This document shows, in pieces, positions 1 through 38,885 of a stretch of 38,885 bases of DNA. The position numbers and the translations under genes were made by a program. The notes beneath the pieces are model-generated. The model saw only the letters and a list, made by a program, of their open reading frames with translations, was not told where the DNA came from and ran no database searches. The stretch's first letter is position 1; every line of letters starts with the position of its first letter. The DNA comes from Pseudomonadota bacterium (GTDB lineage Bacteria; Desulfobacterota; Desulfobulbia; Desulfobulbales; SURF-16). Location of the stretch: contig JAHILF010000137.1 in the NCBI GenBank assembly GCA_018897105.1, positions 1 through 38,885 on the forward strand. Reading direction: 5' to 3'.

Positions 1-189
1 CATGCCTATCCGATTAGCACAGGTTCGTCTGGTTCCGCAGGATTCTTCGGGCCACCGGATACGCTTCAGATAGCGGGCGCAGGCCGTCTCATCAGGGAAG
101 AGCTGCTGAAACTTCAACAGAGTACGGAGGTATATCCGACATGCCAGAATCATACCCCCAAAGCCAACCTGTGCTAACCGGATAGGCAT
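1..189 (-). pseudogene. Truncated transposase N-terminus (IS1595/ISXO2-like)
   Basis: Reading from 189 downwards gives about 40 residues ending in a segment with a Phe-Pro-Asp-Glu pattern, a Cys, Tyr-Leu and then Arg-Trp-Pro-Glu. This is the typical N-terminal start of IS1595-family transposases, just before their CxxC zinc ribbon (family assignment from memory of the motif, not a search). After Arg-Trp-Pro-Glu the frame jumps into the terminal repeat, so the zinc ribbon and the whole DDE/DDN catalytic domain are missing. The reading frame runs off the window without a stop. It cannot encode an active transposase. Confidence 0.6.
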
Positions 190-190
190 G
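1..190 (-). mobile_element. MITE-like internally deleted insertion sequence, probably IS1595 type
   Basis: The two ends are inverted copies of each other: positions 1-25 match the reverse complement of 166-190 with one mismatch (A/G at base 13), the repeat starting CATGCCTATCCG. Between them lie only about 140 bases, which on the minus strand read as the beginning of a transposase and then run straight into the other terminal repeat. The element therefore looks like an insertion sequence that lost most of its transposase gene and could only move in trans. The first 134 bases, counted from 190 downwards, are identical to 38752-38885. Target-site duplications cannot be checked because the window starts at the element edge. 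Confidence 0.75.
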
Positions 191-452
191 CATCTGCCTT
201 CATGAATTATTCAGCTTGGGTCAATTTGCCTTGCATTTTAAAGATGAATAGTTGCTAAAATCATGTTTTTCTATGCATATGGTGATATACGCTGGCGGGA
301 AAAATTCCAGCAGGCAAAGAGAATATTCCCCGACTCTCACCTCGCCGATAGAGTGGCAGATGGGTAAAAAACCCCAAAAATGTTTTGGCCTTTTGGATAG
401 CATGCATTCACCGAAAAATCAAATTTAATGTGTCTGACGAAGAGGTATTTCA

Positions 453-830
453 ATGGAACGTGTTTTCTTTTCACTTGGCTCTTTACTGGCAGCAGTTGCT
501 GTTGCTGCGGGAGCATACGCTGCTCATGGCGGTGCCTCATTTTTGACTGAAGAGCAGGCAAGCTGGATTGCCAAGGCCGCGCGCTATCAGATGTATCATG
601 CCTTAGCCCTTGTCGCCGTTGCCGGGGCGATCATCCACTGGCCGAAACATTTAAGATTGCTGCAGGTGGCGGGCGGGCTTTTCCTGGCGGGAATTTTCCT
701 TTTTTGCGGCAGTCTTTATCTGTTGGCCTTCTCCGGCATGCATACCGGTTATACAACCCCCGCCGGAGGAATAGCTTTTATGTTGGGCTGGTTGATCATG
801 GCCGCAGCTGTCTGGATCAAGAGAGCTTGA
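453..830 (+). CDS. DUF423 family small membrane protein (YgdD-like)
   Basis: A 125-residue protein with four predicted membrane helices. It follows the DUF423 pattern: an N-terminal helix ending in Gly-Ala-Tyr-Ala-Ala-His-Gly, a central segment with Tyr-Gln-Met-Tyr-His-Ala-Leu-Ala, a helix with Phe-Cys-Gly-Ser-Leu-Tyr, and a C-terminal Thr-Pro-Ala-Gly-Gly followed by Gly-Trp-Leu. E. coli YgdD has the same order and length. The ATG follows a GAAGAGGT ribosome site at a suitable distance. The molecular function of the family is not known; it is an inner-membrane protein. It stands alone and converges on the lipoprotein gene downstream. Confidence 0.88.
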   Translation: MERVFFSLGSLLAAVAVAAGAYAAHGGASFLTEEQASWIAKAARYQMYHALALVAVAGAIIHWPKHLRLLQVAGGLFLAGIFLFCGSLYLLAFSGMHTGYTTPAGGIAFMLGWLIMAAAVWIKRA

Positions 831-849
831 TGAGAATCTGTAACCGCCT

Positions 850-876
850 GGGCACGCAGCCTGGAAAGTAGTGCCC
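850..876. terminator. Possible hairpin between convergent genes
   Basis: GGGCAC at 850-855 pairs with GTGCCC at 871-876 around a 15-base loop, between two convergent genes. There is no clear T-run on either side, so a factor-independent terminator is only a weak possibility. Confidence 0.25.
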
Positions 877-919
877 TCCCTGTTGTTCACTCAGGTCCGC
901 ACAGCTTCCTTGCCACAAT

Positions 920-1285
920 TTATCTTGATGGTTCGGTGGTATTGTATGTGTATGAGGTGACAATGCCATCGTCGTTAAAGCGGACCACCAGGTCCTGAGT
1001 GCTCGTCTCAGCAAAAAGCCCATACCGGTATTTGCCGTAAGTCCAGGTTTTCGTGCCGTCTTCTACGCCGACCCGCCATGGAGGCCCGAACATGGAACGT
1101 ATATCAGTCTGGGTTGTTTCCCCGATTTTGATCCGGGGAACCTGGTAAGCAGGGAAGTCCCGGCCGACGGTTGCGCAACCTGAGAAGAAAAGCATGAACA
1201 ATAAGGCCGGGCCCAGGATGAGGTGGCTAAAGGGAATCCTGTGACCTGCCTGGGAGCAGACGGGAGTTGAGGTGTTGTTGCTCAT
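920..1285 (-). CDS. Small outer-membrane-type lipoprotein with SmpA/OmlA-like repeat
   Basis: A 121-residue protein. A hydrophobic stretch ends in a lipobox with Ser-Gly before Cys (Phe-Phe-Ser-Gly-Cys-Ala), so it is probably lipid-modified and exported. The mature part contains Ile-Gly-x-Thr-Thr-x-x-Asp-Ile, Phe-Gly-x-Pro and a Trp-Thr-Tyr block, ending in a strand that closes with Thr-Ser-Tyr-Thr-Tyr. This resembles the SmpA/BamE/OmlA fold (Gly-x-Thr-x-x-x-Val/Ile...Gly-x-Pro). The start at 1285 is chosen because AGGA lies 8 bases upstream of that ATG; the longer open frame to 1435 has no signal peptide logic. The region before the hydrophobic stretch is unusually long, about 20 residues. 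The exact role is unknown. Confidence 0.7.
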   Translation of the reverse strand: MSNNTSTPVCSQAGHRIPFSHLILGPALLFMLFFSGCATVGRDFPAYQVPRIKIGETTQTDIRSMFGPPWRVGVEDGTKTWTYGKYRYGLFAETSTQDLVVRFNDDGIVTSYTYNTTEPSR

Positions 1286-1455
1286 ATTCGTAGTCCTTGG
1301 TGTATTTTTAAATAGATAGCATGGTTTTGCCGCGCCGTGTCGCACAGTCGGCCAACAACCCGGCAGAGCGACTGCGGGGCCGGCTGGTTTTAGGCATTTT
1401 TTGCGTATTGTAGTTGTTTCCACATCAATTGCCATAACTATCTGATATTAAGTAT

Positions 1456-1483
1456 GTATTAGTGCAATATTTCCTGTTGTCAA
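1456..1483 (-). promoter_or_regulatory. Possible sigma-70 promoter for the lipoprotein gene
   Basis: On the minus strand a perfect TTGACA (1478-1483) is followed after 16 bases by TAATAC (1456-1461). The -10 match is poor and the leader to the start codon at 1285 would be long, so this is tentative. Confidence 0.25.
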
Positions 1484-1635
1484 GAGCAAAAATAAGCATG
1501 AAGCCGGAAGGGCGGGAGACTTATAAACTGCCTTTTGCTCCCATTGTTATTCCTTTTACCGAAATTTTGTTTCCTCATTCGTTTCCTTACGGCACTAGGT
1601 TACCCCAGTTATTTTTGTGCAAGAAGAGGTTTTGC

Positions 1636-1663
1636 TTGATTCTTAATAAATAATAACTATTAT
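1636..1663 (+). promoter_or_regulatory. Candidate sigma-70 promoter overlapping an AT dyad
   Basis: TTGATT at 1636-1641, a 16-base spacer and TATTAT at 1658-1663 (five of six consensus bases) lie upstream of the Cys-rich gene at 1721. The -10 element sits inside the perfect inverted repeat AATAATA-AC-TATTATT, which could be an operator or simply AT-rich composition. Confidence 0.35.
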
Positions 1664-1720
1664 TAAAAATAGACAGAAGGCACTTTTGCGAATTTAAATA
1701 TATTTTTTTGGATCGGACAG

Positions 1721-2086
1721 ATGGCAAATTCAATCTTTAAAAAATGTACCGCTTGCGGCAAGAAGTGGATCGATAAAGCAATTTTTTTATTTGATCCGAC
1801 CATCAGCCTTGTCGGTTACCAGGTTTCGTTTGACACTGCTCTGGAAGCTGGATTTATCCTTTTTAATCATAACTGTGGTACCACCCTGGCTGTACCGGTA
1901 AACAAATTTCAGGATTTGCATCAACTACCTGTTTACATAGAAAACATGACGAATGAAGAAATAAACCCGGAATACTGTCTCCATGAGGATGGCGAGCAGG
2001 ATTGCCAAGCCGGCTGCGAATGTTTTCATGTGAAAAAGATAATGAATATTATAAAATTATGGCCAAAGAAAAGATGCAAATCATGA
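1721..2086 (+). CDS. Cys-rich protein of unknown function, copy 1
   Basis: A 121-residue soluble protein that I cannot name. It is a paralogue of the gene at 18526-18924. Both have an N-terminal CxxC (here C9, C12), a Phe-Leu-x-Asp-Pro...Gly-Tyr-Gln segment, Leu-Phe-Asn-His-x-Cys-Gly-Thr-Thr (H50, C52) and a C-terminal C-x8-C-x3-C-x-C (C86, C95, C99, C101), followed by an amphipathic Ile-Met-x-Ile-Ile-Lys-x-Trp helix. The fixed Cys/His spacing suggests one or two structural zinc sites or an iron-sulfur cluster. It has no signal peptide or membrane segment, so it is probably cytoplasmic. It is AT-richer than its paralogue. A weak GGA ribosome site precedes the ATG. It stands alone with its own candidate promoter. 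Confidence 0.75.
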   Translation: MANSIFKKCTACGKKWIDKAIFLFDPTISLVGYQVSFDTALEAGFILFNHNCGTTLAVPVNKFQDLHQLPVYIENMTNEEINPEYCLHEDGEQDCQAGCECFHVKKIMNIIKLWPKKRCKS

Positions 2087-2141
2087 TAAGATCAGCAGCG
2101 GTTGGCAGAGGATTTTTTCCCAAGCCATCAAGTTGCTGACC

Positions 2142-2285
2142 ATGAAAAAAGGTGATTTTGTTTTCATTCTGCTTGTCCTGTTTCTGATAGCGGCCGCTGT
2201 CTGGACGATCATGTTCGGTGGTGAGCGGAGTCGTCATGGCGTGGGAATGTATCATTTGCAGCCCATTGTCCTGATTGCGGGTTGA
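2142..2285 (+). CDS. Possible 47-residue single-helix membrane protein
   Basis: The frame starts Met-Lys-Lys-Gly-Asp, has one hydrophobic helix over about residues 6-24 and ends with a short polar tail. The Met-Lys-x-Gly-Asp start before a helix is like the N-terminus of small NusG-domain-II membrane proteins, but the soluble domain that would follow is absent, so this may be a truncated remnant. There is no clear ribosome site directly upstream. It lies 55 bases after the Cys-rich gene on the same strand. Confidence 0.35.
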   Translation: MKKGDFVFILLVLFLIAAAVWTIMFGGERSRHGVGMYHLQPIVLIAG

Positions 2286-2655
2286 GCTACAGGAATACTC
2301 CTTCAGTTTTATCCCCCCTGTTGTTGTTTGAAGTTGCTTTGGTTTTGCAAATGCATTTATCCGAAAGTCCTTTCCCCAGCGCGTAATGCATCCTACCCCG
2401 CGAACTTTCATGCATTGTTGTTCCCGCTTGCGGAGATGGGGGTTAGCCGATTTCAATTTTCTTCCCTTATCACGTTAGCGCTGCAGGAATTTTATCAGAA
2501 GTTTGGCCGGATAAATGACCTTTTTTTTGTGCCGTGTGCCGGTAAAGATAAGTTTTTGCTTAAAAGATGAAATGAATTGCCGGCTATAGTATATTGGCCC
2601 GCAAGAATAGATAGGTAATCAATGATGATAATTGTTGCTGGAAAAGGAGTTTGCT
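2286..2655. other. Gene-free stretch upstream of the alcohol dehydrogenase
   Basis: I see no credible gene. An 80-codon frame (2328-2570) lacks a ribosome site and protein-like character. A TATAGTATA motif near 2586 could be part of the promoter for the dehydrogenase gene, but no good -35 box sits at the right distance. Confidence 0.4.
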
Positions 2656-3801
2656 ATGTTTGATTTTGTCTTTCACAATCCGACGAAGATTGTCTTTGGC
2701 CGCAAAAAGGAAGAATCAATCGGTGAGGAACTGAAAAGTGCCGGGATGGGCAAGGTGCTGTTTGTCTATGGGCAGAACTCGATTAAACGCTCCGGCCTTT
2801 TTGATCGCATTACGGCAAGTCTCAAAAAAAACGGCATCAATTATGCGGAATTCGGCGGGGTGGTGTCAAATCCGGTCATCTCCCATACCAGGCAAGGGGT
2901 GGAACTGGCAAAGCGGGAAGGGGTGGATGCCATTCTGGCCGTTGGCGGCGGGTCGGTGCTTGATGAAAGCAAGGCCATTGCGGTGGGCGTCCTGGCAGAT
3001 GACGATGTCTGGAACTATTTCACCGGCAAGGAAGTCACCAGGGCCCTGCCGGTCTTTACGGTGATTACCCTGGCCGCCACCGGCAGCGAAATGAACGGCA
3101 ATGCGGTGGTTACCAACGAAGAGACAAAGCAGAAATATAATATCGGTTCTCCCCATGTCTATCCCAGGGTGTCCATTCTCAACCCTGAGCTGACCTGCAC
3201 CGTGCCCCTCAGCTATTCGGCCTTTGGTGCGGTGGATGCCATTGCCCATGTGATTGAAGGTTATTTTACCAGGCAGGCAGGTTCCCATCTGCAGGACCGA
3301 CTGGTTGAAGGCATCATTAAGACCGTGATTGAGACCAACAATGTGATCATGCAGGAGCCTGATAATTACGCAGCCAGGGCGGAATTCATGTGGGCGGCGA
3401 CCCTGGCGCTGAACGGTTTGACCACGGCCGGGCTCAAGGAGTATAGTTTTCCAAACCATATGGTAGAGCATTCTCTCAGTGCCATCTACAATATCGCCCA
3501 TGGGGCCGGGCTGGCCATCGTCATGCCTGCCTGGATGAAGTGGTATTCGTTAAAAGCGCCTGAACGTTTTGCCCGCTTTGCCCGGGAGGTTTTCGGGATT
3601 GAGGGAGCTGCAGCGGGGATAAGCGCCCTGGAAGTGTGGTTTGCCGCCATTGGTGCCCCGATCCGTTTACAGGACGCCGATATCCCGGCCGGGGATATCG
3701 GCATGATCGCGGAAAATGCTGCGGCACTGGCCACCCTGTGGGGCATCGGGGATACATACAGCAAGGAAGTGATTGCTGAAATTCTGCAACTGGCCGTCTG
3801 A
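2656..3801 (+). CDS. Iron-containing alcohol dehydrogenase, YqhD/BdhA type
   Basis: A 381-residue group III alcohol dehydrogenase that probably reduces aldehydes to alcohols with NAD(P)H in the cytoplasm. The start at 2656 has AAGGAG six bases upstream; an upstream ATG at 2632 would place the ribosome site inside the gene. The dinucleotide fold carries Gly-Gly-Gly-Ser (97-100) followed by Asp and Lys. The metal ligands of this family are all present and match E. coli YqhD spacing: D194 and H198 in Val-Asp-Ala-Ile-Ala-His, then H268 and H282 fourteen residues apart. Length is normal for the family. It stands alone, with the yqaA-like gene 78 bases further on. Substrate cannot be told from sequence. 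Confidence 0.93.
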   Translation: MFDFVFHNPTKIVFGRKKEESIGEELKSAGMGKVLFVYGQNSIKRSGLFDRITASLKKNGINYAEFGGVVSNPVISHTRQGVELAKREGVDAILAVGGGSVLDESKAIAVGVLADDDVWNYFTGKEVTRALPVFTVITLAATGSEMNGNAVVTNEETKQKYNIGSPHVYPRVSILNPELTCTVPLSYSAFGAVDAIAHVIEGYFTRQAGSHLQDRLVEGIIKTVIETNNVIMQEPDNYAARAEFMWAATLALNGLTTAGLKEYSFPNHMVEHSLSAIYNIAHGAGLAIVMPAWMKWYSLKAPERFARFAREVFGIEGAAAGISALEVWFAAIGAPIRLQDADIPAGDIGMIAENAAALATLWGIGDTYSKEVIAEILQLAV

Positions 3802-3879
3802 TTTTCGACTGAACAGGCGCACGGCATGCAGAGCGATCTGACTGTTTAAGGTAAAACCGCGAGCCTACTGGTAATCCCC

Positions 3880-4326
3880 TTGGAGAATTTCCTTGCCGAT
3901 CATGGCCTGCCGGCCTTATTCCTGCTCAGTTTCTTGGCTTCCACCGTCATTCCGCTGGGTTCGGAATGGCTGGTGGTGACACTCATCCTGAAGAGTTATC
4001 AGCCCGAATATGTGGTGGCAGTTGCCACGGCAGGGAATTATCTCGGCGCCTGCACGACCTATTTTGTCGGTCTGTGGGGCGCTGGTTTTTTGATAAAAAA
4101 GGTCATGCGAATTGACGAGGCCAGCCTTGCCAGAGCACAGTTTTTTTACCGTCGCTACGGTTCATGGTCCCTGCTTTTTTCGTGGCTTCCGGTAATCGGC
4201 GATCCGCTCTGCCTGGCGGGTGGAGCATTGCGCATCAATTTCATCCTGTTTTCCCTGCTGGTTTTTGCTGGCAAGCTGGCCCGTTATGCAGTAATAGCAG
4301 CGGTAACAGCATCAGCCATGCGCTGA
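3880..4326 (+). CDS. YqaA family (DedA-like) inner-membrane protein
   Basis: A 148-residue membrane protein of the DedA/VTT superfamily, YqaA branch. Characteristic pieces are an early helix with Phe-Leu-Ala-Ser-Thr-Val-Ile-Pro-Leu-Gly-Ser-Glu, then Ala-Thr-Ala-Gly-Asn-Tyr-Leu-Gly, then Arg-Tyr-Gly-x-Trp-Ser-Leu-Leu-Phe-Ser-Trp-Leu-Pro-Val-Ile-Gly-Asp, and a last helix with Gly-Lys-x-x-Arg-Tyr. E. coli YqaA has the same order and length. DedA-type proteins take part in lipid-carrier or phospholipid transport across the membrane; the role of YqaA itself is not settled. No ATG is available; the TTG at 3880 gives the right length, but no clear ribosome site precedes it, so the start is uncertain. 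Confidence 0.82.
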   Translation: MENFLADHGLPALFLLSFLASTVIPLGSEWLVVTLILKSYQPEYVVAVATAGNYLGACTTYFVGLWGAGFLIKKVMRIDEASLARAQFFYRRYGSWSLLFSWLPVIGDPLCLAGGALRINFILFSLLVFAGKLARYAVIAAVTASAMR

Positions 4327-4432
4327 TTTTTCCGGATGATGGGGTGGGGTATGGGGTGGTGAGTATTCTGCATCAATGTCAAAAAATGACTGTCTGCTCG
4401 TGGACAGGCAGTCTATAGCGGAGATTTGCTTG

Positions 4433-6415
4433 ATGGATGGGAAACCAACTTACGAACAGTTAGAAAATAGAGTCCGGCAGCTGGAGCAGCAGAACAGGGC
4501 GCGTCAGGAAACCATCCTTGCCCTGGAGGAATCCGTGGAGCGCTACAGTGATCTGGTGGATAATGCCAGCGATCTCATTCATAGTGTCACCCCGGATGGC
4601 AGCTTCTTATACGTCAATCAGGCCTGGCGAGAGGCACTGGGCTTTCGCCAGGAGGATATCGCCGGATTGAAACTGATGGATATTGTTGATGAATCGTGTC
4701 GGGCCAAGTGCGGCATCATCTTTCAATGTCTGCTTGACGGCCAGCCCCTTGATCGCAATGAAACAATCTTTGTGGGCAAGGACGGCAGAAAAATAGTGGT
4801 GGAGGCCCGCTGCCGGACACGGTTCGTGGACGGCAGACCCGTAGCCATGACCGGCATCTTCAGGGATATCAGCGAGCGGAACCGCAACGAAGTGGCCCTG
4901 CGCGAGAGTGAACGGAGATACCGGGATCTTTTTGAAAATGCCCATGATCTGATCCAGATCGTCCGGCCTGACGGCCGGCTGCAATATGTGAACAAGGCCT
5001 GGCGGCAGACCTTCGGCTACTCTGAGGAGGAAATCGACGGGCTGTCCATCTTTGATCTCATCTCTCCTGACTGTCGTGAGCATTGCCGGAAGACCTTCCA
5101 GAGCGTCATCTCGGAAGAGGATGTGCACTATATAGACACGGTTTTTGTCTCCAAGGATGGCAAAAAGATCATTATCGAGGGCAATGCCTGCTGCAAGTTC
5201 CAGGATGGCAAACCGGTTTCCACCCAGTGCATCTTCCGCGATGTCACCGAAAAAAAGAAGCTGGAAGAGGAGCTGCTCAAGGGCCAGAAGCTGGAATCGG
5301 TAGGGGTCTTTGCCGGCGGCATTGCCCACGATTTCAACAACCTGCTCACCGCCATCCTGGGCAATATCTCGCTGGCCAAAATGTATCTCAACCCCCAGGA
5401 CGAGGTGTACAAACGGCTGGAAATGACGGAAAAGGCCTGCCTGCAGGCCAGGACCCTGACCCAGCAGCTGCTCACCTTCTCCAAGGGGGGGGCGCCGATC
5501 AAGAAAACCACCACCATCTCCGAACTGATCAAGGACTCCACCAGTTTTATCCTGCGCGGCTCACCGGTGAAGTGTGTCTATGACCTGGCAGACAACCTGT
5601 GGCCCATTGAGGTGGATGAGGGGCAGCTCAGCCAGGTGACCCAGAATCTGGTGATCAATGCCACCCAGGCCATGCCTTCCGGCGGCATCCTGACCATCCG
5701 GGCCGGAAATGTCGAAATTGCCCCCCATAATCTGCTTCCCCTGCCCGCCGGCAGATATGTAGAGCTCGCCTTTCAGGATGAAGGGGCCGGCATACCGAGG
5801 GAGCATCTCGCCAAGATCTTTGATCCCTATTTCTCCAGCAAGCGGGCAGGCAGCGGACTCGGCCTGACCATCGCCTACTCAATCATCAAAAAACATGACG
5901 GGATAATCAACGTTGATTCGGAGCTCGGCAAAGGGTCGACCTTCACCATCTATCTGCCGGCCACCGACAAGGCGGCCCCTGTCCGGCAGGCGGAGGCGGA
6001 AACAAGCATCGCCAGCCACGGCCGGGTGCTGATCATGGATGATGAGGAAATCGTCCGGGAGATAGCCATTGAGATGCTGGGTTACATCGGCTGTGAAACC
6101 GCGGCGGCCAAGGACGGCAGTGAGGCGATCGAGCTTTATGTCAAGGCGAAGGAAGAAGGCCGGCCCTTTGATGCCGTGCTGATGGATCTCACCATTGCCG
6201 GCGGCATGGGCGGCAAGGAGGCGATCATGAAACTGCTGGCCATTGATCCCGGCGTCAAGGCCGTGGTGTCAAGCGGTTACGCCAATGATCCGATCATGGC
6301 CAACTACAAAGAATACGGATTCTGCGGGGTGGTGCCAAAACCATACAAAATCCATGAACTGAGCGCGGCATTCGGCCGGATTCTCAACGGGGAAAAGGGC
6401 AAGGCTGCCTGCTGA
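4433..6415 (+). CDS. PAS-PAS hybrid histidine kinase with C-terminal receiver
   Basis: A 660-residue soluble sensor kinase. In order: a short coiled coil (about 5-35), PAS domain 1 (about 37-150), PAS domain 2 (about 158-275), a HisKA domain with the phosphorylated His in Gly-Gly-Ile-Ala-His-Asp-Phe-Asn-Asn (H299), a HATPase domain with an N-box in Asn-Leu-Val-Ile-Asn-Ala-Thr-Gln-Ala and a Gly-Ser-Gly-Leu-Gly-Leu box, and a receiver domain (about 532-655) with acidic pair Asp-Asp-Glu and phospho-acceptor D585. There are no membrane helices, so it senses a cytoplasmic signal. The start at 4433 has GGAG 9 bases upstream; the ATG at 4376 has none. The ferredoxin-like gene follows after 12 bases, suggesting one transcript. 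No output regulator is encoded nearby. Confidence 0.93.
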   Translation: MDGKPTYEQLENRVRQLEQQNRARQETILALEESVERYSDLVDNASDLIHSVTPDGSFLYVNQAWREALGFRQEDIAGLKLMDIVDESCRAKCGIIFQCLLDGQPLDRNETIFVGKDGRKIVVEARCRTRFVDGRPVAMTGIFRDISERNRNEVALRESERRYRDLFENAHDLIQIVRPDGRLQYVNKAWRQTFGYSEEEIDGLSIFDLISPDCREHCRKTFQSVISEEDVHYIDTVFVSKDGKKIIIEGNACCKFQDGKPVSTQCIFRDVTEKKKLEEELLKGQKLESVGVFAGGIAHDFNNLLTAILGNISLAKMYLNPQDEVYKRLEMTEKACLQARTLTQQLLTFSKGGAPIKKTTTISELIKDSTSFILRGSPVKCVYDLADNLWPIEVDEGQLSQVTQNLVINATQAMPSGGILTIRAGNVEIAPHNLLPLPAGRYVELAFQDEGAGIPREHLAKIFDPYFSSKRAGSGLGLTIAYSIIKKHDGIINVDSELGKGSTFTIYLPATDKAAPVRQAEAETSIASHGRVLIMDDEEIVREIAIEMLGYIGCETAAAKDGSEAIELYVKAKEEGRPFDAVLMDLTIAGGMGGKEAIMKLLAIDPGVKAVVSSGYANDPIMANYKEYGFCGVVPKPYKIHELSAAFGRILNGEKGKAAC

Positions 6416-6427
6416 AAGGACTGGGGA

Positions 6428-7234
6428 ATGTGTGAATTCTGCACCAAGCACGGGGATGGCAAGGTCTGGTTCAAGAATGCCGCCAATTATGCCAATGATC
6501 TGCTGGCGGACCTGCGGCGCCGGAAATACATCAAGGATTTTTTTCAGTCCACCATTGAGGAGGGCATTGTCACCCTGGGCCGTCTGGAGGTTCTCTTTCA
6601 GAAGAAAAAGGCCCTGCCCCAGCGGCTGGTCAACCAGATGGTGGCCAGGGCCAGGGAGGAGCATTTCGGCCAGGTGGTGACCATTGAGGACATCCGGGAA
6701 ATAGTCGGCAAGGCCGCCACCGTGGTCCGCATGCCCTGCGCCTGCCGCTGGGCGGCCATGAAAAAGGAAAACCGCTGCTGTTACAGCGTCAGCTATACCC
6801 CGGACCATTGGTACGGTGAGCTTGACATGGGCTATTTCGGCCTGGCCCAGGATGAGGGGCTGGAATCCCTGAACCCGGAGCAGGCCATTGCCCAGATGGA
6901 GGAACTGGATAAATCCGGCTCGGTGCACACCATCTGGACCATGATGACCCCCTTTATCGGGGCCATCTGCAACTGCCAGCCCGGCGATTGTCTCGGTCTG
7001 CGCACCCTGTCCCTTGATGTGGAAACCATGTTCCGGGGAGAGTGTGTGGCCGCGGTGGACGAAGAGCTGTGCAATGGCTGCGGCACATGCGCCGCAGCCT
7101 GCCAATTCTCAGCCATCTCCAGCAGCCAGGTAGCCGGCGGGTTTCAGGCGGTGGTCGACCGTGAGCAATGTTTCGGCTGCGGCCTGTGCCGCAATGCCTG
7201 TCCGGCGCAGGCCCTGACCATGGTCAGCCGCTGA
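6428..7234 (+). CDS. Cytoplasmic protein with two 4Fe-4S ferredoxin clusters at its C-terminus
   Basis: A 268-residue protein whose last 60 residues hold two classical 4Fe-4S motifs, C215-x2-C218-x2-C221-x3-C225 and C248-x2-C251-x2-C254-x3-C258, the second followed by Pro. The first 200 residues are not a domain I can name, but they contain further cysteines in clusters (C2, C5; C104, C106; C117, C118; C181, C183, C188), which could bind another metal centre. There is no signal peptide or helix, so it probably passes electrons in the cytoplasm, partner unknown. It starts 12 bases after the hybrid kinase gene, with AAAGGA about 10 bases before the ATG, so the two are likely co-transcribed and the kinase may respond to the same redox state. 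Confidence 0.85.
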   Translation: MCEFCTKHGDGKVWFKNAANYANDLLADLRRRKYIKDFFQSTIEEGIVTLGRLEVLFQKKKALPQRLVNQMVARAREEHFGQVVTIEDIREIVGKAATVVRMPCACRWAAMKKENRCCYSVSYTPDHWYGELDMGYFGLAQDEGLESLNPEQAIAQMEELDKSGSVHTIWTMMTPFIGAICNCQPGDCLGLRTLSLDVETMFRGECVAAVDEELCNGCGTCAAACQFSAISSSQVAGGFQAVVDREQCFGCGLCRNACPAQALTMVSR

Positions 7235-7249
7235 GGCCATGCCCGCGAT
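7235..7249 (+). repeat. Partial REP-like sequence
   Basis: Fifteen bases directly after the ferredoxin gene (GGCCATGCCCGCGAT) are identical to the core of the REP-like palindrome at 38489-38511. Only half of the unit is present. Confidence 0.35.
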
Positions 7250-7305
7250 GAAAGATTTTCACCTGTTCCAGTAAGATGTACTAGGTCAGAAAGGTGGATT
7301 GCCGG

Positions 7306-8205
7306 TCAATACCGGTCGTCCGCGTTGAAAGAGTCGAAAATAATCCGTCCCGCCTCTTCCGCCGTGTCCACGAATTGGAAGATATCAAGGTCTTCCGGCG
7401 CGATGACCCCTTCCTCCACCAGAAAATCAAAATTGATCAGTTTTTCCCAGAATTGCCGGCCGAAGAGGAGCACCGGTAGCGGTTTGATTTTCTTGGTCTG
7501 GATCAGGGTAAGGGTCTCGAAGAGTTCGTCAAGGGTGCCGAAACCTCCCGGAAAGGCGACCAGGGCCTGGGCCCGCATGAGAAAATGCATCTTGCGGATA
7601 GAAAAGTAATGGAACTGGAAGCTCAGCTCCGGGGTGATATAGGGGTTGGGGGCCTGCTCATGGGGCAGGACGATATTAAGCCCGATGGTCTTGGCGCCAG
7701 CGTCAAAGGCGCCGCGGTTGGCCGCCTCCATGATGCCAGGTCCGCCGCCTGTAATGACCACCAGTTTGCAGCCGGTCCTGGCGTGGCAGGTCTCCGAGAG
7801 AATTCTGCCGAGCTTTCTGGCCTCTTCGTAATAGTGTGACTTTGCGACAATCCGTCTGGCTGCCGTTACCCTCTTGCTGAACATCTCATTTGTCGGATCG
7901 CTTTCGGCCATCTTTTCAGCCTCTTTTAGCCTTTGCTGGGCGGTTTCCTCATGGGGCACCCTACTTCCCCCAAACACCACAACCGTGGCCTTGATGCCGT
8001 GTTCCTGCTGGAGAAGCTCAGGCTTCATGAGTTCCAGCTGCAGCCGCACCGGCCGCAGTTCATCACGCATGATAAAATCTGAATCCGTATAGGAGAGTTT
8101 GTAGCTGGGAGAGGCCGTCTGCGGGCAGGGGGTGTAGATGTTTGACGCCTGGGCGTCTTCCTGGGCGCTGGGAAATCGTTTAAAAGGTTGTTTGGCGGGA
8201 GGCAT
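7306..8205 (-). CDS. LOG family protein (TIGR00730-type nucleotide 5'-monophosphate phosphoribohydrolase)
   Basis: A 299-residue protein with a Rossmann-like LOG domain over about residues 75-285. The diagnostic motifs are Gly-Gly-Gly-Pro-Gly-Ile-Met-Glu-Ala, the Arg-Lys pair before the active site, and Pro-Gly-Gly-Phe-Gly-Thr-Leu-Asp-Glu. LOG enzymes cleave the N-glycosidic bond of nucleoside monophosphates (cytokinin riboside monophosphates in plants, nucleotide pools in bacteria); older databases call them lysine decarboxylases. The N-terminal 70 residues are an extension seen in the longer LOG subfamily. AGGA lies 8 bases before the ATG. Single gene on the minus strand, followed by no clear terminator. 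Confidence 0.87.
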   Translation of the reverse strand: MPPAKQPFKRFPSAQEDAQASNIYTPCPQTASPSYKLSYTDSDFIMRDELRPVRLQLELMKPELLQQEHGIKATVVVFGGSRVPHEETAQQRLKEAEKMAESDPTNEMFSKRVTAARRIVAKSHYYEEARKLGRILSETCHARTGCKLVVITGGGPGIMEAANRGAFDAGAKTIGLNIVLPHEQAPNPYITPELSFQFHYFSIRKMHFLMRAQALVAFPGGFGTLDELFETLTLIQTKKIKPLPVLLFGRQFWEKLINFDFLVEEGVIAPEDLDIFQFVDTAEEAGRIIFDSFNADDRY

Positions 8206-8334
8206 GCAGTCGTTCCTTGGATTATGTTAAATTTTTCGTACAATGATCGATAAAATCAATACAAATATATTTCTTCTTCCTGCCGGGATTTTTCTCGGTG
8301 GGCGGGTTGGGCGCGGTTTTCCCCGGCAATTGCA

Positions 8335-9093
8335 TTACTGGATCAGCCGTTTGCGCAAAAAAATGACGGACAGCCAGCAGGTAAAGAGGGTCAGGAGAAA
8401 TGAACCCGCTATTTTGAGCAGCCACGGTTCATGGAACTGGCCGTAGCAGAACATGCGGGAGAGGGTGACGATGGGGGTGAGCGGCAGCAGCTCAAAAAAG
8501 ATCCGGCCCGACGGGGCAATGGTCTTGAGCGGAAAGAAGATGCCGGAAAAGAGAAAAAGCGGGGTCAGGACAAGCGAAATAAAATAATTGAAGAATTCAT
8601 AGCTGCCGGCCAGCGCGGTCATGATCAGTCCGAAGGCGGCGAAAAAGACCCCGGACATGAACAGCACGGGCAGCAGGGCAATGGTCCAGATCGAGGGCCA
8701 GACCCCGAACAGGGGCAGCATTGCCAGCATGATGATGGCTGACAGCAACCCTTTGCTGGCGCCCCAGAAGATCTCCCCCAGGGCGATATCCGTAATGCCC
8801 AGGGGGGTCATGAGAATGGCCTCGTAAGTTTTCTGCATGGTAAGCCGGGTATAGGAGCCGTAAGTGGTTTCAAAGGCGGCACTGTACATGACCGAGGAGG
8901 TGACCAGGCCGGGTGCCAGAAACTGCAGGTAGGTGAGGCCGTCGATGGTCTGCATCTCGCGGCCCAGGCCGTAGCCCATGGCCAGCAGAAAGAGCAGGGG
9001 CTGACCCAGATTGCCGATCAGGGTGGCCATGACATGCTTGCGCCACACCCGGCTGTTGCGCAGCCACAGAGTCCAGAAACGCAGGTGCTTCAT
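8335..9093 (-). CDS. ABC-2 type transporter permease (NodJ/DrrB-like)
   Basis: A 252-residue membrane protein with six predicted helices, matching ABC-2 exporter permeases. Features include an N-terminal amphipathic stretch, Gly-Tyr-Gly-Leu-Gly after the first helix, the conserved Tyr-Leu-x-Phe-Leu-Ala-Pro-Gly-Leu segment, Glu-x-x-x-Gly-Ser-Tyr-Thr-Arg-Leu, and Phe-Ser-Gly-Ile-Phe-Phe-Pro-Leu before the last helices. The ATG at 9093 overlaps the stop of the ATPase gene (ATGA), so the two are translationally coupled. With the ATPase it forms a half-size exporter; NodIJ-type systems move glycolipids or drugs, but the substrate here is unknown. Confidence 0.9.
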   Translation of the reverse strand: MKHLRFWTLWLRNSRVWRKHVMATLIGNLGQPLLFLLAMGYGLGREMQTIDGLTYLQFLAPGLVTSSVMYSAAFETTYGSYTRLTMQKTYEAILMTPLGITDIALGEIFWGASKGLLSAIIMLAMLPLFGVWPSIWTIALLPVLFMSGVFFAAFGLIMTALAGSYEFFNYFISLVLTPLFLFSGIFFPLKTIAPSGRIFFELLPLTPIVTLSRMFCYGQFHEPWLLKIAGSFLLTLFTCWLSVIFLRKRLIQ

Positions 9094-10064
9094 GATTCCC
9101 TTAATGATCTGCCGGTGAGTTGAATAAAAAGGTCTTCCAGGTTTGCCGGCCGCCGCAACCAACTGCGGGAGTTTTTCAGCAGGGATTCCAGCCGGCTGCA
9201 ATCCTCCTGGGTGTAGACATACAGTTTGTCGTTCACCCGTTCCGTGGTTGCCTGACACTGTTTGAAGGATTTTTCCAGGGCGTTGAGTTCCGCAACCGTG
9301 CCCTCAATGACAAAGACATCAATGCCCACCAATTCCGTAATCAACTGCTGGGGAACACCCTGGGCCACGATTTTGCCGTGGTCGAGAATGAGCACCCGGT
9401 TACTCAGGTGTTCCACCTCGTCCAGATAATGGCTGGTGAGCAGCATGGTGGTGCCTTGCTGCTGCAGGATTTCGAGACGTTCCCATATAAGATGGCGGGC
9501 CTGGGGATCAAGACCCACTGTGGGCTCATCCAGGATGAGCAGTTTCGGTTCGTTGATCAGTGCCCTTGCCAGGAGCAGGCGGCGGCGCTGGCCCCCGGAG
9601 AGGTGCTCGATGATCTCTTTTCGACGGTTGGCCAGGGCGAAAAATTGCAGGAGATCGGCGGATCTGGCCCGGGCCTTTTTGCCGGTGATATTGAAGTAGC
9701 TGGCATAGGTCAGCAGGTTCTCTTCCACGGTCAGATCCGGGTCAAGGCTGTCTGTCTGGGGCACGACCCCTATGAGGCGTTTTGCCTCCTGGTGCTGTCC
9801 GGGGATGTCCATGTGCATGATGCACATTGTCCCGCCACTTTTTTCAACCAGGCCCAGCAGCATGTTGATGGTGGTGGTCTTACCCGCCCCGTTCGGGCCC
9901 AGGAAACCGACGCATTCCCCCTGGCGGATGGCAAAGCTGATATTGTCCACCGCGCAGCGGCTGCCGAAGAATTTGCTGAGGCCGTTGACTTGGACAATGA
10001 TGTCGTCGCCGGGGGCCTGCGTAGCGTCAACAGCGGTTTGTGGTGGGGTTTGCGTGGAACTCAT
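9090..10064 (-). CDS. ABC transporter ATP-binding protein (NodI/DrrA-like)
   Basis: A 324-residue ATPase. Walker A is Gly-Pro-Asn-Gly-Ala-Gly-Lys-Thr-Thr, the signature Leu-Ser-Gly-Gly-Gln-Arg-Arg-Arg, Walker B Leu-Leu-Ile-Leu-Asp-Glu-Pro, D-loop Gly-Leu-Asp and the switch His in Thr-Ser-His-Tyr-Leu. The nucleotide domain covers about residues 20-240; the last 80 residues are the accessory domain typical of exporters. It powers the permease encoded just downstream with a 4-base overlap. Divergent from the mrp operon, with 219 bases between the start codons. The ribosome site is weak (GTGG). Confidence 0.93.
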   Translation of the reverse strand: MSSTQTPPQTAVDATQAPGDDIIVQVNGLSKFFGSRCAVDNISFAIRQGECVGFLGPNGAGKTTTINMLLGLVEKSGGTMCIMHMDIPGQHQEAKRLIGVVPQTDSLDPDLTVEENLLTYASYFNITGKKARARSADLLQFFALANRRKEIIEHLSGGQRRRLLLARALINEPKLLILDEPTVGLDPQARHLIWERLEILQQQGTTMLLTSHYLDEVEHLSNRVLILDHGKIVAQGVPQQLITELVGIDVFVIEGTVAELNALEKSFKQCQATTERVNDKLYVYTQEDCSRLESLLKNSRSWLRRPANLEDLFIQLTGRSLRES

Positions 10065-10215
10065 AATCTGCCACTATACTATAATTTGCCCGGGCTTTGC
10101 CACAGCTCCCGCGCTGTTTTGTCTCTTTTGTCAGTGGCCTGATCGCCAGACATAACATTAACCAATTGAATTAAAAAGTAAAAATTGCGGAGAAAGTAAT
10201 TTCCTGTCAGGAGAA

Positions 10216-10241
10216 ATTGTGCTAACCTGTTTATGCACAAT
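10216..10241. promoter_or_regulatory. Inverted repeat upstream of the mrp operon
   Basis: ATTGTGC (10216-10222) and GCACAAT (10235-10241) form a perfect 7-base inverted repeat with a 12-base spacer, about 43 bases before the first mrp start codon and within the divergent promoter region. It could be an operator for one or both transcripts or a leader hairpin. No clear -35/-10 pair is visible. Confidence 0.35.
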
Positions 10242-10283
10242 CCCGGTTGCACCAAAGAGTGACCAGTTACCAAGAGGTTGAGC

Positions 10284-10811
10284 ATGCCCGGAAAATTCTC
10301 TTGCATCAGCTTTCCGTCCACCATCCTGCTCGGCAGATTGCTTGTCAGGCTGTTGCTTTTTTCCGTCTTATGGTGCGTGCTGGCTGGTCTTGACTGGCAA
10401 AACTGGATTATCGGTCTGCCAACCATCCTTGCCGCAACCTTCTGCAGTCTGCTTTTTGCTCCCCAACAACCCTGCCCGGTCAGTTTTCTCGGTCTTCTCC
10501 GCTTTATTCCATTTTTTGTCAATCTGTCCTTCTGGGGTGGCTGCGATGTCATGCGCCGCGCCCTGTCGCCTGCCATGCCCATGAATCCCGGACTGGTGCG
10601 TTATCAGGTCAGTCTCCCCGAAGTGCCCCAGCAGGTTTTGCTGATCAACTGCATTAGTCTGCTGCCCGGCACGATCAGCGCGGATTTTCATGAGCAATGC
10701 ATCACCATCCATACCATTGATCGGGATATGCCGGTCTGGTCCACAGTGCATCACCTGGAAAGAAGGGTTGCCGCCCTCTTCGGCATCCGGGTGGCAGGGG
10801 GCAGACCATGA
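10284..10811 (+). CDS. mrpE: Na+/H+ antiporter subunit E (MrpE/MnhE/MbhA-like)
   Basis: A 175-residue membrane protein with two or three N-terminal helices (Leu-Trp-Cys-Val-Leu then the helix ending Cys-Ser-Leu-Leu) and a C-terminal cytoplasmic domain. It has the family features Asn-Leu-Ser-Phe-Trp-Gly at the second membrane segment, Leu-Ile-Asn-Cys-Ile-Ser-Leu-Leu-Pro-Gly-Thr, and His-x-Ile-Asp. AGAGGT sits 6 bases before the ATG at 10284, so that codon is preferred over an upstream TTG. First gene of an eight-gene operon. MrpE is a small subunit of the heteromultimeric antiporter in the cytoplasmic membrane, needed for complex assembly. Confidence 0.88.
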   Translation: MPGKFSCISFPSTILLGRLLVRLLLFSVLWCVLAGLDWQNWIIGLPTILAATFCSLLFAPQQPCPVSFLGLLRFIPFFVNLSFWGGCDVMRRALSPAMPMNPGLVRYQVSLPEVPQQVLLINCISLLPGTISADFHEQCITIHTIDRDMPVWSTVHHLERRVAALFGIRVAGGRP

Positions 10812-11071
10812 ACTGGCTTTATTCCACGGCGGCCCTGTGTCTGCTGTCTGCCATTGTAGCCGGGCTGCTGCGAATTCTCCGCGGGCCGACCGCCGCGGAC
10901 AGCATGCTCGCCGCCCAGCTCTTCGGCACTTGCGGCGTGGCAATACTGCTGCTGTTGTCCAAGGGGCTGGACTGGCTGGTTCTGCAGGATATTGCCCTGG
11001 TCTTTGCCCTGCTGGCGGCGCTGGCCGCCGTGGCCTTCGCCCTGCGCACCTGGGGCGGGACAGAGAGGTAA
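10808..11071 (+). CDS. mrpF: Na+/H+ antiporter subunit F (MrpF/MnhF/MbhB-like)
   Basis: An 87-residue protein with three helices. It shows the family pattern Arg-Gly-Pro-Thr-Ala-Ala-Asp between helices 1 and 2 and a third helix starting Leu-Gln-Asp-Ile-Ala-Leu-Val. The start overlaps the end of mrpE by 4 bases (ATGA). In the Mrp and Mbh complexes the small E, F and G subunits form part of the sodium-translocating module. Confidence 0.9.
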   Translation: MNWLYSTAALCLLSAIVAGLLRILRGPTAADSMLAAQLFGTCGVAILLLLSKGLDWLVLQDIALVFALLAALAAVAFALRTWGGTER

Positions 11072-11085
11072 ATGAGGGAGGGGAA

Positions 11086-11388
11086 ATGGCATTTTTGCAT
11101 AATCTCGGCACAATTTGCATCCTGATCGGGATTCCGTTTTTTGTCTCAGGCACCATTGGCCTGTTGCGGTTTCCCGATATCTATACCCGGCTGCATGCCC
11201 TGACCAAGGCGGACAATGTGGGGCTGGGTTTTGTGGTGCTCGGCCTGGCCCTGCAGGCAGAGCAATGGAATACGGTGGCCAGGCTGCTGCTTATCTGGCT
11301 GCTGGTGCTGGTCGCCAGTTCCGCCTCCTGCCATCTGGTGGCCCGGGCCGCCCTGCGGAAAAAGATACAACCCTGGTCCCGATCATGA
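11086..11388 (+). CDS. mrpG: Na+/H+ antiporter subunit G (MrpG/MnhG/MbhC-like)
   Basis: A 100-residue protein with three helices. The diagnostic block Gly-Leu-Leu-Arg-Phe-Pro-Asp-x-Tyr-Thr-Arg-Leu-His-Ala follows the first helix, and Thr-Lys-Ala-Asp/Thr-x-Gly precedes the second. A strong GGGAGGGG ribosome site lies before the ATG at 11086. It is 14 bases from mrpF and its stop overlaps the next start. Length is normal for the family. Confidence 0.9.
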   Translation: MAFLHNLGTICILIGIPFFVSGTIGLLRFPDIYTRLHALTKADNVGLGFVVLGLALQAEQWNTVARLLLIWLLVLVASSASCHLVARAALRKKIQPWSRS

Positions 11389-12428
11389 CGGACGCAATGG
11401 GAATTTTTGATATAATGCTGGCGCTTGTCCTGCCGTGGCTTGGCTGGCGTCTCCTGGCCAGCCCGAATCTCTTCCGGGCGGTGGTGCTTTTCATCTCGCT
11501 GGGCTTATTGATGTCTCTGGCCTGGGTGCGGCTGCATGCCCCTGATGTGGCCCTGGCCGAAGCGGCCATCGGCGCAGGGCTCACCGGTGCGCTCTTTCTG
11601 TCGGCCCTGCGCCGCCTGGAACGCCTGCGGGATTCCGAGAGGCGGCTTGATTATGCCGAAAAGAGAGAGGAGGAGCAAAACCTGCCCCCGGAAAAGAGAA
11701 GAAAATCAAAGCCGGTTGCCTATGTCCTGGCCTTATTTCTCCTTTCTGTTTTTCTGTTGCTGCTGGGCGGAGCGCTGCTGAAAACTCCGGTAGCGCCGGG
11801 GAGACTCGGACCGGCCGTGGCGGGGCAGATGGGGCAAAGCGGGGTGCAGAGCCGGGTAACCGCCGTGCTGCTGAATTTCCGAGGTTACGATACGTTGCTT
11901 GAGGTGATGGTCCTCTTTCTTGCAGCTCTGGGGGTCTGGTCGCTGACCCGGGTCCGACAGACGCCACAGGAGAAAGTTCCCGGCCCGGTGCTGGCCACCC
12001 TGGTGCGGCTGCTGGTGCCGCTGATGATCACCGTTGCCGGCTATCTGGTGTGGATCGGCAGCAGCAGGGCAGGCGGAGCCTTCCAGGGCGGGGCGGTGCT
12101 GGCTGCAGCCGGAGTATTGCTGCTGCTGGCCAATGTGACGGTGGTAAGGCAAATACCATCGACTCTGCTGCGCTGGGCCCTGGTGCTCGGTCCTCTTCTT
12201 TTTCTCCTGTCAGCCGTTGCCTGTATGTCCATCGGCGGCAACCTGCTGGAGTATCCGCGCCAGAGCGCCGGTTCCTGGATTCTGCTCATCGAATCGGCAA
12301 CCGCGGTTTCCATCGGCGTCACCCTGGCGGCCCTCTATGCCGGGGGCAGACCCCATGAGCCTGCTGCCCGGGAGGCAATCGTTGATAAAAGCGCAGACAC
12401 GAAAGTAAAAAATGGAGAGGGTGCATGA
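11385..12428 (+). CDS. Fusion of MrpA C-terminal domains (MbhD/MbhE-like) with MrpB
   Basis: A 347-residue membrane protein. Residues 1-80 form a DUF4040/MbhD-like unit with Asp-Val-Ala-Leu-Ala-Glu-Ala-Ala-Ile-Gly-Ala-Gly. A charged linker follows (about 85-110), then an MbhE-like unit with Phe-Arg-Gly-Tyr-Asp-Thr-Leu-Leu-Glu (about 170), and a C-terminal MnhB domain with Gly-Gly-Ala-Phe-Gln-Gly-Gly (about 230). In standard Mrp operons the first two units are the C-terminus of the large MrpA and the last is separate MrpB; in Pyrococcus Mbh they are three genes. Here they are one polypeptide. The ATG at 11385 overlaps the mrpG stop; ATG 11397 is an alternative. Confidence 0.85.
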   Translation: MTDAMGIFDIMLALVLPWLGWRLLASPNLFRAVVLFISLGLLMSLAWVRLHAPDVALAEAAIGAGLTGALFLSALRRLERLRDSERRLDYAEKREEEQNLPPEKRRKSKPVAYVLALFLLSVFLLLLGGALLKTPVAPGRLGPAVAGQMGQSGVQSRVTAVLLNFRGYDTLLEVMVLFLAALGVWSLTRVRQTPQEKVPGPVLATLVRLLVPLMITVAGYLVWIGSSRAGGAFQGGAVLAAAGVLLLLANVTVVRQIPSTLLRWALVLGPLLFLLSAVACMSIGGNLLEYPRQSAGSWILLIESATAVSIGVTLAALYAGGRPHEPAAREAIVDKSADTKVKNGEGA

Positions 12429-12757
12429 GCACCATTTTTCTCTATAATTTTTCCGGTCTGGCGCTTTTTGCTATCGGCCTGCACGGCCTGATACGCTCCT
12501 CCCATCTGCTGCGCAAGATTCTCGCGGCAAATCTCATGTCCAGCGGGATTTTTCTCATCATGATCGTCGGGGCTTACGGTCCGGACCAGGCCCTGATCGA
12601 TCCGGTGCCCCACGCCATGGTGCTGACCGGTATTTTAGTCTCGATCAGTACCACGGCAGTGGCCCTGGTGCTGGTTTGTCTGGTGCAGGAAACAACCAAC
12701 CGGGCCCTGTTGTTGCAGAAAAGGAAAAGAGAGCAGAGGGGGCGGACGGATGCCTGA
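12425..12757 (+). CDS. mrpC: Na+/H+ antiporter subunit C (MrpC/MnhC/MbhG-like, NuoK fold)
   Basis: A 110-residue protein with three helices and the NuoK-like pattern: a first helix with Gly-Leu-His-Gly-Leu, a second starting Lys-Ile-Leu-Ala-Ala-Asn-Leu-Met-Ser-Ser-Gly, and a third beginning Val-Pro-His-Ala-Met-Val-Leu-Thr-Gly-Ile-Leu-Val with the Thr-Ala-Val-Ala-Leu motif. It overlaps the gene before by 4 bases and the gene after by 8 bases. Confidence 0.92.
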   Translation: MSTIFLYNFSGLALFAIGLHGLIRSSHLLRKILAANLMSSGIFLIMIVGAYGPDQALIDPVPHAMVLTGILVSISTTAVALVLVCLVQETTNRALLLQKRKREQRGRTDA

Positions 12758-14255
12758 TACCCCATTCTGGGCAGTATGTCTCGTGGTTGTGCCGCTTTTT
12801 TTTGCCATCATCTGTTTTGTCAGAAGTTCCCTGGTTACCTTCCTCGGCCCCCTGGCTGCCTGGCTCAATGCCCTGGCCGGACTGGGGATGACCCTTTCCT
12901 TTGTCCATTCCGGTCCGCTGCGCTATGCCATCGGCGGCTGGCAGGCCCCCTTGGGCATCAATTTCAGCATCGACGGCCTGAGTGTGCTGCTGGTTGCCAT
13001 GACCGCCGTGACCGGGCTTAGCGTCAGCATGTATGCCAAGGGGTATTTTTCCCTGCGTATCGGCTCGGCCGGGGAAATAAACCGTCATGGGCACCAGCGG
13101 GCTTACTTCTGGCCGGTATGGCTGTTGCTGTGGGCCGCCTTGAACGGCCTGTTTCTCTCCGCCGATCTGTTCAACATCTACGTCACCCTGGAGATAATCG
13201 GCCTGGCCGCGGTGGTGCTCACCGCACTCTCGGGCAAACCGGCGGCCCGGCTTGCCGCCATGCGTTACCTGCTGGTCAGTCTGCTCGGGTCGTGCTGCTA
13301 CCTCTTTGGCGTGGCCCTGCTCTATCGCAGCTACGGCATCCTGGATATGACAGCTCTTTCCCGTCTTGTCAGCCCGGCCCCTCTCCTGTGGGTGAGCCTG
13401 GCCCTGTTGACCACGGGCCTGCTGCTGAAAACCGCGCTCTTCCCCCTGCATTTCTGGCTGCCGCCGGCCCATGCCAATGCCCTGGCCCCGGTGAGCGCCA
13501 TTTTATCCGGGCTGGTGGTGAAGGCATCGTTCTATCTCATACTGCGTCTGTGGGGCGAGGTTTTTGCTCAGGTCCTGCCGTTTGCAGCCTACGTCCTGCT
13601 TGGAGTGCTGGGCTGCGGTGCCGTGCTGTGGGGCGCGGTGCAGGCCCTGCTGCAGAAAAGACTGAAAATGCTGATCGCCTATTCCACCGTGGCGCAGCTC
13701 GGATATCTGTTCATCGCCCTGCCCCTGATCCGGCTTGATCCCGGCCCTTCGGCACGGGAGGCGGTTATTTTGCTTATCATGGCCCATGCCTGCGCCAAAT
13801 CAGCCATGTTCATGGCGGCCGGGTCCATCTTCCTCAAGGCCGGGCATGACCGGATAGATGACTTGGACGGCATCAAGGAAGTGCTGCCGGTCTCCTCCTT
13901 TGCCTTTGTGCTGGCAGGGGTCAGCCTGATGGGTTTTCCCCCCAGCGGCGGTTTTCTCGGCAAATGGCTGCTGCTCGGCGTTTCCCTGGCCAGCGGGCAA
14001 TGGTGGTGGGGGATCATGCTGGTCATCGGCAGTCTGCTGGCTGCTGGCTATGTCTACCGGATCGCCTGCCATCTTCTTGTTTTCAAAGCGTCTTTTTCCT
14101 CCAGGCGCGGGTCAATACCGCCGGTCATGGAGTGGCCCGCCGTGCTGCTGGCGGTGCTGGCCATGATCCTTGGCCTGCTGGCCGGCTACCCTCTGGGCCT
14201 GCTGGAAGCCGGCTGCCCGGTTCCCATCCATGCCTGCCTGGAGGTGATGCCATGA
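12750..14255 (+). CDS. mrpD: Antiporter subunit D, first MrpD-like protein
   Basis: A 501-residue membrane protein of the NuoL/M/N/MrpA/D family with about 14 helices. The proton-path residues expected for the family are present: Glu in TM5 (E148, in Tyr-Val-Thr-Leu-Glu), Lys in TM7 (Leu-Leu-Lys-Thr-Ala-Leu-Phe-Pro-Leu-His), Lys in TM8 (Val-Val-Lys-Ala-Ser) and Lys in TM12 (Phe-Leu-Gly-Lys-Trp). The Pro-Ala-His-Ala-x-Ala-x-x-Pro-Val-Ser-Ala loop typical of MrpD is intact. It is a likely site of H+ or Na+ movement. Coupled to mrpC by an 8-base overlap. Confidence 0.93.
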   Translation: MPDTPFWAVCLVVVPLFFAIICFVRSSLVTFLGPLAAWLNALAGLGMTLSFVHSGPLRYAIGGWQAPLGINFSIDGLSVLLVAMTAVTGLSVSMYAKGYFSLRIGSAGEINRHGHQRAYFWPVWLLLWAALNGLFLSADLFNIYVTLEIIGLAAVVLTALSGKPAARLAAMRYLLVSLLGSCCYLFGVALLYRSYGILDMTALSRLVSPAPLLWVSLALLTTGLLLKTALFPLHFWLPPAHANALAPVSAILSGLVVKASFYLILRLWGEVFAQVLPFAAYVLLGVLGCGAVLWGAVQALLQKRLKMLIAYSTVAQLGYLFIALPLIRLDPGPSAREAVILLIMAHACAKSAMFMAAGSIFLKAGHDRIDDLDGIKEVLPVSSFAFVLAGVSLMGFPPSGGFLGKWLLLGVSLASGQWWWGIMLVIGSLLAAGYVYRIACHLLVFKASFSSRRGSIPPVMEWPAVLLAVLAMILGLLAGYPLGLLEAGCPVPIHACLEVMP

Positions 14256-15748
14256 ACTGGGGTGGGCTGCTGCTGGTCATGATTCTTCTCAGTTCCCTGG
14301 TGCCGGGGTTGATCATCTTTGCCCTGCCGGAGAAAAGCAATCGACCGCGGACCTTCCTCAACCTGGGCGGCGCCTTTCTCAAACTGCTGCTCATCCTGGT
14401 GATGATTATCGGCATCTACCAGGGCCGCCAATTTGCCGTGCGCTGGCAGCTGTTGCCCGGTCTTGAGCTGGCCCTGAACTCAGATCCCCTGGCTGCCCTG
14501 TTTTCCACCCTGTCCACCGTGCTGTGGCTGCTGACCACCATCTATGCCGTGGGTTATCTGGAGCAGTCGCCCAACAGGCGGCAGTTTTTCGGCTACTTCA
14601 GCATCTGCGTCACCGTGACCGTGGGCATTGCCCTGGCCGGCAATCTTATTACCTTTTTTCTTTTTTACGAACTGCTGACCCTGACCACCTATCCCCTGGT
14701 CACCCATCGCGGCACCAGGGAAGCCTTGGCCGCGGGCCGGGTTTACCTCGCCTACACCCTGTCCGGCGGGGCGGTGCTGCTCGTTGCCGTGGCCTGGCTG
14801 CAGGTGCTGGCCGGACCGGTTGCGTTCGGCGGGCCGCCTGCTGCCGCCGCGGTCCCAGCAACCCATGAGTTGCAGCTTATTGTCATTTTTTTCCTGTTCA
14901 TCGCCGGCCTGGGGGTAAAGGCAGCGCTGGTGCCGCTGCACGGTTGGCTGCCCCGGGCCATGGTGGCCCCGGCCCCGGTCAGCGCCCTGCTCCATGCCGT
15001 GGCCGTGGTCAAGGCCGGGGTCTTCGGCATCATCCGCATTGTCCACGATGTGTACGGGGTGCCATTTGCCGCGGGCCTCAATCTGCTGCTGCCGCTTGCC
15101 ATCCTGGCCTCGCTGTCGATTATCTACGGATCACTGTGCGCCCTGCGGGAGGATGATCTCAAAAAGCGGCTGGCCTATTCCACCGTCAGCCAGCTGTCCT
15201 ATATCATTCTCGGGGTCAGTGTGGCCGGGCCGTTGGCTGCCATGGGAGGTCTGGTCCATCTCGTCCATCAGGGGCTGATGAAGATCACCCTGTTTTTCTG
15301 CGCCGGCAATCTGGCGGAAACACTGGGGGTTCATCGCATCAGCGAAATGCGGGGAATTGCCCGGCGCATGCCGCTGACCATGGCGGCCTTTAGTGTCGGG
15401 GCGCTGGGCATGATCGGCTTTCCCCCCATGGCCGGTTTTGTCAGTAAGTGGTACCTGGGCATGGGTGCCCTGGAGGCAGACAAGATGTGGGTGGTGGCAA
15501 TACTTGCTGTGAGCACCGTGCTCAATGCCGCATATTTTCTGCCCATCCTTATCCAAGCCTGGTTTAAGCCCCAGGAAAGCACCTGGTCCGAACAGGGGAC
15601 GACGGCCCGGCTGGAAACCCACTGGATGCTCCTGGTACCGCCCCTGGTGACGGCATTTCTGGTGGTTGCCGTGGGTCTGCTGGCCAATGCCCAGATAAGT
15701 CCCCTGGCCTGGGTGAAACTGATCATAGGCCTGGAGTACGGACCATGA
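14252..15748 (+). CDS. Second MrpD-like proton-translocating subunit
   Basis: A 498-residue antiporter-like protein of the same superfamily. It keeps the TM5 Glu (E140 in Phe-Tyr-Glu-Leu-Leu-Thr-Leu), the TM7 Lys (Gly-Val-Lys-Ala-Ala-Leu-Val-Pro-Leu-His-Gly-Trp-Leu-Pro), the TM8 Lys (Val-Val-Lys-Ala-Gly) and the TM12 Lys (Phe-Val-Ser-Lys-Trp). The Tyr-Glu-Leu-Leu-Thr-Leu-Thr-Thr-Tyr-Pro-Leu-Val segment is the form seen in MrpD and Mbh/Mbx relatives. The ATG at 14252 overlaps the stop of the previous gene (ATGA), so a longer frame starting at 13964 is not used. It probably replaces the N-terminal antiporter half of the missing large MrpA. Confidence 0.9.
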   Translation: MNWGGLLLVMILLSSLVPGLIIFALPEKSNRPRTFLNLGGAFLKLLLILVMIIGIYQGRQFAVRWQLLPGLELALNSDPLAALFSTLSTVLWLLTTIYAVGYLEQSPNRRQFFGYFSICVTVTVGIALAGNLITFFLFYELLTLTTYPLVTHRGTREALAAGRVYLAYTLSGGAVLLVAVAWLQVLAGPVAFGGPPAAAAVPATHELQLIVIFFLFIAGLGVKAALVPLHGWLPRAMVAPAPVSALLHAVAVVKAGVFGIIRIVHDVYGVPFAAGLNLLLPLAILASLSIIYGSLCALREDDLKKRLAYSTVSQLSYIILGVSVAGPLAAMGGLVHLVHQGLMKITLFFCAGNLAETLGVHRISEMRGIARRMPLTMAAFSVGALGMIGFPPMAGFVSKWYLGMGALEADKMWVVAILAVSTVLNAAYFLPILIQAWFKPQESTWSEQGTTARLETHWMLLVPPLVTAFLVVAVGLLANAQISPLAWVKLIIGLEYGP

Positions 15749-17502
15749 CTGGACAGCAGGTGCTTCCCGAACTGCAGGTTCTGCTGCTCTCCCTGGGCCC
15801 GGGGTTTCCCCTGGTCATTGCCCTGGGACTGATGGTCCCGGCTTGCCGGCGACTAGCCTTCAGCATGGTTGCCTGGGCCCCGCTGCCGGCCTTGCTGGCC
15901 TCGCTTTACGGACCGTCGGCCATAGCGGTAGAGGTCCCCTGGTTTTTTATGGGCAGCCTGATCGGCCTGGACCGCATTGGCCAGATCTTTCTGTTTTTCA
16001 CCTCCTTTCTCTGGCTGGTCGCCGGCATCTTCGGCCGCGATTATCTGGCCGCGGACGAAAAAAAATACCGTTTTTTCGGCTATTTCCTTTTTACCATGAG
16101 CGGCAACTTCGGACTTATCCTGTCCCAGGGCGTGCTGGGGTTTTATCTTTTTTTCTCCCTCATGAGTTTTGCCGCTTATGGGCTGATCGTGCATCACGGC
16201 ACCGGAGAGGCGATGCGGGCCGGCCGGATTTATCTGGGGCTGACGGTAATCGGTGAGGTGCTGCTCTTTATGGCCATGCTCATTGTCACCAGGGATTCAG
16301 GCGGGGAAATAGCCTTTAGCGCCATAAAAACCAGCCGGGCCGATACCCTGCTGATGCTTCTTCTTTTTTTCGGCTTCGGCATCAAGGCAGGGGCGCTGCC
16401 GCTGCATGGCTGGCTGCCCCTGGCCCATCCGGTGGCGCCGGTGCCGGCCAGCGCCGTGCTGAGCGGAGCCCTGATCAAGGCGGGGCTGCTGGGCTGGCTG
16501 CGCTTCATGCCCCCGGATCAGGCGGCCGCGCCATTCTGGGGCGAGTTTTTCATTGTGGCCGGCTTTGCCGCCGCCTTCTATGGGGTGGTGATCGGCCTGA
16601 CCCAGGTCGATGCCAAGACCGTGCTGGCCTATTCGAGCATCAGCCAGATGGGTCTGATGACAGTCATTGTCGGCGGCGGTCTGCTGGTCCCGGACCGCTG
16701 GGCCCAGACAACCCTTGCCGTCTCGCTCTACGCCATGCATCACGGCCTGGCCAAGGGGAGCCTCTTTCTCGGGGTGGGAGTGGCAAAGAAAAAATGGACC
16801 GGCGGCAAAAAGCCGTGGTGGCTGTCGGTGGGACTGTGGCTGCCGGCCCTGTCTCTCGCAGGTCTGCCGCTGACCAGCGGGGCGATCGCCAAGTACGGGA
16901 TGAAAGAGATTGTCGTGGCAATCCCTGAACCCTGGCACGGCCTGGCAAGCTTTCTGCTGCCCCTGTGCGCCCTGGCCACCATGCTGCTGCTCTATCACGG
17001 CATCAGCCTGATCCGTCCGGCAACCGGCCGGCCGGAAGCAGAACAGGGGCAGGGGATGCTGTTCGCCTGGGCCGCAAATCTGGTTGCCGTGGCTGCTGTC
17101 CTCTGGTTATGGCCGGGCAGCCCGATGGAGTACGACCATTTTTTGACCGCAGCCGCACTGTGGAACGGCTTGTGGCCGGCAGGTCTCGGGGTGCTGGTGG
17201 CAATGGCTCGGCGGCATTATGGCCGAGGGGTCTATGAGAAGAAAGCACTCATCCCGGCCGGAGACGTTATGATGGTGGGGCAATGGCTGGAGGGGATGGT
17301 GCAGGGGTGGCCCGGGCAGCTGGTCTTTGGAAAAAGCGGGAAGGATTTCAGGCCGGCGGCAGGTCCGGACCGTGAGACCTGGCTGCGCCGCATCGAGCCT
17401 CGATTGAAAAAGGGGGAGAAGATTCTGCAGCGCTGGGCCGTGGTGGGCGCCATCTTTCTGGCGGTGATCATCGCCCTGGTTTATTATTTTTACAGGGGCT
17501 GA
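15745..17502 (+). CDS. Third MrpD-like subunit lacking the TM5 glutamate
   Basis: A 585-residue membrane protein of the same superfamily and the last gene of the operon, overlapping the previous one by 4 bases. The TM7 Lys (Gly-Ile-Lys-Ala-Gly-Ala-Leu-Pro-Leu-His-Gly-Trp-Leu-Pro), TM8 Lys (Leu-Ile-Lys-Ala-Gly) and a TM12 Lys (Ala-Ile-Ala-Lys-Tyr) remain. The TM5 position that is Glu in the two subunits before it is Ser here (S138, codon 16156-16158, within Phe-Phe-Ser-Leu-Met-Ser-Phe). The C-terminus has an extra soluble segment of about 80 residues and a final helix (about 560-582). It may be a structural or Na+-specific subunit rather than a proton pump. Confidence 0.87.
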   Translation: MTGQQVLPELQVLLLSLGPGFPLVIALGLMVPACRRLAFSMVAWAPLPALLASLYGPSAIAVEVPWFFMGSLIGLDRIGQIFLFFTSFLWLVAGIFGRDYLAADEKKYRFFGYFLFTMSGNFGLILSQGVLGFYLFFSLMSFAAYGLIVHHGTGEAMRAGRIYLGLTVIGEVLLFMAMLIVTRDSGGEIAFSAIKTSRADTLLMLLLFFGFGIKAGALPLHGWLPLAHPVAPVPASAVLSGALIKAGLLGWLRFMPPDQAAAPFWGEFFIVAGFAAAFYGVVIGLTQVDAKTVLAYSSISQMGLMTVIVGGGLLVPDRWAQTTLAVSLYAMHHGLAKGSLFLGVGVAKKKWTGGKKPWWLSVGLWLPALSLAGLPLTSGAIAKYGMKEIVVAIPEPWHGLASFLLPLCALATMLLLYHGISLIRPATGRPEAEQGQGMLFAWAANLVAVAAVLWLWPGSPMEYDHFLTAAALWNGLWPAGLGVLVAMARRHYGRGVYEKKALIPAGDVMMVGQWLEGMVQGWPGQLVFGKSGKDFRPAAGPDRETWLRRIEPRLKKGEKILQRWAVVGAIFLAVIIALVYYFYRG

Positions 17503-17603
17503 TTCCCTCCGGCCAAGGACTGGCGTTGCCAGGCTGCGGTAACCCGCATGTTTGCAACACCACGCTTGCCTTACCTGCAAAAAAAACAATGTGGCTCAGC
17601 TGT

Positions 17604-18155
17604 TCAGTTGCCCATCGTTACAGGTTCCGCCTGCTGCTCCTCATTGATGGGCACCGGCTGAGCATCTTCTCCCTGTTCGGGGATGTATTCCTCTTCAGGC
17701 CCCTGTGGCTGGTTTTCATCATAACCCGGATCAGGGACATACTCTTCGGAAGGCTCCTGGGGCTGGCTTTCGTCATAACCCGGATCAGGGACATACTCTT
17801 CGGAAGGTTCCTGGGGCTGGCTTTCATCATAACCCGGATCAGGGACATACTCTTCGGAAGGCCCCTGGGGCTGGTTTTGGTCATAACCCGGATCAGGGAT
17901 ATACTCTTCGGAAGGCCCCTGTGGCTGGTTTTCATCATAACCCGGATCAGGTTCGTATTGTTCATCCGAGCCCTGGGGGGCTTCCGCTTCCTCTCTCAGT
18001 TGTTCTTCCTGTGCGGGCGGCAGAACATCAGGTTCCTGTTCCGCCTCGGCAAGCTGGACATAGGCAAAAACGGGGGAGAATTGTTTGACAGGAAACAAGA
18101 AAATTGTTGCGACAAATATGATAAAGGCTGCTCGGCGTATGATTTTTTTTCTCAT
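17604..18155 (-). CDS. Exported acidic repeat protein
   Basis: A 183-residue protein. The start Met-Arg-Lys-Lys-Ile-Ile-Arg-Arg followed by a hydrophobic core and Val-Phe-Ala is a Sec signal peptide with likely cleavage near residue 30. The mature part is very rich in Glu, Pro, Gln and Tyr and contains five 18-residue tandem units built on Pro-Asp-Pro-Gly-Tyr-Asp-Glu-x-Gln-Pro-Gln. No Cys and no lipobox occur. It is probably a flexible periplasmic or surface protein; the acidic Tyr/Pro repeats might bind cations. The ATG at 18155 has GAGG 7 bases upstream, better than the ATG at 18161. On the minus strand a T8 run follows the gene near 17585, which may end transcription, and a TATAAT lies at 18210-18215 upstream. 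Function unknown. Confidence 0.78.
   Translation of the reverse strand: MRKKIIRRAAFIIFVATIFLFPVKQFSPVFAYVQLAEAEQEPDVLPPAQEEQLREEAEAPQGSDEQYEPDPGYDENQPQGPSEEYIPDPGYDQNQPQGPSEEYVPDPGYDESQPQEPSEEYVPDPGYDESQPQEPSEEYVPDPGYDENQPQGPEEEYIPEQGEDAQPVPINEEQQAEPVTMGN
17690..17959 (-). repeat. 54-bp tandem repeat, five units, coding
   Basis: The block ATAACCCGGATCAGG recurs at 17721, 17775, 17829, 17883 and 17937, exactly 54 bases apart. Each unit encodes one 18-residue repeat of the exported acidic protein. Units differ at a few bases, so copy number may vary between strains without shifting the frame. Confidence 0.95.
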
Positions 18156-18525
18156 GGTCATCCTCGATTCAGAAAATTAAGCTAACAACGAAGCCATTCA
18201 TTGCGGATAATTATAATCCTTATTTATTGCTTGCACCATGCTATTTTTTTATAATCAGCCTGCCAGAGGGCAAAGATTGCAGGAAAAACGGCTGAGCCGG
18301 GAAAAGAATGTCAATCCTGCAGCGGGTTAGGGTTTTTTCTTGCATTTGTCTAAATTTTGGCATAGCAATAAGAGGCGTAGCGTAAATTCATGGAAAGGGT
18401 AATGGGGATATTTTGATGTTTCGCGCCAGAATCATATTTTTTCTGGCCGGTTTGCTCATTTTTCCCAGTGCAACCGCTGGTGCGGGTTAATGAATGCGCC
18501 AATCTGATCACCACGAGGATTTGCT
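18156..18525. other. Intergenic stretch with one possible mini-ORF
   Basis: Apart from the 24-codon frame at 18416-18490, described separately, nothing gene-like is seen. On the minus strand a perfect TATAAT at 18210-18215 is a candidate -10 box for the repeat-protein gene, without a good -35 box. Confidence 0.4.
18416..18490 (+). CDS. Possible 24-residue signal-peptide-only ORF
   Basis: A GGGGA ribosome site lies 7 bases before the ATG. The peptide has a basic start (Met-Phe-Arg-Ala-Arg), a hydrophobic core (about residues 6-16) and Ser-Ala-Thr-Ala before a stop, which is a full Sec signal peptide with almost nothing after it. It may be the surviving start of a decayed secreted protein, a leader peptide, or chance. 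It lies 35 bases upstream of the second Cys-rich gene on the same strand. Confidence 0.25.
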   Translation: MFRARIIFFLAGLLIFPSATAGAG

Positions 18526-18924
18526 ATGGAGCAGATATTCAAGCAGTGCCCGGCCTGCCGGACAACATGGTTTGCTTGCACGGATTTCCTGGCAGACCCG
18601 TGCCTGCAGCTTATTGGTTATCAGGCGCTGTTCGAAAATCTGAGCAAGGGCCTGTTTCTTTTCAACCATTCTTGCGGCACGACCCTGTCTATCGCCGTGG
18701 AAAACCTGCAGCATCTCTATTCCGGCCCGGTTTACAAGGAAAGTGCCATCGGCAGTAAAAGATGTCCGGGGCACTGCCTCATCAAAAGTGAAACCAGACC
18801 GTGTCCGGTCAAATGCGATTGCGCCTATGTGCGATCAATCATGCAGATCATCAAGAAATGGCATAAGGGGGAAGGCATCTGTGTGAAGTCGGAGGCCGGG
18901 CGGAATCGGCCGTTGCAGAGATGA
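18526..18924 (+). CDS. Cys-rich protein of unknown function, copy 2
   Basis: A 132-residue soluble protein, paralogue of 1721-2086. Shared landmarks: CxxC (C8, C11), Phe-Leu-x-Asp-Pro...Gly-Tyr-Gln, Leu-Phe-Asn-His-Ser-Cys-Gly-Thr-Thr (H48, C50), C84-x8-C93-x3-C97-x-C99, and the final Ile-Met-Gln-Ile-Ile-Lys-Lys-Trp. The spacing of the last four cysteines is identical in both copies, although the overall sequence has diverged considerably. This copy has extra cysteines (C18, C26, C80, C109) and a longer basic tail. GAGGA precedes the ATG by 7 bases. A metal-binding role is inferred; I do not recognise the family name. It converges on the CoA-transferase gene. Confidence 0.78.
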   Translation: MEQIFKQCPACRTTWFACTDFLADPCLQLIGYQALFENLSKGLFLFNHSCGTTLSIAVENLQHLYSGPVYKESAIGSKRCPGHCLIKSETRPCPVKCDCAYVRSIMQIIKKWHKGEGICVKSEAGRNRPLQR

Positions 18925-18941
18925 GATATGACAAAGGCTCG

Positions 18942-20795
18942 TTAAGCAAAATCCTTTTTCAGCTGCTCAAACTGGAATTGAAAGAGCAGATAGTCTTCTT
19001 CGCTTTCAAAATAGATCTTATAGGGCAGGGTCTTTAAAATATGGAGCATGGCCTCGTTTATTTTGAGCACCTCGCCGTTAAAGCCGGCCACGCCTTTTTC
19101 CCGCGCCACATCAATCAGCTTGTGCAGCATGAAACGGGTGAGTCCCTGGTTGCGATATTGCCTGGTCACGGTGAAGGCGATCTCCGCCTGATTGTGGGAG
19201 CGGTCAAGATAATAGGAGCTGATTGAGACAATTTTCTGCTGGTCCGCCGTTCCGACCAGGCCGACCAGCACGAAAACCGACTCATAGTCCACGTTGACGG
19301 CGGACTGGGTCTCCTGGTGGGGAAAGGTGCTTTTCGGCGAGAAGAAGCGCAGCTTGCGGTCCTCCTGATCCAGCTCGTAGTAGAGTTCCTGCAGCATTCT
19401 CTCATCCGTGGGTTTCACCGGTCGGATGAAAACAGGTATCTGGTTGCGCGTGGTGAACTGCCATTCGAATTTTTCCGGATAGACCACCACCACCCCGTCC
19501 TTGGTCTGGGGCAGCATCTGGTCCTCATAGGCAAAGTGCAGCCGTATCGCCTCCGCCAGCAGCTCCTTGCGGAATTTCGGATGGGCAATGCCGATCATCA
19601 GCATGACCCTTTCCCTGATGCTCTTGCCATGGAGATAGGCCACCCCCCATTCGGTCACCACATAATGCACGTCGCTACGCGGCACCACCACCCCTGATCC
19701 CGGTTCCAGCGTGGCGACGATGCGTGATTTTTCTCCGTCATGGGTAAGGCTGGGCAGGCAGATGATGGGTTTGCCCCCTTCGGACAGGGCGGCTCCCTTG
19801 GTGAAATCAAGTTGTCCCCCGACCCCGCTGTAAAAATGGGTGCCGATACTGTCCGAGTTGACCTGCCCGGTCAGCGAAACGGACAGGGCGGCATTCATGG
19901 AAACCATTTTGCTGTTAGCGGCTATATTGACCAGATTATTGATGACTGATGTGGGGTGGAACTCGATAAACGGGTTGTCGTCAACGTAGTCATACAGTTT
20001 TTTGCTGCCGATAACAAAGGAGATCATCACATGGGGGTGGATGTTTTTGCGGCAGTTGACATTCCCTGACTCGATCAGGTCGATAACCGAATCGGACAGG
20101 ACCTCACTGAAAATCGCCAGATCATTCTTGTCCCCCAGATGGCGGAGAACGGCATTGGGAATGGCCCCGATGCCCAGCTGCAGGGTTGAGCCGTTTTCAA
20201 TGAGCCGAGCGCAGTATCTGCCGATTTTTTCCGTTACATCATCCGGCGGCGGGTAGGTAAATTCAAGCAGCGGCGCCTCGTGTTCCACATAGTAGTCAAT
20301 GTCGGCAAAGCGGACAAAAGAGTCCCCGCTGGTCCGCGGCATCAGGGGATTGATCTGGGCTATGACGATTTTGGCGTATTCAAAAACGATTCTGTTGATA
20401 TCCACGTTGATGCCAAGCGAGCAGAAGCCGAATTTAGCCGGTGGGCTCACCTGCAGCAGGGCGACATCGATTCGCAGTCGGCCTGATTTGACCAGTCTGG
20501 GGATATCGGAAAGGGAGATGGGGATATAATCGGCCTTGCCCTCATTGACCGCCTGCCGGATTGATTTGCCGACAAACAGGGCCTGGTGCCTGAACGGGGA
20601 GGGCTGCTGACTGTCAAAGTAGTTGTTCTCCGACAGGGTGAGAAAATGGAGGATCTCGCAATCGGTGAAGTGGTGTTTGTGGGCAACCAACTGCCGGGTC
20701 AGGATGGTCGGCTCGCTGCAGCCGGTGCCGATGAATATCCGGGAGCCGGGCTGGATGATGTTCGTGAGGTCTTCCGGGGAGATTTTCTTGCTCAT
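18942..20795 (-). CDS. Acetyl-CoA hydrolase/CoA-transferase family protein fused to a GNAT domain
   Basis: A 617-residue two-domain protein. Residues 1 to about 440 are a class I CoA-transferase of the 4-hydroxybutyrate/acetyl-CoA type: Gly-Ile-Gly-Ala-Ile-Pro-Asn-Ala-Val (208-216), the catalytic Glu in Ser-Glu-Val-Leu-Ser-Asp (E231) and a late Gly-Gly-Gln-x-Asp-Phe. Residues from about 455 are a GNAT acyltransferase with Ile-Arg-Pro-Val-Lys-Pro-Thr-Asp and a CoA loop in Arg-Gln-Tyr-Arg-Asn-Gln-Gly-Leu. Such fusions are known in anaerobes; the GNAT part may sense acyl-CoA or acylate proteins. A cytoplasmic enzyme that would move CoA between organic acids. A separate GNAT gene lies 31 bases upstream on the same strand. 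The ribosome site is weak (GGA). Confidence 0.9.
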   Translation of the reverse strand: MSKKISPEDLTNIIQPGSRIFIGTGCSEPTILTRQLVAHKHHFTDCEILHFLTLSENNYFDSQQPSPFRHQALFVGKSIRQAVNEGKADYIPISLSDIPRLVKSGRLRIDVALLQVSPPAKFGFCSLGINVDINRIVFEYAKIVIAQINPLMPRTSGDSFVRFADIDYYVEHEAPLLEFTYPPPDDVTEKIGRYCARLIENGSTLQLGIGAIPNAVLRHLGDKNDLAIFSEVLSDSVIDLIESGNVNCRKNIHPHVMISFVIGSKKLYDYVDDNPFIEFHPTSVINNLVNIAANSKMVSMNAALSVSLTGQVNSDSIGTHFYSGVGGQLDFTKGAALSEGGKPIICLPSLTHDGEKSRIVATLEPGSGVVVPRSDVHYVVTEWGVAYLHGKSIRERVMLMIGIAHPKFRKELLAEAIRLHFAYEDQMLPQTKDGVVVVYPEKFEWQFTTRNQIPVFIRPVKPTDERMLQELYYELDQEDRKLRFFSPKSTFPHQETQSAVNVDYESVFVLVGLVGTADQQKIVSISSYYLDRSHNQAEIAFTVTRQYRNQGLTRFMLHKLIDVAREKGVAGFNGEVLKINEAMLHILKTLPYKIYFESEEDYLLFQFQFEQLKKDFA

Positions 20796-20826
20796 GCTGA
20801 TCCGGCCATACGAAAGATTTTAGATT

Positions 20827-21327
20827 TCAGCTGGTTGCTGAAAATCCCTGGTGAAACACGACGGTGCCTTGCGGTATTTTTTCAGCAAGCGGCAGGGCAA
20901 GAAAAACCTCCTGTGGAATAGCCTCATAAATTAACTCCGGGATATTTTTAAAGCCGAAACGTTGATAGTAGCCTGGATCACCCACCAGAAAGCAGCCTTT
21001 GCTCCCCAAGGCTTTCAGCCGGGATAACCCTTCCTGCATGAGCGCTTTACCGATGCCCTGCCGTTGATATGCCGGCAGCACGCTGATGGGGCCAAGCCCG
21101 TGCCAATTTGGACTGCCGTCGGAAATGGTTACGGGGGAGAAGGCGATATGGCCAACCACCTGTCCGTCAAGCTCCGCGACCAGCGACAGAGTCAGCGCAT
21201 GAGCAGCCCGCAACGCCTTGACGATGAACTGTTCGGTTTGCTGACTGAATGGGTGATTTTTGAAGGCCGCTATGGCGACGGCGTCTATTGCCTCAATATC
21301 GGCTGGTGTTTCAGGTCTGATGATCAT
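20827..21327 (-). CDS. GNAT family N-acetyltransferase (YhbS-like)
   Basis: A 166-residue single-domain GNAT. It opens with Ile-Ile-Arg-Pro-Glu-Thr-Pro-Ala-Asp, has a central strand ending Val-Val-Gly-His-Ile-Ala-Phe-Ser-Pro-Val and the acetyl-CoA loop Gln-Arg-Gln-Gly-Ile-Gly-Lys-Ala-Leu. The C-terminal Gly-Asp-Pro-Gly-Tyr-Tyr-Gln-Arg-Phe-Gly-Phe block is typical of YhbS relatives. The substrate is not known. It precedes the CoA-transferase/GNAT gene by 31 bases and the two are probably co-transcribed. Confidence 0.88.
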   Translation of the reverse strand: MIIRPETPADIEAIDAVAIAAFKNHPFSQQTEQFIVKALRAAHALTLSLVAELDGQVVGHIAFSPVTISDGSPNWHGLGPISVLPAYQRQGIGKALMQEGLSRLKALGSKGCFLVGDPGYYQRFGFKNIPELIYEAIPQEVFLALPLAEKIPQGTVVFHQGFSATS

Positions 21328-21435
21328 TTTGGGCTCTCAATTTTCACAGCGGTTTTGTGGTGGTAAGCTCGTCATTATCAGTAATGAGGGCCGAGTGTTG
21401 CGGACTTGGCCAATAAAGTTTTAATGTTATGGGCC

Positions 21436-21459
21436 GTCCCCTTTTCCGTCCCCTTTTCC
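21436..21459. repeat. 12-bp tandem duplication CCGTCCCCTTTT
   Basis: Two perfect head-to-tail copies of CCGTCCCCTTTT, followed by CCCCC and an A/T-rich link, lie between the GNAT and TOPRIM-like genes. Sequences of this kind occur at the edges of small mobile elements in related genomes (recollection, not checked). It may mark the left boundary of the AT-richer cassette. Confidence 0.5.
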
Positions 21460-21497
21460 CCCAACGGTTAAATTGGTCCGACCCCAAGCCGCAAGAC

Positions 21498-22139
21498 TTA
21501 CGAATCTTCAGCCTTCCATCCACATCCCATAAGTGTTGTCGCCAATTCCGTCTCTAACAATTGAAATGCTTCTAAAGAACGTAAGGGTGAAAAATCATCT
21601 ATATATTTGGATACGAGGAAAGCACATTTATGGAGATTCAATTTTTTCAGGCGGACACCGCTCCTTCCGCTTGAATCTTTTATTAGGTTAAATAGAACCT
21701 TCTTTGGGTTTGGATGATTCTCCAACGAATTGACATTGGGAAGATTAAGAGGATTGGAGCCATGAGGATTTCCGGCGGCCTTTCGAATTGCTGATTTTTC
21801 AAAAAGGAACCACGCCTCCATCATCCTGACCGGTATTACGCAAACTGCGGGCGGGGCCGTAAGCTTGCTCAGTTCTCTACAGATCTCGGCATGACGTATT
21901 TCATATCTTTCGTGTTCCGCATCACGATGAACAAATAACAGATCGCATGGATAAAGATCTAAAGCCACCAAGATTTTATTGTGCAAGGTCTTCGGTGGCT
22001 CTTGGAGTCTGCCAAGGTCGGCCCATGACGATTCCACAGCAATTTCTGAGCAGTGCTGGTACAAAAGCCAATCAATGATAGGTATCAACATCTTGTCCGA
22101 ACTTCCATCAGACAAAAGGGTGTATCGTATCATTTTCAT
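21498..22139 (-). CDS. TOPRIM-like protein (DUF4276/RloB-type), putative effector
   Basis: A 213-residue protein. It starts with a strand and Leu-Ser-Asp-Gly-Ser-Ser-Asp-Lys (10-16), at the place of the Glu-Gly motif in DUF4276/RloB/TOPRIM proteins. A second strand ends in Phe-Val-His-Arg-Asp-Ala-Glu (69-75), the position of the metal-binding acidic pair, and then comes Met-Met-Glu-Ala-Trp-Phe-Leu (106-112), close to the Pro...Glu-x-Trp segment of RloB/DUF4276. I infer a metal-dependent nuclease-like fold. The ATG at 22139 overlaps the stop of the ATPase gene (ATGA), with GGGGGAAG just upstream, so the pair is translationally coupled. Base composition is clearly AT-richer than the neighbours, suggesting acquisition. 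The first acidic residue is Asp/Ser rather than the canonical Glu. Confidence 0.68.
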   Translation of the reverse strand: MKMIRYTLLSDGSSDKMLIPIIDWLLYQHCSEIAVESSWADLGRLQEPPKTLHNKILVALDLYPCDLLFVHRDAEHERYEIRHAEICRELSKLTAPPAVCVIPVRMMEAWFLFEKSAIRKAAGNPHGSNPLNLPNVNSLENHPNPKKVLFNLIKDSSGRSGVRLKKLNLHKCAFLVSKYIDDFSPLRSLEAFQLLETELATTLMGCGWKAEDS

Positions 22140-23677
22140 TTTGGCTTCCCCCAAAAGTTTGGGAGATACGGTTGAAGATCAGGCCGGTCAATGACTCGGC
22201 GTTTTTTTAATGGGGGAATATTGTTTTTTCGGCTGCAAATATTAGCGCCAAAAGACGACTCTTTGGACGTAACAGGATTTAGGTAAGATAAAACTTTACC
22301 TTTTGAGACAACGGTAATCTCCCCGGTTGATTTCTTCTCCCTCCATGTTTCCGCCAGAGGGCTAAAACGGACAACTTTGTAACGTTTTCCTGATTCATTC
22401 AAATCTATGGATTCCGCCACAAGCAGGCTATTTTCAGGAACTTGGGCAACTACCACCGGTGAGTGGGTATTTATAATGACTTGGCGGAGTGGATTGTCTA
22501 GTCCAACCTTTTCATCTGTATCCATAGCGATATCCTGAAGTAGGGTCAGCATAGCGGGAATACGTTCAGGATGGATACCGTTTTCCGGTTCTTCCAGGCA
22601 AATTAACCCGGATGACTCTGTATCTAGTTCTAGAACTGCAAGGGCCAGGAAGCGAAGTGTACCGTCTGAAAGAGATCTTGCTGAGTGGGGAGTGCCGTCG
22701 CGTCCCGTAAGCATTGTAGTCAATATTTCCCTCTTTTCATCGTAGTCGACGGTTATATCCTTTACATCGTCGATCAGGTCCGCAAGACGGTTAGCTACCT
22801 GTGCATATACACGTGCGGCGGCATCAACGCCAACTTTGGAATTCACGGTTCCTTCTTCGTTATTATGCTTCCCTCTGGATAAATGATAAAGTGTCGCTGC
22901 AAGATGGGAACCATCAGCCCCTAGCTTTGTCGGTGCCGATATTTCATCAGGTTTGCGCAGAGCCGCTGGTTCAAGTTGCAGTAAACGCCATGATTGCATC
23001 TCCCGCTTTGCCATCAACGCAGTGGGATTTTCATCAGCATTAGTGGTTGACAGAACGGTACGAGGCAAATTTGTGGCTAAAATCGACCGAGGCCTTCCTC
23101 GGCCTCCGCCATCCTGGTGGAGCTTAATCTTCCGATCTATGCCTTCGCCTCCAGTAGAGATAAAAGCTCCGCCACTTCTTCTGCCTTGTACCGCGCTATT
23201 GCGCCATGTCCCCACTTTATGTGGAAAAAGAAAGCATTTAGAGCCATCCCCAATATTGATTGGAGTTAATTCTTCCCCAAGGAGTTCAAGCCCTCCGGAT
23301 TTTTGACCATTTTCAACTTTATAGCCGATGTTTACCCGATATCGTAGGGAAGTTATGCTTGCCTCTGCTTTTTGCCCCAAGTCATCAATCCCGTTTTTTG
23401 GGACAATCATCTCCACTTCAAAAGTCATTCTCGTGCCAAACTCATTGCCAAAGCGATGAAAAAGACTGCGAATGTCCGAGGTTCGACCTTCCTCATCACG
23501 CACTGATTTTGCAGCATCAAGAAGCGGCTTTTCCGCCAATGCGCTCAGAAACATAATTGCGTCGAACAAGTTCGACTTCCCAACACCATTGATCCCGGCA
23601 ATGCAAGTAAATGGTCCAAAACGAACATCTACATCAACAAGATTTTTAAAACCTGTAACCTTCAATCGTGTAAGCAT
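22136..23677 (-). CDS. AAA family ATPase (AAA_15/AAA_21, OLD/RloA-like)
   Basis: A 513-residue SMC/RecF-like ATPase without long coiled coils. It starts with the typical Leu-x-Val-x-Gly-Phe-Lys-Asn, followed by Walker A Gly-Ile-Asn-Gly-Val-Gly-Lys-Ser (28-35). A large variable insertion follows (about 60-330), then the signature Ser-Leu-Ser-Asp-Gly-Thr-Leu-Arg, Walker B Leu-Ile-Cys-Leu-Glu-Glu-Pro-Glu-Asn-Gly-Ile-His-Pro and Asn-Thr-His-Ser-Pro (the H-loop/sensor). ATPases of this type act with a TOPRIM or RloB-like partner in phage defence (AbiL, RloAB, PARIS); the partner gene overlaps its 3' end here. AGGA lies 8 bases before the ATG. AT-richer than the flanks. Confidence 0.87.
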   Translation of the reverse strand: MLTRLKVTGFKNLVDVDVRFGPFTCIAGINGVGKSNLFDAIMFLSALAEKPLLDAAKSVRDEEGRTSDIRSLFHRFGNEFGTRMTFEVEMIVPKNGIDDLGQKAEASITSLRYRVNIGYKVENGQKSGGLELLGEELTPINIGDGSKCFLFPHKVGTWRNSAVQGRRSGGAFISTGGEGIDRKIKLHQDGGGRGRPRSILATNLPRTVLSTTNADENPTALMAKREMQSWRLLQLEPAALRKPDEISAPTKLGADGSHLAATLYHLSRGKHNNEEGTVNSKVGVDAAARVYAQVANRLADLIDDVKDITVDYDEKREILTTMLTGRDGTPHSARSLSDGTLRFLALAVLELDTESSGLICLEEPENGIHPERIPAMLTLLQDIAMDTDEKVGLDNPLRQVIINTHSPVVVAQVPENSLLVAESIDLNESGKRYKVVRFSPLAETWREKKSTGEITVVSKGKVLSYLNPVTSKESSFGANICSRKNNIPPLKKRRVIDRPDLQPYLPNFWGKPK

Positions 23678-24128
23678 GGATCATTCCTTATAATGAAAAT
23701 TAGAATGCTAACGCCATATAAGACATAGGTAACTAATCCGCCAAATCAAGGCGGCGCATTACACCGTGATATAGATAAATATTTATTCCCAAATATCTTA
23801 GCCAATGTAAGATATCTGGAAGCGAAAAAAGCCCAACAAGTTCGTATCTGGTTTCTTGATATCTACACAAAGTCAAAAATATTGACAACGTAATTGAGTC
23901 ATATACGTTTATTTCTAACCGATATCATTCATTTTTGGCTTGATATCAAGGCAAATGGCAAGTCTTACGTTGCATGATGTTCATGCGTTGTAACGTTTAA
24001 TCGTTCGAACGTTGAAACGTCTGTTTCGTCGGCACAGTAGAATTGCTTTCCCCGACCGGCCCTGATATGATAGGCGGCAGTTGCAAAAGGTTATTCTTCT
24101 CTCACGGGCACAGCATAAGGAGGATTTT
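23678..24128. other. AT-rich intergenic stretch upstream of the ATPase gene
   Basis: No gene is visible. The stretch holds a hairpin CCGCC-AAATCAA-GGCGG (23738-23754), several GATATC sites including a 12-base palindrome CTTGATATCAAG near 23939-23950, and an 8-base periodic repeat at 23983-24030. It should contain the promoter of the ATPase cassette (minus strand) and of the DUF362 operon (plus strand), but I cannot pick a clear one. The composition changes from AT-rich to GC-rich near 24040. Confidence 0.5.
23983..24030. repeat. 8-bp periodic repeat, about six units
   Basis: Units read ATGCGTTG, TAACGTTT, AATCGTTC, GAACGTTG, AAACGTCT and GTTTCGTC, with the CGTT/ACGT core repeating every 8 bases. 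The pattern is the same type as the array at 32371-32450. Confidence 0.6.
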
Positions 24129-25043
24129 ATGGACAGGCGTCAGTTCATCAAGGATGTTTTCCTCTGGTCAGCCGGGGCCTCCCTGGCCATTCCCCAGTTC
24201 CGCATCATTCCCAGCGTTTTGGCGGCCGAGAAGCCACAACCGCTCCTCTCTGTGGCCAAGGGTTCGGACTACGCGGCTCTGGTCTCACGGGTGCTGGCCC
24301 CCCTTGGCGGCATGGGCCAGTTTGTCAAGCCCGGTGACAAGGTGGTGATCAAGCCCAACATGGGCTGGGACCGGAAACCGGAGCAGGCGGCCAATACCAA
24401 CCCCCTGGTGGTCATGGCCCTGGCCAATCTGGCCCTGCAGGCCGGGGCGGGCAAGGTGATGATTTTTGATCGTTCCTGCAACGAGGCGCGGCGCTGCTAT
24501 GCCAACAGCGGCATTCAGGCCGCCCTGGCCGGTCTTGATGACCGGCGGTTGAAAATGGACCATATGGACAGCCGCAAATTCGTGCCGGTGCAGATCAGTC
24601 GAGGAAAATCATTGACCAGCTGGGAGATCTATAAGGACGCCCTGGATGCGGACTGTTACATCAATGTGCCGGTGGCCAAGCACCACGGCCTGAGCCGGCT
24701 GACCCTGGGCCTGAAGAACAGCATGGGGGTGATCGGCGGCAACCGGGGGGACATGCATCATGATCTCGGCCAGAAGCTGGCGGACCTGGCCACGGTCATC
24801 AGGCCGAAACTGACGGTGATCGACGCCACCCGCATTCTGTTGCGCAACGGGCCCCAAGGCGGCGATCTCAAGGACGTGAAACAGCTCGACACCCTGATCG
24901 CCTCAGCCGACCCCGTGGCGGCGGACGCCTATGCCACCACTCTTTTCGATCTGCAGCCTGCTGATATCGATTCCACCGTGGCTGCGTACAAAATGGGGCT
25001 GGGCGAGATGGATCTGGCCAAGATCAAGATATTGACCGCCTGA
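24129..25043 (+). CDS. Tat-exported DUF362 domain protein
   Basis: A 304-residue protein starting Met-Asp-Arg-Arg-Gln-Phe-Ile-Lys, a twin-arginine export signal (Arg-Arg-x-Phe-Ile-Lys), with a hydrophobic core and a cleavage-type Val-Leu-Ala-Ala-Glu near residue 33. The rest is a DUF362 domain: Lys-Pro-Asn-Met-Gly-Trp (about 75), Asp-Arg-Ser-Cys-Asn, Asn-Val-Pro-Val-Ala-Lys-His-His (about 180), and a later Asp-Ala-Thr-Arg-Ile-Leu. DUF362 proteins are thought to be iron-sulfur or redox-linked; the function is unproven. A perfect AAGGAGG ribosome site fixes the start at 24129 rather than 24081. The polyferredoxin gene follows after 7 bases, so the two form an operon acting at or outside the membrane. 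Confidence 0.87.
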   Translation: MDRRQFIKDVFLWSAGASLAIPQFRIIPSVLAAEKPQPLLSVAKGSDYAALVSRVLAPLGGMGQFVKPGDKVVIKPNMGWDRKPEQAANTNPLVVMALANLALQAGAGKVMIFDRSCNEARRCYANSGIQAALAGLDDRRLKMDHMDSRKFVPVQISRGKSLTSWEIYKDALDADCYINVPVAKHHGLSRLTLGLKNSMGVIGGNRGDMHHDLGQKLADLATVIRPKLTVIDATRILLRNGPQGGDLKDVKQLDTLIASADPVAADAYATTLFDLQPADIDSTVAAYKMGLGEMDLAKIKILTA

Positions 25044-25050
25044 GCCGCCC

Positions 25051-26610
25051 ATGGTCCGTAAAAGGAATATCCCGGCCTACTTTTGGCGCCGGCTGAGCCA
25101 GCTGCTGTTTTTTGCCCTTTTTCTCTTTCTGTTCATCAAGACGGATTATTCCGGTTCCGACGAGCTGGAATATGCCGTCAATATTCTCTTCCGCATTGAC
25201 CCGCTGCTGGCCCTGGCCGCTATTTTCGCCGGCAAGACCATTGTTGCCCTGATGCTGCCGGCGGTTTTTACTCTGATCTTTACCCTTGTTTTCGGCCGTT
25301 CCTTCTGCGGCTGGATCTGCCCCATGGGCACCCTGGTGGATGGCGGTGCTTCTGTCATCCGCCCCCCCAAAGGGACTGCGGGAAGCGACTTGCGCGCCGT
25401 CAAATATTATCTGCTGATTTTTATCCTGGTGGCAGCTCTGCTGGGCCTGCCCCTGGCCGGTTATCTTGACCCCTTTTCCCTGCTGGTGCGCGCCTTTTCC
25501 TTTGCCCTGTATCCGGCTTTTGATTTTGCCGTCTCCTCCTTCTTCACCTTCACTTACCTGCACGCCCCGGACTGGGTCAATGCCGCCACTGAGCCGGTCT
25601 ACGAGCTGCTGAAAAAATCCATCCTTCCCTTCAGCCACCGGGTCTATGGGCTGGGCCTCCTCTCCCTGCTGCTCTTTGCCCTGGTCCTCTTGCTGAACCA
25701 CTGGCAGCGCAGGTTTTTCTGCCGCAACCTCTGCCCCCTGGGCGGCCTGCTGGCCCTGGTCTCCCGGTTTTCTCTGCTTGCGGCCCAGGGTGGGAACGAG
25801 GATTGCGGTAAATGCCGGCAATGCCGCAGTATCTGCCGCATGGGCGCCATTGCTGAGGACCGGCGGATCTCGACCGCGGACTGCAATCTCTGTCTCGACT
25901 GTCTGGCCCTTTGTCCCCGCAACAAAATCCATCTCTCCTTTCATCGTCCGCTGCCTGCTGCCGGCTCCTACGGCATGACCCGCCGGGCCTTTGCCGGCAC
26001 GGTGGCCACGGGTGCGCTGCTGCCGCTTTTCCTGCCGGGCAGACTCCTGGCCCGCCGGCCGGACCCCTTGCTGATCAGGCCCCCCGGCGCCCTGCCGGAG
26101 GAGGAGTTTCTCGGCCGCTGCGTGCGCTGCGGCGAGTGTATGAAGGTGTGCATCGGTAATGCCCTGCAGCCCGCCTTGCTCGAAGCCGGCATTGAGGGGA
26201 TGTTTACTCCCATGGTGCGCAGCCGCATCGGCTACTGTGAGTATAACTGCACCCTGTGCGGCCAGGTCTGCCCTTCCGGGGCCATCAAAAAACTCGCCCT
26301 GCCCGACAAGCACGCTCAGGTCATCGGCCGGGCGTTTTTCGACAAAAATCTCTGCCTGCCCTATGCCAAAGGCATCCCGTGTATTGTCTGCGAAGAGCAT
26401 TGCCCGACCCCGGATAAGGCCATCAAGTTCCGCGAGCAGTCGGTGGTCAATGCCAGGGGTGAAACCGTGACCGTACTGCAGCCCTTTGTGGTGGATGATC
26501 TGTGCATCGGCTGCGGCATCTGTGAAAACAAATGCCCGTTGCCCGGCAGGGCCGCGGTCAGGGTGACCAGCGAAGGTCAGGCGCGCCAGGCTGGTAGACA
26601 TTTTTTGTGA
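25051..26610 (+). CDS. Membrane polyferredoxin, NapH-NapG-like fusion
   Basis: A 519-residue protein. The N-terminal half has about five membrane helices and the two NapH/CcoG-type Cys motifs, Phe-Cys-Gly-Trp-Ile-Cys-Pro (C86, C90) and Phe-Cys-Arg-Asn-Leu-Cys-Pro. The middle holds two Cys-x2-Cys-x2-Cys-x3-Cys clusters (about 250-290). Then comes an internal hydrophobic stretch preceded by Thr-Arg-Arg-Ala-Phe, as in a Tat signal, and a C-terminal NapG-like half with further Cys clusters, ending in a classical Cys-Ile-Gly-Cys-Gly-Ile-Cys-x3-Cys-Pro. It probably passes electrons between membrane quinol and the exported DUF362 partner encoded 7 bases upstream. The internal Tat-like segment may be a membrane anchor. 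Confidence 0.86.
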   Translation: MVRKRNIPAYFWRRLSQLLFFALFLFLFIKTDYSGSDELEYAVNILFRIDPLLALAAIFAGKTIVALMLPAVFTLIFTLVFGRSFCGWICPMGTLVDGGASVIRPPKGTAGSDLRAVKYYLLIFILVAALLGLPLAGYLDPFSLLVRAFSFALYPAFDFAVSSFFTFTYLHAPDWVNAATEPVYELLKKSILPFSHRVYGLGLLSLLLFALVLLLNHWQRRFFCRNLCPLGGLLALVSRFSLLAAQGGNEDCGKCRQCRSICRMGAIAEDRRISTADCNLCLDCLALCPRNKIHLSFHRPLPAAGSYGMTRRAFAGTVATGALLPLFLPGRLLARRPDPLLIRPPGALPEEEFLGRCVRCGECMKVCIGNALQPALLEAGIEGMFTPMVRSRIGYCEYNCTLCGQVCPSGAIKKLALPDKHAQVIGRAFFDKNLCLPYAKGIPCIVCEEHCPTPDKAIKFREQSVVNARGETVTVLQPFVVDDLCIGCGICENKCPLPGRAAVRVTSEGQARQAGRHFL

Positions 26611-26625
26611 CACTCGGCTTCATCA

Positions 26626-26654
26626 TTGACAGGAACAGACAATTTGTCTATGAT
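26626..26654 (+). promoter_or_regulatory. Strong sigma-70 promoter with palindrome in the spacer
   Basis: A perfect TTGACA (26626-26631), a 17-base spacer and TATGAT (26649-26654, five of six) lie 56 bases upstream of the REC-PAS gene. The spacer contains the palindrome GACAA-T-TTGTC (26638-26648), well placed to be a repressor operator. Confidence 0.65.
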
Positions 26655-26709
26655 TTTGCTGGTGTTTTTCTGAAAGAATAGCCTATCATTTTGATGGATT
26701 AAGAGCCCT

Positions 26710-27843
26710 ATGGACACGAAGAAAGAGATTAAAAAAATTCTGGTGGTGGACAATAACTCGGTCATCCTGCGTTTGATGAGTCATATGCTGGAGGAGATGG
26801 GGTACGAGGTCTACACAGCCGTTGACGGTCTGGACGCCCTGGAGATTCTTAGCGGCTTTCTTCCTGATGTGATCTTTGTTGATCTGGTGATGCCCAAAAT
26901 CAATGGTGAGAAGTTGTGCCGCATTGTGCGCAGCCTGCCGGAGATGGAGGGGGTTTTTCTCGTTATTTTCTCGGCAATCGCGGCAGAGGAACAGGTCGAT
27001 GTCAAGAAAATCGGTGCGGATGCCTGTATCGCCAAGGGGCCGTTCAAGGAGATCAGGGAGCACGTAAAAAAAGTGATTGCCATGGCCGCCAGCCAGCGTC
27101 CATCTTTTCCCACATGGGAGATCCTCGGCTCGGAGAGTATTTTTGAACGTGAGATCACCAAAGAGCTGCTTTCCACCACAAAACACTTTGAGATCGCCTT
27201 AAACCGTATTTCAGACGTTTTTTTCGAACTCACTCCAGAGGGCAAAATCGTCTATGCCAATGAGGCCGCCTGTAAAATGCTTGGCCTTGTCGAAGAAAAG
27301 GTGCTCTCTCTGCGATTTGAGAATTTTTTCTCCGCAGAGCAGCGGCCCGTTATCGAAAAGCTGCTCTTGCAGGTCGACTCCGAGCTTGTCACCAAGGGAG
27401 AGGATAAGCCGCTGTTTATGCATGACCGACAGATTCTGCTGAACATGTTGGCGGTCAGTGATCTGACCCAGCGGTTTATCATCGTCATCATCCATGATAT
27501 CACCGAGCGCAAGCGGACGGAGACGCAACTGATCAAGCAGCAGGAAGATCTGGAAAAGCTGGTGGCGGAGCGGACCGTGGCCCTGATGGAGGCCAATACC
27601 AAACTGCAGCAGGATATTGTGGAGCGCAAGAAACTCTATGACCAGCGCGAGGAGCTGAACCAGCAGCTGGAAAACGCCTTGGCCAAGGTGAAAACCCTGA
27701 GCGGTTTTCTGCCCATCTGCTCGGCATGCAAGAAAATCCGCGATGACAAGGGCTACTGGCAGCAGCTGGAAGCCTATCTCGTCAAGCACTCAGGCACGGA
27801 ATTCAGCTACAGCATCTGCCCGGAATGTTCCAAAAAGCTCTAG
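26710..27843 (+). CDS. Response regulator with REC and PAS domains and a C-terminal double-CxxC module
   Basis: A 377-residue soluble protein. The receiver domain (about 8-125) has phospho-acceptor D58, the conserved Ser (S88) and Lys (K109). A PAS domain follows (about 155-275, ending Asp-Ile-Thr-Glu-Arg-Lys), then a coiled coil (about 275-328). The last 48 residues hold C337-x2-C340 with Lys-x-Ile-Arg-Asp and C370-x2-C373. This Leu-Pro-Ile-Cys-x2-Cys-Lys module closes many deltaproteobacterial signalling proteins, and the two CxxC pairs suggest a zinc ribbon or redox switch. There is no kinase, DNA-binding or GGDEF output domain, so the output is probably protein contact. A good promoter lies upstream (26626-26654). 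Confidence 0.88.
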   Translation: MDTKKEIKKILVVDNNSVILRLMSHMLEEMGYEVYTAVDGLDALEILSGFLPDVIFVDLVMPKINGEKLCRIVRSLPEMEGVFLVIFSAIAAEEQVDVKKIGADACIAKGPFKEIREHVKKVIAMAASQRPSFPTWEILGSESIFEREITKELLSTTKHFEIALNRISDVFFELTPEGKIVYANEAACKMLGLVEEKVLSLRFENFFSAEQRPVIEKLLLQVDSELVTKGEDKPLFMHDRQILLNMLAVSDLTQRFIIVIIHDITERKRTETQLIKQQEDLEKLVAERTVALMEANTKLQQDIVERKKLYDQREELNQQLENALAKVKTLSGFLPICSACKKIRDDKGYWQQLEAYLVKHSGTEFSYSICPECSKKL

Positions 27844-27858
27844 CCGGAACTGCAGGAC

Positions 27859-27933
27859 AAGGAATAATCACCCCCCTGCATGCAGACAATCCGTTCCGGG
27901 TGGGTTTGGTACGACGCCTCGGTGATTATCCTT
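27859..27933. repeat. Inverted repeat downstream of the REC-PAS gene
   Basis: AAGGAATAATCACC (27859-27872) is matched by GGTGATTATCCTT (27921-27933), identical except for one extra base, around a 48-base spacer. CCGGAAC/GTTCCGG (27844-27850, 27893-27899) offers an alternative pairing. It could be a transcription-end structure or part of the repeat-rich zone that follows. Confidence 0.45.
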
Positions 27934-27942
27934 TCTGAAATG

Positions 27943-28006
27943 CTATCCGGGTTTGATGGATCGCGGGCATGGCCCGCTCCTACGGTAGGAGCGAGGCTCC
28001 GGATAG
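27943..28006. repeat. REP/BIME-like palindromic element
   Basis: TCGCGGGCATGGCCCGCTCCTAC begins at 27961 and is itself a palindrome. It is followed immediately by an inverted half unit GTAGGAGCGAGGCTCC (27985-28000). The pair is bracketed by CTATCCGG (27943-27950) and CCGGATAG (27999-28006). Near-identical units lie at 38489-38560. The sequence is strikingly close to the REP sequences of Pseudomonas. No REP-associated (RAYT) transposase is in this window. Confidence 0.75.
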
Positions 28007-28021
28007 TTACAGTGTGGTGGT

Positions 28022-28117
28022 GATCGTCTCCTATGGTATAATAAAACCGAGACTTCCCAGCTGTTAGGCCTCAGCCGCAAGAATCTGTGGGAAAAGCTGA
28101 AGTTATACCATTTCTAA
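28022..28117 (+). pseudogene. Orphan C-terminus of an NtrC-family regulator (Fis-type HTH)
   Basis: From 28040 to the TAA at 28115-28117 the frame reads Asn-Lys-Thr-Glu-Thr-x-Gln-Leu-Leu-Gly-Leu-Ser-Arg-Lys-Asn-Leu-Trp-Glu-Lys-Leu-Lys, the typical final helix-turn-helix of sigma-54-dependent activators. About 31 codons are open before a TAG at 28003-28005, inside the REP-like element. There is no start codon and no AAA+ or receiver domain, so this is the tail of a regulator gene cut off by rearrangement at the repeat. It overlaps the next reading frame in another phase. Confidence 0.7.
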
Positions 28118-28419
28118 GCCGCGACTGGATCTGCCCCGTCAATTTCCCGACAGATGTCAGCGACCGGCTGGTCATTTTGGTGTCCGGCAAAAGACAGCGC
28201 CGCGATCTGCTTGTTTTTCCTCGCCAAATCTTCTGGTTTGCCTTGATTGTTGAGCTGATTTTCACTATGGTATTGGGAACGCTGCTCTTTGTCTTTCTCT
28301 CGCCGCCCGGCCTTATCGGCCTGGAGATCATGCGGGCCGTTTTTTTTCATACCCTGGTCTGTGAGGGACTTGTGGTGGCAGCGGTGCTTCTGGCATTTTT
28401 AGGCGGCCGCAGGCGGTGA
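28087..28419 (+). CDS. Possible small membrane protein or gene fragment
   Basis: A frame of 110 codons starting at a GTG (28087). The first dozen residues overlap the tail of the regulator remnant in another phase and are unlikely to be genuine. After a basic stretch (Arg-Gln-Arg-Arg-Asp) there are two hydrophobic helices (about 48-72 and 83-104) and a basic end (Gly-Gly-Arg-Arg-Arg). Codon choice from about 28120 onward fits the host. No ribosome site supports any start, so it may be the 3' part of a broken gene. I do not recognise a family. Confidence 0.4.
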   Translation: MGKAEVIPFLSRDWICPVNFPTDVSDRLVILVSGKRQRRDLLVFPRQIFWFALIVELIFTMVLGTLLFVFLSPPGLIGLEIMRAVFFHTLVCEGLVVAAVLLAFLGGRRR

Positions 28420-28593
28420 CTCGTGCACCAGGTGCGGCCAATGCCGCCAGGCCGGCCCGCTGGGCCTTGAGCCGGCCGCAGGTGATGGGGCGGCCGGTCG
28501 CTGTACTGCTGGAACTGCGGTGAGTGAGTGGAAAGCTGCAAGGCCGCTTCATTGCGGCTGGGCTGGGATAAACGTCAATGACAGGTTCGGGAA

Positions 28594-28806
28594 ATGGAAC
28601 GAGCGGATTACCGGAGCGACTGCTGAAAGGGCTACAAGGACGCTAGGCTGCGTCTGAGAGAGAGCGGAACGGGCATGCGTTTCAGCTTTATCTGCACCCT
28701 GGCCCAGGCGGGCAGGATGGAGCGCGTGGTTGTCAATGCCGATGGCCGGGTCGTCTCCAGGAAGAAGACCCCGGAAGGGATCGTATTTGAGGTCGAAAAA
28801 ACCTAG
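28594..28806 (+). CDS. Short frame with in-frame TGA: candidate selenoprotein or pseudogene
   Basis: From the ATG at 28594 the frame reads ten residues ending Ser-Asp-Cys, then TGA (28624-28626), then 59 residues to a TAG at 28804. The part after the TGA looks coding: host-like third positions and strand-forming sequence such as Arg-Val-Val-Val-Asn-Ala-Asp-Gly-Arg-Val-Val. Eleven bases after the TGA a six-pair stem GGACGC/GCGTCT (28638-28643, 28650-28655) closes a loop TAGGCT, near the geometry of bacterial SECIS elements. Against this, the same frame upstream has further TGA codons at 28525 and 28579, the ribosome site is poor, and selenocysteine machinery cannot be seen here. Without readthrough only a 43-residue frame from 28675 is possible. 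Confidence 0.35.
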
Positions 28807-28821
28807 CAGGCTCAGCCCTTG

Positions 28822-29172
28822 CTATTGTATCTTGAAGGTCTCGTCATCTTCGTAAATGTGACGGAACCCGTGGATCTCTTCCAGTTCGATCATTTTTTCT
28901 ATGGCCTCTTCCCTGGTAATGCCGAGTGAGGCGGCGATGTCATCTATGTGGTAGCAGGGCTCACCGTCCTTTGTGCATCCGCTCGGTTTCAGCTCAGGAT
29001 AACAGGCGCTGGTTGCCGTATGGGAGGCCTGGCCGAGCACTTCCCTGATCTCGGGGGGGCCGTAAAGCAGCAGCCATTCAACGGCTTCAGACCAAATTTC
29101 GCTGTCAATGGTTTTGTTTTCAACCACCGCCATGGCCATTTCCACTGTCCAAGTGCTTTTGAATTTGTCCAT
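28822..29172 (-). CDS. Small acidic protein of unknown function
   Basis: A 116-residue soluble protein that I cannot name. It starts Met-Asp-Lys-Phe-Lys-Ser-Thr-Trp-Thr-Val-Glu and has a helical first half with Trp-Leu-Leu-Leu-Tyr-Gly-Pro-Pro-Glu-Ile-Arg. The middle segment contains three Cys and a Cys-Tyr-His, then a region like a short helix-turn-helix (Ile-Ala-Ala-Ser-Leu-Gly-Ile-Thr-Arg-Glu-Glu-Ala), and an acidic tail. AGGA lies 7 bases before the ATG at 29172, preferred over an upstream TTG at 29193. Its neighbours do not point to a role. Confidence 0.7.
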   Translation of the reverse strand: MDKFKSTWTVEMAMAVVENKTIDSEIWSEAVEWLLLYGPPEIREVLGQASHTATSACYPELKPSGCTKDGEPCYHIDDIAASLGITREEAIEKMIELEEIHGFRHIYEDDETFKIQ

Positions 29173-29320
29173 TGCTTTTCCTGTATTGCTCAATGTAGTT
29201 TTGTTGACTGAGTGGAACTTTATTGATTGTAATCATCTCCATATGATAAATCAACAGAAGTGAAATTTCTCTTATCAAATGCGTCCCTTCTTTTCACACT
29301 AACCACACAAGGTTTTCGTA

Positions 29321-32300
29321 ATGAAATCAGATTGCCACCACGCTGAATTTTTTCTGTCGCTTTTTTTCTTTCTCTGCCTGTTTCCCCTGTTTGCCGCAAG
29401 ACCTGCAGCTGCCGGGGAGTTGCGTGGCGATCTTGCCGTCTCCTTTGACCCGGCCGCCCATTCCTTAAGCGGCACAGCCCGCTTCAACCTGGCAGCGGGG
29501 GAGTCGCTCGCCCTGCATACCGAGGGCCTTGAGATCGGCCGCGTGGTGGTGGACGGCAAAAAACAGGAGGTCAGCATCGGCGAGGATGGTCTGCTGTCGC
29601 TCACTGGGGCCGGCGGCAATCAGCCCGTGGAAATAGTCTTTAGCAAAATAATCGAGCCAGGGGCCTCTGCCAGTTCCATGATCGACAGCCAGGGGATCGT
29701 GCTGCTCGATCTCTGGTACCCTCTTCCCCTGCAGCCTGCGGTAATCAGCCTCACCGCCGAAATTCCCGCTGATTTCTCCGCGGTTTCCGAAGCGGATGAG
29801 ATTGTCTACCAGCAGTCGGGCGAGACAAAGAAAGTGTCCTTTTCCTTTGCCCATCCCCTGTCCTATGTTCATTTCATTGCCGGTCCCTATCAGGTGAAGG
29901 AGGAGGAGATGGCGGGCGGCACGGTGGTCGCCACCTATTTTTTCCCGGAAGACCAGGATATCGCCGAGCATTACGGGGCAAAGACCAGGGACTATCTGGC
30001 GCGCTATGAGAAGCTCATCGGCCCCTATCCCTATAAGCGGTATTCTGTGGTGGAAAACCGGCTTCCCACCGGCTTTGCCATGCCCACCTTCACCCTGCTC
30101 GGTCAGAGCGTGGTGCGCCTGCCCTTTATCACGGAAACATCCCTGGGCCATGAGGTGCTGCACACCTGGTTCGGTAATGCCGTGGGGGTGGATTATGAGC
30201 TGGGCAACTGGTGCGAGGGGCTGACCACCTATCTGGCGGATCAGGCCTTTGCCGCGGACAAGGGTGAGGATGTTGATTTCCGCAAAGGCCAGCTGATCAA
30301 ATATCAGAGCCTGGTGCGGCCGGACAACACCATGACCGTGGCTGATTTCAAGGATGCCGGCGATCACGGCGTCGTCAGCCAGGCGACCCGGGCGGTGGGG
30401 TATAACAAGGTGAGCATGATCTTTCACATGCTGCGCAAAAAAGTCGGCGATGAGGTCTTTTACGCCGCCCTGCGCGATTTTTACCAGGGGAATAAGTTCC
30501 GGAACGCCTCATGGGACGACATCAAACAGAGTTTCAATAAGGCAGCAGATCTCGATCTGACCTCATTTTTCGATCAGTGGCTGCTGCGGCCGGATGTGCC
30601 GGTCCTCACCGTGCAGAAAGTAAAGCTTGATATCAAGGACGGCGAGCCAAAACTGACCTTTGATCTGGTTCAGCACAATAACCCGCCCTATCACTTCACC
30701 GTGCCGGTACAGGTAGAAAACGGCAAGGAGAAGGTCATACAGGATATTGAGGTGATCAAGGCAAAAACGCAGGTTTCCTTTTCTCTCACCAGTATGCCGC
30801 CCACCATGGAGATTGATCCGGATTATGATCTGATGCGCAGGCTTGTGCCGGACGAGTTGCCGCCGGTGTGGTCACGCTTCCAGGGTGGGGTGGAGAAAAT
30901 TGCCGTGCTGGCGGACGGCAGCCAAGAGAAATTTGCCCCGCTGCTGCCCATGCTTAAAGAGATGGATTGTGCCGTTGTCACCGAGAGCGAGCTTGATGAA
31001 CACGATCTGGGGGTAAATAATCTGCTGTTTCTGGGAACTGAGTCCAAGGGCAGCCTGGGGCTCTTTGCCAAACCGAATTTGCCAGCCACCGGCTTTACCC
31101 TTGAGGTGCGGGAGAATCCCCTTACTCCGGGACTGGTTGCCGTACTGGTGCAGGCCCAGAGCATGGAACAGGTGGCAGCGGTCGCCCGTAAGCTGAGCCA
31201 CTACGGCAAGTATGGTTATCTGCATTTTGAGGACGGCAAGAACACGGAAAAGAGGGTGCCTGAGTCTGACTACGGCATCGGCTATTTTCTTGATCAGCCG
31301 CCCCGGGGTACTGCCGTGGCAAAGAGCCTTGACTTTGCTGCCATCATGGACAATGTGGCGGACAGCAGCCGGGTGGTTTATGTGGGGGAGACCCATGTGA
31401 ATCAGGCTGATCACCTGCTGCAGTTCCGGGTGCTGCAGGCCATCCATCAGCGCTATCCGGAGGTTGCCGTGGGCATGGAGATGTTTAACCGCAGCAGCCA
31501 GCCGGCCCTTGACGCCTATATCAAGGGCGACATAGACGAGCGGCAGTTCTTGAAAGATGCCCAGTATTTCAAGAATTGGGGTTATGACTACCGTTTTTAC
31601 CGGGATATCCTGCAGTATGCCCGGCAGTACAAGCTGCCCGTCATTGGCCTGAACCTTGATAAGGATATTGTCAGCGATACCTTCAAGGAAGGCGGCATTG
31701 CCGCCTTGCCCCCGGAAATACAGGAAGCCCTGCCGAAGGAGCGAGATCTCTCCATGCCGGGCTACCGCCAGCGCCTTACCCAGGTCTTCCAGAGCCACAG
31801 CGGGCCGCATTTTGATCCAAATAGCCAGAAAATGGCAAGTTTTGTCGAGTCCCAGGTGCTGTGGGACGAAACCATGTCCCAGACCATTGCTGATTATCTG
31901 ACCGCCCATCCGCCAGCCAAAATGGTCATCATTGCCGGTTCCGGCCATGTGGTGAAGGAGAATGCCATCCCGCCCCGAGTGACAAGGCGGATTCCCGTGA
32001 AACAGACGGTGTTGGTCAATGTGCAGCAGGGAGACCTGTCAACCGATGAAGCGGATTATGTTTTCTTCTCGGAGGTGGTGAATCTGCCGCCATCGCCCAT
32101 GCTGGGCGTCATGCTGGCTGAAAAGGAGGAGGGCCCGACCATTGAGGGATATTCTCCCAACAGCGGGGCCAAGGAAGCGGGCATGAAACAGGGTGATGTG
32201 ATCCAGACCATGGACGGCCATGAGGTGCACACGGTGGATGACATTAAAATCAACCTGCTTTATAAGGAGCATGGCAGCAAGATCAAGGTCAAGGCTCGGA

Positions 32301-32353
32301 GACCGGTCTTTCTGCTGCCCGATGCGCTGCTTGATTTCGATGTGCAGTTGTAA
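29321..32353 (+). CDS. Exported M1-type peptidase fused to a ChaN domain and a PDZ domain
   Basis: A 1010-residue protein with a Sec signal peptide (hydrophobic core about 10-25, Ala-Ala-Ala-Gly near 32). Residues about 35-510 are an M1-family metallopeptidase: zinc motif His-Glu-Val-Leu-His (277-281) and the third ligand in Trp-Cys-Glu-Gly (E299), one residue closer than the usual spacing. In place of the Gly-Ala-Met-Glu-Asn substrate motif it has Thr-Gly-Phe-Ala-Met-Pro-Thr. Residues about 680-915 are a ChaN/DUF399 domain (Val-Gly-Glu-Thr-His, later Gly-Met-Glu-Met-Phe and Gly-Ser-Gly-His), a haem-binding fold. A PDZ domain closes it (about 926-1000). It probably works in the periplasm; combined haem handling and proteolysis is inference. 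AAGG precedes the ATG. Confidence 0.86.
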   Translation: MKSDCHHAEFFLSLFFFLCLFPLFAARPAAAGELRGDLAVSFDPAAHSLSGTARFNLAAGESLALHTEGLEIGRVVVDGKKQEVSIGEDGLLSLTGAGGNQPVEIVFSKIIEPGASASSMIDSQGIVLLDLWYPLPLQPAVISLTAEIPADFSAVSEADEIVYQQSGETKKVSFSFAHPLSYVHFIAGPYQVKEEEMAGGTVVATYFFPEDQDIAEHYGAKTRDYLARYEKLIGPYPYKRYSVVENRLPTGFAMPTFTLLGQSVVRLPFITETSLGHEVLHTWFGNAVGVDYELGNWCEGLTTYLADQAFAADKGEDVDFRKGQLIKYQSLVRPDNTMTVADFKDAGDHGVVSQATRAVGYNKVSMIFHMLRKKVGDEVFYAALRDFYQGNKFRNASWDDIKQSFNKAADLDLTSFFDQWLLRPDVPVLTVQKVKLDIKDGEPKLTFDLVQHNNPPYHFTVPVQVENGKEKVIQDIEVIKAKTQVSFSLTSMPPTMEIDPDYDLMRRLVPDELPPVWSRFQGGVEKIAVLADGSQEKFAPLLPMLKEMDCAVVTESELDEHDLGVNNLLFLGTESKGSLGLFAKPNLPATGFTLEVRENPLTPGLVAVLVQAQSMEQVAAVARKLSHYGKYGYLHFEDGKNTEKRVPESDYGIGYFLDQPPRGTAVAKSLDFAAIMDNVADSSRVVYVGETHVNQADHLLQFRVLQAIHQRYPEVAVGMEMFNRSSQPALDAYIKGDIDERQFLKDAQYFKNWGYDYRFYRDILQYARQYKLPVIGLNLDKDIVSDTFKEGGIAALPPEIQEALPKERDLSMPGYRQRLTQVFQSHSGPHFDPNSQKMASFVESQVLWDETMSQTIADYLTAHPPAKMVIIAGSGHVVKENAIPPRVTRRIPVKQTVLVNVQQGDLSTDEADYVFFSEVVNLPPSPMLGVMLAEKEEGPTIEGYSPNSGAKEAGMKQGDVIQTMDGHEVHTVDDIKINLLYKEHGSKIKVKARRPVFLLPDALLDFDVQL

Positions 32354-32370
32354 CTGACGTTCAAGCGTGA

Positions 32371-32450
32371 AAACGATCAAACGATCAAACGATGTAACGA
32401 TCAAACGTTGAAACGTTGAAACGCTGGAACACTCACACGCTGGAACGTTT
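32371..32450. repeat. 8-bp tandem array, ten units, running into the hrpB 3' end
   Basis: Ten units of 8 bases start at 32371: AAACGATC twice, AAACGATG, TAACGATC, AAACGTTG twice, AAACGCTG, GAACACTC, ACACGCTG and GAACGTTT. The array covers the hrpB stop codon and its last codons. A shorter array of the same type lies at 23983-24030. Confidence 0.85.
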
Positions 32451-34985
32451 CTTCGTCTTTGACGTGGGCTGGGCTGACAGGGGATCATCCGGCCAGTGGT
32501 GTTTCGGATAGCGTCCCTTGAGTTCCTTTTTGACCTCCGGGTAGGCGCGCTGCCAGAAACCGGCAAGATCCGCGGTGACCTGAATGGGCCGCTGGGCCGG
32601 GGAGAGCAGGTGCAGCAGCAGCTTGACTCTGCCGTGGCAGATGGTGGGTGTTTCCTGCAGGCCGAACATCTCCTGCAGACGCACGGCCAGCACCGGGGTT
32701 TCACCCGGCCGGTAGTCGAGGCGGATGCGGGAGCCGCTGGGGACCTCCAGTCGATCAGGGGCCGCCCGGTCAAGTTCCTGCTGTTGTCGCCAATCAAGCA
32801 TGGCGCTGAAGATGGCGGTAAGACTCAGCTGCCTGAGCTGGTCGCGCCGGCTGAGGCCCGTCAGATACGGGGTGAGCCAGCCGAGATCAGCCAGCAGCTG
32901 TTCGTCTGCCAGATCGGGCCAGTTGCCTTCCGGCTGCCACTCCCGCAGGCAGTTGATGCGAGCCTGCAGCCGGCGGGCTTCCCCACTCCACGGCAGAGAG
33001 GCCAGGCCCATCCGGCGGATGCCGTCGGCCATGGCCTGCAGGATTTCCTCTTTACCCGCTTCCTGAAAGTTCTGTTCATTCATCACCAGGCTGCCCAGAT
33101 ATTCCCGCCGCAGGGTTGTAACCCTTTGCTGCTCATCATCCCAACTGACCAGTTCCTGCCGGTGGAAAAGTTCCGGCTGGCAGCTTCGCAGTTCCGCAGG
33201 ATCTACCGGCGCGGCTAGATAGATGCGCCCCTCTTTGTGGCCGGCGTCAAGCTGGGCCGCCACCAGATAGCGGCTGGCCGCCAGGGGATCGCCCGGCGGC
33301 AGGAAGGCGCCGCGGCCGGCGGCCAGCTGATAGCGTTCGCGCTGACCCGGCCTTTGCGCGGCGATACGGTCCGGGTAGGCAAATGACAACACCAGGCCCG
33401 CCATCTCCTCATCATATCCCTTGGCCCCATAGTGCAGCATCTGCCCCCACTGACCGGCAAGTTGTTCCGCCCGGCGGCAGGCCTGCACATCGCCGCCCTG
33501 TTCCCTGACCCCTGCCGGGCCACGAAGGCGAAAACGGGCCAGCAAAGCCAGCCGTAGGTGCAGGTCGGCACTGACGGTCAAGGAACCTTGACCGATTACG
33601 TCTCGTTCGGACACCAGGGCCGCCACATCGCAGGCCAGGGCACCCTGACCCAGTTCACCGGCCTTAATCAGCATGTGGGCCAGGCGGGGATGGAGCGGCA
33701 GGGCAGCCAGCCGTTTGCCCTCGGCGGTGATGCGGCCCCTGTGGTCGAGTGCGGCCAGCGACAGGAGAAGCCCACGGGCCGCGGCATAGGACGCCTCGGG
33801 AGGCGGGTCGAGCCATCGCAGTTCCCCGGGGTCGCTCACTCCCCACAGTGCCAGTTCCAGGGCAAGGGGGGCCAGGTCGGCGGCGCGGATCTCCGGCGGA
33901 TGAAAAGGCGCCAGGCCATGATGCTGGTGCCTGGTCCACAGCCGCAGGCAATGGCCCGGCCCCAGCCTGCCTGCCCGGCCTGCCCGCTGGCGGGCCGCCG
34001 CTCTGGATACCCGCACCGTTTCCAGCCTGCTCATGCCGCTGGCCGGTTGAAAGCGCGGCAGCCGGGACCAGCCGCTGTCAACCACTGTGTCGATACCCTC
34101 AATGGTGAGGCTGGTCTCGGCAATGGAGGTGGCCAGGATCACCCGCCGCCGGCCGGCCGGATCAGGCAGGATGGCCAGGTCCTGTTCCTGCTGGCTGAGG
34201 TTGCCGTACAGGGGCAGGATAAGGGTATCAGCGTTTTTTTGTTCAGCCAGCAGCTCCGCGGCCTCCCTGATTTCGCCTGCGCCGGGCAGAAAGGCCAGGA
34301 TATCCCTTGTTCGTTCAGCCAGCACCCGCCTGATGCCCTGCACCGTGACCACCGCGATCCTGCCGGCTGGTTCGTGATCAAGATAGTCGGTTGTCACCGG
34401 AAAGCTTCGACCGTGCCCGGTGATCAGCGGCACATGACCGAGGATCTCCGCCACCGGCTCGGCATCCAGGGTGGCGGACATGACCAGCAGGCGCAGGTCG
34501 TCCCGCAGTTGGCAGATGTCAAGGCACAGGGCCAGGGCCAGATCGGCATGAATGGAGCGTTCGTGAAATTCGTCAAAGATGACCAGCCCCACACCGGTCA
34601 GGTCCGGATCGTTCTGCAGGCGGCGGGTCAGTATCCCCTCGGTGAGTACCTCGATGCGGGTGGCCGGGGAAATGCAGCGGTCAAAGCGGATCTGATAACC
34701 CACGGTCCGGCCGATCGGCTCATCGAGCAGACGGCTCATGCGCGACGCTGCGGCCCGGGCGGCCAAGCGGCGGGGCTCCAGCATGAGAATTTTCCGGCCG
34801 TCAAGCCAGGCTTCATCCAGCAGGGCCAGGGGCACGCCGGTGGTTTTGCCGGAGCCGGGCGGGGCAGCAAGCACCGCCGAGCCGCTTTCCAGTGCCTGGC
34901 GGATCTCCGGCAGGGTGGCGGAGATGGTGAGCGCGGCCAAGGCCTCGGACAGCAGCTGTGGTCGGTTCCGGCTGGCAGTGCTCAC
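32433..34985 (-). CDS. hrpB: ATP-dependent helicase HrpB
   Basis: An 850-residue SF2 DEAH/RHA-type helicase. Walker A is Gly-Ser-Gly-Lys-Thr-Thr (44-49), motif II Asp-Glu-Phe-His (138-141), motif III Ser-Ala-Thr and motif VI Gln-Arg-Ala-Gly-Arg-Ala-Gly-Arg. After the helicase core come the HA2-type domain and the HrpB-specific C-terminal half, with a Leu-Ser-Pro-Ala-x-Arg-Pro-Ile-Gln-Val-Thr-x-Asp-Leu-x-x-Phe-Trp signature near the end. Length is normal for HrpB. The start is a GTG at 34985, 8 bases after the XPB-like gene, so the two are likely one transcript. The last codons and stop lie in an 8-bp repeat array, so the very C-terminus may vary. Confidence 0.95.
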   Translation of the reverse strand: MSTASRNRPQLLSEALAALTISATLPEIRQALESGSAVLAAPPGSGKTTGVPLALLDEAWLDGRKILMLEPRRLAARAAASRMSRLLDEPIGRTVGYQIRFDRCISPATRIEVLTEGILTRRLQNDPDLTGVGLVIFDEFHERSIHADLALALCLDICQLRDDLRLLVMSATLDAEPVAEILGHVPLITGHGRSFPVTTDYLDHEPAGRIAVVTVQGIRRVLAERTRDILAFLPGAGEIREAAELLAEQKNADTLILPLYGNLSQQEQDLAILPDPAGRRRVILATSIAETSLTIEGIDTVVDSGWSRLPRFQPASGMSRLETVRVSRAAARQRAGRAGRLGPGHCLRLWTRHQHHGLAPFHPPEIRAADLAPLALELALWGVSDPGELRWLDPPPEASYAAARGLLLSLAALDHRGRITAEGKRLAALPLHPRLAHMLIKAGELGQGALACDVAALVSERDVIGQGSLTVSADLHLRLALLARFRLRGPAGVREQGGDVQACRRAEQLAGQWGQMLHYGAKGYDEEMAGLVLSFAYPDRIAAQRPGQRERYQLAAGRGAFLPPGDPLAASRYLVAAQLDAGHKEGRIYLAAPVDPAELRSCQPELFHRQELVSWDDEQQRVTTLRREYLGSLVMNEQNFQEAGKEEILQAMADGIRRMGLASLPWSGEARRLQARINCLREWQPEGNWPDLADEQLLADLGWLTPYLTGLSRRDQLRQLSLTAIFSAMLDWRQQQELDRAAPDRLEVPSGSRIRLDYRPGETPVLAVRLQEMFGLQETPTICHGRVKLLLHLLSPAQRPIQVTADLAGFWQRAYPEVKKELKGRYPKHHWPDDPLSAQPTSKTKKRSSV

Positions 34986-34993
34986 GGATGCTC

Positions 34994-36346
34994 TCAGGAG
35001 CCCAGGGTCAGTTCGTAGATCTGGCGGCGGGACCTGGCCGAGGCCTTCAACACCCCCACCGGATCGACATAATCGTACACCTTGGGCTCCTTGCCCAGAG
35101 CGGGCCGCAGGATGCGACCGATCACCTGGGTGAGGCGGCCCTCGAATTTGATGGGGGTGCAGAGAAAGAGACTGGTCAGCCCCGGACAGTCAAACCCCTC
35201 GCCGATGAGCTGGATGGTGGCCACCAGCACCCGCACCTCACCCTGCTGCACCCGGCGGACGATGTCGCTGCGCTCCTCCCCCGCCACCCGGCCGGTGAGC
35301 AGCAGGGGCTGCAGTCCCCGGTCCGTCAGCATCCGGCAGATGGTCTCGCAGTGTGACACCCGGTCGGAGACCACCAGGACCGTGCCCGCATCATTTTCCA
35401 CCTCGCTGCAGATATCGGCCACAATCAGTTCATTGCGGGCATTGTTTTTGGTCAGAGCCGACATCAGATCCTGGTAGTTTCTTCTGTAGTTGAAGGTGAA
35501 GGAGGTAGGTCGGGAGATAATGCTCGGTTTCAATACAGCGCCATGCAGGTCGAGATCCTTCTGGGCAACACTGTGGACCAGGTCGCCGATATACCAGTGG
35601 ATCAGCTCGGTCAGCCCGTCCCGGCGCATGGGGGTGGCGGTGAGCCCCAGCATGTAGCGGCAGTCGAACTCCTTGATGATATCGGTGAACATGGAACTCG
35701 GGGTGCGGTGGCATTCGTCGACAATAATGTGACCGAAACGGGCAGGCAGCTCATGCAGGTGCTTTTTCACGGTGTTGATCAGGCCCACGGTGACATCATT
35801 CACGGCAAAGGAGCCATCGCCGATCAGGGCCGGTTCCAGGCCGAGAAAATTGCGAATGCGTTCCTGCCACTGGTAGAGGAGTTCCTTGGTGTGGATCAGG
35901 ATCAGGGCGGGTTGCCGGCGTCCGGCAATAATGGCGGCCGCCATGACGGTCTTGCCGCTGCCGGTTGCCGCCTCCAGCACCCCGAACTCCCGGGACATTA
36001 TGGCGCTGCAGGCCTTTTCCTGATAGGGCCGCAGGCTGCCGAAGAAGGTAAGGTCAATCGGATCGAGCTGCCGCCGGTGATCGATGATATCGATCTCAAA
36101 GCCCATTTTCCGGCAGAGCATCACTGCCTGATTGCCGAAACCCCTGGGAAAGATGATTTCGCTGCCGGCCAGGGTATAGAAATGCAGTTCCTTTTTGAGG
36201 TTCTTGCCTACCCAGCGCGCATATCTTACCGCGTCACGATATTTGGGATTCACCAGGGTGAGTTTTTTCTTGAGAAGGGCAATCAGTTCCGGCGGCGCGC
36301 CTGACAGTGTGCAGTTATGGGCAACGGTAAGTGTTAATCTGTTCAT
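34994..36346 (-). CDS. SF2 DEAD/DEAH-box helicase, XPB/SSL2-like
   Basis: A 450-residue helicase. An N-terminal domain of about 100 residues precedes the core. Motif I is Ala-Thr-Gly-Ser-Gly-Lys-Thr (127-133), motif II Asp-Glu-Cys-His (210-213), motif III Leu-Thr-Ala-Thr-Pro, motif VI in Gln-Val-Ile-Gly-Arg-Ile-Leu-Arg-Pro, and the Q-like Leu-Arg-Pro-Tyr-Gln precedes motif I. This set matches the XPB/Rad25-type enzymes found scattered in bacteria, which act in DNA repair or as restriction-like translocases; the exact role is not known. First gene of a two-gene unit with hrpB. The ribosome site is weak (GGGA). It is divergent from the GAF histidine kinase. Confidence 0.9.
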   Translation of the reverse strand: MNRLTLTVAHNCTLSGAPPELIALLKKKLTLVNPKYRDAVRYARWVGKNLKKELHFYTLAGSEIIFPRGFGNQAVMLCRKMGFEIDIIDHRRQLDPIDLTFFGSLRPYQEKACSAIMSREFGVLEAATGSGKTVMAAAIIAGRRQPALILIHTKELLYQWQERIRNFLGLEPALIGDGSFAVNDVTVGLINTVKKHLHELPARFGHIIVDECHRTPSSMFTDIIKEFDCRYMLGLTATPMRRDGLTELIHWYIGDLVHSVAQKDLDLHGAVLKPSIISRPTSFTFNYRRNYQDLMSALTKNNARNELIVADICSEVENDAGTVLVVSDRVSHCETICRMLTDRGLQPLLLTGRVAGEERSDIVRRVQQGEVRVLVATIQLIGEGFDCPGLTSLFLCTPIKFEGRLTQVIGRILRPALGKEPKVYDYVDPVGVLKASARSRRQIYELTLGS

Positions 36347-36446
36347 GGTCCCACTCTAGCCCCGGCAACAGCCGGAGTCAAGAGACAGAGAAGCGGGAGA
36401 CGCAATTGCCAAAAATGTATCCAGGTTTGCTTCATAGATCCCAAAA

Positions 36447-36475
36447 TTGTCGATTCTGGCGGGATAAATTAAAAT
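36447..36475 (+). promoter_or_regulatory. Candidate promoter for the GAF histidine kinase
   Basis: TTGTCG (36447-36452), a 17-base spacer and TAAAAT (36470-36475, five of six) lie about 125 bases upstream of the start codon in the divergent intergenic region. Confidence 0.35.
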
Positions 36476-36598
36476 AATTCAAAGAAAGTGCAGGAAAAAC
36501 TGTAAAATCACTGATAGTTAGTTTAAGATGAAAAGGGCAGTTTCCCGTTAGGAGACAGATGGCTATTTTCTAAGAGTATCTGAATACAGGAGGAGGGC

Positions 36599-38425
36599 AT
36601 GAAAAAAAAACTGGAAGATTTTTTCAGTCAGCATCTTCTCCGGAAAGGCAATTTGAGCGAAGTACAACTACAGGAACTGATCAACACGGTTGAATCGGAA
36701 TATCAGTCCTGGTTTCTGTCCACCATTATTCAGGAAATTGAAGAAATCATGTCCATCGACCCGAGTCTTTCCTTTAAGGAAATTCTTGAGGTTGCGGCCG
36801 AGCGCATCGTGCATAATCTTGCGGCTGATGCGGCCACCATTCGAATCTTTGACCCCGACACCCTGCGACTTACCTCTTTCGGCTCATACGGGGTATCCGA
36901 TTATCAGCGCCGGGCCGATATCCCGGTAAAAAATACCATTTCCGGCTCAGTGGTACAGCAGCAGCGCTGCATAGCCGTGCCCAGCATTCTTAAGGACCCG
37001 CTTTACAAGAATAAGGATATGGTCAAGGCCTGGGGATTTAATTCCCTGCTGGCCGTTCCCCTGGTCCTGCCCCTGTCCAAGCCGCCCGGCAATGATCTGC
37101 TCGGCTCCCTGCAGATCTATTACAAGGAGGATGACCGGCAATTTGACAAACTGGAGATCATTCACGCGGAACTGCTCTCCCGCCGTATCGGCTTTGTTCT
37201 GGCCAAAAAGAAGATTCTTGACCTGGAGGAGCTGAACCGCCGCAAGGAGACCATCTTCAACAAGATATTCGTTAAGCTGAGCCGGCGGGAAGGCATCAAG
37301 CTGAAAGATCTTTTCGTGCTGCTGATCCCGGAACTCAAAGAGATGATTGAGGTGCAGAGCTGTTCGCTCTTCACCGTTTCCGAGGACCAGCAGTTCATCA
37401 ATCTTGAGGCGGCTTATCCCCAGGACGGCTGTTATTATGATGCCGGCCACAGTTTTACCGTGTCGCACCATCCCTATTTCCAGGCGGCCATTAATTGGAC
37501 CAAACAGAAATACGACACGGAGTACGAGCGGATAACCCAATCCTATCTGCTGATCAAAGACCCGGCCCACAGCTCCCTGATGAGCAGCCAGTTGCGGGAA
37601 TTCACCACTGAACATCATATCCACTCCATTCTGCTGCTCCCCCTCAGTGTTGATGGCAAGGTGAGTCATCTCCTGGCATTCAACGCCACCAAGCAGAAAC
37701 ATTTTTTCTCGGATGAGGAAATCGAGCTGATTACTTTTTTCAGCAAGGAGATTATGAAGGCCTCCAAGTTGGAGTTTTTCGGGGATATCCTGCACGACAT
37801 CAAAAACCCGGCCATCGCCGTGGCCGGATTTGCCAATCGGGCCTGCAAGCTGCTGGAAAATGAGGACCTCGAGCCGGTGCGCAACAAGTTGAAAAGCTAT
37901 CTCGATATCATGGCTTCCGAGGCCGCCCGCATGCAGGATCTGGCCCAGGCCATGACCGGCGAGGGTAGGGAGACCATCGTCGAACTCTCGGCCGTTGCCG
38001 CAATGCGGTTCAGAATTATCGAGGAGGTCGTGCGTGAGTCAAAGCTTATCAGGGTTACTCTCCTGCCGCCGGCACTGGAACTGGGGCTGATGGTTTCCTG
38101 TTCCCGTTTTGGCCTTGAGCGGGTGATCGATAATCTGCTGGGCAACGCCGTGCGCGCCGTGGCCGAGCAGAGCGAGGGCAGAGTGGCGATGTCCGTCGGC
38201 CGCAGGGACGGCATGGCCCGGCTGGTCATTGAAAACTCCGGCGGGATCCCGCCAGAGCGGCTGGAGAAGATGAGACGGGGCGCGGTCAGGGGGCGCGGTC
38301 TGAATATCATCAATCGTTTTGTCCACACCAACCACGGCAATATCGAAATTGAAGTGAAAAACGGCATGACACGCTTCATTATTCTACTGCCTCTTGCCTC
38401 ATCACCTGCTGCGAGTCATCCATAA
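36599..38425 (+). CDS. GAF-GAF sensor histidine kinase
   Basis: A 608-residue soluble kinase. GAF domain 1 covers about residues 50-195, GAF domain 2 about 225-385. The phospho-acceptor His is in Ile-Leu-His-Asp-Ile-Lys-Asn-Pro (H399). The HATPase has an N-box Val-Ile-Asp-Asn-Leu-Leu-Gly-Asn-Ala, a Glu-Asn-Ser-Gly-Gly-Ile-Pro G1 segment and a short Arg-Gly-Arg-Gly-Leu-Asn G2 segment; the ATP-lid region is shortened. There are no membrane helices, so it reads a cytoplasmic ligand or redox state. GGAGGAGGG precedes the ATG. No response regulator lies next to it, so the partner is elsewhere. Confidence 0.9.
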   Translation: MKKKLEDFFSQHLLRKGNLSEVQLQELINTVESEYQSWFLSTIIQEIEEIMSIDPSLSFKEILEVAAERIVHNLAADAATIRIFDPDTLRLTSFGSYGVSDYQRRADIPVKNTISGSVVQQQRCIAVPSILKDPLYKNKDMVKAWGFNSLLAVPLVLPLSKPPGNDLLGSLQIYYKEDDRQFDKLEIIHAELLSRRIGFVLAKKKILDLEELNRRKETIFNKIFVKLSRREGIKLKDLFVLLIPELKEMIEVQSCSLFTVSEDQQFINLEAAYPQDGCYYDAGHSFTVSHHPYFQAAINWTKQKYDTEYERITQSYLLIKDPAHSSLMSSQLREFTTEHHIHSILLLPLSVDGKVSHLLAFNATKQKHFFSDEEIELITFFSKEIMKASKLEFFGDILHDIKNPAIAVAGFANRACKLLENEDLEPVRNKLKSYLDIMASEAARMQDLAQAMTGEGRETIVELSAVAAMRFRIIEEVVRESKLIRVTLLPPALELGLMVSCSRFGLERVIDNLLGNAVRAVAEQSEGRVAMSVGRRDGMARLVIENSGGIPPERLEKMRRGAVRGRGLNIINRFVHTNHGNIEIEVKNGMTRFIILLPLASSPAASHP

Positions 38426-38488
38426 TCCGGCTTCGCCCCATGCCGCAAGCGACACAACGATGACACCGCTTCGCTGCTGTGAAAGTCG

Positions 38489-38560
38489 CGCGGAGCGGGC
38501 CATGCCCGCGATAACGGTTTTTCGGCATGCCAAAGGTCGCGGGCACGGCCCGCTCCTACC
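38489..38560. repeat. REP-like palindromes in BIME arrangement
   Basis: A minus-oriented unit CGCGGAGCGGGCCATGCCCG (38489-38508) and a plus-oriented unit TCGCGGGCACGGCCCGCTCC starting at 38537 face each other across a 25-base spacer. They share the core of the element at 27961. Two inverted REP units in close spacing is the usual mobile REP doublet. Confidence 0.75.
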
Positions 38561-38675
38561 GAAAATGGCATGCTACGCAACGGCAACGACTTTTATATGA
38601 ACCCCACCCCCAAAGTTGTGAGCAACGAAGCGTGAAGGAGACTTTCGTAATAAAGAACAGATGCGCAAGCTCGTC

Positions 38676-38727
38676 ATTCCGGCACTCTGTTTAGTCCCCG
38701 CTTGACGGGGGTGCTTTCAGCCGGAAT
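38676..38727. repeat. Inverted repeat ATTCCGGC...GCCGGAAT with inner hairpin
   Basis: ATTCCGGC (38676-38683) pairs with GCCGGAAT (38720-38727). Inside, CCCCG-CTTGA-CGGGG (38696-38710) forms a second hairpin. Short palindromic repeats with a CGTCATTCCGG start are common dispersed repeats in several proteobacterial genomes (recollection). It lies 25 bases from the right-hand mobile element. Confidence 0.6.
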
Positions 38728-38751
38728 CAAGCCTGATGGGGATGAACAAAC

Positions 38752-38885
38752 CATGCCTATCCGGTTAGCACAGGTTGGCTTTGGGGGTATGATTCTGGCA
38801 TGTCGGATATACCTCCGTACTCTGTTGAAGTTTCAGCAGCTCTTCCCTGATGAGACGGCCTGCGCCCGCTATCTGAAGCGTATCC
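38752..38885 (+). mobile_element. Left part of a second copy of the IS1595-like element, cut by the window end
   Basis: These 134 bases are identical to the reverse complement of 57-190. They include the terminal inverted repeat and, from the ATG at 38753, the same transposase N-terminal reading frame with Phe-Pro-Asp-Glu and Tyr-Leu-Lys-Arg. The window stops before it can be seen whether this copy is a full-length insertion sequence or the same short derivative as at the left end. The two copies point outward, in inverted orientation, enclosing the whole 38.6-kb segment. Confidence 0.8.

Follow-up and report, generated by a model that had tools for sequence, protein, structure and literature searches.

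Two diverged paralogues of an unnamed cysteine- and histidine-rich family that may hold two metal ions and serve redox enzymes

What are the two small Cys/His-rich proteins encoded in this stretch of DNA, and do they form a maintained pair with a metal or redox function, as an earlier note made from the sequence had suggested? The window, by which we mean the whole 38,885-nucleotide stretch that was analysed, carries both genes on the forward strand. Their features are listed below, and family positions are given throughout in the numbering of the second protein.

1721-2086, + strand: first family gene, an intact open reading frame of 121 aa
within 1721..2086, + strand: putative N-terminal ligands of the first protein, C9, C12, H50 and C52, from the alignment
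within 1721..2086, + strand: putative C-terminal ligands of the first protein, C86, C95, C99 and C101, the first C-terminal Cys of the family being lost (N82)
18526-18924, + strand: second family gene, an intact open reading frame of 132 aa, with GAGG seven bases before the ATG
within 18526..18924, + strand: putative N-terminal ligands of the second protein, C8, C11, H48 and C50, from the alignment
within 18526..18924, + strand: C-terminal cysteines of the second protein, C80, C84, C93, C97 and C99, from the alignment
18526..18753, + strand: residues 1-76 of the second protein, its N-terminal half, which the model predicts to fold alone and to be zinc-ribbon-like
18763..18855, + strand: residues 80-110 of the second protein, a C-terminal module of five Cys followed by a helix, from the alignment and the model

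The two proteins share 43% identity over 112 aa by BLASTP (97.8 bits, E 2e-32), and the best of 2000 shuffled versions of the first protein reached 21.6 bits against the second under settings similar, but not identical, to those of BLASTP. As aligned, their homology covers the whole length and not the motifs alone. The motif spacing had been described as identical, which holds inside C-x2-C, H-x-C-G-T-T and C-x8-C-x3-C-x-C, and 34 residues separate the HxC cysteine from the C-terminal motif in both proteins, whereas CxxC and HxC are one residue further apart in the first protein (C12 to H50) than in the second (C11 to H48). An additional family cysteine absent from that description is C80 of the second protein, which is replaced by N82 in the first. 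Both genes had also been placed outside operons. The gene layout agrees, as their nearest likely neighbours lie on the opposite strand or, for the first gene, 545 bases downstream; consensus promoter and terminator scans gave no clear excess over shuffled sequence. No signal peptide was visible by eye.

A search of the same genome found no family copy beyond the two window genes; a third match, at E 0.16, contains a stop and was taken as chance. The gene is present in 14 of 58 relatives, the window's own genome counted among them, and three members of the genus (G002, G004 and G005) each carry a pair of copies on a single contig, separated by 10 to 18 kb. Their neighbours were compared with those of the window by tblastn, and in all three the second copy is flanked by a repeat-protein gene (17604-18161) and by the gene of 18942-20795. 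The first copy is adjoined by counterparts of window 453-830 and 920-1435 in G002, by the same two together with the alcohol dehydrogenase of 2632-3801 in G004, and by the alcohol dehydrogenase and the gene of 3880-4326 in G005, where tblastn found no counterpart of 920-1435 beside the first-position copy. The repeat-protein gene, on the minus strand of the window, encodes 185 aa with a hydrophobic N-terminus and about five near-identical PDPGYDENQPQGPSEEY-type repeats, and relatives of it adjoin the second gene in these three genomes.

A tree was built from 90 of the 94 distinct family sequences described below (without L015, L016, L052 and L082); its deeper forks are mostly unresolved and its bootstrap had not settled. 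The G002 and G004 counterparts cluster with the first window gene (100/100), five relatives from the genus cluster with the second (100/93), and the first-position copy of G005 (L017) falls outside the cluster of the first gene. Using a Nei-Gojobori script, we obtained dN/dS values of 0.098/0.464 against G002 and 0.180/1.32 against G004 for the first gene, and of 0.090/0.225 and 0.182/0.413, respectively, for the second; against G005, dS was saturated. Since dN is below dS in all four orthologue pairs, both window genes are kept by selection. Together with the matching gene positions in three congeneric species and the ligands being among the most conserved columns of the family, this bears out the view that the pair is real and maintained. 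By sequence comparison, the window genes are paralogues of one family, retained in the genus under purifying selection.

The earlier note could not assign the proteins to a known family, and neither could we. Neither window protein had a match in Pfam or NCBIfam at E 10, or among the PADLOC families at E <= 1, so that no known anti-phage defence protein was matched. Further searches used a set of 43 sequences (A3), made of 41 of the 45 loci described below (without L046, L055, L067 and L082) and the two window proteins; a second set, A4, is A3 without L052 and L069. The profile of the 43 members had no match among PDB chains at E 10, and scanning the members gave scattered weak matches only, the best being a generic zinc ribbon in Pfam (PF13717, E 0.0083, 1 member) and napF in NCBIfam (E 0.027, 1 of 43, chance level). 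Two PHROGs of unknown function were also matched, phrog_4875 by 7 of the 43 members (best E 0.0014; the second window protein at E 0.01 over residues 2-48) and phrog_5624 by 2 of the 43 (best E 0.0013). A profile search had been called for in the earlier note, and no well-described family appeared. Conserved peptide strings of the family and topical terms had no match in the literature searched; PMC10849945 is a catalogue of novel families. The family is thus without a name in the searched libraries, and its parts resemble a known general kind, a zinc ribbon with an added Cys site.

Scanning contigs with sequence patterns yielded 45 loci, mostly from metagenome-assembled genomes and bearing the labels of about ten phyla, although the phylum labels of metagenome bins can be wrong. 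The labels include Deltaproteobacteria/Desulfobacterales and the like, Lentisphaerae, Pirellulaceae, Phycisphaerae, Omnitrophota, Nitrospiraceae/Nitrospirae, Cloacimonadota, Spirochaetes, Chlamydiota, Latescibacterota, Sumerlaeota and Pseudomonadota, and the hosts are presumably mostly anaerobic. Because the patterns favoured C[ED]CAY and FxDLYxGP, part of the conservation at these stretches reflects how the loci were chosen. Profile searches are free of this bias and found the family in at least 12 of 395 genomes of the window's own phylum, and in at least 16 of 240, 4 of 294 (one weak), 2 of 198 and 3 of 193 (one partial) genomes of the phyla of L063, L066, L052 and L064, respectively. Each tally counts its own centre genome and is a lower bound, because many genomes had only some of their first-look candidates scored. 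Overall, the family is widespread but rare. Most of the 37 genomes with a member have one match (32), with two in 4 and three in 1. Searching 72,556 plasmid records with the second window protein gave one relative, located among transposases on a Dongshaea marina plasmid. A phage or mobile-element origin was considered and rejected; pattern scans of viral contigs confirmed no relative and phage records held no match to one member at E 0.01.

For the ligand analysis we pooled 113 sequences, of which 94 were distinct by core; members found later (L154-L162) stand outside the ligand counts. The most conserved columns are W15, C11, C97, C84, C50, H48, F46, G42, D24, C8, C93 and C80. The N-terminal set C8/C11/H48/C50 (Cys-x2-Cys...His-Cys) is complete in 90 of the 94, the exceptions being L030 (C50 to E), L016 (H48 to C), L052, whose frame starts inside the domain, and L082, whose N-terminal half is missing. 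At the C-terminal set C80, C84, C93, C97 and C99, the pattern is CCCCC in 67 sequences, CCCCx in 21, xCCCC in 3, all in the clade of the first window gene, and xCHCC in 1, with the set cut off in 2; at least four Cys are kept in 91 of the 94. Among the 92 whole C-terminal rows, C84 and C97 are present in 92, C93 in 91, and C80 or C99 in 92. As none of these rows lacks both C80 and C99, the site looks like one with four metal ligands and two ways to supply the fourth, a rule that rests on few independent losses, about seven by our reading of the tree.

Cys-to-His swaps of single ligands occur at metal sites, and here His replaces C93 in the L126 gene (row L121b) and C99 in L158. The two ligand sets also look like separate modules: L030 combines a damaged N-terminal site with a full C-terminal one, and the clade of the first window gene combines a full N-terminal site with a C-terminal site one Cys short. 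Taken together, these patterns suggest that the family proteins probably hold two metal ions. Among the later members, L159 has Tyr at position 99, L157 deviates from the C-terminal motif, L161 is incomplete, and L156, a distant relative, keeps the C-terminal four and lacks the N-terminal set. The L156 open frame, of 206 aa, has another Cys/His stretch N-terminally and C-x3-C-x8-C-x3-C C-terminally. Two members, L015 and L016, end after the N-terminal half and could be pseudogenes or genes with the N-terminal site only. In L150 (9014-9813, minus strand), two family genes lie in tandem, and one has an odd C-terminal set with His replacing a Cys.

The AlphaFold2 model from the 43 sequences has a mean pLDDT of 87.5 and a pTM of 0.78, and that of the N-terminal half alone, from 41 sequences, has a pLDDT of 89.8, a pTM of 0.74 and the same elements as the whole-protein model. 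By predicted secondary structure, each N-terminal ligand pair lies at a turn, C8 and C11 between short strands 6-7 and 14-15 and H48 with C50 between strands 42-48 and 53-57; helix 18-23 and strand 27-34 are modelled between the pairs. The predicted arrangement of the N-terminal half is that of a zinc ribbon with a helix and a strand inserted between the pairs. The earlier note had proposed checking whether the Cys/His residues cluster in a predicted structure, and this finds indirect agreement in the N-terminal ligand pairs at turns, read from secondary structure alone. The C-terminal part is mostly loop in the model, with lower confidence over the Cys loop (pLDDT 77, residues 81-90), and helix 98-110 starts at C97/C99. 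Foldseek gave no match at E <= 0.001 for the whole model or the N-terminal half, nor for the whole model against a viral library; its top matches to the N-terminal half, none better than E 0.5, were unrelated proteins, flavin monooxygenases among them. With VIA-align, the N-terminal half placed NrdR zinc ribbons at ranks 1-5 (Z 3.1-3.6, 44 aa, rmsd 2.7-3.2, all weak) and zinc-binding Mis18/yippee domains at ranks 6 and 8 (Z 2.6-2.7), rank 7 being unrelated, and the whole model had an unrelated complex as its best row (Z 2.8) with NrdR at only Z 2.0-2.4. Such low scores fall short of proving that the fold is shared.

Functional hints come from fusions. One genome (G114) encodes two proteins, in open frames of 325 and 354 aa (L030 and L037), in which the family domain stands before a nitroreductase domain (PF00881, E 1.5e-16 and 2.9e-12). 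In the order of G156 (f70), 14 of 18 genomes have a match, and in all 14 the open frame, 244-305 aa long, is a fusion that carries the family domain C-terminally and a second domain N-terminally; the second domain had no Pfam match in the two fusions examined. The FAD subunit of a molybdenum hydroxylase is encoded directly downstream in 13 of these 14 loci (all except L133). In five longer loci with this subunit, a molybdopterin subunit follows in all five and a separate 2Fe-2S subunit in at least four, and 5 of 6 longer loci of this order have mobB nearby, with an equal count for an iclR-type gene; the genes of the hydroxylase loci were named by Pfam from one example each. The second domain also stands alone: it had a match in 12 of 247 genomes besides G156, of which 11 became loci, and the FAD subunit comes directly after it in 8 of the 11 (not L166, L171 or L174). 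Since the second domain is tied to the FAD subunit whether fused or alone, it belongs with the hydroxylase, the Cys domain being an addition in one order. The fused copies of this order are a far branch of the tree, so their context may not carry over to the window genes. A protein of about 120 aa appears to be an unnamed accessory gene of molybdenum hydroxylase operons (L164, L165, L167, L168, L169, L170, L172 and L173), with the motif RATL...GNEGYIGI.P.G..YHVVVPVD.QIARG...DGTPFGGY.GW.YF; it is also the N-terminal part of the fusions L128-L141.

Elsewhere the neighbourhood is variable. Clustering of neighbours over 46 sequences, the 45 loci and the window, revealed none that is constant through the family. 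The largest shared cluster, ABC-type ATPases, occurs at 6 loci and scattered distances; PAS kinases lie near 5 loci, an alcohol dehydrogenase near 4, and a glucose-6-phosphate dehydrogenase-like gene near 5, in four of them downstream (L057, L065, L067 and L075). We take gatA to follow the family gene in L043, L044 and L046, a tRNA synthetase to adjoin it in L045, L070 and L081, a phosphofructokinase to precede it in L151 and L152, and GroEL to lie upstream in L053 and L055. A phosphofructokinase identified by Pfam precedes the family genes in L150. In L057, L067 and L075, the family gene is directly preceded by a rubrerythrin or ferritin gene; in L067 it is also followed by a DsbD-like gene, and L065 and L075 carry similar ones. 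No obvious redox partner adjoins either window gene. The free-standing majority of the family, both window genes included, gives no contextual support for an accessory role.

We read the family as a small, apparently cytosolic two-metal module, probably for zinc, that would serve redox enzymes. The N-terminal Cys2-His-Cys set would likely be a structural zinc ribbon, and C-terminal C-x3-C-x8-C-x3-C(-x-C) would form a second metal site of four ligands, with C80 and C99 as alternatives for the fourth. Less certainly, the protein may assist cytosolic flavin and molybdenum redox enzymes as an accessory for docking or maturation, a role we propose because it best fits the two separate attachments to redox enzymes; most genomes would use it free-standing and a few as part of a fusion. 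Paralogous proteins with two ligand sets, a zinc ribbon and a second metal site, acting as a redox-enzyme accessory are our best joint explanation, and a tentative one, with somewhat less than an even chance of holding in all its parts. That the family is a two-site metalloprotein module repeatedly fused or partnered to cytosolic flavin and molybdenum enzymes, docking their partners or aiding the maturation of their cofactors, with the window copies as specialised, free-standing forms, is doubtful.

The C-terminal cysteines could instead hold an iron-sulfur cluster, making the protein a small electron carrier that replaces the ferredoxin module in the nitroreductase fusion. Four or five closely spaced and nearly invariant Cys, the fusion itself, the linkage to the molybdenum hydroxylase and the presumed anaerobic hosts all fit this. 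However, no ferredoxin-type Pfam match was found among the 43 members, the PDB search was equally empty for their profile, napF was matched at chance level, and C-x3-C-x8-C-x3-C is not a usual cluster spacing. Because of the His found in place of single Cys in two members and the missing cluster profile match, zinc is the likelier occupant of the C-terminal site, and we consider the iron-sulfur reading unlikely. It is a still slimmer prospect that the protein is a thiol redox switch, in which oxidation would free zinc from the C-terminal cysteines and alter partner binding. A fifth Cys close to where the helix begins, present in most members, the lower model confidence in the Cys loop, the rubrerythrin, ferritin or DsbD-like neighbours in a few loci and what we take to be GroEL upstream in two would suit such a switch, but neighbours of this kind are a small minority of the 45 loci, and 21 of 94 sequences have lost that Cys.

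The NrdR zinc ribbons, as the best, though weak, VIA matches of the N-terminal half, raise the possibility of a nucleic-acid-binding regulator with an NrdR-like use of the ribbon. This we find improbable to a similar degree: the window proteins show no Pfam domain, hence no ATP-cone, and of the two fusion partners the recognised one is an enzyme domain and the other is linked to an enzyme operon. A metal-free cysteine scaffold held by disulfides, which the twin C-x3-C pairs in the C-terminal half might evoke, is very improbable, given that no signal peptide is seen, that Cys are lost singly and not in pairs, and that His substitutes for some.

The fusions with the nitroreductase and in the molybdenum hydroxylase operon are concrete starting points for experiments, and if the accessory role of the two-metal module holds true, a so far unseen small component of these redox enzymes would come within reach. 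None of the profile libraries tested has a name for this conserved family, whose metal-type ligands are near-invariant and which occurs under about ten phylum labels.

Among known systems, the NrdR zinc ribbon shares with the family two ligand pairs at beta turns, and residues 6-63 of the model align on NrdR 1-45 in four of five entries, so that C8 and C11 would fall near Cys3 and Cys6, which we take to be the NrdR ligands. The second ligand pair of NrdR is Cys-x2-Cys, whereas that of the family is His-x-Cys, with a helix and a long strand between the pairs and an extra C-terminal Cys module; unlike NrdR, the window proteins would lack an ATP-cone, having no Pfam domain at E <= 10. The Yippee/Mis18 zinc domain is likewise a small beta domain with two ligand pairs, weakly similar over 60 aligned aa (Z 2.6-2.7), but it is not among the Pfam matches of the 43 members. 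The nitrous oxide-stimulated promoter (YgbA-type) family is a small Cys-rich protein with a different Cys spacing, and its NF007713 match in 1 of 43 members (E 0.043) is at chance level. Nitroreductase-type enzymes often carry a ferredoxin module, and L030 and L037 resemble such fusions in having a Cys-rich module ahead of the nitroreductase domain; they differ in that the module, found in 1 of 12 genomes of that class, is not a ferredoxin but this Cys-rich family.
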